Source: Micromonospora sp. WMMD882
Lineage (GTDB): Bacteria; Actinomycetota; Actinomycetes; Mycobacteriales; Micromonosporaceae
NCBI RefSeq assembly: GCF_027497255.1
Contig: NZ_CP114903.1
Location: forward strand, 6,302,962 to 6,366,961
Length of the DNA: 64,000 bases
Direction of reading: 5' to 3'
Of the stretch, positions 1 through 64,000 are shown in pieces. Position 1 is the first letter of the stretch. The number at the start of each line of letters is the position of its first letter. The notes under the pieces were generated by a model, which saw only the letters and a program-made list of their open reading frames with translations, searched no databases and was not told the origin of the DNA. Position numbers and translations under genes: made by a program.

Positions 1-1974
1 GAGGCTGGTCACCACCTGGAGCCGGGGCGAGGCCAGCCCGGTCAGCCAGCCGGCCACCTCGTCCCGACGCGGCACCGGAGTGATCACCCCGACCGTGCCG
101 GCCACCTCCGCCAGCAGCGCGGCGACCGCCTCGACCGTGCGGGCGGCCAACTCCGCCGCCGACGTCCGCAACGCCACCGGCGGCACCCCGGTGGACCGGA
201 CCGCCGTCGGCAGCGGCAGATCCGGATGCACCGTACGGATCTCGGCCGCCGCGACCGCGAAGATCTCCGCCGAGTTGCGGTAGTTGGTGGTCAACGTGAA
301 CTCGTGCCGCTTGCGCCGGCCCAGCGCCTGGTCCCGGGCCCGGGTCAGCTCCGCCGGGTCACCGGTCCACGCGGTCTGCGCCGGGTCGCCGACCACCGTC
401 CAGGACGCCAGCCGGCCCCGCCGGCCCAGCATCCGCCACTGCATCGGCGACACGTCCTGCGCCTCGTCCACCACCACGTGCGCGTAGTCCCGGTAGTCGG
501 CCGGACGCTCCCGGGCCGCCGCCCGCTGGGCGCGCTGCCGGTCGGCGAAGGTGCTCAACTCGCGTACCCCGCCGGCGAGCTGGAACGGGTCACGCTGCCG
601 GCGGGCCGGTCGCATCGGCTGGCCGAGCAGGGTGTCCAGCTCGTCGAGCAGCGCGACGTCCGCGATGGTCAGGCCGTCGCTGTCCAGGGTCCGCCAGGCC
701 GCCGTCAGCGCCCGGATCTCCGCCGCGGAGAGGATCCCCCCGGCGTACGCGCGCAGCCGCTCCGGCCGGGTCAGCCAGCCGAGCACGTGACGCGGGTGCA
801 GGCGCGGCCACCACGCCTTGAGGAACTCCCGGAACTCGGTCCGCTCGGCCAGCTCGTCCTCGAAGGCGCGCTGCGTCGGCAGCCCGACGATGCCCAGCTT
901 GCGGGCCTGGGACCAGAGCGCGGCGAAGATCCCGTCGAAGCCGGCGCGGCGAGCCTCGTTGCGCCGTGCGCCCCGGGGCAGCGCCCGGGCCCGGATCGCG
1001 TCCAACTCGCCCCGGCCCAGCCGGAGCAACTGCCCCCGGTAGAGCAGCCGGAACTCCGGCGGGCCGTCCGGCGGGGCGTCCCGGGACGCCCGCTCCAGCA
1101 CCCGTCGCATCCGCAGCGAGCCCTTCACGGCCGCCACGTCCGGCGGGTCGGTACGGGTGGCCGACAGCCCCGGGAAGAGCGTGCCCAACGAGCGCAGGGT
1201 GGCGGTGTCCTCGCCCAGCGAGGGCAGCACCGAGGCGATGTACTCGACGAACACCGTCGACGGGCCGACCACCAGGATCCCGCCCCCGGCGTACCGGCTG
1301 CGGTCGGCGTAGAGCAGGTACGCCGCCCGGTGCAGGGCGACGGCCGTCTTGCCGGTGCCCGGCCCGCCGGAGACGATGGTCACCCCGGAGGCGGGGGAGC
1401 GGATCGCCTCGTCCTGCTCCCGCTGGATGGTGGCGACGATGTCCCGCATGCCCCGTCCGGTCGCCCGGGACAGCGTGGCCAGCAGCGCGCCCTCCCCGAC
1501 CACCGGCATCTCCGGCGGGGCCGCCGCCGGGTCGAGCAGGTCGTCCTCGATCCGGGTCACCCGCTCCGCCGAGGAGCCGATGGTGCGCCGGCGCACCACG
1601 TTGCCCGGCTGTGCCGGCGTGGCCTGGTAGAAGGCGGCGGCGGCGGGGGCCCGCCAGTCCACCACCAGCGTCTCGGCGTTCTCGCCGCGGACGCCCAGCC
1701 GGCCGACGTGCAGCACCGAACGGTCCCGCAGGTCGAGTCGGCCGAAGACCAGCCCCTCGTGCTCGGCGTCCAGCAGGTGCCGCCGCTGCGCGGCGTGGAA
1801 CACCATCGCGTCCCGCTCGACCAGCGCCCCCACGTTGCCGACCCGGGCCAACTGGTAGCCGTCCCGTTCGGCGCGGGCGGCCGACCGCCGCAGCTCGGCC
1901 AGTCGGGCGTACACCCGGTCGAGATGCCGTTGTTCGACGGCCATCTCCTGTTCGAGGGTGTTCTGGTCGGTCAC
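1..1974 (-). CDS. helD: HelD-like superfamily 1 helicase, C-terminus cut by window edge
   Basis: The 658 visible codons read as a UvrD/HelD-type SF1 helicase of the kind that binds RNA polymerase and recycles stalled complexes. An N-terminal coiled-coil-like segment starts MTDQNTLEQEM. A Walker A motif (GGPGTGKTA) lies near residue 200, a DEAQDVSPMQW Walker B near 500, and a TTNYRNSAEIF motif after it. The start is GTG at 1974; an in-frame ATG 30 bases further in (1944) is the alternative. The frame is open at base 1, so the last helicase motifs lie outside the window. It could be a housekeeping HelD or a rifamycin-protective HelR-type protein. I saw no rifamycin-associated element in its upstream gap (1975-2097), which favours the former. 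Confidence 0.85.
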   Translation of the reverse strand, partial: MTDQNTLEQEMAVEQRHLDRVYARLAELRRSAARAERDGYQLARVGNVGALVERDAMVFHAAQRRHLLDAEHEGLVFGRLDLRDRSVLHVGRLGVRGENAETLVVDWRAPAAAAFYQATPAQPGNVVRRRTIGSSAERVTRIEDDLLDPAAAPPEMPVVGEGALLATLSRATGRGMRDIVATIQREQDEAIRSPASGVTIVSGGPGTGKTAVALHRAAYLLYADRSRYAGGGILVVGPSTVFVEYIASVLPSLGEDTATLRSLGTLFPGLSATRTDPPDVAAVKGSLRMRRVLERASRDAPPDGPPEFRLLYRGQLLRLGRGELDAIRARALPRGARRNEARRAGFDGIFAALWSQARKLGIVGLPTQRAFEDELAERTEFREFLKAWWPRLHPRHVLGWLTRPERLRAYAGGILSAAEIRALTAAWRTLDSDGLTIADVALLDELDTLLGQPMRPARRQRDPFQLAGGVRELSTFADRQRAQRAAARERPADYRDYAHVVVDEAQDVSPMQWRMLGRRGRLASWTVVGDPAQTAWTGDPAELTRARDQALGRRKRHEFTLTTNYRNSAEIFAVAAAEIRTVHPDLPLPTAVRSTGVPPVALRTSAAELAARTVEAVAALLAEVAGTVGVITPVPRRDEVAGWLTGLASPRLQVVTSL

Positions 1975-2097
1975 GCCCGTGCTCCTGTGACGATCGGCTG
2001 GTCTCAGACGCCGGACGGACGCGCGCCGCGCCCTCCCGACCGGCTGAGGGTACGGGGAGCCGCCGGTCACCGTCGCGCCGGTGCGGGAAGAGGCCCC

Positions 2098-3042
2098 CTA
2101 CCCGCCAGCCGTCAACAGCGGACCCGCCCCGGCGTCGGCGTCGGCGAGGACCCGGCGGAGCACACCGGTCAGGGCGGCGTTGACCTCGTCCGGCCGTTCC
2201 ATCATCAGCATGTGCCCGGCGCCGGGGCAGACGGTCAGCTCGGTCTGCGGCAGCGCCGCCGCGATCGACTCGGCGCACGGCGGCGGGGTGAGCCGGTCCC
2301 GGTCGCCGACCAGCGCCGCCGCCGGCACGTCGCCCAGCTCGGCGAGGGTGTCCAGCCGGTGCTGCGCGCCGATCGAGGCCCGGAAGCCGCCGATCGAGCG
2401 GAGCGTGGCCCGGGCCACCGCCGAGGTGACCAGGCGGACGTCGGTCGGGTCGCACCGGTCGCCGAAGAGCAGCCACCGCAGCGACGGGCGCAGCGCGCGC
2501 AGCAGCGCCTGCGGGGGCCGCCACGCGCCGCAGCGGGCCAGCACCCCGGCCCCGGTCGTCTCGGCCAGTCGGATCAGCCGGGCGATCCGGGGGGAGAGCC
2601 CGTACGCGGTGTGGGTGTGCCCCTCGGCGGTCGTCGACACGAAGACCAGCCCGGCGGTACGGGCGGCGAAGTGCCCGGGGTGGCGGTGCGCGTACTCCAT
2701 GATCGTCATCCCGCCCATGGAATGCCCGACCAGCACCACCGGCCCGGTCGGCGCCAGCTCGTCGAGCACCACGGACAGGTCCTCGCCGAGCTGCGCCAGG
2801 GTGGCCGTGGGCAGGTCCATGCAGCTCGACCGCCCGTGCCCCCGGGCGTCGTAGGTGACCACCCGGACCCGGTCGGCGGTCAGCTCCGCGAGCCCGGCGA
2901 GCTGCCGGTGCCAGCTCCGCCCGTCCAGGGTCCACCCGTGCAGCAGGACCACCGTGACCTCGGCGTCGGCGGGGCCGGTGACCTCCGCGTGCAGCCGTAC
3001 GTCGTCGGGAAGCCGCACCTCGTACCGCTCCGGCATCGCCAC
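2098..3042 (-). CDS. alpha/beta hydrolase
   Basis: A 314-residue alpha/beta-hydrolase-fold protein. The oxyanion-hole segment VVLLHGWTLDG lies near residue 35, the nucleophile elbow GHSMGG near 107-112 (serine nucleophile) and the likely catalytic His near the C-terminus in GAGHMLMMERPDEV. There is no signal peptide, so it should be cytoplasmic. It lies upstream of the HelD-like gene on the same strand with a 123-base gap, so co-transcription is possible. The substrate cannot be read from sequence; esterase, lipase or peroxidase-like members share these motifs. Confidence 0.85.
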   Translation of the reverse strand: MAMPERYEVRLPDDVRLHAEVTGPADAEVTVVLLHGWTLDGRSWHRQLAGLAELTADRVRVVTYDARGHGRSSCMDLPTATLAQLGEDLSVVLDELAPTGPVVLVGHSMGGMTIMEYAHRHPGHFAARTAGLVFVSTTAEGHTHTAYGLSPRIARLIRLAETTGAGVLARCGAWRPPQALLRALRPSLRWLLFGDRCDPTDVRLVTSAVARATLRSIGGFRASIGAQHRLDTLAELGDVPAAALVGDRDRLTPPPCAESIAAALPQTELTVCPGAGHMLMMERPDEVNAALTGVLRRVLADADAGAGPLLTAGG

Positions 3043-3228
3043 CTCCCCTGGAACCGGGCCGACCCGGCGTCGCCGGGTACCCGGCGGTAACCCATCGGCT
3101 ACCCGCCATCAGACCACGCCAATCGTGGCGAGAGAAGATTCACCGGGCCGGATCGGCGCGGAGGGTCAGAAATCTATCGACGCGAATTCCGTTCACGGCG
3201 GATCCCGTTCCCGGCGGATCCCGGGCAC

Positions 3229-3272
3229 GACGAGAGCCGCCCGCCGGGTCGACCCGGCGGGCGGCTCTCGTC
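3229..3272 (-). terminator. 44-bp perfect palindrome, probable terminator
   Basis: Two perfect 20-bp arms (GACGAGAGCCGCCCGCCGGG and its complement) flank a TCGA centre. It lies 18 bases beyond the stop of the small minus-strand gene at 3291-3623. There is no T-tract on either side, as is common for actinobacterial hairpins. Confidence 0.7.
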
Positions 3273-3290
3273 GCGTGTCGCGTACGGAGG

Positions 3291-3623
3291 TCAGGCCGCC
3301 TCGAAGACGCCGGCCTCGACCAGGCGCTTCTCGGTCGCGTCCCAGCCGTCGCCGGGGTGCGTGGCGTTCAGGTTGTTGATCTCCGCGCGGATCTTGGCGG
3401 CGTGCCCGGCGGCGGCCAGCACCCGGATCTCCTCGACGAAGGCCTCGGAGTCGGTGCGCAGGTGCGCGGTCTTGCCGTTGGTCAGGTTCCGCACGTAGGC
3501 GTGCTTGCCGCCGTTGAGCGGGATGAGGTACTTGAACTCGCCCAGCACGCTGAGGGCGCCACCCTGGCCAGCCTGGCCGGCCCGGACTGACGCGCGCGCG
3601 GTCTTAGAGGTGTTGCTCGCCAC
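3291..3623 (-). CDS. small hypothetical protein (110 aa)
   Basis: I do not recognise this family. The start is GTG at 3623, chosen because AAGGAG sits 7 bases upstream; the longer in-frame reading has no such site. The N-terminus is Ser/Thr/Ala-rich (ASNTSKTARAS) and is followed by a compact domain with GEFKYLIPLNGGKHAYVRNL and a helical stretch FVEEIRVLAAAGHAAKIRAEI. There is no membrane segment or signal peptide. It stands alone, with a palindromic terminator after it and a 376-base divergent gap before it. Confidence 0.7.
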   Translation of the reverse strand: MASNTSKTARASVRAGQAGQGGALSVLGEFKYLIPLNGGKHAYVRNLTNGKTAHLRTDSEAFVEEIRVLAAAGHAAKIRAEINNLNATHPGDGWDATEKRLVEAGVFEAA

Positions 3624-3999
3624 GGAGGTACTCCTTGCAAGACGTACGGGAGGACGGGAAGTCCGGGGGCGTGCGGACCGCCCCCTGGAGGGAGGGCGGG
3701 CCCGCGTCAGGCGTGGCGCCGGGCCGCAGGCTGGTGCAGGTGCCGCAGGCCGGTGAGGCGCCACAGGGTGGTGCGCGGCGGCACAGACCGCCGAGTGAAC
3801 TGTACACGATCCCGGTTCCCCGGACGGTCGGTGACCGTCCCCCGACGCAACCGCCGCCACCTGCCGGGCTATTCCGTCCGGCGGATTTTCCGATTCTCTG
3901 GCGCATCATCCGCCACACCAGTCATCATGTGTTACCTGGTACCACTTGGCGATCGAGGTCGTAGGGGAAGACGCACCTCGCTCTCCGGGAGGTTCCACC
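3624..3999. promoter_or_regulatory. divergent intergenic region with 19-bp dyad
   Basis: No gene is seen in these 376 bases between the divergent small gene (-) and the DUF3145 gene (+). The clearest element is a perfect dyad at 3822-3840 (GGACGGTC GGT GACCGTCC), a candidate operator. GGGAGG at 3987-3992 is the ribosome site of the plus-strand gene. Confidence 0.45.
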
Positions 4000-4491
4000 G
4001 TGCCAACGCGTGGCGTCGTATACGTCCACTCCACTCCGCTCGCCGTGTGCCCGCACGTCGAGTGGGCCATCGCGCGCGTGCTCACCGCGCCGGTCAGCCT
4101 GCAGTGGACGGCCCAGCCCGTCGATCCCGGCGCCCGCCGGGCCGAGTGCGGGTGGACGGGCCGTCCGGGTACGGGCGCCGAGCTGGCCGCTGCCCTCCGG
4201 CAGTGGCCCATGATCCGTTACGAGGTGACCGAGGAGCCCAGCCCCGGCGTCGACGGTGAACGTTTCATGTACGTGCCGGGCCGGGGCCTGTTCCGGGCCA
4301 CCGTGGGCGCGGCCGGTGACATCCAGCTCGGCGAGGACCGGCTGCGCACGATCATGGCCGCCGCCCGGGGGCCGGAGGCGCTCGCCCACGCCCTCGACAA
4401 GGCCCTCGGCACCTCCTGGGACGCCGAGCTGGAGCCCTACCGCTACGCCGGCGACGGCGCCCCCGTCACCCTCCTCACCCGGGTCGGCTGA
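4000..4491 (+). CDS. DUF3145 family protein
   Basis: A 163-residue protein starting at GTG 4000, with GGGAGG 7 bases upstream. The opening PTRGVVYVHSTPLAVCPHVEW, plus the later ELEPYRYAGDGAPVTLLTRVG ending, match my memory of DUF3145, a conserved actinobacterial family of about this length with no assigned reaction. A longer reading from TTG 3946 lacks a ribosome site. It is a single-gene unit followed directly by a palindromic terminator. Confidence 0.8.
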   Translation: MPTRGVVYVHSTPLAVCPHVEWAIARVLTAPVSLQWTAQPVDPGARRAECGWTGRPGTGAELAAALRQWPMIRYEVTEEPSPGVDGERFMYVPGRGLFRATVGAAGDIQLGEDRLRTIMAAARGPEALAHALDKALGTSWDAELEPYRYAGDGAPVTLLTRVG

Positions 4492-4497
4492 CCCGCC

Positions 4498-4523
4498 CAC
4501 CCCTCCCCGGCCGGGGAGGGGTG
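4498..4523 (+). terminator. 26-bp perfect palindrome after DUF3145 gene
   Basis: CACCCCTCCCCGG is followed immediately by its exact complement, 6 bases after the DUF3145 stop codon. It has no loop or T-tract, so it may act as a cruciform or hairpin terminator. Confidence 0.55.
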
Positions 4524-4572
4524 GGAGCGGGGGATTTGGTGGGCGTGGGGGAAGGCTGGTGGGATAGGGGGT

Positions 4573-6294
4573 GTGTCGTCCCTGCTTCGGCGTACCGGCG
4601 CCGCCTCCGTCCTGCTGGCCGTCCTCGGCGCTGCGGGGTGCGCGGGGACAGCGGGACCGTCGGCCGCCCCGAGCGCCAGCCCGACGGTGACCACCTCGGC
4701 TCCCAGCCCCAGCCCGGCCGCCGACCCCGCCGCCCGGGCGGCCGAGCTGGTCGCCCGACTCGCCGACGAGGACCTGGTCGGGCAGGTGCTGATGCCGTAC
4801 GCCTACGGCAGCTCGGCCACCGACGTGTCGGCCGGCTCGGCGCAGGGCAACAAGGCGCTGGCCGGGGTGGCCACGCCGGCCGAGATGGTGGCGAGGTACC
4901 GGCTCGGCGGGCTGATCCTGGTGGGCTTCTCCGCCGACGACCCGACCTCCGGCAACCAGGAGACCACCAACGTCGACAACCCGGAGCAGGTCCGCGCGCT
5001 GACCGGTGGGCTGCGCGCCGCCGCCGGCAAGCTGCCCGCCGGGGCGGCGCCCCTGCTGATCGGCACCGACCAGGAGTACGGCGTGGTCACCCGGATCACC
5101 GACGGCGTCACCCAGTTGCCCAGCGCCCTGGCGGCCGGCGCGGCCGACGACCCGGCCCGGACCGAGGCCGCCTGGCGGGCCGCCGGCGCCGAGCTCGCCG
5201 CCCTCGGCATCAACCTCGACTTCGCCCCGGTGGCCGACGTGCTCGCCACCCGCAGCACGGTGATCGGCTCCCGATCCTTCGGCGCCGACCCGAAGCGGGT
5301 CGGCGCGCAGGTCGGCGGGGCGGTGCGCGGCCTCCAGGGCGCCGGGGTGGCGGCCACCCTCAAGCACTTCCCCGGCCACGGCCACAGCGCCGCCGACTCG
5401 CACGCCGAGCTGCCGGTGCTCACCCAGCCCCGCAGGACGCTCGACGCCGGGGCGCTGCCCCCGTTCGCCGCCGGGATCGACGCGGGGGCCTGGGTGGTGA
5501 TGTCGGCCCACCTCGACGTCCGGGCGGTCGAGCCGGGCGTGGCCGGGACGTTCTCCCGCAAGCTGCTCACCGACGTGCTGCGGGGCCAGCTCGGCTTCCA
5601 GGGCGTGGTGGTCACCGACGGGATGAACATGGCCCCGGCGAAGAAGTACCCGCCGGGCGAGGCGGCGGTCCGGGCGCTCAACGCCGGCAACGACCTGATC
5701 CTCATGCCACCGAACGTGACCCGGGCGTACGACGGCCTGCTCGCCGCGCTGCGGGACGGCTCGCTGCCCCGTGCCCGGCTGGTCGAGGCGGTGACCCGGG
5801 TGTTGACCCTGAAGTTCCGACTGGCCGACCTCCCGACCCCGGACCCGGCCGCCATCGGCGACGAGGCCCACGTGCGGGCCGCCCGGGACCTGGCCACCGC
5901 CGCGGTGACCATGCTGCGTGGCTCCTGCTCCCGGGCGAAGGTCCCCGGCCCGGTCACCGTCACCGCCTCCGGCGGGCGGGACCGGACGAAGGCCGCGTTG
6001 ACCGAGGCGCTGACCGCCGCCGGGGTGCGGGTGGTCCCCTCCGGCGGCACGGTGGTGCACCTCGTCGGGTACGGCGACGGGGCCGGCGACCTGAGCGCCG
6101 ACGCCGACGTCACGGTGGCCATGGACACCCCGTACGTGCTGGCGAAGGCGACGTCACCGGTTCTGCTGGCCACGTACTCGTCGAGCCGGGCGTCGATGGC
6201 CGGGCTCGCCGACGTGCTCGCCGGGCGGGTCCGCCCGACCGGGCGTGCCCCGGTGCCGGTGCCCGGCCTCTCCGCCGGGACCTGCGCCCGCTGA
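4573..6294 (+). CDS. GH3 family beta-N-acetylhexosaminidase-like lipoprotein
   Basis: A 573-residue glycoside hydrolase family 3 protein. The N-terminus is a lipoprotein signal (RRTGAASVLLAVLGAAGC) with the lipid-modified Cys in the AAGC box, so it is anchored outside the membrane after a Ser/Pro/Thr-rich linker. The NagZ-type signature KHFPGHGHSAADSH sits near residue 263 and supplies the His/Asp acid-base pair. The nucleophile Asp lies in VVVTDGMNM near residue 349. The C-terminal ~180 residues resemble the second GH3 domain. Family knowledge suggests it cleaves terminal GlcNAc from cell-wall fragments or chitooligosaccharides. It starts at GTG 4573 and is monocistronic. Confidence 0.88.
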   Translation: MSSLLRRTGAASVLLAVLGAAGCAGTAGPSAAPSASPTVTTSAPSPSPAADPAARAAELVARLADEDLVGQVLMPYAYGSSATDVSAGSAQGNKALAGVATPAEMVARYRLGGLILVGFSADDPTSGNQETTNVDNPEQVRALTGGLRAAAGKLPAGAAPLLIGTDQEYGVVTRITDGVTQLPSALAAGAADDPARTEAAWRAAGAELAALGINLDFAPVADVLATRSTVIGSRSFGADPKRVGAQVGGAVRGLQGAGVAATLKHFPGHGHSAADSHAELPVLTQPRRTLDAGALPPFAAGIDAGAWVVMSAHLDVRAVEPGVAGTFSRKLLTDVLRGQLGFQGVVVTDGMNMAPAKKYPPGEAAVRALNAGNDLILMPPNVTRAYDGLLAALRDGSLPRARLVEAVTRVLTLKFRLADLPTPDPAAIGDEAHVRAARDLATAAVTMLRGSCSRAKVPGPVTVTASGGRDRTKAALTEALTAAGVRVVPSGGTVVHLVGYGDGAGDLSADADVTVAMDTPYVLAKATSPVLLATYSSSRASMAGLADVLAGRVRPTGRAPVPVPGLSAGTCAR

Positions 6295-6649
6295 CCGGCG
6301 GCGCCCCGGCAGGGACGGCTGGGCGGTGGTCCGGCCCGCGCCCCGGCCGGAGCGCTTCCTGCCGGAGCGACCGGCGTGCGACCGGCGAGTGGAGGCACGT
6401 GGTGGGTTGTCGAGTCGCGACAGCGTCCCGCTGCTTGAGAGCAGGCAACGGGCAGGGACGGGGCCGCCCGGTGACGGCTCCGGCTGCCCGGCGGCGCGCA
6501 GACGAGGGAGAGGGGCTTCCCGGCGGTGCGGACGCTGGGCGTTCCTCGCCGAGAGCGCCGGGACACCGCCGGGCGTGTCGCGGAAGGCTGCGCGGTCGCG
6601 TCGGGGCGGCGGCGGGGACGGCGGACCCGCGCCACCCCGACGCAGAAAC
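6295..6649. other. intergenic stretch without a convincing gene
   Basis: 355 bases between the GH3 gene and the terminator of the fab operon. Open frames here lack codon bias and ribosome sites. I see no gene, repeat or clear promoter. Confidence 0.5.
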
Positions 6650-6691
6650 GGCCCGGGCCCCGCTGCCGTGGTACGACAGGGGGCCCGGGCC
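6650..6691 (-). terminator. terminator of the fab operon
   Basis: Perfect 12-bp arms GGCCCGGGCCCC and GGGGCCCGGGCC with an 18-base loop, 13 bases beyond the fabF stop. No T-tract. Confidence 0.75.
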
Positions 6692-6703
6692 GATCGGGGT
6701 GAC

Positions 6704-7930
6704 TCAGGGACGGGTGAAGACGAGCGCCACGTTGTGCCCGCCGAAGCCGAACGAGTTGTTCAGCGCGGCGGGGACGTCCATGTGGCGGGCCTTGTTGGCG
6801 GCCACCTCCATGTCGAGGCCGTCGTCCGGGTCGTCCAGGTTGATCGTCGGGGGCACCACGCCGTCCCGGATCGCCAGGATCGTGGCGATCGACTCCAGCG
6901 CGCCGGCCGCCCCGAGCAGGTGACCGGTCATCGACTTGGTGGCGGTCAGCACGGGGTGGTCGCCGAGGGCCCGGTGCAACGCCACGATCTCCGCCAGGTC
7001 ACCGACCGGCGTGGAGGTGGCGTGCGCGTTGACGTGCACGATGTCGCTCTTCGCCACCCCGGCGTCGGCGATGGCCTTCGCGATGGCCCGGACCGCGCCC
7101 GCGCCCTCCGGGTGCGGCTGCACGATGTCGTACCCGTCGGAGGTGATGCCGGACCCGGCGAGCCGGGCGTAGACCCGCGCGCCGCGGGCGGCGGCGTGGT
7201 CGGCCCGCTCCAGCACCACCACGCCGGCGCCCTCGCCGAGGACGAAGCCGTCCCGGCCCTTGTCCCACGGACGCGACGCCAGCTCCGGCTCGTCGTTACG
7301 GGTGGACATGGCCCGCATCGACGCGAACCCGGCCATCGGCAGCGGGTGGATGACCGCCTCGGTGCCGCCGGCCACCACCACGTCGGCCCGGCCGGCGCGG
7401 ATCATGTCCAGGCCGAGCGCGATGGCCTCCGCGCCGGTGGCGCAGGCGCTGGCCACCGCGTGCACGCCGGCCTGCGCGCCCAGCTCCAGCCCCACCCAGG
7501 CGGCGGGACCGTTCGGCATCAGCATCGGCACCGTGTGCGGGGAGACCCGCCGCGGGCCGGACTTCTCCAGGATGTCGTCCTGGTTGAGCAGGGTCACCGC
7601 GCCACCGATCCCGGAGCCGACGCTGACCCCCAGCCGCTCCGGGTCCAGCCCGGAGTCGGCCAGGCCGGCGTCCGCCCAGGCCTGGTGCGCGGCGATCAGG
7701 GCGATCGCCTCGGACCGGTCGAGCCGGCGCAGCTTCACCCGGTCGATCAGCCCGCCCGGATCGACGGCGAGCCGGGCGGCGATACGGACGGGAAGCTGGC
7801 CGGCCCACTCCTCGGTGAGCGCGCTCACCCCGGAGCGGCCGGCGAGCATGGCCTCCCAGGTCGACGCGACGTCCCCGCCCAGCGGGGTCGTCGCGCCGAG
7901 CCCGGTGACGACGACGTCGGAGCGACTCAT
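6704..7930 (-). CDS. fabF: beta-ketoacyl-ACP synthase II (FabF)
   Basis: A 408-residue elongating ketosynthase of type II fatty acid synthesis. The thiolase-fold active site is intact: nucleophile C163 in ASACATGAEA, H303 in NAHATSTPVGD, K332 and H337 in TKSMTGHLLG. It condenses malonyl-ACP with the growing acyl chain in the cytoplasm. It is the last gene of fabD-fabH-acpP-fabF, two bases after acpP, and a GC-rich hairpin follows. The cluster is the housekeeping arrangement with a linked FasR regulator, so this is primary metabolism and not a polyketide synthase. Confidence 0.96.
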   Translation of the reverse strand: MSRSDVVVTGLGATTPLGGDVASTWEAMLAGRSGVSALTEEWAGQLPVRIAARLAVDPGGLIDRVKLRRLDRSEAIALIAAHQAWADAGLADSGLDPERLGVSVGSGIGGAVTLLNQDDILEKSGPRRVSPHTVPMLMPNGPAAWVGLELGAQAGVHAVASACATGAEAIALGLDMIRAGRADVVVAGGTEAVIHPLPMAGFASMRAMSTRNDEPELASRPWDKGRDGFVLGEGAGVVVLERADHAAARGARVYARLAGSGITSDGYDIVQPHPEGAGAVRAIAKAIADAGVAKSDIVHVNAHATSTPVGDLAEIVALHRALGDHPVLTATKSMTGHLLGAAGALESIATILAIRDGVVPPTINLDDPDDGLDMEVAANKARHMDVPAALNNSFGFGGHNVALVFTRP

Positions 7931-7932
7931 GA

Positions 7933-8172
7933 TCAGGACTGCGCCTCGATGAAGCTGACGGCGTCCCCGACGGTCTTCAGGTTCTGCACCTCGTTGTCCG
8001 GGATCTTGACGCCGAACTTCTCCTCCGCGGCCACCACGACCTCCACCATGGAGAGCGAGTCGACGTCGAGGTCGTCGGTGAACGACTTCTCCTCGGCCAC
8101 CTCGTCCGGGTTCACCCCGGCCACCTCTTCGAGGATCTCGGCGAGGCCGGTGGTGATCTCGTCACGGGTCAT
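7933..8172 (-). CDS. acpP: acyl carrier protein
   Basis: A 79-residue acidic carrier protein of typical length. The phosphopantetheine-attachment serine is S39 in the DDLDVDSLSMVE motif. ATG 8172 is chosen over an in-frame ATG at 8193 because AGGAAG lies 9 bases upstream and the resulting N-terminus (MTRDEITTGL) fits the family. It carries acyl intermediates between FabD, FabH and FabF, whose genes flank it. Confidence 0.95.
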   Translation of the reverse strand: MTRDEITTGLAEILEEVAGVNPDEVAEEKSFTDDLDVDSLSMVEVVVAAEEKFGVKIPDNEVQNLKTVGDAVSFIEAQS

Positions 8173-8258
8173 TGCGATGTGCTTCCTCTCCATAAGGGTG
8201 TACACGTCCGACAGCGGTGCCGGCGGACGGGAACGGCGGGCTGACGCCACGCCGGACA

Positions 8259-9203
8259 TCAGGGACAGCGGACGACCTGACCGGCGTAGGTCAGGCCACC
8301 GCCGAAACCGAAGAGCAGCACCGGCGCCCCCGAGGGCACCTCCCGCCGCTCCACCAGCTTGGACAGGGCCAGCGGCACGCTCGCCGCCGAGGTGTTGCCG
8401 GACTCGACGATGTCCTTGGCGATCACCGCGTCCGGGATGCCCAGCCGCTTGGCGATACCGTCGATGATCCGGCTGTTGGCCTGGTGCGGCACGAAGGCGG
8501 CCAGCTCCTCGGGGCGTACCCCGGCCCGCTCGCACGCCTGCAGCGCCAGCGGGGCCAGCTCGGTGGTCGCCCAGCGGAACACCGCCTGCCCCTCCTGCTG
8601 CACGTACGGCCGCCAGCCCTCGATGCGTACCGCGTCGCCCTTCTCCGGGACCGAGCCCCAGACCACCGGGCCCACCCCGGCCGGCTCGCCCTCGGCGGTG
8701 GCGGTGACCACCGCCGCGCCCGCGCCGTCGGCGAAGATGATGCAGGTGGACCGGTCCGTCCAGTCGACGAAGTCGGAGAGCTTCTCCGCGCCGATGACCA
8801 GCGCGTTGCGGGACGCCCCGGCGCGGATCGCGTGGTCGACGGTGCCGAGCGCGTACGCGAAGCCGGAGCAGGCGGTGTTCAGGTCGAACGCGCCCGGCGC
8901 GGTGATGCCCAGCCGGGCGGCCACCCGGCAGGCCACGTTCGGGCTGCGGTCGATCGACGTGCAGGTGGCCACCACCACCAGGTCGATGTCGGCGGCGGTG
9001 AGACCGGAGTTGGCAAGCGCCTTGTCGGCGGCGAGGGCGGCCATGTCGGCGACGCTCTCGCCGTCGGCGATCCGGCGGCTGGCGATGCCCACCCGGTCCC
9101 GGATCCATTCGTCGTTGGTCTCCACGAGCTGGGCCAGCTCGTCGTTGGTCACCACCCGGGACGGCTGGTAGTGCCCCATGGAGAGAATCCGGCTTCCGCT
9201 CAT
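8259..9203 (-). CDS. fabH: beta-ketoacyl-ACP synthase III (FabH)
   Basis: A 314-residue initiating ketosynthase. The Cys-His-Asn triad is visible: C112 in LNTACSGFAYA, H240 in FVPHQANSRI and N270 in ESGNTSAASVP. It starts fatty acid chains by condensing an acyl-CoA primer with malonyl-ACP; actinobacterial FabH usually accepts branched primers. The ATG at 9203 overlaps the fabD stop (ATGA), so translation is probably coupled. Confidence 0.96.
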   Translation of the reverse strand: MSGSRILSMGHYQPSRVVTNDELAQLVETNDEWIRDRVGIASRRIADGESVADMAALAADKALANSGLTAADIDLVVVATCTSIDRSPNVACRVAARLGITAPGAFDLNTACSGFAYALGTVDHAIRAGASRNALVIGAEKLSDFVDWTDRSTCIIFADGAGAAVVTATAEGEPAGVGPVVWGSVPEKGDAVRIEGWRPYVQQEGQAVFRWATTELAPLALQACERAGVRPEELAAFVPHQANSRIIDGIAKRLGIPDAVIAKDIVESGNTSAASVPLALSKLVERREVPSGAPVLLFGFGGGLTYAGQVVRCP

Positions 9204-10132
9204 GCCTGCTGTCCTCCGTGCCGGGCGATCAGGTCCCGAGCGGCCGGCAGGTCGTCCGGGGTGTTCAGGGTGACGATCTCGGGGAGCGCGACGGAGCCCT
9301 TGTACTCGCGCTTGATCAGACCGGCCAGCGTGCCGGCCGGGGGCAGCTCGATCACCGCGGTCACCCCCAGGTCGACCAGGCTGGCCATGCACAGATCCCA
9401 GCGCACCGGCGCGGTGACCTGCCGGACCAGCCGCCGCACCAGGTCACGGCCCTGCCCCACGGCGGCCCCGTCGAGGTTGGAGAGCAGGACCCGGGCCGGG
9501 TCGTCGACGGTGATCCCGTCGGCGAGCGCGGTCAGCGTCGCCTCGGCCGGAGCCATGTACGGGGTGTGGAACGCGCCGGCGACCTTGAGCCGCATGATCC
9601 GGGCGCCGGTCGGCGGCTCGGCGGCGAGCCGGTCGATCCCCTCGCTCGCGCCGGCCGCGACGACCTGGCCGGTGGCGTTGCGGTTGGCCGGGTGCAGCCC
9701 GTGCTTCTCGATCACGGTGAGCACCTCTTCGGCGTCACCGCCCAGCACCGCCGCCATGCCCGTCGGCTCGACCGCGCAGGCCGCCGCCATCTCCCGGCCA
9801 CGCACCCCGGCGAGCGCGATCGCGGCCTCCGCCGACAGCGCTCCGGCCAGGGCGGACGCGCCCAGCTCGCCGACGCTGTGCCCGGCGGTGAGCCCCACGT
9901 CGTGCATCGGCAGGTGCTCGGCGGCGAGCAGCGACGCCGCGACGAGCAACGGTTGGGTCCGGGCGGTGTCCCTGATCTCGTCCGCGTCGGCGGTGACGCC
10001 GAGGTGCAGCAGGTCGACCCCGGTGAGCGCCGACCACCAGCGCAGCCGCGCCTCGGCGCCGGGAAGGCCGAGCCACGGGGTCAGGAAGCCGGGTTTCTGC
10101 GAACCCTGGCCTGGAGAGAGTACGGCGAGCAC
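9200..10132 (-). CDS. fabD: malonyl-CoA:ACP transacylase (FabD)
   Basis: A 310-residue acyltransferase opening MLAVLSPGQGSQKPGF. The nucleophile S86 lies in GHSVGEL and the catalytic H189 in GAFHTPYM. It loads malonyl groups onto ACP and is the first gene of the operon. The start is GTG 10132 with AAGGAG/GGAGAG about 8-11 bases upstream. Regulation is probably by FasR, encoded just upstream. Confidence 0.95.
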   Translation of the reverse strand: MLAVLSPGQGSQKPGFLTPWLGLPGAEARLRWWSALTGVDLLHLGVTADADEIRDTARTQPLLVAASLLAAEHLPMHDVGLTAGHSVGELGASALAGALSAEAAIALAGVRGREMAAACAVEPTGMAAVLGGDAEEVLTVIEKHGLHPANRNATGQVVAAGASEGIDRLAAEPPTGARIMRLKVAGAFHTPYMAPAEATLTALADGITVDDPARVLLSNLDGAAVGQGRDLVRRLVRQVTAPVRWDLCMASLVDLGVTAVIELPPAGTLAGLIKREYKGSVALPEIVTLNTPDDLPAARDLIARHGGQQA

Positions 10133-10246
10133 CCCTATGACTCTCCTTGATACTCGTGGGTCATGCGTTGTCGACAGACACCAAACCGCACTAGATGCTT
10201 TGGAGGGATCCTACAAACATCCCTGGTGACCCCGCTGATCAGCGGG
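10133..10246 (-). promoter_or_regulatory. fabD leader/promoter region; palindrome over the fasR stop codon
   Basis: This short gap between fasR and fabD should hold the fab promoter and FasR target. A perfect 16-bp palindrome, CCCGCTGATCAGCGGG (10231-10246), overlaps the fasR stop codon and could act as terminator or operator. A TAGGAT hexamer on the minus strand near 10220 is a possible -10. FasR control of a fab promoter is known in Streptomyces coelicolor; the exact site here is not resolved. Confidence 0.5.
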
Positions 10247-11462
10247 TTTCTGCCCGCCCACCGCCCACGGTGGGTGTAACCGAGGTCACCGGATCGAGCC
10301 GGCCCACGGTCAGCGCCACCTGCAGGGCGAACGCCTCCCGGGGGATCAACGGGGACAGCCCGGTCACCTCGGCGATCCGACGCAGCCGGTAACGAACGGT
10401 GTTCGGGTGCACGAACAGCGTACGGGCCGTGCTCTCCAGCACCCCGCCGGCGGCGAGGAACGCGTCCAGGGTCTCCAGCAGCTCACCGCCGGCCCGGACC
10501 AGGGTGGCGTAGCAGTCGTGACGCAGCCGCCGCCGGGCCTCGGCGTCCCCGGCCAGCGCCCGCTCGGGCAGCAGCTCACCGGCCGGCACCGGGCGGGGCG
10601 CGGCCGGCCAGGCCGGAGCGGCCCGGTAACCGGCCAGCGCGGCGCGGGCCGACTCGGTCGCCTCGTCCAGGCTCGGCACGGCCGGGCCGACCACCACCGG
10701 CCCCTCGCCGAACGCGGGCAGCAGCTTCGCGCTGGCGGCCAGCGGATCGGCCGCCCCGCCGAGCACCACCACCAGCCGGTCGCCGTGCACCCCGCCGATC
10801 ACCTCCACCCGGATCCGGCGGGCCAGCCGGTAGACGGTGTGCAGCACGGCCGCCACCTCGCCACCGGGGGAGCGGCCCACCGCCACCGCCACCGGGGGCG
10901 CGTCCGCCCAGCCCAGCGCGGCGGCCCGGCTGGCCAGCACGTCCGAGGAGTCGCCGCGCAGCAGCGCGTCCACCAGGAGGGCCTGGAGCCGGGCGTCCCA
11001 CGCCCCCCGCGTCTCGGCGGCCCGCGCGTACGCCCGGGCGGCGGCGAACGCGATCTCCCGGGAGAAACGCAGCACCACCTCGCGGAGCTGCTGCTCCTCG
11101 CCGTCGGCGGCCAAGTCCGGGACCTGCTCCTCGACCACGTCGATGGTGACCTTGATCAACGCGACGGTGTGCTGGAGGCTGATCGACCGGGCGAGGGCCT
11201 GCGGGGCGGTGGCGAAGACGTCGTCGGAGACCTCCTGGGTGCTGTCCGCCCGACCGCCGCCGTCGCGCAGCCACTGCACCAGCGACCGGACGCCGGCCTG
11301 CGCCACCAGCATCACCCAGGAGCGCTGCTCGGCCGGCAGCGCCCGGAACCAGGGCAGCGTCTCGTCCATCCGGGCCACGCTGGCGGTGGCCAGGGCCCCC
11401 GCCGCCCGTTCGATCCGGCGCAGCGTGGCCCGCAGCCCGACGGACTCCGGCTCGCTCACCAC
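10239..11462 (-). CDS. fasR: FasR-type PucR/CdaR-family transcriptional regulator
   Basis: A 407-residue regulator with an N-terminal all-alpha region, a central GGDEF-like/CdaR domain and a C-terminal PucR helix-turn-helix (LESTARTLFVHPNTVRYRLRRIAEVTGL, residues ~350-380). Its position directly before fabD-fabH-acpP-fabF matches S. coelicolor fasR, an activator of that operon. Two adjacent GTG codons (11462, 11459) can start it; CAGGCT lies 6 bases before the first, so the mRNA may be leaderless. It is divergent from the PAP2 gene. Confidence 0.9.
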   Translation of the reverse strand: MVSEPESVGLRATLRRIERAAGALATASVARMDETLPWFRALPAEQRSWVMLVAQAGVRSLVQWLRDGGGRADSTQEVSDDVFATAPQALARSISLQHTVALIKVTIDVVEEQVPDLAADGEEQQLREVVLRFSREIAFAAARAYARAAETRGAWDARLQALLVDALLRGDSSDVLASRAAALGWADAPPVAVAVGRSPGGEVAAVLHTVYRLARRIRVEVIGGVHGDRLVVVLGGAADPLAASAKLLPAFGEGPVVVGPAVPSLDEATESARAALAGYRAAPAWPAAPRPVPAGELLPERALAGDAEARRRLRHDCYATLVRAGGELLETLDAFLAAGGVLESTARTLFVHPNTVRYRLRRIAEVTGLSPLIPREAFALQVALTVGRLDPVTSVTPTVGGGRAETR

Positions 11463-11530
11463 GGCCTAAGCCTGACACGCGCCCCGCAGGTCACCGTGCC
11501 CCAGCCCCCCTGCCGTGCCATCATGCGGCG

Positions 11531-12187
11531 ATGATCGCCCGTCCGCCCCTGTCCGTGCCGCTGTCCGCCCTGGCCGGCCTCGTGCTGCTGACGATTCTGG
11601 TCGTCGCGGGCTGGCCGCCGCTGGACCGCGCCGACCACGCGGTGAGCGAGACCTTCCGGGCGTACGGCGACCGCGCCCCAGCCCTGGTCGCGGCGCTGCG
11701 GATCCTCACCGACGTGGCCGCCACCGTCCCCTTCCTGCTCGCCGGGCTGACCGCCGCGATCGCCCTGGCGGCGCGCGGACGTCGCCCGGCGGCGGTGTGC
11801 TGCGCCACGGTCACCGTGGTCGTGCCGGCGCTGTGGGGCCTGGGCCACTGGCTGCTGCGCCACCCCCGCCCGCTGGACGGGTTCGTCACCGTGCACAGCA
11901 ACGGCTTCCCGAGCGGGCACACCAGCAACGCGGTGGCCGCCGCGCTCACCGTCGTGCTGCTGCTCTGGCCCCGGCTGACCCGGACCGGGCGGACGGTGGT
12001 GGCGCTCGGCGCGGTCGGGTTCGCGCTCTTCGTCAGCCTGACCCGGGTCGCGTTGCTGGCGCACTGGCCGGCCGACGTGCTCGGCGGCTGGCTGCTGGCG
12101 CTGACCGTCGTCCCGCTGGCCGCCCGGCTGGGCACGCGCGTCGTCCGGGACAGCGCCGCGACCGCCTCCGCCACCCGTTCGGACTGA
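11531..12187 (+). CDS. PAP2-family membrane phosphatase
   Basis: A 218-residue protein with about five or six membrane helices and the three PAP2 phosphatase motifs: R113-P114 in HWLLRHPRP, PSGH at 127-130, and R172...H178...D182 in SLTRVALLAHWPAD. The Lys expected seven residues before R113 is His106, a deviation from consensus. Family members dephosphorylate lipid phosphates such as phosphatidate or undecaprenyl pyrophosphate on the outer membrane face. CATCAT 6 bases before the ATG suggests a leaderless start. Confidence 0.87.
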   Translation: MIARPPLSVPLSALAGLVLLTILVVAGWPPLDRADHAVSETFRAYGDRAPALVAALRILTDVAATVPFLLAGLTAAIALAARGRRPAAVCCATVTVVVPALWGLGHWLLRHPRPLDGFVTVHSNGFPSGHTSNAVAAALTVVLLLWPRLTRTGRTVVALGAVGFALFVSLTRVALLAHWPADVLGGWLLALTVVPLAARLGTRVVRDSAATASATRSD

Positions 12188-12387
12188 GCGCCCGGGTGGG
12201 CCGGTCGTGGCGCGGTGTTTACGCATGCGACGTACCGCGCGACGCCGCCGGCCAGTACGGTGACAGGGCACGGCGCAATTCGTGGAACTTCCATGAACGG
12301 CGATGGTGCGTCGCCGGCGGGGTCGACCCGACGGCAGGCGCGAGAAGTGGATCGCCTGCGGGCGAAGGCGAGCGTGAGGAGACCGCA
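12188..12387 (+). promoter_or_regulatory. upstream region with TGGAACTTCCA palindrome
   Basis: This 200-base gap contains TACGGT near 12256 as a possible -10, then the perfect 11-bp palindrome TGGAACTTCCA (12283-12293), placed like an operator in the 5' leader of the gene at 12388. Confidence 0.35.
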
Positions 12388-12726
12388 ATGGCGCACGGGG
12401 AGGCCGAGCACGGTTGCGTCCAGGGGGACCCGGCCCGCCCGGCGCACCCTGACCCGCAGGGCTCCGGCAAGCCTCACGGCCACCGACGGTCGCCCCTGGG
12501 CCCGCCGCCGGTGGGCTCGCCGCCGGCCGAGCCGACCGCTCGGCCCGTCGAGGAGGACGCGCCGGTGCCCCGGCCCAGGGTCGCCGAATGCATCGACCCG
12601 GAGCCGGCGTCGCAGCCGTCCTGCCGGAGCGAACAGCCCGGTTGGGCCGGCGCGCACCGGCACGGACCGGTGCGGCCGAGCCAGCGCGCGAGCCGCCGGG
12701 AGCGCCCGCCGCGTCGGTGGTGCTGA
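12388..12726 (+). CDS. hypothetical Pro/Arg-rich protein (112 aa)
   Basis: ATG 12388 follows GAGGAG by 6 bases, and the frame has about 90% G/C at third positions, which supports translation. The product is low-complexity: many Pro, Arg, His and Glu residues, three Cys in the second half plus one near the start, no membrane segment and no recognisable domain. I know no homologue. It may be a disordered protein or a spurious frame; the ribosome site is the main support. Confidence 0.4.
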   Translation: MAHGEAEHGCVQGDPARPAHPDPQGSGKPHGHRRSPLGPPPVGSPPAEPTARPVEEDAPVPRPRVAECIDPEPASQPSCRSEQPGWAGAHRHGPVRPSQRASRRERPPRRWC

Positions 12727-12785
12727 CCGCTCACGTCAGTGGCGGGCCCTGCGGGTAGCGTGACCGACGTCACTGTCGGCAGTGG

Positions 12786-13427
12786 TCAGCGGGTACGACG
12801 TCGGATCAGCAGGGCGATGCCGGCCAGGCCGATCGTGATGGTGACCACCACGCCCGCGTTCAGCAGCAACAGCCGCTGCAACTCGCCGAGCGCCTCGTCG
12901 AGGTCACGCCCGGGATCCAGCGACTCCTCGGGGATCATCCGCTCACCACCGCCGACCCCGCCGCTGACCGTCTCGACCTGCCGGGGCAGGGGCACCCCGG
13001 CCGTCCGCAGCGTCTCCGACATGTTGAGCCGGCCGAGGAACCAGCCGTCCCGGGCCTTGCGCCCGTCGGGCTGCTTGGCCGGGCGGAACGCCCGCGGGCC
13101 GCCCTTGGCGAGCGGGTAGAGGTCGAAGGTCTGTTTCGCCTTGTCCCCGGCGAGCACCACGACCGTGTACTTCGGACCGAGATCGGCCGCCTTCGGGCCG
13201 GACGCTTCGCCGGTGGCGGCGAACCAACTGACCTGGTCGATGACCGCGGTCACGTGCGCGGCGTCCGTCTCGACCCGCAACCGGAGCGGCTCGGTCAGCC
13301 CCTCGCCGGTGATGTCCACCCCGGGCGGTGGTGGTTTCGGGGCCGCCGCGGCGACGCTGACCGGCGCCAACACGACCAGCATCACGCCGATCGCCGCACC
13401 GAGCAGTCGACTCACCCTCCGGACCAT
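12786..13427 (-). CDS. secreted, C-terminally anchored hypothetical protein
   Basis: 213 residues. There is an N-terminal signal peptide (RRVSRLLGAAIGVMLVVLAPVSVAAAA), an extracellular domain of ~150 residues, and a single C-terminal helix (LLLLNAGVVVTITIGLAGIALLI) followed by RRRTR as stop-transfer. The ATG at 13427 has GAGGAGG upstream. I do not recognise the family. It is divergently arranged with the CopC-like gene, which has the same signal-peptide/C-terminal-anchor architecture, so the two may act together at the cell surface. Confidence 0.75.
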   Translation of the reverse strand: MVRRVSRLLGAAIGVMLVVLAPVSVAAAAPKPPPPGVDITGEGLTEPLRLRVETDAAHVTAVIDQVSWFAATGEASGPKAADLGPKYTVVVLAGDKAKQTFDLYPLAKGGPRAFRPAKQPDGRKARDGWFLGRLNMSETLRTAGVPLPRQVETVSGGVGGGERMIPEESLDPGRDLDEALGELQRLLLLNAGVVVTITIGLAGIALLIRRRTR

Positions 13428-13652
13428 CGCCGCCTCCTCGCCCCGTTTCGATGGATGGCCTTGCCGCAGGTCACGTGCTGACTGGAGATGGCACGACCGA
13501 GTCCCACCGGACCGGGCCTCCATCTCAAAGACTCCGCCGAACGTTGCCTGGTTGCAGCTTCCCGATCAGTATTTGGAACTATCTGCGATCTCGGTCCGAC
13601 TAACAACCAGACGTTCGACCGGTGGGCGGATCGTACCGTTACGGAGGAAAGC

Positions 13653-14264
13653 ATGGGGGGCGGAGTCCCACGAGTGGCGGCTGGCTGGCTGGTCGCGATC
13701 GTCATGGCGCTCGGTGTGGCCTTGTGGCCGGCGGCGCCGGCCGCCGCGCACAACTCGCTGACCGGCAGCGACCCGCGTGACGGCGCGCGGTTGGCGCAGC
13801 CACCGACCCGGGTCGAGCTGCGATTCCTCGCCCGGCTCGATCCGAAGACGACGAAGATCACATTGACCGGGCCGGACGACGTGCCCGCGTCCCGGGGCGC
13901 CCCGACCTTCGAGGGCTCCCGGGTCCGGGTGGCGTTCGCGCCGGGCGCGGCCGGCCGCTACACCGTCGCCTACCAGGTCGCCTCGTCCGACGGCCATCCG
14001 ATCAAGGGCGAGATCCGCTTCACGGTGACCACCGGCACGCCGGCCGACCCGTCGCCGACGACCGCCTCGCCCACGCCCTCCGCGGAACCGTCCACGCCGG
14101 CCGCCCCGACCGACGTGGCCACCACCGCGCCGGCCGTGGAGCCGGCGGCCGACTCCGCCGACGACGGTGGCCCGCCGGTCTGGCCCTGGGTTGTCGGAGC
14201 CGTCGCCGTGCTGGCCGCGCTCGCGGGCGGGCTCCTGGCCCGCCGCCGCTCCACGACGCGCTAG
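13653..14264 (+). CDS. CopC-domain protein with C-terminal membrane anchor
   Basis: 203 residues. After a signal peptide (LVAIVMALGVALWPAAPAAA) the mature chain begins at the His of AHNSLTGSDP, the usual copper-ligand position of CopC. The second His-containing motif SSDGHPIKGEIRF is also present. A Pro/Thr/Ala linker follows, then one membrane helix (WPWVVGAVAVLAALAGGLLA) and RRR. It probably binds copper on the outer face of the membrane. GGAGG precedes ATG 13653. There is no CopD gene beside it. Confidence 0.85.
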   Translation: MGGGVPRVAAGWLVAIVMALGVALWPAAPAAAHNSLTGSDPRDGARLAQPPTRVELRFLARLDPKTTKITLTGPDDVPASRGAPTFEGSRVRVAFAPGAAGRYTVAYQVASSDGHPIKGEIRFTVTTGTPADPSPTTASPTPSAEPSTPAAPTDVATTAPAVEPAADSADDGGPPVWPWVVGAVAVLAALAGGLLARRRSTTR

Positions 14265-14405
14265 CCACCGCCATCGCTGCCGCCATCGCTGCCGCCACCG
14301 CCACCGCCACCGCCACCGCCACCGCCACCGCCGTCGCTGCCGTCGCCGGTGCCGGTGCTGTCGGTGCCGGTTGTCACTGTCGTTGTTGCCGGTGCTGTCG
14401 CTGCC
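14265..14405. repeat. GCCACC hexanucleotide and related low-complexity repeat
   Basis: Directly after the CopC stop codon come about six tandem CCACCG/GCCACC units flanked by degenerate ATCGCTGCC and GTCGCTGCC variants, running into GGTGCTGTCG-type repeats. All frames give simple Arg/His or Ala/Val runs with no ribosome site, so I read it as non-coding simple sequence. Confidence 0.75.
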
Positions 14406-14660
14406 GCGCGTGCCCCGGACACCGCCGGCGCCGGGGTCCCGGCGGCGTCCCGACCTCGCAGGCGGGCGGGCGGGAGAGGGGTGCGCGACAGAGACTGTCG
14501 AGCTGCCCCATATTCGGGGCAGAGGCATCGGGCCGCGACGGAAAGGACGGCCGCCGTCGCGGACGTCGCCCGACTCCGTGGCCCGTTCTGTGTCGGCAGC
14601 GCCCGCCGTCGGCAGCGCCCGCCGAGACGGCTGGTGGGTGGCGGTGGGGCGGTGGGGCCG
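14406..14660. other. intergenic stretch with a 16-bp direct repeat
   Basis: No gene is seen between the hexamer repeat and the gltX stop. It contains two adjacent copies of GTCGGCAGCGCCCGCC (14592-14623). Confidence 0.5.
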
Positions 14661-16070
14661 TCAGGGGAGGCGGACCCGGGCGGCGCGCAGCCGCGCCAGG
14701 GCGCGCTCGCGGCCGAGCACCTCCAGCGACTCGAACAGCGGCAGCCCGACGGTACGGCCGGTCACCGCGACCCGGACCGGGGCCTGGGCCTTGCCGAGCT
14801 TGAGCCCCCGTTCGGCGCCCACCGCCTCCAGGGTCGACTTGAGCGTCTCCGCGTCCCAGGAGGTCAGCGTCTCGTATGCGGCCACGGTGGCGTCCAGCAG
14901 GTCGCCCGCGCCCTCCTTCATGGCCTTCGCCCACGCCGCCTCGTCGATCAGCGGGGACTCGACGAAGAGGAAGTCGACGTTCGGCACGATCTCGCTGAGC
15001 ACCGCGATCCGGGTCTGCGCCAGCGGGGCGACCGCCGCGAAGGCGTCCGCGTCGAACTCGGCCGGCTGCCACGGCGGCGGCGCGATGGTGTCGGTGCCGG
15101 TGAGCCACGGCCGGCAGGCGTCGACGAAGTCCTCGACCGACAGCGCCCGGATGTACTCCCCGTTGAACGCGCGCAGCTTCTTCTCGTCGAAGAAGGCGGG
15201 GGAGGGGTTCACCTCCGACAGTCGGAACTCCTCCTCGATCACCGACCAGGGCACGATCTCCCGGTCGCCGGAGGGGGCCCAACCGAGCAGCATCAGATAG
15301 TTGCGCATGGCGTCGGCGAGGTAGCCCTCGTCCCGGTACGCCTCCAGGGCGACCTTGTCGCGGCGCTTGGAGAGCTTCTGTCGCTTCTCGTTGACCACCA
15401 CCGGCACGTGCGCCCAGACCGGCGGCTCGACGCCTAGGGCGTCCCAGAGCAACTGCTGCTTGGGGGTGTTCGGCAGGTGCTCCTCGGCGCGGATCACGTG
15501 GGTGATGCCCATCGTCATGTCGTCGACGACGTTGGCGAGCAGGAACACCGGGGAGCCGTCACCCCGGGCGATCACGAAATCCTCGATCAGTCGGTTCTCG
15601 AAGGTCGGCTTGCCCCGGATCAGGTCGACCACCACGGTCACGCCCTCGTCGGGCGTACGGAAGCGCAGCGCCCGCCCCTCGCCCGACGGCAGGCCGCGGT
15701 CCCGGCAGAAGCCGTCGTAGCCGGCGTACTGCGAGCCGGCGCGGGCCTGCGCCGCCTCCCGGGTGCAGTCGCAGTAGTACGCCCGGCCCGACTCGTGCAG
15801 CCGGCGGGCGGCGGCGCGGTGCTCCTCGGCGTTCTGCGACTGGAAGTACGGCCCCTCGTACGAGCCGCGCTCGATGCCGATCCAGTCCAGCGCGGACAGG
15901 ATGCCCTCGGTCCACTCCGGCCGGTTGCGGGCGGCGTCGGTGTCCTCGACGCGCAGCACGAACACTCCGCCCTGCTGCTTGGCGTAGATCCAGTTCTGGA
16001 GCGCCGAGCGGGCGCCACCGACGTGGAACATACCGGTCGGAGAGGGGGCGAATCGCACGCGTACCGTCAC
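14661..16070 (-). CDS. gltX: glutamyl-tRNA synthetase
   Basis: A 469-residue class I aminoacyl-tRNA synthetase. The HIGH signature appears as [13 protein letters not shown] at residues 9-21 and the KMSKS loop as KLSKR at 232-236. Conserved [18 protein letters not shown] and [15 protein letters not shown] lie between them. GTG 16070 gives the standard N-terminus [13 protein letters not shown]. It charges tRNA-Glu, and in organisms lacking GlnRS it also charges tRNA-Gln for amidation. It is monocistronic. Confidence 0.95.
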
Positions 16071-16348
16071 GCCCCCAGCGTACGGCCGCCCGTCGCCGGG
16101 GCGCGGAGGGGGCCCGGCCCGGCCGGGCCGCCGACGTGGACCGGGAGGTAACGCGGTCGGGAGGCCGGGAGGCGTCCGGCGTGGGCCGGGAGGTTCCCCG
16201 GGCGCGTGGAGCTGGAGCCCTATAGGCGGGGGCCGGACATCTGGCAAGGGTTGTCGGCGTGTCTTTTCGGGAATCCGTCCCTTTAAGTCCGATTTAGCGC
16301 ATAGAGTGCCGAATATCGTGGGATGTCCGCAGTGGGGGAAAGATAGAC

Positions 16349-16801
16349 ATGATCCTCGTGGAACGCAGTGCGCACGTGGCGGCGCCGGTGGAAGCGGTCT
16401 GGGACGTGGTGCAGCGGGCCGAGCAGTTGCCGGCCTGGCTGGCCGGCGTCCGCGCGGCCGAGGTGCTCTCCGGAGAGGGCTACGGCCGCCGGCAACGGGT
16501 CCAGGCCGGGCGGGGCGCGGCGCACGAGGCGGAGGTGATCGCCTACCAGGAGCCCCACCTGATCGGCTGGCGGGAACGGGCCAAGGGCGCCGGCGCGCGG
16601 GCGGAGGCCCGCACCGAGATCTACGTCCAGCTCACCCCGAACGAGGAGGACGAGGCCGGCGGCACCGTGGTGCGCCTGATCGTCGTCCGCTGGCCGGCCG
16701 GCCCGGTGAAGGCGGCCCTGCTCCGGCTCGGTCTGCGTCGGGTCGGCGCCGACCTGGAGGACTCGCTCGCCCGGCTGACCGACCTGGCCGCCGTCGGTTG
16801 A
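16349..16801 (+). CDS. SRPBCC/polyketide cyclase-like protein
   Basis: A 150-residue START/SRPBCC-fold protein: N-terminal [28 protein letters not shown] is the typical opening strand-helix pair, and [28 protein letters not shown] is the long C-terminal helix. Such proteins bind hydrophobic ligands in a central cavity. Nothing around it suggests a pathway. AT-rich DNA near 16290-16315 is the likely promoter region. Confidence 0.8.
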
Positions 16802-16834
16802 GCCGGGCTTCGGTCAGGCGTCACCCGCGACGGC

Positions 16835-16871
16835 GGTGGCCCGGAGTTCCCGCCAGGAACTCCGGGCCACC
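16835..16871. terminator. bidirectional terminator hairpin
   Basis: Perfect 16-bp arms GGTGGCCCGGAGTTCC / GGAACTCCGGGCCACC with a 5-base loop, placed between the SRPBCC gene (+) and the convergent gene at 16919. Confidence 0.75.
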
Positions 16872-16918
16872 GTCGCTCGTCACCGACCCGGCCCGCCGGG
16901 CGGTCGCCGTCGGGGCGC

Positions 16919-17845
16919 TCAGACGGTCACCGTGAACGCGGCCACCCGTACCTGGTCGAGGTGGCGGAACTCGAAGAACAGCCGGTAGGTGCCGGCGGAC
17001 GGCACGGTCACCCCGAACGCCACCACCGAGCTGGGCTGACTCGCCGCCGCCGGGTGCACGTGCAGGTACGCCAGGTCGCCCTGACGCAGCGCCACCAGGT
17101 GCCCGAACGCGCCCAGGTGCGGCTGCAGGTCGTTCACCGGCGCGCCGTCGCGCCCCAGCCACACCAGCACCTGGTTGGCCGCGCCGGCCCGCAGACCGCC
17201 GTCCAGGGTCACCGTGTAGCCGTCCACCAGCACGGTCTCCTCCGGCGGCGGCAGCGGCGTCGCCGCGTACCGGCCGGGGACCGGCACGTCCACGCCCAGG
17301 GTGACCTGGCCGGGCGCGCCCTCCGGCCAGAAGTCGGCGACGGCCCGCAGCGGGCCGGGCACGGCCGGGGTGACGGCCACCCGCCAGACGCCGGCCGGCG
17401 ACATCTCCGGGTGGACGTGCTGGTAGCCGGAGAGGTCCCGGCCGACCAGCACCAGGTGCATCCGCCGCTCGTGGTTCTCCCGGAACGCGGTCAGCGTCAC
17501 GCCGTCCGCGTCGACGATCCGGAACGTCAGCTCACCCGGCCGGCCGGCGGTCAGCCGCGCCTGGTCCACGGCGAGCGTCCACCCGTCCCGGGACACCTCC
17601 AGCCCGCCGGGTCCGTGGCCCACGTGGGCGCTCGGGCCCGGCGCGGCGCGGACCGGCCCGCCGGCCGGTCCGCCGGCCCGTCCGGCGAGGAAGCCCACCG
17701 CCAGGGTCAGGCCGAGCGCCAGCGCCGCCGCCACGTACCGCCAGGCGGGCGGGGTGGCCGGCGGCGGCCCGGACGGGTCGGCGGGGCGGGGGCGCCCCGG
17801 ACGGGACGCCCCCTCGGCGAGCGTGGTCGACCCGGTCGTCGTCAC
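16919..17845 (-). CDS. membrane-anchored His-rich extracellular protein
   Basis: 308 residues. A short Pro/Ser-rich cytoplasmic head is followed by one membrane helix near residue 35-60 (YVAAALALGLTLAVGFLAGRAGG) and a beta-rich extracellular part. Several His clusters stand out: AHVGHG, MHLVLV, YQHVHPEMSP, FGHLVAL and YLHVHPAAA, suggesting metal binding. I do not recognise a named family, though the pattern resembles actinobacterial proteins linked to copper or heavy-metal handling. GTG 17845 overlaps the stop of the upstream gene (GTGA), so both are one operon. Confidence 0.8.
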   Translation of the reverse strand: MTTTGSTTLAEGASRPGRPRPADPSGPPPATPPAWRYVAAALALGLTLAVGFLAGRAGGPAGGPVRAAPGPSAHVGHGPGGLEVSRDGWTLAVDQARLTAGRPGELTFRIVDADGVTLTAFRENHERRMHLVLVGRDLSGYQHVHPEMSPAGVWRVAVTPAVPGPLRAVADFWPEGAPGQVTLGVDVPVPGRYAATPLPPPEETVLVDGYTVTLDGGLRAGAANQVLVWLGRDGAPVNDLQPHLGAFGHLVALRQGDLAYLHVHPAAASQPSSVVAFGVTVPSAGTYRLFFEFRHLDQVRVAAFTVTV

Positions 17846-19131
17846 GACAACCGGGGTTGCAGGACGAACAACCCCTGCTCGATCCCGCTGACCACCACGA
17901 TCCCGCTCGGGAAGTACGGGTACGTGCTCCACGCCCCGTTCATCGAGGCGCTGTCGCTGGACGGGTACACGTCGAAGTACCCGGCCTCGGTGGCCCGCCC
18001 GGCCGCCACGTCGCGCAGGTCGAGGATCCGCAGGCCGGCCCGGTAGTTGGCCTGGTAGCTGTAGTTGCCCTTGACGTACTGGTTGTGGTCGGTGGCGCGT
18101 ACCCCGGACGGCGCGGCGTAGGTGCCGATCAGCCGGGGCGCGTCCAGGTCGGCCAGGTCCCAGAGGTACGTCTGGGTGGTCACGCCGCGCCGCGACTCGT
18201 CCAGCTCGTCGTCGAGCAGGAAGTACCGCTGGTTCTCGGTGAACCACCCCTGGTGGGTGTAGGCCCGCCCGGAGTAGCCGATCCGGGAGAGCTGCCGGGG
18301 CGCGGACTTGCTTGTCACGTCGACCACCGTGACGGTGTCCTCGTTGGAGCTGACGCAGATCTCCCGACCCGTGTACGTGGTGTCCGGCCCCCGGTACGTG
18401 ACGCACTGGGTGTCGTGGGTGTACCCGTCGGTGCTGACGCAGCCCGCGTACGTCGGGGACTTCGGGGCGCGGATGTCGACCATGTGCAGGCCGCCGCTGC
18501 ACGTGTTCGAGCCGACCGCGTACGCGTACCCGGTGGACTCGTTGATCGCGATGTTGTGCGAGTTGCCGAACTGGGCGTAGTGCGTGTCGGCCGTCCAGGT
18601 CTGCGGCGTGGTCACCCCGCGCAGCCGGGTCAGGTCGAACACCTGCATGCCGTGGCCGGAGACGTCGGCCACCACGTACGCGTGGTCCCGGTAGACCTTG
18701 ATGTCCCGCCAGACCGCGGTGCGGTTCTGGTGGGCGGGCAGGTTGCCCAGGTAGACCGGCGCGGTCGGGTTGGACACGTCGACGAACGAGGTGCCGTTGC
18801 GCCGCCCGACGAGCGCGTACTCCTTTCCGGTCTGCGGGTCCCGCCAGCCCCAGATGTCGTTGGCCTGGCTGCCGCCGATGCTGGTCAGCGGCAGGAAGGA
18901 CAGCAGGTCCACGTTGCGGCACGGGTATCCGGCCGCCTGGCCGTTGACGCAGGTGGCCGCCGCGGCGGCGGTCAGCCGTTGGGTGGGCTCGCGTTGCGCC
19001 ATGAACTGTTGCGCCGAGGCCCGCCCGGCGGGCGTGGCGGGGTCGTGCGCCACCGACGGCGTGCCCGGCCCCAGCGTCGACACCACCAGGGCGCCGACGG
19101 CCAGGGCGAGACCTGTCCGGACGACTCGCAT
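17842..19131 (-). CDS. secreted LVIVD-repeat, choice-of-anchor B family protein
   Basis: 429 residues. A signal peptide (VRTGLALAVGALVVSTLGPGTPSVA) leads into a beta-propeller-like domain built of LVIVD-type repeats: SFVDVSNPTAPVYLGNLPAH, AYVVADVSGHGMQVFDL, GLHMVDIRAPKSPTYAGC, ETVTVVDVTSKSAPRQLSRI, LRILDLRDVAAG. Five Cys residues, including CVNGQAAGYPC and CSGG, may form disulfides outside the cell. Function is unknown; the family is secreted or surface-attached. It is the first gene of a two-gene operon with the His-rich protein downstream. Confidence 0.87.
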   Translation of the reverse strand: MRVVRTGLALAVGALVVSTLGPGTPSVAHDPATPAGRASAQQFMAQREPTQRLTAAAAATCVNGQAAGYPCRNVDLLSFLPLTSIGGSQANDIWGWRDPQTGKEYALVGRRNGTSFVDVSNPTAPVYLGNLPAHQNRTAVWRDIKVYRDHAYVVADVSGHGMQVFDLTRLRGVTTPQTWTADTHYAQFGNSHNIAINESTGYAYAVGSNTCSGGLHMVDIRAPKSPTYAGCVSTDGYTHDTQCVTYRGPDTTYTGREICVSSNEDTVTVVDVTSKSAPRQLSRIGYSGRAYTHQGWFTENQRYFLLDDELDESRRGVTTQTYLWDLADLDAPRLIGTYAAPSGVRATDHNQYVKGNYSYQANYRAGLRILDLRDVAAGRATEAGYFDVYPSSDSASMNGAWSTYPYFPSGIVVVSGIEQGLFVLQPRLS

Positions 19132-19334
19132 GTGCGCCTCCCTACCCGTCGCGCCGACCCGGTGGGGTCGGGCCGACGGGTGGACGGGCGCGACGGGAGT
19201 TGGCCCACCGGGTCGGCCCGGGCGCCCGCGACTCGCGCGCGACCGGTGCCCCTGTGGGGAAATTGTGGCTGCCCCATGTTGCGTTCGAGTGACAACGATC
19301 TATGTCAGTCGGGTCATACCAGCTACCCGCGACA

Positions 19335-19370
19335 AGGGCCCGGCGCGGTGTGTCCACCACGCCGGGCCCT
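19335..19370 (-). terminator. terminator after aceE
   Basis: Arms AGGGCCCGGCG and CGCCGGGCCCT (11 bp, perfect) enclose a 14-base loop, 13 bases past the aceE stop. Confidence 0.75.
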
Positions 19371-19382
19371 GGGGCGCGTCGG

Positions 19383-22133
19383 TCAGGAGTCGCCGCCGGT
19401 CTCGCCGACCGGGGCCGCGTTGACGTCCTGGATCGCGTACTTGCGGGCCGCCTCGGCCGGCACCTCGGGGGCCACCACGCCGCGCAGCGCGAGCTGCCGC
19501 AGCGTCGCGACGGCCACCGACTCGGCGTCGACGTGGAAGTGCCGACGCAGGGCGTGCCGGGTGTCGGACAGACCGAACCCGTCGGTGCCCAGCGAGGTGT
19601 AGTCGCCCGGGATCCAGCGCGAGATCAGGTCCGGCACCGCGCGCATCCAGTCGCTGACCGCGACCTTCGGCCCGTCGGCGTCGGCCAGCTTCTGCTGGAC
19701 GTACGGCGTCCGCTGCTCCCCGCCCGGGTGCAGCAGGTTGTGCTCCTCGCACTCGACCGCGTCGCGGCGCAGCTCCGTCCAGGAGGTCACCGACCAGACG
19801 TCGGCGGCCACCCCCCAGTCCTGGGCGAGGAGCTGCTGGGCCTTGAGCGCCCACTGCATGCCGGTGCCGGAGGCCAGGATCTGCGCCCGGGGCGCCTCGC
19901 CGGAGGAGTTGACCGACGGCGCGGGGGAGTAGCGGTAGATCCCCTTCAGCAGACCCTCGACGTCCACGTCGGCCGGCTCGGCCGGTTGCAGGATCGGCTC
20001 GTTGTAGATCGTGAGGTAGTAGAAGACGTTCTCCTGCGCGTCCCCGTACATCCGGTGCAGGCCGTTCTCGACGATGTGCGCGATCTCGAACGCGAACGCC
20101 GGGTCGTACGCGACCACCGCCGGGTTGGTGGCGGCCAGCAGGTGCGAGTGGCCGTCCTCGTGCTGGAGCCCCTCGCCGTTGAGCGTCGTCCGGCCGGCGG
20201 TCGCGCCGAGCACGAAGCCCCGGGTCATCTGGTCGGCCGCCGCCCAGAACCCGTCGCCGGTGCGCTGGAACCCGAACATCGAGTAGAAGATGTACAGCGG
20301 GATCATCGGCTCGCCGTGCGTGGCGTACGCGCTGCCGGCGGCGGTGAACGAGGCCACCGAGCCGGCCTCGTTGATCCCCTCGTGCAGGATCTGCCCGGTC
20401 GTCGCCTCCTTGTACGACAGGAACAGCTCCCGGTCCACCGAGGTGTACTTCTGTCCGTGCGGGGAGTAGATCTTCTGTGTCGGGAAGAGGGAGTCCATGC
20501 CGAAGGTGCGGGCCTCGTCCGGGATGATCGGCACCCAGCGCTTGCCGAACTCCTTGTCCTTCATGATGTCCTTGAGCAGCCGGACGAAGGCCATCGTGGT
20601 GGCGACCTTCTGCTTGCCCGAGCCGCGCTTGACGTCGGAGAACCGCTCGCTGCCCGGGATGGCCAGCTTCGGCTGGGCGGTGCGCCGGGACGGCAGGTAG
20701 CCGCCGAGCTGCTGCCGCCGCTCCTTCAGGTACGCGATCTCGTCGGAGGATTCGCCAGGCGTGTAGTACGGCGGCAGGTACGGGTTCTCTTCGAGAGCCT
20801 TGTCCGGGATGTCCAGGTAGAGGCGGTCGCGGAAGGACTTCAGGTCCTCCAGGGTCAGCTTCTTCATCTGGTGCGTGGCGTTACGCCCCTCGAAGTGCGA
20901 CCCGAGCGTCCAGCCCTTGATCGTCTTGGCCAGGATCACCGTCGGCTGCCCGGTGTGCTCCATCGCCGCCTTGTACGCCGCGTACAGCTTGCGGTAGTCG
21001 TGCCCGCCGCGCTTGAGGTTCCAGATCTCGTCGTCGGAGAGGTGCTCGACCATCTTGCGGGTCCGCGCGTCCCGGCCGAAGAAGTGCTCCCGCACGTACG
21101 CCCCGGACTCCGCCTTGTAGGTCTGGTAGTCGCCGTCGGGCGTGGAGTTCATCAGGTTGACCAGCGCGCCGTCGGTGTCGGCGGCGAGCAGCGGGTCCCA
21201 CTCCCGGCCCCAGACCACCTTGATCACGTTCCACCCGGCGCCCCGGAAGAACGCCTCCAGCTCCTGCATGACCTTGCCGTTGCCGCGCACCGGGCCGTCG
21301 AGCCGCTGGAGGTTGCAGTTGATCACGAAGGTGAGGTTGTCCAGCTCCTCGCGGGCGGCCACGCCGATCGCGCCGAGCGACTCGACCTCGTCCATCTCGC
21401 CGTCGCCGAGGAACGCCCACACGTGCTGCTGGCTGGTGTCCTTGATGCCCCGGTGGTGCAGGTACCGGTTGAACCGGGCCTGGTAGATCGCGTTCAGCGG
21501 GCCGAGGCCCATGGAGACCGTCGGGAACTCCCAGAAGTCCGGCATCAGCCGCGGGTGCGGGTACGACGGCAGCCCGCCGGCCGGGTGCGACAGCTCCTGC
21601 CGGAACCCGTCGAGCTGGTCCTCGCTGAGCCGCCCCTCCAGGTACGCGCGCGCGTACATGCCGGGGGAGGCGTGCCCCTGGTAGAAGATGTGGTCACCGC
21701 CGCCGGGGTGGTCCTTGCCCCGGAAGAAGTGGTTGAAGCCCACCTCGTAGAGGGACGCCGAGCTGGCGAAGGTGGAGATGTGCCCACCGACGCCGATCTC
21801 CGGCCGCTGCGCCCGGTGCACCAACATCGCCGCGTTCCACCGGATGTACGCCCGGATCCGCCGCTCGACGTGCTCGTCCCCCGGGAACCACGGCTCGTGC
21901 TCCGGCGGGATCGTGTTGATGTAGTCGGTGGTGGTCAGCGACGGCACCCCGACCTGGCGCTCGCGGGCCCGCTCCAGCAGGCGCAGCATCACGTACCGGG
22001 CGCGTTTGGTTCCGCGCTCGTCGATGACACCGTCGAGCGACTCGACCCATTCGCCGGTCTCTTCGGGGTCGATGTCCGGAAGCTGGCTCGGCAGACCGGC
22101 GGTGATCACCGGGCGCTTGCGTTCCGTGGCCAC
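19383..22133 (-). CDS. aceE: pyruvate dehydrogenase E1 component, homodimeric type
   Basis: A 916-residue thiamine-diphosphate enzyme that decarboxylates pyruvate and passes the acetyl group to the E2 lipoyl domain. The ThDP/Mg site [12 protein letters not shown] lies at 243-254 with the paired Asn in [17 protein letters not shown]. The N-terminal half has the conserved [26 protein letters not shown] segment. GTG 22133 has GAGGGA 6 bases upstream. It is monocistronic with its own terminator and no E2/E3 genes nearby, as usual for actinobacteria. Confidence 0.96.
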
Positions 22134-22308
22134 AGGCGTTCCCTCGGTTGTGTGTGGGATAGGTCTCTAGCGCCATCCTGCCCCGTGGTGGCACCCCGCG
22201 TCACGTCTGCGTCCCCCAGACGCGACGCTCAACACACGTACCCGCTGGTAACTTTCCGCCCCCGGTTCCAGCGCGACGCCCGCCCCCCGACCCGTATCCC
22301 TCGACCTC

Positions 22309-22377
22309 CTTTGCTCTGCTCCCACGGACGCGCCACTCACTCTGTGTGGCCGACGCGCCAGTGGGTGCAGAGCAAAG
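22309..22377. repeat. intergenic inverted-repeat element, copy A
   Basis: Outer arms CTTTGCTCTGC (22309-22319) and GCAGAGCAAAG (22367-22377) are exact complements. The inner arms, GACGCGCCAC and the GTGTGGCCGACGCGCC region, match imperfectly. A second copy with the same outer and inner arms and spacing lies at 56383-56460. It lies between aceE and the gene at 22459. Confidence 0.8.
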
Positions 22378-22458
22378 CCTCCGTGGAGGTGTTCATGCTC
22401 AGGGCGCGTGGGCCACCTTCGCCAGGGACGGTTGTCGACCTCTCCTACCGTGTCCGCC

Positions 22459-22905
22459 ATGACGATCCGGAAGGTGACGGGCACCCTGCTGGTGCTGGGC
22501 GGTGGCCTCGGGCTGCTACTGGCGGTGTTCGGCGTGTTCGCGGGAGTGCTCGCCCTGGCGCCGTTCGGGTTGATCGGCCTGCTCCTGCTCGCGGTCGGGA
22601 TGACGCTCGTCGCCACCGCCGGCGCGTCCGGCCGGCCCGGCGCCCACCCGCGTGGCCGGTACGCCCACAGCGGCCACCCCGGCCCCCACCACGCCGGCGC
22701 GTACCACCACGGCGGCGGGCGCCACTCCACCGACGGGCACGGGGACTGGTCCTGGCAGGAGGACTCCGGTCACCGGGGCTCATCCGGGCACGACACCGGG
22801 CACGCCACCGACAGCGGCTGGTCCGGTGGCTGGTCCGGCGGCGACAGCGGTGGTTTCTCCGGCGGCGACAGCGGTGGCGGCTCCTCCGGCGGCGGCGGTG
22901 ACTGA
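22459..22905 (+). CDS. small membrane protein with Gly/Ser/His-rich tail
   Basis: 148 residues. Two hydrophobic segments (GTLLVLGGGLGLLLAVFGVF and LAPFGLIGLLLLAVGMTLVA) occupy the first 55 residues. The rest is His/Gly/Ser-rich and presumably disordered, with GHPGPHHAGAYHHGGG, then SGGDSGG and GWSGG repeats to the end. TACCGT sits 7 bases before ATG 22459, consistent with leaderless transcription. No family is recognised; the tail may bind metal or surface polymers. Confidence 0.75.
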   Translation: MTIRKVTGTLLVLGGGLGLLLAVFGVFAGVLALAPFGLIGLLLLAVGMTLVATAGASGRPGAHPRGRYAHSGHPGPHHAGAYHHGGGRHSTDGHGDWSWQEDSGHRGSSGHDTGHATDSGWSGGWSGGDSGGFSGGDSGGGSSGGGGD

Positions 22906-22935
22906 CCGGCGCCCGGCTACGGCAGAATGCGGCGT

Positions 22936-23340
22936 ATGCGCAGTGAGGTGATCACCGTCCAGACCGGGTCGCGGCCGACCGTCCGGGACATCACCACCGA
23001 GGCCGAACGGTTCGTCTCCGGGCAGGGCGACGGGCTGCTGCACGTCTTCGTGCCGCACGCCACGGCCGGAGTGGCCGTCATCGAGACCGGGGCGGGCTCC
23101 GACGACGACCTGCTCACCGCGATCGACGCGGTGCTGCCCACCGACGACCGCTGGCGGCACCGGCACGGCTCGCCCGGCCACGGGCGGGACCACGTCCTGC
23201 CGGCGTTCGTCCCGCCGTACGCGACGGTGCCGGTGCTCGACGGGCGACTGGCCCTCGGCACCTGGCAGTCGATCTGCCTGGTCGACACCAACGGCGACAA
23301 CCCGACCCGCAAGGTCCGGTTCTCCTTCCTCCCCGGCTGA
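22936..23340 (+). CDS. YjbQ/UPF0047 family protein
   Basis: A 134-residue protein covering the full UPF0047 fold: GDGLLHVFVPHATAGVAVIE, the second-site HRHGSPGHGRDHVLPAFVPP and the ending LALGTWQSICLVDTNGDNPTRKVRFSFL. Some members have weak thiamine-phosphate synthase activity and the family carries conserved metal-binding His residues, seen here in VPHATAG and GHGRDH. CAGAAT lies 7 bases before ATG 22936, again a leaderless pattern. Confidence 0.9.
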   Translation: MRSEVITVQTGSRPTVRDITTEAERFVSGQGDGLLHVFVPHATAGVAVIETGAGSDDDLLTAIDAVLPTDDRWRHRHGSPGHGRDHVLPAFVPPYATVPVLDGRLALGTWQSICLVDTNGDNPTRKVRFSFLPG

Positions 23341-23388
23341 CCGTCGGCCCGCCCAGAGAGGGTGCGCCGTGACGCTATCCTCGCGCCG

Positions 23389-25170
23389 GTGAACGCAGAC
23401 AACCCGTCGGTCCACCCCTCCGACGCCCCGGCGGTCGCCGGCAGCGCGCCGGTCGGGCCGGCCCACGCCCCGGTGACCGCCCCGGCGGTCACTCCGGCAA
23501 CCGCGACCGACCTCGACGCGCCGATCGTCGCGGTGACCGTCTACGCCGACCGGGCCCGGGTCACCCGCCGGGCCACCGTCTCCCTGGCCGCCGGTGAGCA
23601 CCGGCTGCGGGTCGGGCCGCTCCCGCTCAACCTGCGTCGCGACTCGCTGCGGGTCGGCGGGCGGGGGCCGGGCACCGTCCTCGGCGTCGACCTGCTCACC
23701 CGGCGTCAACCCCGCAGCACCGACCAGCAGGCCCGGGAGCTGGAGCAGCGCCGCCGCGCCCTCGCCGACGACCTGGCCGCGTTGGACGGGGCGGACGCGG
23801 TCGAGGCCCAGCGGGCCGAGTTCCTCGCCCTGCTGAGCCAGCGGGCCGGTGGCACGTACGCCCGCGCGCTCGCCACCGGGGACGCGGCCCCGGCCGACGT
23901 GGCGGCCTTCGCCGACTCGGTCGCCGGGCAGCTCACCGCCGGCCACGACCGGCAGCGGGAGCTGACCCGACGCCGTACCGACGTCACCGAGTCGCTCGCC
24001 GCCGTCGACCGGCAGATCCGCGAGCTGGGCGGCAAGCGGGCCCCGGACCGCCTGGTCGCCGACGTGACCGTCCTGGTCACCCCCGACGCCGCAGCCGCCC
24101 CCGACGCCGCCGCCCCCGACGCCGCCGCAGCCGCCCACGCCGGCGCGTCCGACGGCGGCCCGGACGCCGGCGAGCTGGAGCTGGAGCTCACCTACGTGGT
24201 GGACGGGGCGCGCTGGCAGCCGTCGTACGACCTGCGGCTGGTCGACGAGGTCGTCACGCTCACCTGGTTCGGGCTGGTCAGCCAGCAGACCGGCGAGGAC
24301 TGGCCGGAGTGCCGGCTGGAGCTGTCCACCGCCCGACCGGCGGTGACGGCGACGGTGCCCGAGCTGTCGCCGTGGTACCTCGACCGGGTCCGCCCGCTGC
24401 CCCCGCCGATGCCGGTCGGGGCGCCCGCCCCGGGCGGTGGCGGCCTGCCCCGGGCGTCCGCCCCGGCCGCCGCGTTCGGCGGGCCGGAACGCGCCCGGGT
24501 CGGGAAGGCCGCCCCGCCGGTGCGGGAGAGCGTCGCCGAGGTGGAGCAGGGGATCGCCGCCGCCACGTACCGGCCGACCCGACCGGTCGCGGTGCCCGCC
24601 GACGGCACCGCGCACCGGGCCACCGTCGCGGTGCTGGAGCTGCCGGCGAGCCTGGACCACGTGACCGCGCCGGTCCGTGAGCCGGTGGCCCACCTGCGCG
24701 CCACCGTCCGCAACACCTCGTCGCACACCCTCCTGCCCGGGCCGGCGGCGATCTTCCACGGTCCGGACTTCGTCGGCGGCACCCGGCTGACGGCGTGGGC
24801 GCCCGGCGAGGAGACCGAGCTGGCCCTCGGGCTGGACGACCGGCTGCGGGTGGAGCGGAAACTGACCCGGCGCAGCGACACCCGGGCCACGCTCGGCTCG
24901 ACCCGCCGCCGTGAGGTGGAGTACGCGGTGACCGTCGCCAACCACACCCCCCGACCCGCGACCGTGACCGTGCTGGACCAGTTGCCGGTCTCCCGGGACG
25001 AGGGCGTGGTGGTGCGGGAGACGCGGCTCGACCCCACCCCGGACGAGCGTACCGAGCTGGGCGAGCTGACCTGGCGGCTGCGGCTCGCCCCCGGCGCCAC
25101 CGGCCAGGTCACCCTCGGCTTCCGGGTCGACGTCGCCAAGGGCGTCGACCTGGCCGGTTGGCGCGACTGA
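23389..25170 (+). CDS. DUF4139 domain protein (MuiA family)
   Basis: 593 residues. The N-terminal DUF4140-like region (VTVYADRARVTRRATVSLAAGEH) is followed by a coiled coil (residues ~105-205), then the DUF4139 beta region (LELTYVVDGARWQPSYDLRLVDEVVTLTWFGLVSQQTGEDW) to the end. No signal peptide is seen. TATCCT (23376-23381) lies 7 bases before GTG 23389, so I chose this start; GTG 23362 is the in-frame alternative. The biochemical function is unknown. It converges on phoD with a 14-base gap. Confidence 0.87.
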   Translation: MNADNPSVHPSDAPAVAGSAPVGPAHAPVTAPAVTPATATDLDAPIVAVTVYADRARVTRRATVSLAAGEHRLRVGPLPLNLRRDSLRVGGRGPGTVLGVDLLTRRQPRSTDQQARELEQRRRALADDLAALDGADAVEAQRAEFLALLSQRAGGTYARALATGDAAPADVAAFADSVAGQLTAGHDRQRELTRRRTDVTESLAAVDRQIRELGGKRAPDRLVADVTVLVTPDAAAAPDAAAPDAAAAAHAGASDGGPDAGELELELTYVVDGARWQPSYDLRLVDEVVTLTWFGLVSQQTGEDWPECRLELSTARPAVTATVPELSPWYLDRVRPLPPPMPVGAPAPGGGGLPRASAPAAAFGGPERARVGKAAPPVRESVAEVEQGIAAATYRPTRPVAVPADGTAHRATVAVLELPASLDHVTAPVREPVAHLRATVRNTSSHTLLPGPAAIFHGPDFVGGTRLTAWAPGEETELALGLDDRLRVERKLTRRSDTRATLGSTRRREVEYAVTVANHTPRPATVTVLDQLPVSRDEGVVVRETRLDPTPDERTELGELTWRLRLAPGATGQVTLGFRVDVAKGVDLAGWRD

Positions 25171-25184
25171 ACCGCCCGCCCGGG

Positions 25185-26864
25185 TCAGGGGCGGCGGGTC
25201 TCGGCGTCGACGGTGAGTCGGCCGGCGTCGGTACGTGGGGCGGCGTCGGTCGGCGGCGCGGCGGAGCGGGCCCCCGGCGCGGTCGGCAACGGCTGGTCGT
25301 ACGTCAGGTGCAGGCCGGGCACCCGGTCCTCGACGACGAACCGGGCCCGGGTGTGCGCGGGCGCGTCCGGTCGGGTCACGTACGGCAGCACGTCGAAGTC
25401 GGCGCTGAGCTGGCCCGGGGTGATCGTGGTGCGGACGTACCCGCGCAGGTTGTTCTGGAAGCGCAGGTGCGGGTTGAACGCCAACCACGGGTGCGCGCCG
25501 CTGGGCGAGTCCGCGCCGTCCCCGGTGGAGGTGACCGACGAGCAGACCAGCTCGGAGCCGACCGTGCGTGAGGTGGGGTCGGCGTAGTCGGCCTTCAGGT
25601 CGCTGGCCCAGTGCGCGTGCACGTCGCCGGTGAGCACCACCGGGTTGCGCACCCCGGCGTCCAGCCAGCCCCGGGTGATCCGGTCCCGGGAGGCGACGTA
25701 CCCGTCCCAGGCGTCCATGCTGGTGACCGTGAGCGGTCCGGAGTCGTTGTCCCGCTGGGCGAAGAAGACCTGCTGGCCGATCAGGTCCCAGCGGGCCTCG
25801 GAGCGGCGGAAGCCGTCCAGCAGCCAGGCCTCCTGCTCCGCGCCGGTGATCGACCGGGCCGGGTCGTACGCCGCCGCGCAGCTCCGGTAGCCGTCGCCGC
25901 AGGCCTGGTCGTCGCGGTACTGCCGGGTGTCGAGCAGGTGGAACGTGGCCAGCCGACCCCAGCGCACCCGCCGGTAGAGCTGCATGTCGATGCCACGTGG
26001 GATCGACGTCCGGCGCAGCGGCATGTTCTCGTAGTACGCCTGGAACGCGGCCGCCCGCCGGGCCAGGAAGTCCGGCTGCGGGATCTCCGGCTTCTCGTAC
26101 GCCTCGTCGGCCCAGTTGTTGTCGACCTCGTGGTCGTCCCAGACCACCAGCCACGGGGCGACCGCGTGCGCCGCCTGGAGGTCCGCGTCGGTCTTGTACT
26201 GGGCGTGCCGCTGCCGGTAGTTGGCCAGCGTGACCGTCTCCGGGCCCTCGTGGTCGCGCGGGTTCCCGCCGGGGATCGTGTAGGTGCCCTTGGCGTACTC
26301 GTACTGGTAGTCGCCCAGGTGCAGGATCAGCTCCGGCTCGGTCTCGGCCAGCCGCCGGTACGCGGTGAAGTAGCCGTGCTCGTACTGCGAGCAGGAGGCG
26401 AAGGCCATCGCCAGCGCGCCCGGCATGGCCCACGGCGCCGGCGCGGTCCGGGTCCGTCCCACCGGGGACGTCCACCGCTGCGCCCGGAACCGGTAGAAGT
26501 ACTCCCGACCGGGCAGCAGGCCGTCCAGCTCGACGTGCACGCTGTGCGCGGACTCCGGTCGGGCCAGCACGCCGCCCCGCCGGACGACGTGCCGGAACCG
26601 TTCGTCGGCGGCGAGCTCCCACCGCACCGGCACCGGACGGGCGGGCATGCCGCCCAGCCCGTCCTCGGCCAGCGGTCGGGGCGCCAGCCGGGTCCAGAGC
26701 ACGAAGCCCTGGTGGTCGGGGTCACCGGAGGCGACGCCGAGGGTGAACGGGTCCGTGCGCAACGGCTGGGCCGCGCCGGCCCGGGCCGCCGGGGTCGTGG
26801 TGACGGCGCCGGCGGCGCCGACCGCCGCGCCGGTCAACAGGACGGTACGTCGGGTCAACTGCAC
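25185..26864 (-). CDS. phoD: PhoD-family alkaline phosphatase, Tat-exported
   Basis: 559 residues. A twin-arginine signal (LTRRTVLLTGAAVGAAGAV) exports the folded enzyme. The PhoD N-terminal domain (FTLGVASGDPDHQGFVLWTRLAP) precedes the metallophosphatase domain with HLGDYQYEY, VVWDDHEVDNNWADEA and VVLTGDVHAHWASDLK, which supply Asp, His and Asn metal ligands. It hydrolyses phosphodiesters and phosphomonoesters outside the cell; members use Ca/Fe. GTG 26864 has GGGAGA 5 bases upstream. It is divergent from the MarR gene, but no PHO-box repeats were identified. Confidence 0.92.
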   Translation of the reverse strand: MQLTRRTVLLTGAAVGAAGAVTTTPAARAGAAQPLRTDPFTLGVASGDPDHQGFVLWTRLAPRPLAEDGLGGMPARPVPVRWELAADERFRHVVRRGGVLARPESAHSVHVELDGLLPGREYFYRFRAQRWTSPVGRTRTAPAPWAMPGALAMAFASCSQYEHGYFTAYRRLAETEPELILHLGDYQYEYAKGTYTIPGGNPRDHEGPETVTLANYRQRHAQYKTDADLQAAHAVAPWLVVWDDHEVDNNWADEAYEKPEIPQPDFLARRAAAFQAYYENMPLRRTSIPRGIDMQLYRRVRWGRLATFHLLDTRQYRDDQACGDGYRSCAAAYDPARSITGAEQEAWLLDGFRRSEARWDLIGQQVFFAQRDNDSGPLTVTSMDAWDGYVASRDRITRGWLDAGVRNPVVLTGDVHAHWASDLKADYADPTSRTVGSELVCSSVTSTGDGADSPSGAHPWLAFNPHLRFQNNLRGYVRTTITPGQLSADFDVLPYVTRPDAPAHTRARFVVEDRVPGLHLTYDQPLPTAPGARSAAPPTDAAPRTDAGRLTVDAETRRP

Positions 26865-27020
26865 GATCTCTCCCTCTGTCGTACGACGAGGGGCAGCCTG
26901 CCGAGCCGCGATGGCGGCCAGGTGACGATCCGGGACACGTCGGCCGAACAGTCGCATCGGTGGGCGTGGATTGGGCTCCCTGGTCGGGCGGGCCCTCGAC
27001 GACCGGGGCGGCGGTGGCCT

Positions 27021-27061
27021 GACCTGCGACCGGTCGTCAGGTCACCCGTAGGATGCCAGAC
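27021..27061 (+). promoter_or_regulatory. marR promoter with overlapping inverted-repeat operator
   Basis: GACCTG-CGACCGGTCG-T-CAGGTC (27021-27043) is an inverted repeat with a perfect 10-bp core. It sits just upstream of TAGGAT (27049-27054), which is 7 bases from ATG 27062. The layout fits an autoregulated, leaderless MarR promoter and may also affect divergent phoD. Confidence 0.6.
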
Positions 27062-27541
27062 ATGACGCAGGTCACCTTGACCTCTGGCCCCGGCAGACGC
27101 GACCGTGCGGGACTGGCCGGGGACACCGTACGGCGGATCATGCAGCTCGCCGCCGCGATCCGCCACTACCAGGACGTCGACATCGCCGAGCTGGGGCTGA
27201 CCCCGGCGGTCGCCCGGGCGCTGCACCAGCTCGACCCGGACCGTCCGATGCCGGCCCGGCACCTCGCCGACCAGCTCCGCTGTGACCGGTCAAACGTGAC
27301 CGCGCTGGTCGACAAGCTGGAACACGCCGGTCTGGTCGAACGCCGGGTCGACCCCGCCGACCGGCGACTCAAGACGCTGGTCGTGACCGACACCGGACGC
27401 GAGATGCGCGCCCGGGTCCACCAGGTGCTGTCGGACTCCCGGCTGCTCGCGTCCCTCGGGGTCGACGAGCTGGCCGCGCTGCGTCAGCTCGTCTGGAAGG
27501 TCTCCGACGGCGGCTGCCCCGAGGACTGCCGCCCGGCCTGA
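27062..27541 (+). CDS. MarR-family transcriptional regulator
   Basis: 159 residues with a winged helix-turn-helix: helix 2/3 region [47 protein letters not shown], whose DPADRR wing is diagnostic of MarR. Two Cys near the C-terminus (GGCPEDC) could be redox-sensitive. Start ATG 27062 is chosen for the -10 hexamer 7 bases before it. Likely targets are itself and the neighbouring phoD or the E1 gene 93 bases downstream. Confidence 0.9.
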
Positions 27542-27634
27542 CCGGCCTGTTCCGACGGCGGCCAGGCCGTCTTCCGCGCGCCCGGGACGTGTCTGAGTGG
27601 GCGGGGTTGGTCCGCGTCGGTAATGCTGTCGGAC

Positions 27635-30001
27635 GTGACCACCCCGCAAGATCTCGACGACCGGTTCCGGGAGAGCCTGGCCGCGCTGGCCGGCCCGACG
27701 CAGCGCCGTGACCCTGACCAGCCGGTCCGCGACGGCGCCGCGCTGACCGGGACGCAGGCGCTGGCCCTCTTCGACGCGCAGGTCATCAGCCGGCAGCTCG
27801 ACCTGGCCGCGCGCTGGCTGCGTAGCTTCGGCGAGGGGTACTACACCATCGGCTCCGCCGGGCACGAGGGCAACGCCGCGGTGGCCGCCGCGCTGCGACC
27901 CACCGACCCGGCCCTGCTGCACTACCGCTCCGGGGCGTTCTACTGCGCCCGGGCCGCCCAGACCACCCAGGCCGCTCAGTCCGCCCAGGCCGCCGCGCCG
28001 TCCGCCGGGGAGAACGGGGACGCCGAGAGCGCGTACGTCGGCGCGGCCCGGGACGTGCTGCGGGGCATCGTCGCCTCGGCCGAGGAGCCGATCGCCGGCG
28101 GACGGCACAAGGTCTTCGGCCGGGCCGACCTGGCCGTCATCCCCACCACCTCCACCGTCGCCTCCCACCTGCCCCGGGCGGTCGGCATGGGGCTGGCCCT
28201 GGAGCGGCTGCGCCGGTCCGCGGACGGGCCCGCCCGGCGTACCGGGGGACGGGTCGGCAGCGGGGGCGGCGCGGCCCGGCTGCCCTGGCCGGCCGACGCC
28301 GTGGTGGTCTGCTCCTTCGGCGACGCCTCGATCAACCACGCCAGCGCCACCGCCGCGTTCAACACCGCCGGCTGGTGCGACCACGCCGGACTGCGGGTGC
28401 CGGTCCTCTTCGTCTGCGAGGACAACGGGCTGGGCATCAGCGTCCGCTCCCCGCAGGGGTGGGTGGCGACGATGCTGCGGTCCCGGCCCGGGGTGCGGTA
28501 CTTCGACGCCGACGGGTGCGACCCGGTCGAGGCGTACGAGCGGGCGGTCGAGGCGGCTGCCTGGGTACGCCGGCACCGGCGGCCCGCCGTGCTGCACCTG
28601 AGCACCGTACGGCTGATGGGGCACGCCGGGGCGGACGTGGAGACCGCGTACCGCGGGGCCGAGGAGATCGCCGCCGACGTGGCCCGGGATCCGGTGCTCG
28701 CCACCGCGCGCGTGCTGGTGGAGAACGGCGTGACCGAGCCGGCCGACCTGCTCGCCCGGTACGACGAGGCCGGCTGGGAGATCCGCAAGGTGGCCGAGGA
28801 GGTGATCGCCGAGCCGAAGCTGGCCTCGGCCGCCGACGTGGTGGCCCCGCTCGCGCCCCGACGGCCCGTGCGGGTGGCGCGGGCGGTGGCCGACGCCGCC
28901 GCGCGGGCCGCCGGGCCGGGCGCGGCGGCCCGCGCGGCGGCGTTCGACGGGAAACCGCCGGAGGCGGCCGGTCCGCTCACCCTCGCGCAGAGCGTCAACG
29001 CGGCGCTCGCCGACGGCATGCTCGACCATCCCGGGATGCTGGTGTTCGGCGAGGACGTCGCCGCCAAGGGCGGGGTGTACGGGGTCACCAAGGGGCTGCG
29101 GGACCGGTTCGGCGCGTCCCGGGTGTTCGACACGCTGCTCGACGAGACGTCGGTGCTCGGGTTGGGGCTGGGCGCGGGGACGGCGGGGATGCTGCCGGTG
29201 CCGGAGATCCAGTACCTGGCGTACCTGCACAACGCCGAGGACCAGATCCGTGGTGAGGCCGCCACCATGCAGTTCTTCTCCCGGGGGGCGTTCCGTAACC
29301 CGATGGTGGTCCGGGTGGCCGGGCTGGCGTACCAGGAGGGGTTCGGCGGGCACTTCCACAACGACAACTCGGTGGCCGTGCTGCGCGACGTGCCGGGTCT
29401 GGTGGTGGCGGTGCCGGCGCGGGCCGACGACGCCGCGCCGATGCTGCGCTCCTGCCTGGCCAGCGCGGCGGTGGACGGCAGCGTGTGCGTCTTCCTGGAG
29501 CCGATCGCGCTCTACCACACCCGTGACCTGTACGTGGACGGCGACGGCGAGTGGCTCGACACGTACCAGGGCCCGGGTGGCTGGGTGGGCTCGCACGTGC
29601 CGGTCGGTCGGGCCCGGGTGTACGGCGTCGGCTCCGCCGAGGACGTCACCATCATCACGTTCGGTAATGGCGTGCGGATGTCCCTGCGTGCGGCGGCGCA
29701 GTTGGCCGCCGAGGGGGTGGGTACCCGGGTGGTGGACCTGCGTTGGCTCGCGCCGCTGCCGGTGCCGGACATCATCCGGGAGGCGTCCGCAACCGGTCGC
29801 GTGCTGGTCGTGGACGAGACGAGACGGTCCGGCGGGGTCGGCGAGGGAGTGATCGCGGCCCTGGTGGATGCCGGATATGTCGGCTCTGCCCGTAGAGTAG
29901 CCGCAGTCGACGCTTTCGTGCCGTTAGGTCCGGCGGCGCGCCAGGTGTTGGTCACCGAAGATGCCATTACCCAGGGTGCCCGCACGCTGCTGGCGCGGTA
30001 A
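27635..30001 (+). CDS. fused E1 alpha/beta 2-oxoacid dehydrogenase
   Basis: 788 residues. Residues 1-~420 are an E1-alpha thiamine-diphosphate domain with [15 protein letters not shown] near 228. From ~447 ([18 protein letters not shown]) to the end is a full E1-beta domain with [17 protein letters not shown] and [14 protein letters not shown]. Branched-chain or acetoin-type E1 subunits are normally separate chains. A low-complexity insert ([15 protein letters not shown], residues ~110-130) interrupts the alpha domain. No E2 or E3 gene is nearby, so it must borrow them or act alone. GTG 27635 has TAATGC 8 bases upstream; ATG 27623 is the alternative. Confidence 0.88.
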
Positions 30002-30113
30002 ATTCCGTTGCACCCGGTGAGCCACTTGCGCCGGAGGGCTGGAATGTGTGGACTTTGCCTAACGGTGTCGGTCGAGACGCCGGGAGCAGATTGAGACGAG
30101 GAGGCACGCGACA

Positions 30114-30551
30114 GTGAGCGCGACCGCTGGTCAGGCCGCCGACGGGGTACGCAGCCTGGCGGACCGGTTCGGGATCGAGCCGGGGATGGTCGTCATGGAG
30201 ATGGGGTACGACGAGGACGTCGACCACGATCTCCGGGACGCCCTGACCGACCGCTGTGGAGAACTGGTCGACGAGGACACCGACGAGGTGGTCGACGCGG
30301 TGCTGGTCTGGTACCGGGACGGGGACGGCGACCTCTTCGAGCTCCTCGTCGACGCCCTCGGCCCGCTGGCCGACAACGGCGTCGTCTGGCTGCTGACGCC
30401 CAAGGCCGGGCGGGAGGGTCACGTCGAGCCGAGCGAGGTCGCCGAGTCCGCGCCGACCGCCGGGCTCCAGCAGACGTCCACGGTCAACGCCGGCCGGGAC
30501 TGGAGCGGCGCCCGACTCGTCCTGCGGCGAGGGGCCAAGGGCAAGAAGTAA
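30114..30551 (+). CDS. DUF3052 family protein
   Basis: 145 residues, acidic. The core LADRFGIEPGMVVMEMGYDEDVDHDLRDALTDRCG and LVDALGPLADNGVVWLLTPKAG match the actinobacterial DUF3052 family. The start is GTG 30114 behind a GAGG-containing leader. In M. tuberculosis the homologue (Rv2239c, from memory) lies next to ahpE, as it does here. No biochemical role is known. Confidence 0.88.
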   Translation: MSATAGQAADGVRSLADRFGIEPGMVVMEMGYDEDVDHDLRDALTDRCGELVDEDTDEVVDAVLVWYRDGDGDLFELLVDALGPLADNGVVWLLTPKAGREGHVEPSEVAESAPTAGLQQTSTVNAGRDWSGARLVLRRGAKGKK

Positions 30552-30616
30552 GTGACGGCCGGCGCCCGACCCGGGTGTGGCAGGCTGGTCCCACCGTGAC
30601 TAACCAAGGAGCTTGC

Positions 30617-31084
30617 ATGCCGATCGAGGTTGGCGCCGACGCGCCGGACTTCGTGCTCAAGGACCAGAACAACCAGGAGGTCCGGCTCTCGGACTTCCGC
30701 GGCGAGCGCACCGTCCTGCTGGTGTTCTACCCGCTCGCCTTCACCGGCGTCTGCCAGGGCGAGCTGTGCGAGGTGCGGGACAACCTCAACGAGTACGTCA
30801 ACGACGATGTCCAGGTCCTCACCGTGAGCGTCGACTCGGTCTACGCGCACAAGATCTGGGCCGACCGGGAGGGGTACCAGTTCCCGCTGCTGTCCGACTT
30901 CTGGCCGCACGGCGCGGTCGCCCAGACGTACGGGGTGTTCAACGAGGTCGCCGGGATCGCCAACCGGGGCACCTTCGTGATCGACAAGGCCGGCGTGGTC
31001 CGCTTCGCCGAGATGAACATGCCCGGCGAGGCCCGCGACCAGCAGGGCTGGCGCAAGGCGCTGGCGGAGGCCGTCGCCGCCTGA
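30617..31084 (+). CDS. ahpE: AhpE-type peroxiredoxin
   Basis: 155 residues of the thioredoxin fold. Peroxidatic C46 is in PLAFTGVCQGELC (PxxxTxxC signature) and a second Cys, C51, follows. RGTFVIDKAGVVRFAEMN is the conserved strand pair. AhpE-type enzymes reduce hydroperoxides and peroxynitrite in the cytoplasm. AAGGAG lies 6 bases before ATG 30617. It sits downstream of DUF3052, probably in one transcript, and a hairpin ends the unit before the tRNA gene. Confidence 0.93.
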   Translation: MPIEVGADAPDFVLKDQNNQEVRLSDFRGERTVLLVFYPLAFTGVCQGELCEVRDNLNEYVNDDVQVLTVSVDSVYAHKIWADREGYQFPLLSDFWPHGAVAQTYGVFNEVAGIANRGTFVIDKAGVVRFAEMNMPGEARDQQGWRKALAEAVAA

Positions 31085-31112
31085 TCCCCACCCCGGCATA
31101 CCGTTCGACCCG

Positions 31113-31145
31113 CCGGTGGCCGGCAGGTAAGCTGCCAGCCACCGG
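31113..31145 (+). terminator. terminator after ahpE
   Basis: Arms CCGGTGGCCGGCAG and CTGCCAGCCACCGG pair at 13 of 14 positions around a GTAAG loop, between ahpE and the tRNA gene. Confidence 0.7.
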
Positions 31146-31163
31146 CGTGGCCGTACGGCGTCC

Positions 31164-31235
31164 GGGCGCGTAGCTCAGTGGGAGAGCACTCGCCTTACAA
31201 GCGAGGGGTCGCAGGTTCGAAACCTGCCGCGCCCA
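31164..31235 (+). tRNA. tRNA-Val (anticodon UAC)
   Basis: Complete cloverleaf: acceptor GGGCGCG/CGCGCCC, D-arm GTAGCTCAGTGGGAGAGC, anticodon stem CTCGC/GCGAG with loop CTTACAA (anticodon TAC, reads GUA valine codons), T-arm GCAGGTTCGAAACCTGC, discriminator A. The 3' CCA is not encoded (CCC follows). Confidence 0.95.
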
Positions 31236-31294
31236 CCCATCACCACCAGCGCGGAAACGCTTCCGAGGGTGGTTCACTCCGGTGTTCGTCCCGG

Positions 31295-31780
31295 TCAGAG
31301 CGAGATTCTTAAGGGTCTCGGCGAGTCGGGCGGTCTCGGGCGCGGAGCGGCGGGCGCGGCGGAGCAGGGTGCGCAGGGCGTGGTGGGCCGGTGGCGGATC
31401 TCGTTGGGCGCGATGTGGTGGGCGAGCAGCGGCGCGCGTTCGGTTTCGGGCAGCTCGCCGAGGCGTAGGCAGTGGCGGGCGACGTCGACGAGATGGGCGG
31501 CACGGTGTTCCGTCGGTAGCCGGTGGAAGAAGAACGTGTCGATGATCGTGTGGTGTCGGGTGAGCCCGTCAACGTGGTCACCGAGGTCGAGGCTGGTGAC
31601 GACGCCGGTCAGGTCGACGGTGACCGGCCCGAAGGTGAGGCCGCAGCGGGGCGGGGCGTCGTCGAGGCTCGCGGCGACCTGGTCGGCCTGGTCGAGCAGA
31701 TCGTGGACGGTTTGTCGGTCATCGCAGGCGGCGCCGGGCGCGGCGTGCAGCAGCAGGGCGCCGTGCCCCGGGAAGGCGCG
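31295..31780 (-). pseudogene. decayed, frameshifted ORF beside tRNA-Val
   Basis: The minus frame ending at 31295 reads like real protein for ~135 codons (CGLTFGPVTVDLTGVVTSLD, HHTIIDTFFFHRLP, HLVDVARHCLRLGELPETE) with almost 90% G/C third positions. It has no ATG, GTG or TTG start anywhere back to the in-frame stop near 31984. Near 31390 the sensible reading jumps frame to HALRTLLRRARRSAPETARLAETLKNLA, which then runs into the tRNA. The family is not recognised. It looks like the remnant of an inserted gene. Confidence 0.55.
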
Positions 31781-31946
31781 TCGGGTCGGGCGGCGCGGTG
31801 GGGGCGGCGCGGTGGGCGACGGCGGCGGCGACTTCCATGCTGTGCCGTCTCGACGTGGCGGGCCGGGCGGAGGCCCGCTCCTCAGAAGGGTGGGTCGACG
31901 GCAGACAGTGATGGCTAGAGGCGGGGCGGTGGCGTGGCAATGCTGC

Positions 31947-31983
31947 CTGACGCCCAGGCGCGGGAGCGGGTACTGTCCGGATC
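31947..31983 (+). promoter_or_regulatory. promoter of the GNAT leader
   Basis: CTGACG (31947-31952), an 18-base spacer and TACTGT (31971-31976). TACTGT is 7 bases from the ATG of an 11-codon leader ORF, the same spacing as the other leaderless starts in the window. Confidence 0.5.
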
Positions 31984-32019
31984 ATGCAGTGCTTCGCCGC
32001 TGGGCGTACCCGCTTCTGA
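31984..32019 (+). CDS. putative leader peptide MQCFAAGRTRF
   Basis: An 11-codon ORF beginning 7 bases after a -10-like hexamer and ending one base before the first of two hairpins, 90 bases upstream of a GNAT gene. Position and size match leader peptides that sense translation inhibition. It would be read by a ribosome loading on a leaderless 5' end. Its identity as a translated ORF is inference. Confidence 0.5.
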   Translation: MQCFAAGRTRF

Positions 32020-32020
32020 G

Positions 32021-32076
32021 GGGCGGCTCGATCTGAGCCGCGAGTTGCCCGACCTGTTGATCAGGTCGGGCTGTTC
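32021..32076 (+). promoter_or_regulatory. candidate transcription attenuator (antiterminator/terminator pair)
   Basis: Hairpin 1 pairs GCGGCTC (32023-32029) with GAGCCGC (32035-32041). It can extend so that GGGCGGCTCG pairs with CGAGTTGCCC (32041-32050). Hairpin 2 has perfect arms GCCCGACCTG and CAGGTCGGGC (32047-32071). The extended hairpin 1 and hairpin 2 share GCCC at 32047-32050 and so compete. Only TGTTCG follows hairpin 2, so its terminator strength is uncertain. Confidence 0.5.
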
Positions 32077-32109
32077 GACGCACCCTTCAGACGAAAGGCA
32101 CTGAACATC

Positions 32110-32576
32110 ATGAATCTACGTCCGTTTCGGTCATCCGACATGGAGCCACTGCTCGAGCTGACCATCGCCACCTTCGGCCCGTTCTACGAAGACTCGTTCC
32201 GGTCGATCGTGGGCGACGCCATCATGGTCAACCAGCATGGCACCTGGCGTGAGGACTACCGCGAAATGTGGCTCGGGCTGCACGACCCGCAGAGCAACAA
32301 GCACGTTGTCATCGCCGAGGATGGCGACACGCTCCTCGGATTTGCCGCATGGCAGACGAACCCCGACAAGCACAGCGGTGAGATCGACCTCATCGCCGTG
32401 GCGGCGGATCAGCGCCGGCACCACGTCGGTACGGCGCTGTGCGCACACGCCTTCGAAGCGATGAAGCGGGCTGGGGTCGAGGTCGTATCGATCGGCACCG
32501 GGGGCGACCAGTTCCATGACGCGGCCAGGGCGTTTTACGACAGTCTCGGCATGACCGCCATGCCCTTGGTTCATTA

Positions 32577-32592
<16 letters not shown>
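32110..32592 (+). CDS. GNAT-family N-acetyltransferase
   Basis: 160 residues. The acetyl-CoA binding segment is IDLIAVAADQRRHHVGTALCAHAFEAMKRAG (motif A, residues ~95-125), and FYDSLGMTAMPLVHYYM is motif B. Codon use is less G/C-biased than that of neighbours (for example TTT, GCA, GAA), hinting at more recent acquisition. It lies behind a probable leader-peptide attenuator, which in actinomycetes often precedes resistance genes, so an antibiotic or toxin substrate is possible but unproven. Confidence 0.82.
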
Positions 32593-35019
<2,427 letters not shown>

Positions 35020-35089
35020 GTCCTCCTCCGATCGTCGGGTGTCGAAGCGTAGTACCGGCCCGCCACCCCGGCCGCTCTGCGCTGGGCCG

Positions 35090-35203
35090 ATGGCCGGCCC
35101 TCCCCTCCGTACCGCCCGCTTGGTGTTGCGGGCCCTCACCCCGGCGGACCTCGACGACGTCTGGGTTTCCACGCCGGCAGCGGCGGGCGTCCTCCCGACG
35201 TGA
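35090..35203 (+). pseudogene. N-terminal fragment of a RimJ/RimL-type GNAT acetyltransferase
   Basis: ATG 35090 opens a 37-codon frame, MAGPPLRTARLVLRALTPADL then DDVWVS. LRTARLVLRALTPADLDDVW is the standard opening of RimJ/RimL acetyltransferases (~170 residues). After DDVW the reading becomes unrelated and stops. The rest of the gene has been deleted or lost. Confidence 0.6.
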
Positions 35204-35365
35204 GGAAAACCCACCACTGTTCGTGAGTAGTCGACTCGTTCGGTGGAACTCCCCATCCCGAGCGGTCAGGCAGACCACTCGCCCGGACCGACCCGGCGTT
35301 CCCGGCTGTCGCCGGCGTCAGCGCCGACCCGACGGCGGGAGGGCCGTGAGCACGGGGAGAGGACC

Positions 35366-36163
35366 GTGAGCTACGCCGAGGTCAACGGGCTGCGCCTGTA
35401 CCACGCCAGCCACGGCTCCGGGCCGCCGCTGGTGCTGCTGCACGGTGGTATCGGCTCAGGTGAGATGTTCGCGCCGGTGCTGCCGGCGCTCACCCCGTAC
35501 CGCCGGGTCGTGACGGTGGATCTCCAGGCGCACGGGCGGACGGCGGACGTGGACCGCCCGTTGCGCCACGAGTGGTTGGCCGACGACGTCGCCGCGCTCC
35601 TCGACCACCTCGACCTGCCCGGCGCGGATCTGCTGGGCTTCTCGCTCGGCGGGGCGGTGGCGCTGCGTACCGCGATCCAGCATCCCGCGCGGGTGCGCCG
35701 GCTGGTCTGCGTCTCCGTGCCGTGCCGCCGGGACGGCTGGTACCCGGAGGTGCGCGACGGCATGGCCCGGATGGGGCCGGCGACCGCCGAGCAGGCGCGG
35801 GCCTCCCCGACGTACGCGCACTACGCCCGGGTCGCGCCGCGCCCGCAGGACTGGCCGGTGCTCTGGACGAAGCTGGGCGCGCTGCTGCGCACCGACTACG
35901 ACTGGTCCGCCGAGGTGGCCGCGCTGACCGTGCCGACCCTGCTCGCGTACGCCGACGCCGACGCGGTGCGGACCGCGCACCTGGTGGAGTTCTTCGGGCT
36001 GCTCGGCGGCGGGCGGCGCGACGCCGGCTGGGACGGTGCCGGTCGACCCGCCGCCCGACTGGCCGTGCTGCCCGGCCACACCCACTACGACGTGCTCGGC
36101 TCACCGGCCCTGGCGGCGGCCGTGGTCGGTTTCCTCACCCACCCGGCGCGCCCCCCGACCTGA
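35366..36163 (+). CDS. alpha/beta hydrolase
   Basis: 265 residues. LVLLHGGIGSGEMF forms the oxyanion hole near 24-37, GFSLGG near 91-96 is the nucleophile elbow (Ser), and GHTHYDVLGSP near the C-terminus holds the catalytic His. The start is GTG 35366 with GGGGAGAGG upstream. No partner genes suggest a substrate; it converges on the SARP regulator gene. Confidence 0.87.
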   Translation: MSYAEVNGLRLYHASHGSGPPLVLLHGGIGSGEMFAPVLPALTPYRRVVTVDLQAHGRTADVDRPLRHEWLADDVAALLDHLDLPGADLLGFSLGGAVALRTAIQHPARVRRLVCVSVPCRRDGWYPEVRDGMARMGPATAEQARASPTYAHYARVAPRPQDWPVLWTKLGALLRTDYDWSAEVAALTVPTLLAYADADAVRTAHLVEFFGLLGGGRRDAGWDGAGRPAARLAVLPGHTHYDVLGSPALAAAVVGFLTHPARPPT

Positions 36164-36336
36164 CGGCCACGGCCGGCGCGCGCCGGGCCGGCGACGCCGC
36201 GCGCGGCCTGTGGTGTCGCGCGCCGGGCCGGCGACATCAGGAAGACGGGGGTGTCGGACCGGCCGTAGACCGCCTCTTCCAGGAAACCGGGGCAGCGGGG
36301 CCTGGCGATCGACCTGAACCGGGGGCGGGGGCGGTG

Positions 36337-38292
36337 TCAGGAGGCGTCGAAGCTGCGCAGCCAGCGGGACACCGGCCCCAGGGTCAGCACGCCGCTGCCC
36401 GCGCCGGCGAGTTGTCCGGCGGCGGGGGTCAGCGCGGTCCGGGCCCGGGTGACGACCTTCCGGTCGCCGGCCAGCACGCCCGCCTGCCCGAGCAGGCACC
36501 ATCCGGCTTCCAACAGGTGGTCGGGCGGCGGGTCGGGGACGTCCCGGAGCAGGCGTCGCGCCCCGGCCCGGTCACCCCGGGCGAGGAGCAGCAGCGGACG
36601 AACCCAGGTCTCGTACGGCCCGAAGTCGCCGTCCACCTCTGGTGGCGTCGGCCGCCCGGGCCGCAGGCGGGCGCTCAGCAGCGCCAGCGGGAGCAGCCCG
36701 TGGGTCAACCCGGGCATGCCGGCCTCCGGCAGCTCACCGGCCGCGGCCCGGTAGCCGTCGGCCACCACGCCGGGAGCGGCCCCGGACACCGCCGCGCGCA
36801 TCGCCCGGTACCAGCCGGTGAAGACGGCCACCAGCGGTGACTCGTGCTGGTCGGCCAGGCGTTCCGCGGCGGCGGCATGGGCGTCGGCGGCGGTGAGGTC
36901 GCCGTACGCGGAGCGGGACTGCACCAGGATCAGCCGGCCCAGGATCTCGTACGTGGTGAGGCCGTGCCGGGCCGCCACCTCGGCGATCTCCGCGCCGAGG
37001 GCGTCCCGTCCGGCGGCCGACCCGCAGCGGACGAAGGTGTGCAGGAAGACGCCGTTGAGGGCGAACAGGAGCAGGCCCGGGTCCGCCAACCGGCGGGCGA
37101 TACGTTCGGCCTCGTCGGCGGCCTGCCGTCCGCGCGGCCGTCCCGTCCCCCGGGTCTCGATCGCGATGGTGGCCAGCAGTCGGGCCCGGATCGCGTCGGG
37201 GGTCTCCGGGTCGAGCCTGACCAGGGCGCGCTCGGCCGCGTCGGTCACCTGGCGGGCCTGCCCGGGATCGTCGGACCGGCTCCAGATCGCGGGTACGTCG
37301 TAGCCGCCGATGATCCGGGCGGTCAGCTCGGCGTCGCCGGTGCGTTCCGCGGCCAGGATCGTGGCCAGTCGCTGCTGCCGGGCCGCGACCAGGCCCGGGC
37401 CGCCGGTGACCGCGAGCGTGCGGAGCAGGTCGACCGTCGAGCGCAGCCCGGCGCGGGAGCCGGGGGCGACGGCGCGCTCGTACCACGCGGTGGTCACGTC
37501 CCGGAGCGGCCCGTTGCCGTGCGCCGGCACGGTGCGCAACCCCGGGGCGTGCCGCAACACGTCGACCTCGAGGGCGCGCAGGTCCGCGCCCGGGTCCACG
37601 CCGAGTCGACCGGTCAGCGCCGCCCGGGCCTCGCGCAGCACGCGCAGCGCCTCGCCCTGGCGTCCGTCGCGGTACAGCGCGAGGGCCAGCAGCCACCAGG
37701 CGCGCTCCCGCCACGGCCGTTCGGTCACCTGGGCCCGGAGGTCACCGACGACCTCGCCGCCGCGGCCCAGGTCGAGGTACGCCGCGGCGCGCAGCTCGAC
37801 CGCCGCCAGGCGCGCCTCGTCCAGGCGGGCCCGTTCGGCCTCGGCCCAGCGGGCCTCGGGGAACTCCGCGTACGGGGGGCCGCTCCACCAGCCCAGGGCC
37901 CGGGTCAGCGTGTCGGCGACCTGCCGGGGCGGCGCGTCGCGGGCGGCGGTGACCGCGTCGGTGAACCGCCTGGCGTCCACCGTCGCGCGGTCGGTCACCA
38001 GCGCGTAGCCGGCGCCGTTGCCGGACGAGACCAGCAGCCGGGACGGGCTGCGGGCGGGCCGCTCGGGCTCCAGGCCACGGCGCAGCGCCGCCACGAACGT
38101 CCGGACCGCGCCGCGCGCGTTCGCGGGGGGCCGCTCCCACAGGTCGTCGATCAGTTGGTCGACGGTGACGACGCTGCCGTCCGCCGCGAGGAGCCGGCCC
38201 AGCACCTCCCGGTGGCGGGGGCCCTTGAGACCCAGCGGACGCCCGGCGTGGTCGTGGGCCCGAACCGCGCCCAGCACCGCGAAGACGACCAT
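36337..38292 (-). CDS. SARP/AfsR-type transcriptional regulator with BTAD domain
   Basis: 651 residues. An OmpR-like winged-helix DNA-binding domain (FAVLGAVRAHDHAGRPLGLKGPRHREVLGRLLA to ~100) is followed by the bacterial transcriptional activation domain (~100-245; LRAQVTERPWRERAWWLLALALYRDGRQGEALRVLREARAAL). The last ~400 residues are helical TPR-like repeats with no Walker motifs, so unlike AfsR it has no NB-ARC ATPase. CATAAT lies 6 bases before ATG 38292. A perfect palindrome covers that -10, implying repression or autoregulation. It is divergent from a dehalogenase-like gene, a probable target. Confidence 0.88.
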   Translation of the reverse strand: MVVFAVLGAVRAHDHAGRPLGLKGPRHREVLGRLLAADGSVVTVDQLIDDLWERPPANARGAVRTFVAALRRGLEPERPARSPSRLLVSSGNGAGYALVTDRATVDARRFTDAVTAARDAPPRQVADTLTRALGWWSGPPYAEFPEARWAEAERARLDEARLAAVELRAAAYLDLGRGGEVVGDLRAQVTERPWRERAWWLLALALYRDGRQGEALRVLREARAALTGRLGVDPGADLRALEVDVLRHAPGLRTVPAHGNGPLRDVTTAWYERAVAPGSRAGLRSTVDLLRTLAVTGGPGLVAARQQRLATILAAERTGDAELTARIIGGYDVPAIWSRSDDPGQARQVTDAAERALVRLDPETPDAIRARLLATIAIETRGTGRPRGRQAADEAERIARRLADPGLLLFALNGVFLHTFVRCGSAAGRDALGAEIAEVAARHGLTTYEILGRLILVQSRSAYGDLTAADAHAAAAERLADQHESPLVAVFTGWYRAMRAAVSGAAPGVVADGYRAAAGELPEAGMPGLTHGLLPLALLSARLRPGRPTPPEVDGDFGPYETWVRPLLLLARGDRAGARRLLRDVPDPPPDHLLEAGWCLLGQAGVLAGDRKVVTRARTALTPAAGQLAGAGSGVLTLGPVSRWLRSFDAS

Positions 38293-38309
38293 CGGGACAT
38301 TATGTCCCG
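38293..38309. promoter_or_regulatory. 17-bp perfect palindromic operator over the SARP -10
   Basis: CGGGACATTATGTCCCG is perfectly symmetric about one base and begins immediately beside the SARP start codon (minus strand). The -10 hexamer CATAAT lies inside it, so any protein bound here would block transcription. It lies in the 73-base gap shared with the divergent hydrolase gene. Confidence 0.65.
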
Positions 38310-38365
38310 GCCCGGTCGGGCGGCTGCTGACCGGTTGCTGATCGGCGGCGGCCACGCTGGCCCCC

Positions 38366-39244
38366 ATGACCACCATCATCGACAACTTCCGGTACGAGCG
38401 GGTACGGGTGGCCGACGGCGTGGACCTCAACGTCGCGGTCGGCGGGACCGGCAGCCCCGTCGTGCTGCTGCACGGCTTCCCGCAGACGCACCTCATGTGG
38501 CGGCACGTGGCCGCCGACCTCGCCACCGACCACACGGTGATCTGCCCCGACCTGCGCGGCTACGGCGACAGCGCCAAGCCACCCGCGGCCGACCCGACGG
38601 TGTACGCGAAGCGGACCATGGCCGCCGACGTCGTCACGCTCGCCGCGCAGCTCGGACACGACCGGTTCGCGCTCGCCGGCCACGACCGGGGCGCGCTGGT
38701 CGCGTTCCGGGCCGGCCTGGACCATCCGGCCGCGGTCACCCACCTGGCCTGTCTCGACATCGTGCCCACCCTGGACACCTGGCAGGTGCTCAACGGCGTG
38801 ACGGCGGCCGTCGCGTTCCACATCTTCCTGATGGCGCAGCCGCCGGGGCTGCCCGAGATCATGATCAGCAACAGCGCGGACGCGTTCTTCGGGCACTTCC
38901 TCGACGCCTGGGGCGCCGACCCGGTCGCCGTCCCCGCCGACGTCCGGGCGGAGTACCTACGGGCCTGCGCCACGGCCGTGCCGTCGATCGTGGCGGACTT
39001 CCGGGCGACCGCCGGCATCGACATCGAGCACGACCGGGCGGACCTGGCCGCCGGCAACAGGCTGCGGATGCCGGTCACCGTCGTCCAGCAGGACTGGGGC
39101 GCCCAACTCGGCTACGACGCGTCGGCGGTCTGGCGGGCCTGGGCGCCGGACCTGCGCCACCACCTCGTCACCACGGGCCACTACATGGCCGAGTCCGCGC
39201 CCGCCGACATCGCCCGGATCCTGCGCGAGCTGCTCGCCCGCTGA
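38366..39244 (+). CDS. alpha/beta hydrolase, haloacetate dehalogenase-like
   Basis: 292 residues. VVLLHGFPQTHLMWRHVA is the oxyanion region, and the nucleophile elbow is GHDRGA with Asp in place of Ser, as in haloalkane/haloacetate dehalogenases and epoxide hydrolases. PDLRGYGDSAKP is conserved among fluoroacetate dehalogenases. The base His is in TTGHYMAESAP. It would hydrolyse a C-halogen or epoxide bond through an ester intermediate. It is divergent from the SARP regulator across a 73-base operator region. Confidence 0.85.
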   Translation: MTTIIDNFRYERVRVADGVDLNVAVGGTGSPVVLLHGFPQTHLMWRHVAADLATDHTVICPDLRGYGDSAKPPAADPTVYAKRTMAADVVTLAAQLGHDRFALAGHDRGALVAFRAGLDHPAAVTHLACLDIVPTLDTWQVLNGVTAAVAFHIFLMAQPPGLPEIMISNSADAFFGHFLDAWGADPVAVPADVRAEYLRACATAVPSIVADFRATAGIDIEHDRADLAAGNRLRMPVTVVQQDWGAQLGYDASAVWRAWAPDLRHHLVTTGHYMAESAPADIARILRELLAR

Positions 39245-39321
39245 CCCGTCCACCGTGAGGCCGCCCTGCTCAGCCCGGTCGCCGCCGTCGGGTCGACGGC
39301 CGCGGTGACCGGGCCGGCCCG

Positions 39322-39341
39322 CCCGCCCGGCGCCGGGCGGG
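39322..39341 (+). terminator. 20-bp perfect palindrome after hydrolase gene
   Basis: CCCGCCCGGC joined to its exact complement, 78 bases past the hydrolase stop and 56 bases before the next gene. It has no loop or T-tract. Confidence 0.4.
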
Positions 39342-39396
39342 AGGCATGTCGCGGAGGTGAGCGGGTAGGCCCGGGTACCAGGGAGGGGAGGGTGGT

Positions 39397-40536
39397 ATGG
39401 ACGGGCTGACCATCGGTGTGCTCGGGTCGTACGGCGGACGCAACCTCGGTGACGAGGCCATCCTCACCGGGCTCCTGGCCGACCTGCGAAGTCAGCAGCC
39501 CGACGCGCACGTCGTCGTGTTCTCCCGCAACCCGGACCACACCCGTGCCCACCATCCGGGCGTGGAGGCGGTGCCCTGGGAGGGGGTCAGCCGGGTCGAC
39601 TCGGCCGCTGTCTTCGACCGGTTGGACCTACTCATCCTCGGTGGCGGCGGCATCCTCTACGACCGGGAGGCCCGCCGTTACCTGCGTGTCGTCCGGGTCG
39701 CCCAGGAGCGCGGCCTGCCGCTGCTCACGTACGCGGTGGGCGTCGGGCCGCTCACCGAGGCGGTCGACTGCGAGATGGTACGCGAGACGCTGACCAACGC
39801 GACCGAGGTGACGGTACGCGACGAGGAGTCCCGGGTGGTCCTGGAAGAGGCGGGACTGCTCGCCCCGATCACGGTCACCGCGGATCCGGCGTTCCTGCTG
39901 GAACCGGAGGACTTTCCGACCCAACTCCTCCGCGAGGAGGGCGTGCCGGCCGGTCAACGCCTGGTCGGGATGAGCGTGCGGGAGCCCGGACGGGCCGCCG
40001 AACGGCTGGACGTCGACGCGTACCACCGGCTCCTCGCCCAGGTGGGCGACTTCCTGGTGCACCGGATCGACGCCGACGTGGTCTTCGTCCCGATGGAACG
40101 TGACGACATCCGGCACTCGCACGGGGTGATGTCGCACATGACCGCCGCCGATCGCGGTCGGATCCTGCACGGCGACTACTCGCCCCGGCAGGTGCTGGGG
40201 CTGATGCGCCACTTCGACCTGGCGGTGGGCATGCGGCTGCACTTCCTGATCTTCGCGGCGATGGCGAACCGCCCCTTCCTGCCGCTGCCGTACGCCGGGA
40301 AGGTCTTCGACCTGGCCCAGCGGCTCGGGGTGCCGGCCCTCAAGGGGGTGGCGCGCGAGGTGGAGGGGCCGCTGCTGGCCGAGGTGGACCGCCTGTGGGA
40401 CGAGCGCGACAGCCGCGCCGAGGCGGTCGGACGGCGGGTGGTCGAGCTCTGCGAGCAGGCCCGGGGCACCTCCCGGGTCACCCGTGCGGTCCTGGAGAGC
40501 CTGCACTCCCGCAGCCTGGCCCGGGTCGCCGCCTGA
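39397..40536 (+). CDS. polysaccharide pyruvyl transferase family protein
   Basis: 379 residues. The N-terminal GVLGSYGGRNLGDEAILTGLLADL is the signature opening of the CsaB/WcaK pyruvyl-transferase family. LLILGGGGILYDREARRYLR, TYAVGVGPLT and the C-terminal AVGMRLHFLIFAAMANRPFLPLPY also match. Family members transfer pyruvate from PEP to cell-wall sugars, as in SLH anchoring, or are glycosyltransferase-like. GGGAGGGG precedes ATG 39397. No glycan-assembly genes surround it, so the acceptor is unknown. Confidence 0.87.
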   Translation: MDGLTIGVLGSYGGRNLGDEAILTGLLADLRSQQPDAHVVVFSRNPDHTRAHHPGVEAVPWEGVSRVDSAAVFDRLDLLILGGGGILYDREARRYLRVVRVAQERGLPLLTYAVGVGPLTEAVDCEMVRETLTNATEVTVRDEESRVVLEEAGLLAPITVTADPAFLLEPEDFPTQLLREEGVPAGQRLVGMSVREPGRAAERLDVDAYHRLLAQVGDFLVHRIDADVVFVPMERDDIRHSHGVMSHMTAADRGRILHGDYSPRQVLGLMRHFDLAVGMRLHFLIFAAMANRPFLPLPYAGKVFDLAQRLGVPALKGVAREVEGPLLAEVDRLWDERDSRAEAVGRRVVELCEQARGTSRVTRAVLESLHSRSLARVAA

Positions 40537-40597
40537 CCTGCCCGCGTCGAGCCGACGCCTGCCCGCGTCGAGCCTACGACGGCCGCGGTGCCCGGCC

Positions 40598-40666
40598 GTG
40601 GGACGCGGGCGGGTCAGGTCGTGGGACGCGGGCGGGTCAGGTCGTGGGGCGCGGGTCGGTCAGGTG
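40598..40666. repeat. three tandem copies of a 23-bp unit
   Basis: Units start at 40598, 40621 and 40644. The first two are identical (GTGGGACGCGGGCGGGTCAG plus GTC); the third has four changes and runs 7 bases into the end of the gene at 40660. GACCTGCCCGCGTCGAG just upstream (near 40537) is roughly the inverse of the unit, so hairpins are possible. Confidence 0.75.
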
Positions 40667-40863
40667 GCCGGGCCACGCCAGCAGTACCGCCACCCCGGTT
40701 CGCCCTCAGCAGACTCAAGCTCGTAGATCTCGGCCTCGGCCAGTCCACCCGCTCCGACATGGTGGTGGGTGAGCGGCGGGCGACCGTTCGGGTCCAGCTC
40801 GACGGTGATCGTCTCACCGTCGAAAGTGCCGTCCACCAGGGGAATCTCTGCCGAGGATGCCAT
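40660..40863 (-). CDS. small hypothetical protein (67 aa)
   Basis: A soluble 67-residue acidic protein starting MASSAEIPLVDGTFDGETI, ending GWRYCWRGPAT. CAGGAT lies 6 bases before ATG 40863 on the minus strand, the leaderless pattern. Strand-forming segments (ETITVELDPNGRPP, AEIYELES, WRYCWRG) suggest a small beta fold. Family not recognised. Confidence 0.6.
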   Translation of the reverse strand: MASSAEIPLVDGTFDGETITVELDPNGRPPLTHHHVGAGGLAEAEIYELESAEGEPGWRYCWRGPAT

Positions 40864-41021
40864 GACCCCATCCTGCACCGGCCACGGCCCACCCGCACGG
40901 CGATGGGCCCACGCCGACCGGTGACCAGCACCGCAGGCGGGCCGCACGGGCCGGTGTCCCGGCGGGAAGGCGGCGGAAACCGGCAGGCGCGGCCGGGCCG
41001 TCCGCACGTACGGTCCACCAC

Positions 41022-41687
41022 ATGGCTGACCTCACCGTCGACCCCACGCTCGACCCGACCACCGACCCGACGCTCGACCCGACCACCGACCCGACGCTCG
41101 ACCCGACCATCGACCCGACGCTCGACCCGACCATCGACCCGACGCTCGACCCGACCATCGACCCGACGCTCGACCCGACCATCGACCCGACGCTCGCTCC
41201 GGTGATCGCCCGCACCGGCGACGAGCGGGCCGTGCTGGAGGCCTTTCTCGACCTGCACCGTCAGGTGGTGCTCACGAAACTGCGCGGCCTGGCCGACGCC
41301 GACGCGGCCCGTCGCCTGGTGCCGTCCGACACCACCGTCGCCGGGGTGGTCAAACACCTGACCATGGTCGAGGCGAACTGGTTCCCCCGGCTGCTCGCGC
41401 CCGAGCCCGGCGAGGAGCACCTCACCTCTCCGCAGAGCGGGCAGGAGAGCTGGACGATCCGGGCGGACGACACGGTCGACCGGCTCGCCGCCGGCTACGA
41501 GGCCGCCTGCGCCCGCTCCCGGGCGGTCGCGGCCCGGTTCCCGCTGGACCACGTCGTGTCCCAACCGCAGCTCGACGAGGTGAACCTCCGCTGGATCTAC
41601 GTTCACATGATCGAGGAGACCGCCCGGCACGCCGGTCACGCCGACATCCTGCGCGAGCTGACCGACGGCCAGACCGGCGCAGTCTGA
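41022..41687 (+). CDS. DinB/DUF664 protein with N-terminal DPTx repeat
   Basis: 221 residues. Residues 7-58 are 13 consecutive DPTx tetrads (x = L, T or I). From ~63 the DinB four-helix fold follows: LEAFLDLHRQVVLTKLRGL, GVVKHLTMVEANWFPRLL, and WIYVHMIEETARHAGHADILREL. The usual three metal-ligand His are in VKHL, RHAG and GHAD. DinB-like proteins are metal-dependent thiol or detoxification enzymes. TACGGT 7 bases before ATG 41022 suggests a leaderless mRNA. The repeat is not part of the family fold and probably varies in length between strains. Confidence 0.87.
   Translation: MADLTVDPTLDPTTDPTLDPTTDPTLDPTIDPTLDPTIDPTLDPTIDPTLDPTIDPTLAPVIARTGDERAVLEAFLDLHRQVVLTKLRGLADADAARRLVPSDTTVAGVVKHLTMVEANWFPRLLAPEPGEEHLTSPQSGQESWTIRADDTVDRLAAGYEAACARSRAVAARFPLDHVVSQPQLDEVNLRWIYVHMIEETARHAGHADILRELTDGQTGAV
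41040..41195 (+). repeat. coding tandem repeat, 24-bp period
   Basis: Six and a half near-identical copies of a 24-bp unit (two DPTx tetrads each) in frame inside the DinB gene. Early copies carry ACC and later ones ATC at the variable codon. Near identity at synonymous sites points to recent slippage expansion. Confidence 0.85.
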
Positions 41688-41690
41688 CCC

Positions 41691-41760
41691 AGCCCAGCCC
41701 AGCCCAGCCCAGCCCAGCCCCGCCCAGCCCAGCCCAGCCCCGCCCCGCCCCGCCCCGCCC
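41691..41760. repeat. pentanucleotide tandem repeat (AGCCC/CGCCC) x14
   Basis: Fourteen exact 5-bp units: six AGCCC, one CGCCC, three AGCCC, four CGCCC. It starts 3 bases after the DinB stop codon. Non-coding and C-rich on this strand. Confidence 0.9.
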
Positions 41761-41917
41761 TCCCGGCCCGGTCGCTGGCCCCGTTTCGTCGATAAGGCGG
41801 TGTCCAGGCGTCGTGACACACCGTTTTCGGCGAAGCGGAGTGGATCATGGATGCGTCCCTGGACACCGAGCGCCGGCAGGTCGGCCACGGCGGCGGCGAC
41901 AGCCCGGGCCACCTCAC

Positions 41918-41952
41918 TATCCTGTGCCCGGGGCGTTGACGAGGGGGAGCGT
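41918..41952 (+). promoter_or_regulatory. promoter and ribosome site of the SNF2 operon
   Basis: TATCCT (41918-41923) is a good -10, giving a leader of about 25 bases that includes GAGGGGGAG just before GTG 41953. Confidence 0.5.
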
Positions 41953-44900
41953 GTGCTGGTCGTCCACGGGGTGTGGCTGGTTGACGTCGGGCTCGCCGTC
42001 TGGGCGGAGTCCAGCGCCGCGCCGGCCCGGCCACCGCGTCGGCCCGGCCGGCCACCCCGGGAACGGCCCCACCCGTTCGCCGCCGACCACGCCACGCTGA
42101 CCGCCACCCTCGGCCCGGCCGCCGAACCGGCCACCGCCGGCGCCGTGACGCTCGTCCTGCCCACCCGGGGCGGCGCGCCGCTGGACTCGCCGGAACTCGT
42201 GCGGACCGCCGCCGTGGAACCGCTCCGGGGTCCGGTCACCCTGGCCCGCTGGCGGACGCCCACCCTGACGTACGCCCCGGAGGCGGCCCTCGCCCTGCTC
42301 CGCCGGGGCGTCGACGCCGTCGGTGTGCCCGGGGCCGGTCTGCGGCACCTCGCGGCGATCGCCGAGTTCGCGGGCGAGCTGGTCGCCCGGGGCCGGGTCC
42401 TGCCCGTCGTGCTCGACGACGAGCGGGCGACCCGTCGCGCTGACCGGCCATCCACCAATCACGGCGTCGCCGCCTGGCACCCCCTGCTCACCGGCGTGGA
42501 CGCCGGCTGGGCACGGGCGCTCACCCTGGCGCTGCCCCCGTCGGCGCGGGCCACCGGAGGCGGCGACCCGGCGGCGCCGGCGGACCGCGGGTACGGTCCG
42601 GGCGAGGTGGTCGCCGACGCCCTCGACGCGCTCACCGACGCCGCCGCCCGGGTGGCCCTGGCCGACCTGCGTCTGCCGGGCACCGGTCGCCGTGATCCGG
42701 TCGCCGCCTGGCTCGCGGCGTTGACCGGCTCGCGGGGCGATTTCACCGCCGCTCCGGCCGCGCTGGCCACCCTCCGGGCCGACCTGGACGCCTGGCAGCG
42801 CGACGCCGCCGGCAGCCCGGTCCGGGCGACCTTCCGCCTGGTCGAGCCACCCGCCGACGCCCTCGACCGCTCCGGTGACGCCCTCAACCGTCCCACCGAC
42901 GGCCTGGACCCGTCCGGCGACGGTCCGTCCGGCGACGGTCCGCCGGCTGACGGTCCGGATGAGGGGGACGGGGGCGTCTGGCGGGTGGAGTTCGGGCTCC
43001 AGGCCGCCGACGAGCCGGGGCTGCTGGTGGCCGCCGGGGCGGTCTGGCGGGACCCGACGAGCACGGCCGTGTTCGGTGACCGGTTGGACGCCCCGCAGGA
43101 GACGCTCCTCGCCGAGCTGGGCCGGGCCAGCCGGCTCTGGCCGGAGGTGGACGACGCGCTGCGGGCCGCGACGCCGGAGGCGCTGGAGCTGGACACCGAC
43201 GGCGCTCACCGGTTCCTCCGCGAGGGCGCTCCGGTGCTGCACGCCGCCGGCTTCGGCGTGCTGCTGCCGGGCTGGTGGCAGCGGCCGGCCGCCCGGCTCG
43301 GGGCGCGACTGACCGCCCGCAGCCGGACCGCCCCGGGGACGGTGGCCACCCCGGGCGGGGTCGGCCTGGACGCGCTCGTCGACTACCGGTGGGAGGTGGC
43401 GCTCGGCGACCAGCCGTTGACCGCCGACGAGCTGACCGCCCTGGCGCGGCGGAAGACCCCGCTGGTCCGGCTGCGCGGGCAGTGGGTGGAGCTGGATCCG
43501 AAGCGGCTCGCCGCCGGTCTGCGACTGCTCCGGTCCGGCGGGGAGTTGACCGTCGCGGACCTGCTGCGCCTCGGTCTCGCCGACGACGACGGGCTGCCGG
43601 TGCTGGAGGTGACCGCCGACGGCGCGCTCGGTGACCTGCTCTCCGGGCAGGCCGAGCGGCGGCTCACCCCGTTGGACCCGCCGCCGGGCTTCCGTGGGGC
43701 CCTGCGGCCGTACCAGCGGCGCGGGTTGGCCTGGCTGGTGTTCCTCCAGTCGCTCGGGCTGGGCGGGATCCTCGCCGACGACATGGGGCTGGGCAAGACC
43801 GTGCAACTGCTCGCCCTGCTCGCCGCCGATCCGCCGGAGGCCGGGCCGACGCTGCTGGTCTGCCCGATGTCGCTGGTCGGCAACTGGCAGCGGGAGGCCG
43901 CCCGGTTCACCCCCGGGTTGCGGGCGCACGTGCACCACGGCGCGGACCGGGCGCGCGGCGAGCGGTTCGCCGAGGCCGTCCACGCCGCCGACCTGGTGAT
44001 CACCACCTATTCGGTGGCGGCCCGGGACGCGGTCGCGCTGGCCGGTGTGGACTGGCACCGGGTGGTGGTCGACGAGGCCCAGGCGATCAAGAACGCGGCC
44101 ACCCGACAGGCCGAGGCGGTACGCGTGCTGCCCGCCCGGCACCGGATCGCCGTCACCGGCACGCCTGTGGAGAACCGGCTCGCCGACCTGTGGTCGATCA
44201 TGCAGTTCGCCAATCCGGGGCTGCTCGGCCCGGCGGCGGCCTTCCGCAAGGCGTACGCGGAGCCGATCGAGCGGCACGGCGACGAGGGGGCCGCCGCCCG
44301 ACTGCGCCGGATGACCGGCCCGTTCGTGCTGCGCCGGCTCAAGACCGACTCCTCGATCATCTCCGACCTGCCGGAGAAGCTGGAGATGGAGGTGCTCTGC
44401 AATCTCACCGCCGAGCAGGCCGCGCTCTACCAGGCGGTGGTGGACGACATGCTGACGAGGATCGAGTCCAGTGCCGGAATCGAGCGGCGTGGCCTGGTGC
44501 TGGCCACGATGACCAGGCTGAAGCAGGTCTGCAACCATCCGGCCCAGCTCCTGCGGGACGGCTCGGCGCTGCCCGACCGCTCCGGCAAGCTGGCCCGGCT
44601 GGAGGAGATCCTGGACGAGGTGCTGGCGGCGGGGGAGAAGGCCCTGCTGTTCACCCAGTACGCCGAGTTCGGCGCGATGCTGCGCGGCCACCTCTCCGCC
44701 CGCCTGGGCCGGGAGGTGCTGTTCCTGCACGGCGGGGTGGGCAAGGCGGGACGGGACGAGATGGTTACCGGCTTCCAGGCGCCGGGCGGCCCGTCGGTGT
44801 TCGTCCTCTCCCTCAAGGCCGGCGGCACCGGGCTGACCCTGACCGCCGCCAACCACGTGGTGCACGTGGACCGGTGGTGGAACCCGGCGGTCGAGGACCA

Positions 44901-45120
44901 GGCCACCGACCGGGCGTTCCGGATCGGGCAGCGTCGGCGGGTGCAGGTCCGCAAGTTCGTCTGCGCGGGCACGGTCGAGGAGAAGGTGGCCGCGATGATC
45001 AGCGAGAAACGGGGGCTGGCCGCGAAGGTCGTCGGCAGCGGCGAACAGTGGATCACCGAGCTCTCCACCGGTCAGCTCCGTGAGCTGTTCGCCCTCGACC
45101 CCGGCTCGGTGGTCGGGTGA
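41953..45120 (+). CDS. SNF2-family DEAD/DEAH-box helicase
   Basis: 1055 residues. The N-terminal ~450 residues match the SNF2-associated domain of bacterial HepA/RapA-like proteins; LRPYQRRGLAWLVFLQSLGLGGILADDMGLGKTVQLLALL (Walker A ~609) begins the helicase core. DEAQAIKN (~705), GTPVENRLADLWSIMQF, LLFTQYAEFGAML and QATDRAFRIGQRRRVQV complete the SF2 motifs. It is an ATP-driven double-strand DNA translocase that probably remodels RNA polymerase or nucleoprotein. GTG 45117 of the next gene overlaps its stop, coupling it to a SWIM-domain protein, a pairing conserved in actinobacteria. Confidence 0.93.
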   Translation: MLVVHGVWLVDVGLAVWAESSAAPARPPRRPGRPPRERPHPFAADHATLTATLGPAAEPATAGAVTLVLPTRGGAPLDSPELVRTAAVEPLRGPVTLARWRTPTLTYAPEAALALLRRGVDAVGVPGAGLRHLAAIAEFAGELVARGRVLPVVLDDERATRRADRPSTNHGVAAWHPLLTGVDAGWARALTLALPPSARATGGGDPAAPADRGYGPGEVVADALDALTDAAARVALADLRLPGTGRRDPVAAWLAALTGSRGDFTAAPAALATLRADLDAWQRDAAGSPVRATFRLVEPPADALDRSGDALNRPTDGLDPSGDGPSGDGPPADGPDEGDGGVWRVEFGLQAADEPGLLVAAGAVWRDPTSTAVFGDRLDAPQETLLAELGRASRLWPEVDDALRAATPEALELDTDGAHRFLREGAPVLHAAGFGVLLPGWWQRPAARLGARLTARSRTAPGTVATPGGVGLDALVDYRWEVALGDQPLTADELTALARRKTPLVRLRGQWVELDPKRLAAGLRLLRSGGELTVADLLRLGLADDDGLPVLEVTADGALGDLLSGQAERRLTPLDPPPGFRGALRPYQRRGLAWLVFLQSLGLGGILADDMGLGKTVQLLALLAADPPEAGPTLLVCPMSLVGNWQREAARFTPGLRAHVHHGADRARGERFAEAVHAADLVITTYSVAARDAVALAGVDWHRVVVDEAQAIKNAATRQAEAVRVLPARHRIAVTGTPVENRLADLWSIMQFANPGLLGPAAAFRKAYAEPIERHGDEGAAARLRRMTGPFVLRRLKTDSSIISDLPEKLEMEVLCNLTAEQAALYQAVVDDMLTRIESSAGIERRGLVLATMTRLKQVCNHPAQLLRDGSALPDRSGKLARLEEILDEVLAAGEKALLFTQYAEFGAMLRGHLSARLGREVLFLHGGVGKAGRDEMVTGFQAPGGPSVFVLSLKAGGTGLTLTAANHVVHVDRWWNPAVEDQATDRAFRIGQRRRVQVRKFVCAGTVEEKVAAMISEKRGLAAKVVGSGEQWITELSTGQLRELFALDPGSVVG

Positions 45121-46202
45121 GCGCCACCGACGGCGGCCGGTTCGCCGACTACGGGCGGCCCCGCCGGGTCGAGGGCGGTCTGCGGGCCCGCAGCGCCCGG
45201 GGCGCGATCGGCCGTTCCTGGTGGTCCCGCCGGTTCCTGGAGGTGCTGGAGTCCTTCGCGCTGGGCACCCGGCTGACCCGGGGCCGCGCGTACGCGCGTG
45301 CGGGGCAGGTGCTCGACCTGGCCGTCGCGCCGGGCGTGGTGAGCGCCACCGTGCAGGGCTCCCGTCCGCAGCCGTACCGGGTGCGGGTCGGGTTGACCGC
45401 CTTTCCCGATCCGCTCTGGCGGCGGCTGGAGGAGGACCTGGCAGCGCAGGCGTTCTTCAGCGCCCGGCTGCTCGCCGGTGACCTGCCCGCCGAGCTGGAG
45501 GACCTGTTCGCCGCCGGCGGCGCGCCGCTGTTCCCGTCCGGCGTGGGCGATCTGACGCAGCGCTGTTCGTGCCCGGACTTCGCGGTGCCGTGTAAACATC
45601 TGGCGGCGACCTTCTACCTGCTCGCCGAGGCGTTCGACGCCGACCCGTTCCGGCTGCTGCACTGGCGGGGCCGCAGCCGCGCCGACCTGCTCGACCGGCT
45701 CCGCCTGCTCCGCGCCGGCAACGGCCCGGCGTCGGGCGCCGGGTCCGGACCGGACGCCGCCGGACCGTGGGCGGACACCGACGGACCGCCGACGGAGGCC
45801 GCGCGGTCGTCGACGCGCGTCGCCGGACCGCCGGTGGACGCAGGAAAGCCGTCGGACGCAGGAAAGCCGTCGGACGCCGGAAAGCCGTCGGACGCCGGAA
45901 AGCCGTCGGACGCCGGAACGCTGTCGGACGTCGCCGGGCCACCGGCGGTGGGCGCGGCCCGGGTGCTGGCCGACCTGCCGTCCGCGCCACTGGCCGACCT
46001 GCTGGACCGGTTCTGGCTGCCACCGGTGCCGTTGCCGGACCGGCCACCGACCCTGCCCACCGGTCCGGAGCTGCTGCTACGGCAACTCGGGCCGCCCGGC
46101 AGCGATCTCGGCGGGCCGGGCCTGACCGAACGGCTGCGCCGGGCCTACCAGCGTTTCGCCGCCGCCGACCAGCCCACTGACGACCAGCTCGCCGCCGACT
46201 GA
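45117..46202 (+). CDS. SWIM zinc-finger protein partner of the SNF2 helicase
   Basis: 361 residues. IGRSWWSRRFLEVLESFALGTRLTRGRAYARAGQVLDLAVAPGVVSATVQGSRP is the usual N-terminal region. The SWIM finger CSCPDFAVPCKHLAA (CxCx6CxH) sits at ~151-165 and binds zinc, probably DNA or protein. A low-complexity stretch (~200-275) contains five AGKPSD-type hexapeptide repeats encoded by an 18-bp tandem repeat. The start GTG 45117 overlaps the helicase stop by 4 bases. Confidence 0.9.
   Translation: MSATDGGRFADYGRPRRVEGGLRARSARGAIGRSWWSRRFLEVLESFALGTRLTRGRAYARAGQVLDLAVAPGVVSATVQGSRPQPYRVRVGLTAFPDPLWRRLEEDLAAQAFFSARLLAGDLPAELEDLFAAGGAPLFPSGVGDLTQRCSCPDFAVPCKHLAATFYLLAEAFDADPFRLLHWRGRSRADLLDRLRLLRAGNGPASGAGSGPDAAGPWADTDGPPTEAARSSTRVAGPPVDAGKPSDAGKPSDAGKPSDAGKPSDAGTLSDVAGPPAVGAARVLADLPSAPLADLLDRFWLPPVPLPDRPPTLPTGPELLLRQLGPPGSDLGGPGLTERLRRAYQRFAAADQPTDDQLAAD
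45840..45929 (+). repeat. coding tandem repeat, five 18-bp units
   Basis: Units GCAGGAAAGCCGTCGGAC x2, GCCGGAAAGCCGTCGGAC x2, then a diverged GCCGGAACGCTGTCGGAC. In frame in the SWIM gene, encoding AGKPSD repeats. Confidence 0.85.
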
Positions 46203-46296
46203 CCCGTCGACCAGTCCGCCGCCGACCAGTCTGCCGACGCCGTCGACCGGGCCGCCGCCGACCACCGACCCGTCCTCCGGCGGGCGGTCGGCGGCG

Positions 46297-46554
46297 TCAG
46301 AGCCATCGGCGTCGGTAACGCCACATGAGCCCTGAGTTGACCAGGAGCACCACGGCGCAGACCGCGCCGGCCAACCGTCCGGCGAGCACGGTCGCGGCCG
46401 GCAGCGAGGCCCACAGCACAACCGTCAGCAGCATCAGGTAACGGCCGCGACGGGCCTGTGCCCGCTGGTCGAGCCGGGCGAAGAACTCCGGATCGCTCTC
46501 CCGGAGACGCCTGGTGATCTGTTCGAACCTGCGCTGATCCTCTTTGCTGAGCAT
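46297..46554 (-). CDS. DUF3040 small membrane protein
   Basis: 85 residues starting MLSKEDQRRFEQITRRLRESDPEF, the typical DUF3040 head (a short basic/acidic helix), followed by two membrane helices (LMLLTVVLWASLPAATVLA and LAGAVCAVVLLVNSGLMW) and RYRRRW. The role of the family is unknown. GGGGAAGG lies 9 bases upstream of ATG 46554. It is divergent from the DUF1800 operon across a 408-base gap. Confidence 0.85.
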   Translation of the reverse strand: MLSKEDQRRFEQITRRLRESDPEFFARLDQRAQARRGRYLMLLTVVLWASLPAATVLAGRLAGAVCAVVLLVNSGLMWRYRRRWL

Positions 46555-46962
46555 GGCGGTGCCTTCCCCTCACGCGTTCAGCGGTTCGGCGGCATACCCG
46601 CTGGGGTGGCGGCTCACGCCCCTGGTGCTGCTTCTTTGCCGGCTTAGTGAAACCTTAAGTTTCACTGTGCCCGGGAAGCTGCCGTTCCGGGTCGGGGAAT
46701 GACCGGACGTCACCTTTCCGACGTCGACGGACGTGTCTGCCCTGCTCCGGGCGTCCACCCGCGATCCGACGGGCGCGGCTGGCCGTCGGGGCGGCCTGAG
46801 CGGTGTCTTAAGTGCCCCGACGCCCGCCGTTCGACCTGCTTGAAGGCGGTCTACCGCTTGGTTACCTTGCCGTAGCACCCAACCAGGAAACAGCGCCCGC
46901 ACCTGTACGGACTCCACACCGGCGGGTCGTGACGGCGCTTGACGCAGAAGACGGATTGGTAC
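46555..46962. promoter_or_regulatory. divergent control region with AGTGAAAC dyad and sigma-A-type promoter
   Basis: No gene lies in these 408 bases. AGTGAAAC-CTTAA-GTTTCACT (46646-46666) is a perfect 8-bp-arm inverted repeat, a candidate operator. TTGAAG (46840-46845), 17 bases, then TACCTT (46863-46868) is a good promoter for the operon starting at 46963, giving an ~85-base leader. Confidence 0.55.
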
Positions 46963-49185
46963 ATGGCCGACCAGAACGTGCCTCCACGCCGGCCCCGGGA
47001 CGACGGCCGCTGGGACGGGCGACAGCACCCCACTCCGGACGGGTACCGCGATCCGCGACCGGCGCAGCCGTACGACACCGCGGGGTACCCGTCGGCCGAT
47101 CCGTACCACCGGCCGTACGACGGCCAGTCGGGTGACCCCCGGACGTCGTACCACCCGTGGCCCGGTCAGCCGCAGCCCGACCCGGCCCCCTGGTCCGACG
47201 GACCGGCGCAGGCCCCGTGGTCCGGCGCTCCCGCGCAGGCCGGCTGGTCCGGTGGGCCGGCGCAGGCGGGGCAGGGGCCCTGGTCGGGGTCGACCGAGCC
47301 GGGGCGGCGCGGGCCGCAGTGGGTCGGCCCGGCCGGGCTCGGCCCGCAGGGGCGCCCGGACGGCGACCGGGGACTGCCCAACCTGGACGATGACGACGAC
47401 ACCGGTCGGCGCAGCAGCCGCCGCAAGGCTCTCGCCGCGCTCGGCGGCACCGCCGCGGTCGTCGCCGGTGGCGCGGCGCTCGCGATGACCCCGCAGGTCC
47501 GGGGCCTGTTCGGTGGCGACGCGGCGATCGCCGGGGACGCCACCGGCACGAAGGTCACCGACGGCACCACGGCCCGCCCGAGCGGCCAGCAGCCGAGCAC
47601 GGTACGGACGTACACCACCCAGAACGAGAGCTACATGGGCTCCCGGGCCGGCGCGGAGCTGAAGAAGAACAGCCCGAAGACCGGCAGCACCTTCTCCGGC
47701 CCGGCCGCCGCCGCGGCGGCGACCACGGTGACCGTCAAGACGGTGCTCGCCAAGGACCCGATCCGGCACCTCGCCACCCGCACCACGTTCGGGGCGACGC
47801 CGAAGGTGCTCGCCGACATCAAACGGATGGGCATCGACGCCTGGCTGCGCTGGCAGCTCGATCCGGAGAAGATCGCCCCCACCAGGGCGGAGCTGAAGCT
47901 CAGCGAGCTGCCCACCCTGCGGATGACCCCGAAGCAGCTCCGCGAGCAGCGCGACATGCTCAACGACAAGGGCGCGCAGCCGGAGAAGGAGATGGTGGAC
48001 GCCACCATCGCCCGGCAGATCTGGTCGGACCGGCAGCTCTTCGAGGTGATGGTCGACTTCTGGAACGACTTCCTGCACGTCGCCGCGGACTTCGACGGCG
48101 GTGAGGTGTACCGGCACTCGTTCGACGTCGAGGTGGTCCGCAAGCACGCCATGACCAGCTACCCGGACATGCTGGTCGCCGCGAACCGGCACCCGGCGCT
48201 GCTGATCTACCTGAACCAGAACGACTCCCGCGCGGACGCGATCAACGAGAACCTGGCCCGGGAGAACCTGGAGCTGTACTCGGTGGGCGTGGACGGCGGC
48301 TACACCGAGAAGGACGTCCGACAGGCGGCCATGCTGCAGACCGGCCGGGGCGTCGCCGACGGCGAGTACGTCTTCCGCCCCGACCGGCACTACGTCGGCA
48401 AGGTGAAGATCCTCGGGTTCAGCCACGCCAACGCCTCGAAGGACGAGAAGCAGGCCGACGCGGTCATCGACGCGTACATCAGGTACATCGCGCTGCACCC
48501 GTCCACCGCGAAGCACATCGCGTACAGCCTGGCCACCCGGTTCGTCTCGGACACCCCGCCGAAGACCCTGGTGGACCGGCTCGCCAAGACGTACACGGCG
48601 AACAAGGGCCTGGTCAAGCCGGTCCTGATGACGCTGTTCAGCTCCTCGGAGTTCTGGGCGTCGGTGGGGCAGAAGGTGCGCCGGCCGATGGAGTACCTGC
48701 TCGCCTCGTACCGGGTGCTGGGCGTCTCGCCGGAGGCGTCGCCGGACTACAAGGCCGACGACAACAAGCGCACCCCGTACGCGCGGGGGCTGCGGCAGAT
48801 CCACGACAAGCTGCGGGAGCTCGGGCACTACCCGATGGGTCAGCCCACCCCGGACGGCTACCCGGACGTCTACGTCGCGTGGACGTCGGCCGGGACGATG
48901 GTCAACGGCTGGAACGAGGTCGGCGACATCGTCAACGGCTACCGCAAGGCGTTCTCGTACGTGAAGCCGGAGCGGCTGGTCGCGAAGCCGCCGGCCACCG
49001 CCGGGGCGTACGTGGACGCGCTCGCCCAGCGGCTGGTGCACCAGAAGCTGACCGCGAAGGAGAAGACGCTGATCCTCGGCGTCGCCGGGGTGTCGGCGAG
49101 CACGAAGGTCGACGCCACGTTCAACGGGGCCGTCACCGCCGTCGCGCGGGCGATCCTCGCGTCCCCCCAGCACCACCTCCGGTGA
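46963..49185 (+). CDS. DUF1800 protein, putative Tat substrate
   Basis: 740 residues. A long Pro/Gly/Gln-rich head (~150) precedes a twin-arginine-like signal (RRSSRRKALAALGGTAAVVAGGAALA) and an exported DUF1800 domain: HLATRTTFGATPKVLADIKRMGIDAWL, VDFWNDFLHVAADFDGGEVYRHSFDVEVVRKHAM, NENLARENLELYSVGVDGGYTEKDVRQAAMLQTGRGV. DUF1800 genes are nearly always followed by DUF1501, as here. The function is unknown. It is the first gene of a five-gene unit with a reductase, FMN-binding protein and ApbE. Confidence 0.9.
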   Translation: MADQNVPPRRPRDDGRWDGRQHPTPDGYRDPRPAQPYDTAGYPSADPYHRPYDGQSGDPRTSYHPWPGQPQPDPAPWSDGPAQAPWSGAPAQAGWSGGPAQAGQGPWSGSTEPGRRGPQWVGPAGLGPQGRPDGDRGLPNLDDDDDTGRRSSRRKALAALGGTAAVVAGGAALAMTPQVRGLFGGDAAIAGDATGTKVTDGTTARPSGQQPSTVRTYTTQNESYMGSRAGAELKKNSPKTGSTFSGPAAAAAATTVTVKTVLAKDPIRHLATRTTFGATPKVLADIKRMGIDAWLRWQLDPEKIAPTRAELKLSELPTLRMTPKQLREQRDMLNDKGAQPEKEMVDATIARQIWSDRQLFEVMVDFWNDFLHVAADFDGGEVYRHSFDVEVVRKHAMTSYPDMLVAANRHPALLIYLNQNDSRADAINENLARENLELYSVGVDGGYTEKDVRQAAMLQTGRGVADGEYVFRPDRHYVGKVKILGFSHANASKDEKQADAVIDAYIRYIALHPSTAKHIAYSLATRFVSDTPPKTLVDRLAKTYTANKGLVKPVLMTLFSSSEFWASVGQKVRRPMEYLLASYRVLGVSPEASPDYKADDNKRTPYARGLRQIHDKLRELGHYPMGQPTPDGYPDVYVAWTSAGTMVNGWNEVGDIVNGYRKAFSYVKPERLVAKPPATAGAYVDALAQRLVHQKLTAKEKTLILGVAGVSASTKVDATFNGAVTAVARAILASPQHHLR

Positions 49186-49193
49186 GGCACCCG

Positions 49194-50573
49194 ATGGAGA
49201 AGACTGTGTACTCGTACCCTCTGCACCCCGAATGCCCCGACGTACGGCGACTGGCGGACGACCCGGCGGAGGCGCTGCTGCGGGCGGAGGCTGACGTGGT
49301 GGCCGCCGAGAACGCCGCCGAACGGGACCGCTACCTGCGCCTGGAGGCGGAGGAGGAGGCCCAGCAGGACGGCCGTGGGGTGACCCGGCGGACGTTCGTC
49401 GCCGGGGCCGCCGCCACCGCCACCGCCCTGGCCACCGCGCAGTTCGTCACCACCTCGGCGTCGTTCGCGGCGACGAAGACCGGCACCCTGATCCACGTCT
49501 TCCTCTACGGCGGTCTGGACGGGCTGAGCCTGGTCGCCCCGGCCGACGACGCGGTCCTGCGCAAGGCCCGCCCGGACCTGACGTTGGGCGAGGACTCCCT
49601 GGCCCTGGCCCGCAACTTCAAGCTGACCAGCGCGTTCTCTCCGCTGGAGAAGTGGTTGAAGGCCGGGCAGCTCGGGTTCGTCCCGGCGGTCTCCGACGAG
49701 CGGCTGTCCCGCAGCCACTTCCAGGCCGCCGACGCCTGCAACCTGGGCGGCCTGCCCGGCGAGACCGGCGGCCGGGGCTGGCTGGACAGCCTCGTCGACC
49801 ACCTCGGCAAGGGCACCGCGTTCCGTAGCGTCGGCGTCGGCAGCACGCTGCCCCGTTCGCTGGTCGGCACGAACGGCGCGCTCTCCCTGAACAGCGTCGG
49901 CTCGCTGCGCCTCAACGGCGACGAGAAGTTCCGGGCCGCCACCGAGAAGGCCATCAAGGGGCTGTTCACCGGGATCAACCACCCGGTGCAGGAGGCCGTC
50001 CAGGACGGGCTCGGCGCGCTGGCCACCGCCCAGCAGTTGGCCGCCAAGCCGTACCAGGCGGCGGAGGGCGTCGAGTACCAGGGCGTCGGCAACGCGTTCA
50101 AGCAGCTCGCCCAGCTCATCAAGGGCGGGGCGAACGTGCGGGTCGCCACCATCGGCATGGGCGGCTACGACACCCACGAGAACCAGGGCACCCGGGAGAA
50201 CGGTCAGCTCTGGCGGCGGCTCAACGAGCTGGCCAGGGCGATGGCCGCGTTCTTCACCGACCTCGGCGAGCAGTCCGCCGACGTGACGGTCATGGTGTCC
50301 AGCGAGTTCGGCCGTCGGGTCGCCTCCAACGGCGGCGGCACCGACCACGGCCACGGCGGCGTGGTCACCGTCCTGTCCGGACGGAAGCTGACCAGCTCGC
50401 TGCTGGGCGCCTGGCAGGGGCTGGACGACCTGGACAGCGGCGACGTGCCCGAGTACAACAACATGTTCGACGTGTACGGCTCGGTGGCGCAGGGCCGGTT
50501 CGGCCTGACCAACGCGGAGGTGGACAAGATCTTCCCCCGGATGACGTACTCCCCGATGAAGCTGTACGCGTGA
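49194..50573 (+). CDS. DUF1501 protein, Tat-exported
   Basis: 459 residues. A ~60-residue charged head is followed by the Tat signal GVTRRTFVAGAAATATALATAQFVTTSASFAA. The DUF1501 domain (sulfatase/alkaline phosphatase-like fold) shows FLYGGLDGLSLVAPADD, SRSHFQAADACNLGG, GGYDTHENQGTRENGQLWRRLNELARAMAAFF and SSEFGRRVASNGGGTDHGHGG, whose Asp/His residues may bind metal. The start is 8 bases after the DUF1800 stop, and its end overlaps the reductase gene by 4 bases. Confidence 0.9.
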   Translation: MEKTVYSYPLHPECPDVRRLADDPAEALLRAEADVVAAENAAERDRYLRLEAEEEAQQDGRGVTRRTFVAGAAATATALATAQFVTTSASFAATKTGTLIHVFLYGGLDGLSLVAPADDAVLRKARPDLTLGEDSLALARNFKLTSAFSPLEKWLKAGQLGFVPAVSDERLSRSHFQAADACNLGGLPGETGGRGWLDSLVDHLGKGTAFRSVGVGSTLPRSLVGTNGALSLNSVGSLRLNGDEKFRAATEKAIKGLFTGINHPVQEAVQDGLGALATAQQLAAKPYQAAEGVEYQGVGNAFKQLAQLIKGGANVRVATIGMGGYDTHENQGTRENGQLWRRLNELARAMAAFFTDLGEQSADVTVMVSSEFGRRVASNGGGTDHGHGGVVTVLSGRKLTSSLLGAWQGLDDLDSGDVPEYNNMFDVYGSVAQGRFGLTNAEVDKIFPRMTYSPMKLYA

Positions 50574-51988
50574 CGTACCCGCGCACCCACGCCGCCGGCC
50601 GTCGCGACGGGACCTCGTCCCGTTCCGGCGGCCGGTCGGCTGCGTCGGCCCGCCCGCAGTCGCCGCCCCGGCGCGGGCCCGCCGGTCGCCGTGCGGTGCT
50701 GGGGCTGCTCTGGGTCGGGCTGCTGCTGGCCGTGACGCCCTGGTGGCTCCAGACGCCTGACGACTCGCTGCGCACCACCACCGCGACGCTGACCGCCGCC
50801 GGCCGGATCACCGGCCTGGTCGCCGGCTACCTGCTGCTGGTCCAGGTGCTGCTGATGAGCCGGCTGCCGGCGCTGGAACGCCGGCTCGGCGCGGAGCAGC
50901 TCGGCCGCTGGCACCGGGACGTCGGGGTGACCCTGCTGGTGGCGGTGCTCGCCCACGCCGCCCTGACCCTGGTCGGCTACGCCCGGCTGCAACGGCAGTC
51001 CGTGCTGGCCGAGGTCGGGGTGCTGCTGCGGGACTACGAGGACATGGTGGGCGCGTTCGCCGCCGCCGGGATCCTGGCGCTGCTCGGCTTCACCGGCGTC
51101 CGGGCGGTCCGCGCCGCCCTGCCCTACGAGCTGTGGCACCACCTGCACCTGAGCAGCTACCTGGTGCTGCTGCTCGGTTTCGGGCACCAGTTCGCCCACG
51201 GTCAGCAACTGTTCCGGCCCGGTCCGGTCCGCACCGGCTGGATCGTGGCGTACCTGCTGGTGGCCGCCGCGCTGCTGTGGGGGCGGGTGGTCGTGCCGCT
51301 GCGGCTCAACCTGCGGCACGGGCTGCGGGTCGCCGACGTGGTGGCGGAGAGCCCGGACACCGTCTCGATCTACCTGACCGGCCGCCACCTGAACCGACTC
51401 GACGTGCGCGGCGGGCAGTTCCTGCGTTGGCGGTTCCTCACCCGGGGCTGCTGGTGGCAGTCGCACCCGTTCTCGCTCTCCGCCGCCGGCAACGACCGCT
51501 GGCTGCGGCTGACCGTCAAGGTGGTCGGCCGGCACACCGCCGACCTGCGGGAGCTGACGCCGGGCACCCGGGTCTGGGTGGCGGGGCCGTTCGGCTCGTT
51601 CACCGCCGAGAGCCGGACCCGCGACCGGGCGCTGCTGATCGCCGGCGGCAGCGGCATCGGCCCGATCCGCGCCCTGCTGGAGGAGCTGCCGCCGGGCGCG
51701 GCCCTGGTCTACCGGGCCAGCACCCCGGCCGACGTGCTGCTGCACCGGGAGCTGGACTGGCTCGCCGAGGCCCGGCAGACCGACGTCTGGTACGTCGTGG
51801 GCTCCCGCCGCGACCCGGGCCCCCGTCAGGTGATGAGCCCGGAGGGGCTGCGTCGGCTGGTGCCCGACCTGACCGAACGGGACGTCTGGTTATGCGGGCC
51901 GAAAGGCATGGTCGAGGCCACCGTGCGGGCGCTGCGCCGGGCCGGCGTGCCGCGCCGACAGATCCACCTCGCCACGTTCGAGCTGTGA
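50570..51988 (+). CDS. ferric-reductase-like transmembrane flavoprotein
   Basis: 472 residues. Six membrane helices from ~40 to ~250 carry pairs of heme-ligand His: GRWHRDVGVTLLVAVLAHAA and LWHHLHLSSYLVLLLGFGHQFAHG. The C-terminal ferredoxin-reductase module has the FAD site WWQSHPFSLSA and NAD(P)-binding IAGGSGIGPIRALL and WLCGPKGMVEA. It passes electrons from cytoplasmic NAD(P)H through FAD and hemes across the membrane. The start GTG overlaps the DUF1501 stop. The next gene, an FMN-binding protein, is the likely extracytoplasmic acceptor. Confidence 0.92.
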   Translation: MTYPRTHAAGRRDGTSSRSGGRSAASARPQSPPRRGPAGRRAVLGLLWVGLLLAVTPWWLQTPDDSLRTTTATLTAAGRITGLVAGYLLLVQVLLMSRLPALERRLGAEQLGRWHRDVGVTLLVAVLAHAALTLVGYARLQRQSVLAEVGVLLRDYEDMVGAFAAAGILALLGFTGVRAVRAALPYELWHHLHLSSYLVLLLGFGHQFAHGQQLFRPGPVRTGWIVAYLLVAAALLWGRVVVPLRLNLRHGLRVADVVAESPDTVSIYLTGRHLNRLDVRGGQFLRWRFLTRGCWWQSHPFSLSAAGNDRWLRLTVKVVGRHTADLRELTPGTRVWVAGPFGSFTAESRTRDRALLIAGGSGIGPIRALLEELPPGAALVYRASTPADVLLHRELDWLAEARQTDVWYVVGSRRDPGPRQVMSPEGLRRLVPDLTERDVWLCGPKGMVEATVRALRRAGVPRRQIHLATFEL

Positions 51989-52002
51989 GAGAGGTCCACG
52001 CC

Positions 52003-52611
52003 ATGCGTCGCGCGCTCCTCGCCGTCACCGGTCTGGCCGCCGGCACGACCCTGCTGGTCGTGCTCAAGGGCGCGCCGGAGACCACCCCGGTCGCCGGGCT
52101 GGCCGCCCCGGAGCGACCGCCGGTGGTCCCCGCCCCGTCCGGGCCCGCGCCGGGCCCGACGCCGACCGGCGGCACCGGCTCGTCCCGGCCGTCGCCCACC
52201 GCCACCCCGGCCGCCGACGAGCGGTCCACGCCCGCGCCGACCCGCTCCGCCCGTACCCCGACCGCGCGGGCCACCACCGCGGTCCCGGCGCCGAAGCGGA
52301 CCACCGCGACCCCGAAGGCCGCGACCCGGCGGACGGTGACCGGCCCGGTGGTCGGTAACGAGTACGGCAACGTCCAGGTGCAGGTCGTCGTGAGCGGCAC
52401 CCGGATCGTGGACGTGAAGGCGCTGGAGCTGCCGGAGGAGACCGCCGAGTCGGACCGGCGCAGCGCCTCGGTGAACAGCCGGTACAGCGGCCCGGACGGT
52501 CAGGCCGTCCAGCGGCAGAGCGCCAGCCTGGACACGGTCTCCGGGGCCACCGCGACCAGCGACGCGTACCGGCAGTCGTTGCAGGCGGCCATCGACGCCG
52601 CCCGTGGCTGA
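52003..52611 (+). CDS. FMN-binding domain protein (ApbE substrate)
   Basis: 202 residues. The N-terminal helix RRALLAVTGLAAGTTLLVVLKG is a signal or membrane anchor, followed by a long Pro/Thr/Ala-rich linker. The FMN-binding domain (~115-202) has YGNVQVQVVVSGTRIVDVKAL and the flavinylation motif DTVSGAT (D177-T183), in which Thr183 would be covalently linked to FMN. GAGAGAGG precedes ATG 52003. It lies between a membrane reductase and apbE, so it probably carries electrons outside the membrane. Confidence 0.92.
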   Translation: MRRALLAVTGLAAGTTLLVVLKGAPETTPVAGLAAPERPPVVPAPSGPAPGPTPTGGTGSSRPSPTATPAADERSTPAPTRSARTPTARATTAVPAPKRTTATPKAATRRTVTGPVVGNEYGNVQVQVVVSGTRIVDVKALELPEETAESDRRSASVNSRYSGPDGQAVQRQSASLDTVSGATATSDAYRQSLQAAIDAARG

Positions 52612-53470
52612 CGTGTCCGCCGGCAGCGCGCCCCCCGTGGGCGGCGTGGCTCTCGACTGCGGCGTTGCTCTCGAAGGCGGCGTGGCGTCCGGCGGTCCCG
52701 GCGTGGCCGCCGGGCGCCGGCCCGGGTTGCGGCGGGTCGAGCAGGTGATGGGTACGCCGATCAGCCTGGACCTGGCCGACGACCTGCCCCGGGCCGTCCT
52801 CGACGAGCTCGCCGACGGGGTGTTCGCCTGGCTGCGCGAGGTCGACGCCCGGTTCAGCACGTACCGGGCGGACAGCGAGGTGCGCCGGTTCGGCCGGGGC
52901 GAGGCGCCGCTGGCCGGGGCGTCGGCGGACCTGCGCCTGGTGCTGGAACGCTGCGCCGACCTGTGGGCCGACACCGACGGCTTCTTCGACGCGTACGTCA
53001 CCGGGGCGTGGGACCCGTCCGGGTTCGTCAAGGGCTGGGCGACGCAGGTCGCCTCGGACCGGCTGCTCGCCGCCGGGGCGGCCAACCACTGCCTGAACGC
53101 CGGTGGCGACGTGCGGGTCCGGGGCCGTTCGGCGGCGGGCCGGCCGTGGCGGATCGGCGTCCAGGACCCGTTCGACCGGGCCGCGACCTGCCTGGTGGTG
53201 ACCGGCACCGACCTGGCGGTCGCCACGTCCGGCGACTACGAGCGCGGGCCGCACGTGCTCGATCCCCGGCGCGGGGCGCCGGCCCGGGGGCTGCGTTCGG
53301 TGACCGTGGTCGGCCCGGACCTGGGGGTGGCGGACGCGTACGCGACGGCGGCCATGGCGATGGGTCGGGCCGGCGTGGGCTGGCTGGACCGGCTGGCCGG
53401 CCACGAGTACGCGGTGGTCACCGACGACGGCAGTTGCCGGTGCTCCCCGCGTCTGCCGTCCGCCGACTGA
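52604..53470 (+). CDS. apbE: FAD:protein FMN transferase (ApbE)
   Basis: 288 residues. ApbE motifs are present: EQVMGTPISLDLADD, DARFSTYRADSEVRRF, DPSGFVKGWA, HCLNAGGDVRVRG and VATSGDYERG, with the metal-site Asp/Thr region ADAYATAAMAMG. It transfers FMN from FAD to the Thr of the SGAT motif in the protein encoded just upstream. GTG 52604 overlaps that gene by 8 bases. No signal peptide or lipobox is visible at the Ala/Gly-rich N-terminus, unusual because most ApbE proteins act outside the membrane. Confidence 0.93.
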   Translation: MADVSAGSAPPVGGVALDCGVALEGGVASGGPGVAAGRRPGLRRVEQVMGTPISLDLADDLPRAVLDELADGVFAWLREVDARFSTYRADSEVRRFGRGEAPLAGASADLRLVLERCADLWADTDGFFDAYVTGAWDPSGFVKGWATQVASDRLLAAGAANHCLNAGGDVRVRGRSAAGRPWRIGVQDPFDRAATCLVVTGTDLAVATSGDYERGPHVLDPRRGAPARGLRSVTVVGPDLGVADAYATAAMAMGRAGVGWLDRLAGHEYAVVTDDGSCRCSPRLPSAD

Positions 53471-53499
53471 GGGCCCGGGTGTCCAGGACGTACGGCGGC

Positions 53500-54171
53500 T
53501 CAGTGGCCGCGTCGGGGCAGGGGGAGCCGGCCGGGCAGCGCCCCTACGGCCGGGGCGGGCGTGGTGAGCCCGCTCGCCCGCAGCAGCTCGACGAGCACCG
53601 TCTGCGCCAGGTACGCGTCGGGCAGCCGCCAGCGGGCCTGCTCCGGGGCGAGCGCCCAGCGCACCGGCCCCTCGGGCAGCCGGGTGGGCGGGGCGGGGAT
53701 CCACGAGCCCAGCCCGTGCCGGATGACGTGGAAGCAGCGTTCCAGCTCCGGCCGCAGCGGCTCACCGGGGCTGACCAGGAACATCCACTGGCCGGTCGGG
53801 GTGACCGCGACCGGGCCCCGGGCCACCGGGACCGCGTCGACCGCGGCGCGGGCCGCCCGTCCCAGGTAGGCCGGCACCTCCAGCACGTCGAAGGCGCGGC
53901 CGGTGGGCAGCAGCAGCGCGTACGGGCGGCTGCGCCACCAGGTCGCCACCCGGGCCGGGTCGGTGCTGGCGGCGAGCTCCCACTCCGGCAGCGCGGGGTG
54001 GCAGCCGACGGTGGGGCAACCGGCCCGCCCGCAGACGAACCTGCTGCGGGCCAGGCAGGCGCCGGGGGTGACCGCCCAGCCGCGCAGCGCGTACCGGACC
54101 GCGATCCGGCGTAGCCGGACCCGTTCCAGTGGTGACAGATGGACGACGCGCGGTCCGACGGTCCGCCACAT
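53500..54171 (-). CDS. bifunctional DNA primase/polymerase-like protein
   Basis: 223 residues, covering only a prim-pol N-terminal-type domain. RYALRGWAVTPGACLARSRFVCGRAGCPTVGCHPALPEWELAAS holds a four-Cys/His cluster, a possible zinc site. TDPARVATWWRSRPYALLLPTGRAFDVLEVP follows the usual prim-pol pattern, and GPVAVTPTGQWMFLVSPG ends the core. Active-site acidic residues are hard to find (the expected D-x-D/E appears as FDVLEV), so it may be inactive and regulatory. ATG 54171 has AGGAG 9 bases upstream. It is divergent from the XRE regulator. Confidence 0.75.
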   Translation of the reverse strand: MWRTVGPRVVHLSPLERVRLRRIAVRYALRGWAVTPGACLARSRFVCGRAGCPTVGCHPALPEWELAASTDPARVATWWRSRPYALLLPTGRAFDVLEVPAYLGRAARAAVDAVPVARGPVAVTPTGQWMFLVSPGEPLRPELERCFHVIRHGLGSWIPAPPTRLPEGPVRWALAPEQARWRLPDAYLAQTVLVELLRASGLTTPAPAVGALPGRLPLPRRGH

Positions 54172-54474
54172 ACTCCCTGACTCCTCTCGACACACCCGCC
54201 GTGTTCCACCGGCTGTGACGTGCGCTCCGGTCGGCTGGTCGAGACACGTCCGGGTCGTGGACGAAACCTCAGGTCCGCCGACGCCGTCACCGTGGGCCAT
54301 CGATCGTCGTTGCTCCAGCCGACAACGATTCCATGCAAGTTGCACGAAAGCTACGTCCCGCTCTCGGCTGACCGACGTACTGGCTGTGCGATTAGGACGA
54401 ACCGGGCGCTGACGGGCAACGCGGACCTGTGGTCCGCTGCCCCGGGAGACGCCCGGTCGGGGAGGAGTTACCAG
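54172..54474. promoter_or_regulatory. divergent control region with TGCAAGTTGCA operator
   Basis: The 303 bases contain a perfect 11-bp palindrome, TGCAAGTTGCA (54334-54344), typical of an XRE-family operator, and a weaker dyad ATCGTCGTTG...CGACAACGAT (54302-54329). GGAGGAG before ATG 54475 is a strong ribosome site. Confidence 0.5.
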
Positions 54475-55704
54475 ATGGACGAGTTACCGATCGGACGGCG
54501 GGTCGCCTACTGGCGGGGGCGTCGCAAGATGTCACAGCAGGTGTTCGCCGACCGGCTGGGCAAGTCCAAGAGCTGGGTCGACAAGATCGAACGCGGGGTG
54601 CGTCGCCTCGACAAGTTCTCCGTCCTCTACGAGATCGCCGACATCCTCCAGTTGGACGTGCAGCTCCTGCTCGGCAAGGACCCGGAGCGCCGCAACGACG
54701 CGTTGAACTGCATCGACCAGGTCGAGGTCGACCAGATCCGGGCCGCCCTGGAGCGGTACGACGCGGTCAGCGCGTACTTCGACCAGGTGCCGTACCCGCC
54801 GCTGCTCAGCGACATGCGCAAGGCGGTCAACCACGCCTGGCTCACCTACCAGTACGGCCGGTACGGGATGCTCACCCGGGGCCTGCCCAAGCTGCTGCGC
54901 GACGCCCAGGCGGCCGACGCCGCGTACGACGGCGACGACCAGCGCCGGGAGGCCGCCCACCTGCTCGGGCAGGTCTACCAGATCGCCTCGTCGGTGCTGC
55001 GCAAACTCGGCGAGTGCGAGCTGGCCTGGCTGGCCGGCGACCGGGCGATGGCGGTCAGCCAGCGCGCCGACGACCAACTCCTCGCCGGCATCGCCACCAC
55101 CCGGGTCGCCAGCGCGCTGCTCGCCATGGGTCGGGCCCGCTCCGCGCTGGAGCTGAACCTCCGCTTCGCCAACCGGCTCGCCCCCGACGGCGTCGACGAC
55201 GTGCCCCCGCAGCGCCTGTCGGTCTACGGGATGCTGCTGTTGCAGGGCGCGATGGCCGCCGCCCGCACCGGCGACGCCGCCACCGTGGAGGAGCTGTTCC
55301 GGGGCGCGCAGGAGGCCGCCCACCGCCTCGGCGGCGACCACAACCACTACTGGACGTGTTTCGGCCCGACCAACGTCCTGCTGCACCGGGCCGCCGCCGC
55401 CGTCGAGCTGGGCGACGGCGGGCGGGCCGTGGAGACCCACCTCGCCATCGACCCGGTCGCGTTCGACGCGCTGCTGCCCGAGCGGCGCGCCCACCACATG
55501 CTCGACCTGGCCCGGGGCTTCGCCCAGATCGGCGACGTGACCAGCGCCGGCGAGATGCTGCTCAAGGGCGACCGCCTCGCCGCCCCGGAGATCCGCTGCC
55601 GACCGATCGCCCACGAGGTGATGTCGGACATCCTGCGGCGCACCCGGGGCGCGCCGTCCTCGTCGGTGGCGGAGCTGGCCGAGCAGATGGGAGTCGGCAT
55701 ATGA
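54475..55704 (+). CDS. XRE-family regulator with TPR-like sensor region
   Basis: 409 residues. The N-terminal helix-turn-helix (IGRRVAYWRGRRKMSQQVFADRLGKSKSWVDKIERGVRRLDKFSVLYEIADIL) binds DNA. Residues ~85-400 are helical TPR-like repeats with motifs such as AAHLLGQVYQIASSVLRKLGECELAWLAGDRAM and FGPTNVLLHRAAAAVELGDGGRAVETH. This architecture is widespread in actinomycetes as a ligand- or peptide-sensing regulator. Its stop overlaps the next ATG (ATGA), so it is co-translated with a flavoprotein. Confidence 0.9.
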   Translation: MDELPIGRRVAYWRGRRKMSQQVFADRLGKSKSWVDKIERGVRRLDKFSVLYEIADILQLDVQLLLGKDPERRNDALNCIDQVEVDQIRAALERYDAVSAYFDQVPYPPLLSDMRKAVNHAWLTYQYGRYGMLTRGLPKLLRDAQAADAAYDGDDQRREAAHLLGQVYQIASSVLRKLGECELAWLAGDRAMAVSQRADDQLLAGIATTRVASALLAMGRARSALELNLRFANRLAPDGVDDVPPQRLSVYGMLLLQGAMAAARTGDAATVEELFRGAQEAAHRLGGDHNHYWTCFGPTNVLLHRAAAAVELGDGGRAVETHLAIDPVAFDALLPERRAHHMLDLARGFAQIGDVTSAGEMLLKGDRLAAPEIRCRPIAHEVMSDILRRTRGAPSSSVAELAEQMGVGI

Positions 55705-56273
55705 CCGCGGTCGCGCCCCCGCCGGGCGACCGCCCGGTGCTGTACGTGATCGTCTGCGGCTCGCCGCTGGCCGGGCGGGTGGACCGCCTGGTCGACCTCG
55801 CCCACCGGGACGGCTGGCAGGTCTGCGTCGTCGCCACGCCCGACGGGGCGAAGTTCGTGGACCGGGCCGCGCTGGCCCGGCTGACCGGTCATCCGGTACG
55901 GACCACCTACAAGCACCCGGGCGACCCGGACGTGCTGCCCCCGGCGGACGCCATGGTGGTCTGCCCGGCCACCGTCAACTCGGTCAACAAGTGGACGGCC
56001 GGGATCACCGACACGCTCGCCCTCGGGCTGCTGGTCGAGGCGCAGGGCCGGGGCACGCCGATCGTGGCGGTGCCGTTCACCAACACCGCGATGGCGGCGC
56101 ACCCGGCGTTCCGCGCCGGGCTGGACCGGCTGCGTGAGTGGGGCGTCACGGTGCTCTTCGGCGACGACGTGTACCCGCTGCACGCGCCCGGCACCGGTGA
56201 CCGCCACCTGGACGCCTTCCCCTGGCAGCTCGCCCTGCGCGCGCTGCCCGCCCGTCCGCTGCCCACCCGCTGA
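55701..56273 (+). CDS. flavoprotein (PPC decarboxylase/Dfp-like fold)
   Basis: 190 residues. VLYVIVCGSPLAGRVDRLVDLAHRDGWQVCVVATPDGAKFVD is the Rossmann-like opening of the HFCD flavoprotein family, and DAMVVCPATVNSVNKWTAGITDTLALGLL is the FMN-binding/active-site region. The catalytic His of true CoaC enzymes is not evident, so it is probably not CoaC itself. It is encoded in an ATGA overlap with the XRE regulator; XRE/flavoprotein pairs recur in actinomycetes, and a redox-signalling link is plausible but unproven. Confidence 0.85.
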   Translation: MTAVAPPPGDRPVLYVIVCGSPLAGRVDRLVDLAHRDGWQVCVVATPDGAKFVDRAALARLTGHPVRTTYKHPGDPDVLPPADAMVVCPATVNSVNKWTAGITDTLALGLLVEAQGRGTPIVAVPFTNTAMAAHPAFRAGLDRLREWGVTVLFGDDVYPLHAPGTGDRHLDAFPWQLALRALPARPLPTR

Positions 56274-56382
56274 CCCCCGCCGCGGGGGCGTCCGGACGCT
56301 CCCGCCCGCCGTCCGGACGCCCCCGCCCGCCGTCCGGCGGGACCGATGGGGCAGCCACCGATCCCGCCCACCCATCTGCTCA

Positions 56383-56460
56383 GACGCTTTGCTCTGCTCC
56401 CATCGACGCGCCACCCACCGGTTGTGGCCTGGCGCGTCGACAGGCGCAGAGCAAAGCGTC
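56383..56460. repeat. intergenic inverted-repeat element, copy B
   Basis: Outer arms GACGCTTTGCTCTGC (56383-56397) and GCAGAGCAAAGCGTC (56446-56460) are perfect 15-bp complements; inner arms TCGACGCGCCA and TGGCGCGTCGA are also perfect. It is the better-preserved sibling of the element at 22309-22377. Confidence 0.85.
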
Positions 56461-56739
56461 GGGTCTGGTGTGCCGGGACGTGTGGCCTACGGGCCCGGTC
56501 GACCCGGCCGAGCTACGGGTGGCGTGTCTGGTGTGCCGGGGTTGTGGAGGGAGCTGGCCGCGACGGCGGCCTGCGTTTCCGCAGGGGCGCCTCACGTTCG
56601 GCGGGTGAGCCCGGCTCCACGGCGATCGCGGCGCGCCACCGTGAGGACGGCGTTCCGGCGACCGGTGTTTCGTTTCGGTGATAACGGTGGAACGTTCGTG
56701 GAGGAAAGGCCGTTTTCCGGGAGACGAAGACGATCTTGG
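56461..56739. other. intergenic stretch without a clear gene
   Basis: No gene with a ribosome site or sensible codon bias. GGTCTGGTGTGCCGGG occurs near 56463 and a close copy near 56526. AT-richer DNA around 56668-56700 (TGTTTCGTTTCGGTGATAACGG) could hold a promoter. Confidence 0.45.
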
Positions 56740-56830
56740 CCCGCAGCCCGCAGCCCGCAGCCCGCAGCCCGCAGCCCGCAGCCGGCAGCCGGCAGCCGGC
56801 AGCCGGCAGCCGGCAGCCGGGAGTCGGGAG
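56740..56830. repeat. heptanucleotide tandem repeat, 13 units
   Basis: Six CCCGCAG units, then five CCGGCAG, one CCGGGAG and one TCGGGAG, in perfect 7-bp register. A period of 7 shifts frame in each unit, so it is non-coding. It lies about 135 bases upstream of the Nif3-like gene. Confidence 0.9.
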
Positions 56831-56966
56831 TCGGGGCCGGGGGCTGGCGGGGCGCAGGCGGGGTGCCCGTCGACCGTGGGCGGGACGTCCGCCGGGCGTC
56901 GTCCGGACGCTCCGGCGGGCCGGGTGTCACCGGCGGATCGGGCCGACGCCGGTAAGCTGGCCCGCC

Positions 56967-57950
56967 GTGAGCACAACCGGAAACCCGCCGCTGACGGTGG
57001 CCGACGTGGTGACCGCCCTGGAGCGGCGCTACCCGCCGTCCTGGGCCGAACAGTGGGACCGGGTGGGGCTGGTGCTCGGCGAGCCGACCGCCGAGGTCCG
57101 CCGGGTGGCCTGCGTGGTGGACGTGGTCCCGGAGACCGTCGCCGAGGCGCTCGCCGTCGGGGCCGACCTGATCGTCGCGCACCATCCGCTGCTGCTGCGG
57201 GGGGTCTCCTCGGTCGCGCCCACCACGTTCAAGGGGCGGATCGTGCACCAGCTCATCAAACGCGACGTCGCTCTGTACGTGGCGCACACCAACGCCGACG
57301 TGGCCCACCCGGGCGTCTCCGACGCGCTCGCCGCCCGGCTGGGCCTGACCGACCTGCGCCCGTTGCAGCCGGCCGCCCCGGGCAGCCCCGCGCACGGTGG
57401 CGGGCGGGGCATCGGCCGGATCGGCGAGCTGCCCGAGCCGACGACCCTGGCCGGGCTGACCCGGCACGTCGCCGCCGTGCTCCCGCCGACCGTCTGGGGG
57501 GTACGCGCGGCCGGCGACCCGGCCCGCGTCGTGCGCACCGTCGCGGTCACCGGCGGCTCCGGTGACGGTTTCCTCGCCGCCGCGACCGCCGCCGGAGTGG
57601 ACGCCTACCTCACCGCCGACCTGCGTCACCATTCGGCCGGCGAGCACCTCGCCGAGGGCGGGCCGGCGCTGCTGGACGCCGCGCACTGGGCCACCGAACG
57701 CCCCTGGCTGGACGACCTGGCCGAGCACCTGCGGGCCACCCTGGGCGTCGAGACGCACGTCTCCGACCTGGACACCGACCCGTGGACCGGGCACGCCGCC
57801 AGCCCCACCCCGCCACGGCCCGGCGACGGGTCCGCCCGGCGCCCCGCCCCGCACTCCGCCCCCGCCCCGCACTCCGCCCCGGACGACGACAAGCCGTGGA
57901 CGACGACCAAGCCGTGGACGACGACTAAGGAGCCCCGACGTGAAGGCTGA
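56967..57950 (+). CDS. Nif3-like dinuclear metal-centre protein
   Basis: 327 residues. LTVADVVTALERRYPPSWAEQWDRVGLVLGEP, LIVAHHPLLLRG (metal-ligand His pair), YVAHTNADVAHPGVSDALA and the C-terminal YLTADLRHHSAGEHLAEG match the Nif3/YqfO (GTP cyclohydrolase I type 2) family. No enzymatic role is established. The last ~45 residues are low-complexity with APHSAP and KPWTTT repeats. TAAGCT lies 8 bases before GTG 56967. It overlaps the next gene by 11 bases; the same three-gene order is Rv2230c-Rv2228c in M. tuberculosis, from memory. Confidence 0.9.
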   Translation: MSTTGNPPLTVADVVTALERRYPPSWAEQWDRVGLVLGEPTAEVRRVACVVDVVPETVAEALAVGADLIVAHHPLLLRGVSSVAPTTFKGRIVHQLIKRDVALYVAHTNADVAHPGVSDALAARLGLTDLRPLQPAAPGSPAHGGGRGIGRIGELPEPTTLAGLTRHVAAVLPPTVWGVRAAGDPARVVRTVAVTGGSGDGFLAAATAAGVDAYLTADLRHHSAGEHLAEGGPALLDAAHWATERPWLDDLAEHLRATLGVETHVSDLDTDPWTGHAASPTPPRPGDGSARRPAPHSAPAPHSAPDDDKPWTTTKPWTTTKEPRREG

Positions 57951-58677
57951 ACCGGCAGTGCAGCGCCGCCTGCTCGACCTCCAGGCCATCGACACCGCCC
58001 TGGCCCAGCTCGCCCACCGTCGTCGTACCCTGCCGGAACACGCCGAGCTGGACGCGCTGGCCCGGGAGTTGTCCGCGTTGGAGGACCAGCGGGTCCGGGC
58101 CCAGGTGGCGGTGGACGACCTGGACCGGGACATCGCCCGCCTGGAGAAGGACGTCGACCAGGTCCGCGCCCGTAAGACCCGTAACGAGGACCGGCTGGCC
58201 GCCGGCAGCGGCCCGGCCCGCGAGCTGGAGGCGCTCCAGCACGAGCTGGCCTCGTTGCAGCGGCGGCAGAGCGACCTGGAGGACGCCGAGCTGGAGCTGA
58301 TGGAGCAGCGGGAGGGCGCGCAGTCCGTACTCGACGGGATCGAGCAGCGGCTGACCGAGGCGCGCGACCGGCGCGCGGAGACCGAGCAGCGGCGCGACGG
58401 CACCCTCGCCGAGATCGCCAAGGAGGAGGAGTTCAAGCGCTCCGCCCGGCAGCCGCTCGCCGCCGACCTCCCCACCGACCTGGTCGTCCTCTACGACAAG
58501 ATCCGTGAGTCCACCGGGCTGGGCGCGGCGCTGCTGCGCGGCGGACGCTGCGGCGGCTGCCGGCTCGACCTGTCCGGGGCCGACCGGGCCCGGATCGCCA
58601 AGGCCGCGCCGGACGAGGTGGTGCGCTGCGAGGACTGCCGCCGGATCATGGTCCGCACGAACGAATCCGGCCTGTGA
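57940..58677 (+). CDS. coiled-coil protein with C-terminal zinc ribbon
   Basis: 245 residues. Residues ~5-180 form a long coiled coil (LSALEDQRVRAQVAVDDLDRDIARLEKDVDQVRARKTRNEDRL). The C-terminus has two CxxC pairs, GGRCGGCRLDL and VRCEDCRRIMV, forming a C4 zinc ribbon as in the zf-RING_7/CT398 family. It may bind nucleic acid. GTG 57940 is chosen for AAGGAG 8 bases upstream. It is flanked by overlapping Nif3-like and RNase H genes, an actinobacterial core operon. Confidence 0.9.
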   Translation: MKAEPAVQRRLLDLQAIDTALAQLAHRRRTLPEHAELDALARELSALEDQRVRAQVAVDDLDRDIARLEKDVDQVRARKTRNEDRLAAGSGPARELEALQHELASLQRRQSDLEDAELELMEQREGAQSVLDGIEQRLTEARDRRAETEQRRDGTLAEIAKEEEFKRSARQPLAADLPTDLVVLYDKIRESTGLGAALLRGGRCGGCRLDLSGADRARIAKAAPDEVVRCEDCRRIMVRTNESGL

Positions 58678-59996
58678 GCCTGGCCAGCGTCGTCGTCGAG
58701 GCCGACGGGGGCTCCCGGGGCAACCCGGGCCCGGCCGGCTACGGCGCGGTGGTCCGGGAAGCCGACACCGGTGAGGTGCTGCTCGAACGCGCCGAGGCGA
58801 TCGGCACCGCCACCAACAACGTCGCCGAGTACCGGGGGCTGATCGCCGGGCTCGCCGCCGCCGCCGAGCTGGGCGCGTCCCGGGTCGAGGCGAAGATGGA
58901 CTCCAAGCTGGTCGTCGAGCAGATGTGCGGCCGGTGGCAGATCAAGAACCCGGGGCTGCGTCCGCTGGCCGCCGAGGCCGCCGCGCTGGTCCGCCGGTTC
59001 GACGCGGTGACCTTCACCTGGATTCCCCGGGAACGCAACCGGCACGCCGACGCGCTGGCCAACGCGGCGATGGACGCCGCCGCCGGCCGTACCCCGAAAC
59101 GGTCGGTCGTCGAGCCGCCGCGGATCGTGGAGCCGCCGCGCGAGCTGGCCGCCCCCGACTCGCCGGCCCGCGCCGCCGCCCGGGAGGCCGCCGCCCGCGC
59201 CACCGCCGGCCGGACCGCCACCAGCGCCGACCCGGCCGCCGCGCCCACCGGCCCGGCCCCGGTCGCCGCGCCGACCGCGCCCGGTCCGACCGACGCCGCG
59301 CCGACCGCGCCGGGTCCGGCGGCGACCGGCGCCGACCCGACGACCGGGTCGGCCTCCTGGGAGCCGCGCGCCGCCGCCGAGGCGACCCGGCTGATCCTGG
59401 TCCGGCACGGCCAGACCGAGTGGACCGCGCAGCGCCGCTACTCCGGCCGGGGCGACGTGCCGCTGTCGCCGCGCGGCCGGGAGCAGGCGCGGGCCACCGC
59501 CGCGCGGGTGGCCGCCCTCGCCCCGGCCGTCGCGGCCGTGGTCAGCTCACCGCTGTCCCGGTGTACGGCCACCGCCCGGCCGATCGCCGCCGCGCTCGGC
59601 GGCGTCCCGCTGCGTACCTCCGACGACCTGGTCGAATGTGACTTCGGGGCCTGGGAGGGGCGCACCTTCGCCGAGGTACGCCAGGAGTGGCCGGGCGAGC
59701 TGGACGCCTGGCTGGCCTCCCCGGCGGTGGCCCCGCCGGACGGGGAGTCGTTCGTCGACGTGGCCGCCCGGGTCGGCCGGGCCCGGGACGCGCTGCTGGC
59801 CGGGCACCCCGGGCAGACCGTGGTGGTGGTCTCGCACGTCTCCCCGATCAAGCTGCTGCTGCGGGACGCGCTGGCCGCCGGGGACGCCTTCCTGCACCGC
59901 CTCTACCTGGACCCGGCCGGCATCTGCGTGCTGGACGTCTGGCCGGACGGCGGGGTGGCCGTCCGCTCCGTCAACGACACCGCCCACCTGACGTAG
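58674..59996 (+). CDS. bifunctional RNase H / histidine acid phosphatase
   Basis: 440 residues. Residues 1-~140 are a type I RNase HI: VVVEADGGSRGNPGPAGYGAVV (first Asp), NNVAEYRGLIAGL (Glu), KMDSKLVVEQMCGRWQIK (Asp) and RERNRHADALANAAM (last Asp). An Ala/Pro-rich linker (~155-240) leads to a histidine phosphatase with LILVRHGQTEWT, SSPLSRCTATARPIAAALGG, ECDFGAWEGRTF and VVVVSHVSPIKLLL. The fusion matches M. tuberculosis Rv2228c, which removes RNA from RNA:DNA hybrids and has a CobC-like phosphatase. GTG 58674 overlaps the previous stop by 4 bases. Confidence 0.94.
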   Translation: MSLASVVVEADGGSRGNPGPAGYGAVVREADTGEVLLERAEAIGTATNNVAEYRGLIAGLAAAAELGASRVEAKMDSKLVVEQMCGRWQIKNPGLRPLAAEAAALVRRFDAVTFTWIPRERNRHADALANAAMDAAAGRTPKRSVVEPPRIVEPPRELAAPDSPARAAAREAAARATAGRTATSADPAAAPTGPAPVAAPTAPGPTDAAPTAPGPAATGADPTTGSASWEPRAAAEATRLILVRHGQTEWTAQRRYSGRGDVPLSPRGREQARATAARVAALAPAVAAVVSSPLSRCTATARPIAAALGGVPLRTSDDLVECDFGAWEGRTFAEVRQEWPGELDAWLASPAVAPPDGESFVDVAARVGRARDALLAGHPGQTVVVVSHVSPIKLLLRDALAAGDAFLHRLYLDPAGICVLDVWPDGGVAVRSVNDTAHLT

Positions 59997-60143
59997 CCGT
60001 GCCCCCGCCCGCGCCGGGTGACGCCGCTCGGCGCAGGCGGGACGCCGCTGAGCGCAGAGATCCACAATGGTGGGTGACGCCGGTCACCGCGTCGATAACC
60101 TCCGGGCTGTTGCTGTCCGTCACGACCTTCCGGAGGTGGGCGC

Positions 60144-60386
60144 ATGGCCGGGACCGGACCGGAGCCGCCGACCACGACGCGTTCCCGGGGCAGGGACCAC
60201 AGCCCCTGGAACTGGCTGCTCCTCGTGCCGATCGTGGTGCCGTTGATCCCGGCGCTGTTCAACAGTGACGCGCCCCGGATCCTCGGCTTCCCGCGCTTCT
60301 ACTGGCTTCAGCTGGCGTACATCCTGCTGGGCGTCGGCACCACGACGCTCGTCTACCAAATGACCAAGCGGCGGGGTGGTCGCTGA
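60144..60386 (+). CDS. DUF3311 small membrane protein
   Basis: 80 residues with two membrane helices (WNWLLLVPIVVPLIPALFN and LQLAYILLGVGTTTLVYQM) and a basic end KRRGGR. The DUF3311 family accompanies sodium:solute symporters, and here the stop codon overlaps the symporter start (TGATG). It is probably an accessory subunit, as YhdT is for PanF. Confidence 0.87.
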   Translation: MAGTGPEPPTTTRSRGRDHSPWNWLLLVPIVVPLIPALFNSDAPRILGFPRFYWLQLAYILLGVGTTTLVYQMTKRRGGR

Positions 60387-62047
60387 TGTGGCGGGACAAC
60401 CTCACCGAGATCGTCATCTTCACCGTGCTGTTCCTGCTGGTCAGCGCGATGGGTTTCGTCGCCGCCCGGTGGCGGGCCCCGAAGGACATGGCCCACCTGG
60501 ACGAGTGGGGGCTGGGCGGGCGCAGCTTCGGCGGCTGGATCACCTGGTTCCTGATCGGCGGGGACCTCTACACCGCGTACACGTTCGTGGCGGTGCCGGC
60601 CCTGGTGTTCGGGGCCGGCGCGGCCGGGTTCTTCGCCGTGCCGTACACGATCGTGGTCTATCCGCTGGTGTTCCTGGTGCTGGTCCGGCTCTGGTCGGTG
60701 TCGCACCGGCACGGCTTCGTCACCCCGGCCGACTTCGTCCGTAAGCGCTTCGACTCGCCGGTGCTCGCCCTGATCATCGCGATCACCGGGATCGTCGCCA
60801 CTATGCCGTACATCGCGTTGCAGCTCGTCGGCATCGAGGCGGTGCTCAAGACGATGGGGGTCACCGGGGAGAGCACCCTGGCCCGGCACCTGCCGATCAT
60901 CGTTGCGTTCGCCATCCTCGCCGCCTACACGTACCAGTCGGGGCTGCGCGCGCCCGCGCTGATCGCGTTCGTCAAGGACACCCTGATCTACGTCGTCATC
61001 CTGGTCGTGGTGCTCTGGCTGCCGCAGAAGCTGGGCGGCTGGGGTGAGATCTTCGACGCCGCCGACGCCAAGTTCGCCGCCTCGGCCAACCCCAACGACG
61101 GGATCCTGCTGACCGCCAACAACCAGCTCCAGTACGTCACCCTGGCGTTCGGCTCGGCGCTGGCGCTGTTCCTCTACCCGCACAGCCTCACCGGCGTGCT
61201 GGCCAGCCGGAACCGGGACGTGATCAAGCGGAACATGTCGGCGCTGCCTGCGTACAGCCTGCTGCTCGGGCTGATCGCGCTGCTCGGGTTCATGGCCATC
61301 GCGGCCGACGTGACGCCGCTGCCCGGCGCGAGGGAGGGCACGGTCGACAGCAACACCGTCGTGCCCGTGCTGTTCGACCAGCAGTTCCCGGCCTGGTTCA
61401 CCGGCGTGGCGTACGCGGCCATCGGCATCGGCGCGCTCGTCCCGGCGGCGATCATGTCGATCGCGGCGGCGAACCTGTTCACCCGCAACATCTACAAGGA
61501 GTACCTGCGCCGGGACGCCAGCCCCGCCCAGGAGGCCACCGTATCGAAGGTCACCTCGCTGGTGGTGAAGGTCGGCGCGGTCGCCTGCATCGTCTTCCTC
61601 GACCCGCAGTTCTCCATCGACCTGCAACTCATCGGCGGCGTGATCATCCTCCAGACGTTGCCGGCGGTGGCGCTGGGCCTCTACACCCGCTGGTTCCACC
61701 GGGGCGCGCTGATCGCCGGCTGGGCCGCCGGCATGGGGTTGGGCATGTGGATGCTCTACCAGATCCCCAACCCGGCGAACGGGCGGAAGCACTTCGGCGG
61801 CTCGGCGTTCCCGCTCTCCGAGTTCGGCGTCGACACCAAGAAGACCATCTACGTCGGGATCGTGGCGGTGCTGGTCAACCTGGTCGTCGCCGCGCTCGTC
61901 ACCCTCGCGCTGCGGGCCGCGAAGGTCGACGAGGGCGTCGACGGCACCGAGCCGGACGACTACTTCGCCGACGAGGGCGACCCCCGGGTCGACCCCCTCC
62001 CCGAGCTGACGCCCGACCCGGTCGACCCTCAGCGCAGCGCGCGGTAG
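60386..62047 (+). CDS. sodium:solute symporter family permease (MctP-like)
   Basis: 553 residues with about 13 membrane helices. EWGLGGRSFGGWITWFLIGGDLYTAYTF is the SSS signature near residues 40-65; HGFVTPADFVRKRFDSPVLAL, YPHSLTGVLASRNRDVIKRN and ALVPAAIMSIAAANLFTRNIYKEY also match monocarboxylate or amino-acid transporters of this family. It imports a small organic solute with sodium or proton. The substrate is undetermined. Its last 19 bases overlap the convergent TSUP gene. Confidence 0.92.
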   Translation: MWRDNLTEIVIFTVLFLLVSAMGFVAARWRAPKDMAHLDEWGLGGRSFGGWITWFLIGGDLYTAYTFVAVPALVFGAGAAGFFAVPYTIVVYPLVFLVLVRLWSVSHRHGFVTPADFVRKRFDSPVLALIIAITGIVATMPYIALQLVGIEAVLKTMGVTGESTLARHLPIIVAFAILAAYTYQSGLRAPALIAFVKDTLIYVVILVVVLWLPQKLGGWGEIFDAADAKFAASANPNDGILLTANNQLQYVTLAFGSALALFLYPHSLTGVLASRNRDVIKRNMSALPAYSLLLGLIALLGFMAIAADVTPLPGAREGTVDSNTVVPVLFDQQFPAWFTGVAYAAIGIGALVPAAIMSIAAANLFTRNIYKEYLRRDASPAQEATVSKVTSLVVKVGAVACIVFLDPQFSIDLQLIGGVIILQTLPAVALGLYTRWFHRGALIAGWAAGMGLGMWMLYQIPNPANGRKHFGGSAFPLSEFGVDTKKTIYVGIVAVLVNLVVAALVTLALRAAKVDEGVDGTEPDDYFADEGDPRVDPLPELTPDPVDPQRSAR

Positions 62048-62790
62048 AGCAGGTAGCCGCCGATCACCGTGCCGAAGACCACGATCAGGGTCCTCAGCGC
62101 CACCGCCGGCAGCCGGCGCACCAGCCGCGCGCCCGCGTACCCGCCGACCAGGGTGGCCGGGGCGACCACCGCCACGGCCACCCAGTCGACCGGCCCGAAC
62201 ACCGCGAAGACCACCAGCGTGGTCACCCCGACCACCGCCGAGAGCAGGTTCTTCAACGCCGTCACCCGCACCAGCGGGTCGTCACGTACCAGCGCCAGTC
62301 CGGCGACCAGCATCACCCCGAGCGCCGCGCCGAAGTACCCCCCGTACACCGAGCCGACCAGCACCATCGCCTGGAGGGTGACCACCCGGCGGCGCAGCCC
62401 CACGTCGCGCGGATGCCCGACCAGCCGGCGCAGCGGCCCCTGGAACGCCAGCACCGCCGTCGCGCCCAGCACCAGGAACGGCACCACCAGCTCGAACGCC
62501 CGCGCCGGGGTGTTCAACAGCAGCAGCGTCCCGCCCACCGTGCCCAGCGCGGCGGTCGGGACCAGCGCCACCACCGTCCGCCGGGGCGGCAGGTCCCGCC
62601 AGCTCCCCGCCACGCTGGCCAGGTAGCCGGGGGCGACGGCCACCGAGTTGGAGACGTTCGCCGGCACCGGCGGCAGCCCGGCCGCGAGCAACGCCGGGAA
62701 CGTGATCAGGGACCCGCCGCCGGCCGCCGCGTTGACCATGCCCGCGGCCAGACCGGCCGCGAGCAGCAGCAGAACAGCGGAAACGTCCAT
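62029..62790 (-). CDS. TSUP/TauE-SafE family membrane permease
   Basis: 253 residues with about eight helices. The duplicated TSUP signature is seen: AAGLAAGMVNAAAGGGSLITFPALLAAG at the N-terminus and VYGGYFGAALGVMLVAGLAL in the second half, with GGYAGARLVRRLPAVALRTLIVVFG. Members export sulfite, sulfonates or other organic anions. It is transcribed toward the symporter gene, and their 3' ends overlap by 19 bases with no room for a separate terminator. Confidence 0.9.
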   Translation of the reverse strand: MDVSAVLLLLAAGLAAGMVNAAAGGGSLITFPALLAAGLPPVPANVSNSVAVAPGYLASVAGSWRDLPPRRTVVALVPTAALGTVGGTLLLLNTPARAFELVVPFLVLGATAVLAFQGPLRRLVGHPRDVGLRRRVVTLQAMVLVGSVYGGYFGAALGVMLVAGLALVRDDPLVRVTALKNLLSAVVGVTTLVVFAVFGPVDWVAVAVVAPATLVGGYAGARLVRRLPAVALRTLIVVFGTVIGGYLLYRALR

Positions 62791-62928
62791 GATCTGCCGA
62801 GCCTACCCAGGCTGCCGCCCGGCGCCCCGGCGCCCGCCGCCCACCCGACGACCCCGCACGGCGGGCCGCAGCCGCGAACGATCCGCCCGGTGCGCGCTTC
62901 GGCGGCGTGGAAACGGGAAGAGCCCGGC

Positions 62929-64000
62929 ATGCCCGCCCCAGCCCGCCGGGCCGCCCACGCCCGGGCCGCCCACGCCCGGGCCGCCCACGCCCGGGCCGCC
63001 CACGCCCGGGGCGTCTCCGCGAGCCCGGCCGGCGTCGGTATCCTGGCCGCCGCCGGGCTCGCCGCCGTGCTCCGGCTGCCGTTCGTCGGCGCCGGCCTCG
63101 GCATGGACGAGGGCGGGTACGCGCACGTCGCCCGGGAATGGTCCCGGGGCGTGCCGCTGTACCGCGAGGCGTGGCTGGACCGCCCCCAGGGGCTGCTCCT
63201 GACGTACCGGCTGCTGCTCGACCTGGACCCCGACGGCGGCGCGATCCGCCTCGGCGCGGTGGTCGCCGGCACGCTGATCACCCTGGCGGTCGGCGCGGCC
63301 GGCTGGCAGCTCGCCGGCCGCCGGGCCGGCGTGGTCGCGGCGGCCCTCTACGCGACCGTCGGGGTGGCCCCCCGACTGGAGGGGTTCACCCTCAACGGCG
63401 AGCTGCTGGCCGGCGTCCCGGCGACCGTCGCGGTGGTCGCCGCGCTGCGCTGGCGGCGGCACGGCGGGCCGGGCTGGCTGGTCGCCGCCGGCATCGCCGC
63501 CGGGGCCGCGCTCACCATGAAACCCTCGGGCGTCGACGGCCTCACCGCCACCCTGGCCGTCGCGGCCGTGACCACCGGCCGCCGCCTCTCCGGGTACGGC
63601 CCGGCGCTGGCCGGCGCGGCCGGGCCGCTCGCCCTGTGCGCCCTGCACGGGGTGACGGTCGGCTGGTCGGAGTACTGGCACGCGCTGGCCGGCTACCAGC
63701 TCGCCGCCCTGGGCGGCCCGCAGTCCGGTGACCGGGCCGCCGCCCTGCTGCGCAGCCTCGGCGCCGCCGCCCCGGAACTGGCCGCCCTCGCCCTGCCGGT
63801 AACGGTCGCCCTGTCCCTGCCGCGCGCCGGGCTGTCCCCGTCGCGTGCCGCCCCGCCGTCACCGCGCGCCGTCCCGGCCGCCCTGAGCCGGGTACGCCGG
63901 CCGGGGCCGACCGGGGTGATCATGGCCGGCTGGCTGGGCGGGGGAGTGGTCGGGGTGAACCTGGGCGGCGCGTACTGGCCGCACTACTGGGTGCAGCTCC
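62929..64000 (+). CDS. GT39-like membrane glycosyltransferase, cut by window edge
   Basis: 357 codons are visible and the frame is open at the right edge. After a head made of four AAHAR repeats comes the first membrane helix, then GLGMDEGGYAHVAREWSRGVPLYREAWLDRPQGLL, whose DE and R-P residues match the active-site loop of ArnT/PMT-type (GT39/GT83) polyprenyl-phosphate glycosyltransferases. About six more hydrophobic helices follow. It probably glycosylates an extracytoplasmic acceptor. ATG 62929 has GGGAAGAG upstream. Confidence 0.82.
   Translation, partial: MPAPARRAAHARAAHARAAHARAAHARGVSASPAGVGILAAAGLAAVLRLPFVGAGLGMDEGGYAHVAREWSRGVPLYREAWLDRPQGLLLTYRLLLDLDPDGGAIRLGAVVAGTLITLAVGAAGWQLAGRRAGVVAAALYATVGVAPRLEGFTLNGELLAGVPATVAVVAALRWRRHGGPGWLVAAGIAAGAALTMKPSGVDGLTATLAVAAVTTGRRLSGYGPALAGAAGPLALCALHGVTVGWSEYWHALAGYQLAALGGPQSGDRAAALLRSLGAAAPELAALALPVTVALSLPRAGLSPSRAAPPSPRAVPAALSRVRRPGPTGVIMAGWLGGGVVGVNLGGAYWPHYWVQL
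62948..63007 (+). repeat. coding tandem repeat, four 15-bp units
   Basis: GGGCCGCCCACGCCC repeated exactly four times in the start of the glycosyltransferase gene, giving AAHAR pentapeptides in the cytoplasmic head. Confidence 0.9.

Follow-up and report, generated by a model that had tools for sequence, protein, structure and literature searches.

Flavinylation gene clusters of the MsrQ-like type, as described by Meheust et al. (2021; PMC8238504), combine a PF01794 protein with an FMN-binding protein and ApbE. They are reported there to be broadly conserved in Actinobacteria, with 1797 clusters counted, 1437 of which include PF00175, and the main text contains no occurrence of DUF1800 or DUF1501. 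That pair of families is described in PMC5122149 as part of bacterial chitin synthase operons, and a twin-arginine motif is reported for DUF1501. We analyzed a 64,000-nucleotide stretch of Micromonospora sp. WMMD882 DNA (the window), in which both sets of genes lie end to end in one operon-like run:

46297..46554, minus strand: divergent DUF3040 gene (PF11239, 53.2 bits), outside the operon
46640..46868, plus strand: promoter region with three CTTAAG-like elements and TTGAAG-17-TACCTT
46963..49185, plus strand: DUF1800 gene, 740 aa (PF08811, 365.1 bits)
49194..50573, plus strand: DUF1501 gene, 459 aa (PF07394, Pfam 74.1 bits)
50570..51988, plus strand: heme/FAD/NAD(P)H transmembrane reductase gene, 472 aa (PF01794, PF08022, PF00175; Ferric_reduct 52.8, FAD_binding_8 25.8, NAD_binding_1 35.7 bits)
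52003..52611, plus strand: FMN-binding protein gene, 202 aa (PF04205, 35 bits)
52604..53470, plus strand: ApbE gene (PF02424, 148 bits)

When the gene calls were re-examined, the five genes, their coordinates, and the gaps between them (8, −4, 14, and −8 bases, in order) all agreed with a previous sequence-only reading of the window, and its family assignments were borne out by Pfam, the matches of all five proteins each exceeding the curated cut-off of the family. The PF08811 and PF07394 genes adjoin on the same strand as a DUF1800-DUF1501 pair, and the start of the reductase gene overlaps the end of the DUF1501 gene by 4 bases. The recurrent order of the locus is SNF2-SWIM-DUF3040-[five genes]-PrimPol-HTH (SNF2 identified by Pfam), with DUF3040 as the fixed upstream neighbor, present in 29 of the 40 locus stretches checked.

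The PF01794 gene is contiguous with the FMN-binding and ApbE genes, as in MsrQ-like clusters, and the reductase has a C-terminal PF00175 NAD-binding domain (residues 356-451), a frequent but nonobligatory trait of such clusters. Histidines 115, 129, 193, and 206 of the reductase are invariant in 30/30 alignment rows, pointing to two predicted heme sites. The protein had been described as having six helices: five hydrophobic segments do exceed the hydropathy cut, but the stretch containing H193 and H206 falls below it, and the sixth helix is predicted from what is expected of the family. The best solved sequence relative is a bacterial FAD-binding FR-type protein of the 8qt6 group (E 1e-10), presumably the SpNOX NADPH oxidase; the match spans reductase residues 179-376 only, and the reductase here, unlike that protein, sits beside an FMN-binding protein and ApbE. 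The FMN-binding protein contains DTVSGAT at residues 177-183, exactly where it had been placed, with T183 as the candidate flavinylation threonine. This sequence fits the ApbE-substrate motif [DN]xx[ST]GA[ST], which is carried by 23 of the 29 rows of the family alignment, and the protein is fast-evolving everywhere (dN/dS 0.20-0.62). The ApbE has solved ApbE relatives. From these families and motifs, electrons would pass from NAD(P)H to FAD, through two b-type hemes across the membrane, and on to FMN on T183, to which ApbE would attach it.

No N-terminal leader or hydrophobic segment is apparent in the ApbE, as read from the sequence, and its true start may lie further in than annotated. The FMN-binding protein begins with an RR and a hydrophobic segment, the twin arginine being at residues 2-3 in 41/41 orthologs. 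A leaderless ApbE and an invariant twin arginine on its substrate suggest that, in this actinobacterial family, FMN might be attached in the cytosol and the folded protein then exported via Tat, an idea that we put forward tentatively and consider possible rather than probable. Extracytosolic ApbEs require FAD export; cytosolic loading, if true, would need none, and a transmembrane flavin chain would then be supplied in another way. Should both features prove correct, direct tests become feasible of whether extracytosolic flavoproteins can be loaded in the cytosol.

Both DUF proteins had been called Tat-type. For DUF1501 the label is apt, with a clear TRRTFVAG motif whose RR (residues 65-66) is invariant in 18/18 alignment rows, but it is less certain for DUF1800, because the single RRKAL with its hydrophobic segment sits ~150 residues from the start. 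The DUF1800 protein consists of a long low-complexity N-terminus, this one RR and hydrophobic anchor, and a helical domain; its structure model (pLDDT 93.7) gave no significant fold match in the PDB, and the window's copy contains no cysteine. A redox motif was looked for in both DUF families, and none was found. DUF1501 models as an alkaline-phosphatase-superfamily fold, with low TM-scores by query length (0.28-0.42 among the matches listed) and 8-15% identity to superfamily members (NPP 7mw8/2gsn, PafA 5tj3, choline sulfatase 6fny). The family has conserved D, H, E, and S residues that, set against NPP motifs, may include putative metal ligands and a nucleophile. Because of this modeled fold, DUF1501 is less likely to serve as an electron acceptor than to hydrolyze or transfer a phosphate- or sulfate-type ester in the envelope.

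To place the join in a wider context, orthologs were surveyed across the genus, the family, and other phyla. Both DUF1501 and the reductase are present in 106 of 151 same-genus genomes and are adjacent in 105 of those 106, which argues that the juxtaposition is more than chance; the 4-base overlap of the window is kept in 96 of the 105. Among the family's sampled genera, seven (Micromonospora and six others) show the five-gene arrangement, so it is not confined to this strain, and an operon-like organization with a complete reductase/FMN-binding/ApbE set is supported. The proposed promoter is also present, with the −35 TTGAAG at 46840 and TACCTT after a 17-base spacer. Despite a strict sigma-70 scan of 46200-53700 that found no promoter, the candidate gains support from an alignment of 12 upstream regions, since the −35 is exact in 9 and a TA..TT −10 stands at the same place in 11. 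Across phyla, DUF1501 lies beside DUF1800 in 77 of the 80 DUF1800 loci sampled, and flavin genes were detected at only four, all Micromonospora.

The modules can also be lost singly at this same locus. The reductase is present in 116 genomes of the genus, and ten of these keep the cassette and lack DUF1800-DUF1501; one genome in each of two other genera, g16 and g28, does likewise, making 12 in total. A search for DUF1501 in the g16 genome (G027) gave no hit at E <= 1e-10. In the reverse case, four genomes of the genus g39 keep DUF1501 at the locus and lack the cassette. They encode a distant reductase paralog elsewhere (43% identity in three, 47% over a partial match in G076) that might stand in for it. 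In the tree of the flank gene, the cassette-only rows are scattered over at least four positions, the ten genus genomes forming perhaps two groups, and g39 lies among joined rows; the trees were built quickly, with SH-aLRT as the sole measure of support and several forks left open. The retained genes show low dN/dS: 0.16-0.19 for the reductase and 0.10-0.17 for ApbE in a six-genome cassette-only clade, and, in g39, 0.26 for DUF1800 (one pair) and 0.19 and 0.32 for DUF1501.

The sequence-only reading had cast DUF1800 and DUF1501 as terminal partners of the flavin chain, redox or substrate-processing, with the operon as one pathway. The near-constant adjacency in the genus, its recurrence in seven genera, and the conserved overlap and promoter region would all suit such an arrangement. 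Each half nevertheless survives without the other, with low dN/dS after its loss at the same locus, and on that ground the proposal fails. Together with the scarcity of flavin genes at DUF1800 loci, the modeled phosphatase-superfamily fold of DUF1501, and the failure to find a redox motif, this makes a single pathway very improbable. We instead consider it probable that one promoter serves two functionally separable modules and that the join reflects shared regulation or locus history rather than an interdependent chain, because each module has been lost alone while the other was kept under low dN/dS. In this arrangement, a single promoter would drive both the flavin chain and an exported DUF1800-DUF1501 pair, in which, judging from the modeled fold alone, DUF1501 would act on a phosphate- or sulfate-type ester in the envelope with DUF1800 as its presumed helical partner.

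Within the genus, loss is one-sided: among the 151 genomes, 10 have the cassette alone, none has the pair alone, and 35 have neither. This leaves room for the pair to depend on the cassette in Micromonospora, the cassette having its own role and the pair having come to need it, e.g., for maturation or for a substrate produced by the cassette. We regard such one-way dependence as unlikely, since the ten genomes represent few events if they form two groups, g39 retains the pair without this cassette, and no flavin genes were detected beside the pair at 76 of the 80 DUF1800 loci, less the three at which DUF1501 went unseen.

Separability, with each module found alone elsewhere, could also mean that the two are mere neighbors through an accident of locus history, with no shared regulation that matters. 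The sequence ahead of the reductase in cassette-only genomes speaks against this. Six of the ten in the genus keep a putative 12-codon mini-ORF (MADQLDE..), read from the sequence, that begins in the start context of DUF1800 and ends in a GTGA overlap with the reductase, its frame being open further upstream in three of the six; another has a 5-codon ORF ending at the same overlap. The remaining three carry decaying DUF1501 C-terminal remnants, and two of these (G484 and G507) have no recognizable promoter, the reductase of G507 being split over two frames. The promoter pattern is still recognizable at 10 of the 12 cassette-only loci. Retention of mini-ORF, overlap, and promoter suggests that the cassette benefits from being on a shared transcript, and with the 4-base spacing so widely kept, we give pure accident very little credence.

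The repeated natural deletions constitute an unplanned knockout series, showing that genes joined in a conserved operon do not necessarily form one pathway, a caution for neighborhood-based assignment of orphan families. Work on DUF1800 and DUF1501 is thereby pointed toward phosphate or sulfate ester chemistry and away from redox. Compared with the MsrQ-like clusters as described, the cassette shares a heme protein with a C-terminal NAD domain, a motif-bearing FMN-binding protein, and ApbE, and is set apart by an ApbE without an apparent leader. The window resembles the chitin synthase operons of PMC5122149 in having these two families next to each other; the five neighbors scanned (SNF2, SWIM, DUF3040, Prim-Pol, and HTH) include neither chitin synthase nor sugar epimerase, and the pair here is joined instead to a flavin cassette, a combination seen to date in a single actinobacterial family.

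The genome, a single contig of 6,366,961 bases with the window at its end, carries five closely spaced genes encoding DUF1800, DUF1501, a heme/FAD reductase, an FMN-binding protein, and ApbE. Their arrangement, with successive gaps of 8, -4, 14, and -8 bases, is as the sequence-only reading described it, and Pfam agrees with its family assignments, every match lying above the curated cut-off (DUF1800, DUF1501, Ferric_reduct/FAD/NAD reductase, FMN_bind, and ApbE). The flavinylation motif DTVSGAT, whose final residue is T183, is likewise present in the FMN-binding protein. The reductase contains two histidine pairs (H115/H129 and H193/H206) that are invariant in 30 of 30 alignment rows, and its closest solved relatives by sequence comparison are the 8qt6 group. 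The block and its surroundings, flanks being taken from Pfam and locus maps, are as follows.

Left flank: SNF2, SWIM, and a divergent DUF3040 gene
46640-46868: part of the DUF3040-DUF1800 intergenic region where an alignment shows three conserved, spaced CTTAAG-like elements
46963-53470, + strand: the five-gene block
Right flank: Prim-Pol and HTH genes

The three elements read CTTA-N7-CTTAAGTTT, CTTAAGT, and CTTGAAG. Because this promoter region and the DUF1501-reductase overlap are both conserved, shared transcription of the five genes is suggested.

Among 12 Micromonospora relatives searched, nine encode a DUF1800 orthologue (77-81% identity), and all nine have the five genes in the same order, two of these loci being cut by contig ends. 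A search of 151 genomes of the genus (E <= 1e-120) detected the reductase in 116 genomes and DUF1501 in 106; all 106 of the latter also have the reductase, 10 have the reductase only, none has DUF1501 only, and 35 have neither. The two genes lie on one contig and strand in 105 of the 106 genomes with both, 96 of these 105 having the spacing found in the window; in the lone exception (G452) each is on a contig of its own, and the contig carrying DUF1501 ends 91 bases from that gene. Across 101 Micromonosporaceae genomes from 44 genera, DUF1501 (at least 62% identity) was found in 25, and the reductase adjoins it in 17 of these genomes, which span seven genera. The arrangement noted in the window is not strain-specific. 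All five genes were found in eight of 11 joined loci fetched from outside the genus (L038-L048); ApbE had no match in genomes G021 and G057, and the G091 contig stops within the FMN-binding gene. DUF1800 and the reductase of G021 (L042) are each in several pieces, reflecting recent decay or sequencing error.

Further afield, a class sample of 296 genomes contained 20 non-Micromonospora genomes that encode both proteins at the cut-offs used, and adjacency was seen in none of the 19 with reductase positions listed. A DUF1800-alignment scan of named genomes from many phyla showed DUF1501 adjoining DUF1800 in 77 of the best 80 loci; four of the 80, all Micromonospora, contained a reductase, FMN-binding, or ApbE gene when searched with flavin-gene profiles built from Micromonosporaceae, which distant ApbEs could escape. 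One locus (L109, 2-915) has, in addition to its main DUF1800 gene, a pair of minus-strand frames resembling DUF1800, and another (L070, 13335-15932) has a second, distant DUF1800-DUF1501 pair ~3 kb past the first. Cassettes of reductase, FMN-binding, and ApbE genes lacking the DUF pair occur in L059, L060, and L066, which have two conserved downstream genes in common, a response regulator and histidine kinase in L060.

The same flanks are present in all 10 reductase-only Micromonospora genomes, and in two other genera (g16 and g28) this site holds the cassette with the DUF pair missing. Both the g16 and the g28 locus still have the CTTAAG elements and an ATG placed in the start context of DUF1800, together with a promoter-like pattern; g28 has diverged further. 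Six of the 10 genomes have a 12-codon mini-ORF, MADQLDE(C/R)GG.., starting in the DUF1800 start context and terminating in a GTGA overlap with the reductase start (for three of these, the open frame extends upstream of that start); one has a 5-codon ORF that likewise terminates at this overlap, and three retain C-terminal DUF1501 remnants. The promoter pattern is recognizable in eight of the 10, the exceptions being G484 and G507. In one genome lacking the DUF pair, the reductase is split into two frames (L171, 5120-6366). Conversely, four genomes of a third genus (g39) have DUF1501 at the locus with no adjoining cassette; three of them have DUF1800 ahead of it and in the fourth the contig begins just before DUF1501, and Prim-Pol and HTH lie downstream in three, HTH alone being detected in G110. 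G005 and G007 lack the entire block and retain SWIM, DUF3040, Prim-Pol, and HTH, and G001 is uninformative on block loss since its contig stops directly after Prim-Pol. With the cassette kept without the pair in 10 genus genomes, g16, and g28, and DUF1501 without the cassette in four g39 genomes, the proposal that DUF1800 and DUF1501 are terminal redox or substrate-processing partners of the flavin electron-transfer chain is unsupported.

A quick midpoint-rooted tree of two downstream flank proteins places cassette-only rows in at least four positions (two in the genus, g16, and g28) and joined rows on either side of the root, with g39 among the joined rows, and requires eight state changes in total. 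The simplest reading, on a tree with SH-aLRT support only and several open forks, would be a joined ancestor followed by repeated partial losses. Simple dN/dS estimates were 0.16-0.19 (reductase) and 0.10-0.17 (ApbE) in the six-genome cassette-only clade, 0.24-0.31 and 0.26-0.29 in a second cassette-only group whose DUF1501 is still decaying, and 0.26 (DUF1800) and 0.19 and 0.32 (DUF1501) in g39. Joined pairs gave 0.13-0.38 (reductase), 0.20-0.35 (ApbE), 0.21-0.28 (DUF1800), and 0.11-0.25 (DUF1501); the FMN-binding protein evolves fast whether its cassette is alone (0.38-0.56) or joined (0.20-0.62). Because dN/dS is low where one half stands alone, we read each half as probably remaining in use without the other.

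For such reductase and FMN-binding families, electron flow from NAD(P)H through FAD and b hemes to FMN is known. The window's cassette would pass electrons from cytosolic NAD(P)H via FAD and two b hemes to FMN on an exported protein, and the DUF pair would be exported separately and act in the envelope, its probable substrate being a phosphate or sulfate ester. All 41 orthologues of the FMN-binding protein carry RR at positions 2-3, which may hint at Tat export, counting weakly because these genomes are Arg-rich. No leader was apparent on any ApbE orthologue examined, in the window (52604-53470) or the fetched loci: the open frame ahead of the conserved core is at most 28 residues, with no hydrophobic segment, in nine of 37, and three exceed the hydropathy cut, but across upstream frames of 676-712 residues, too long to be all ApbE. 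One additional locus had no anchor match. ApbE appears leaderless even though the protein it modifies looks exported or membrane-anchored.

A literature search, mostly of titles and abstracts, found no report of an ApbE that works in the cytosol on a substrate destined for export. Leaderless ApbE is reported for intracellular targets (reviewed in PMC12052999), and Tat export of cytosol-loaded proteins has been contrasted with extracytosolic ApbE, which depends on an outside FAD supply (PMC9973259). Nor did the portion of the literature searched yield an earlier report of the DUF pair joined to a flavin cassette. The DUF1800-DUF1501 pair itself is already known, in chitin synthase operons (PMC5122149). 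The operon-like join is conserved and made of known parts, and its two halves are separable.
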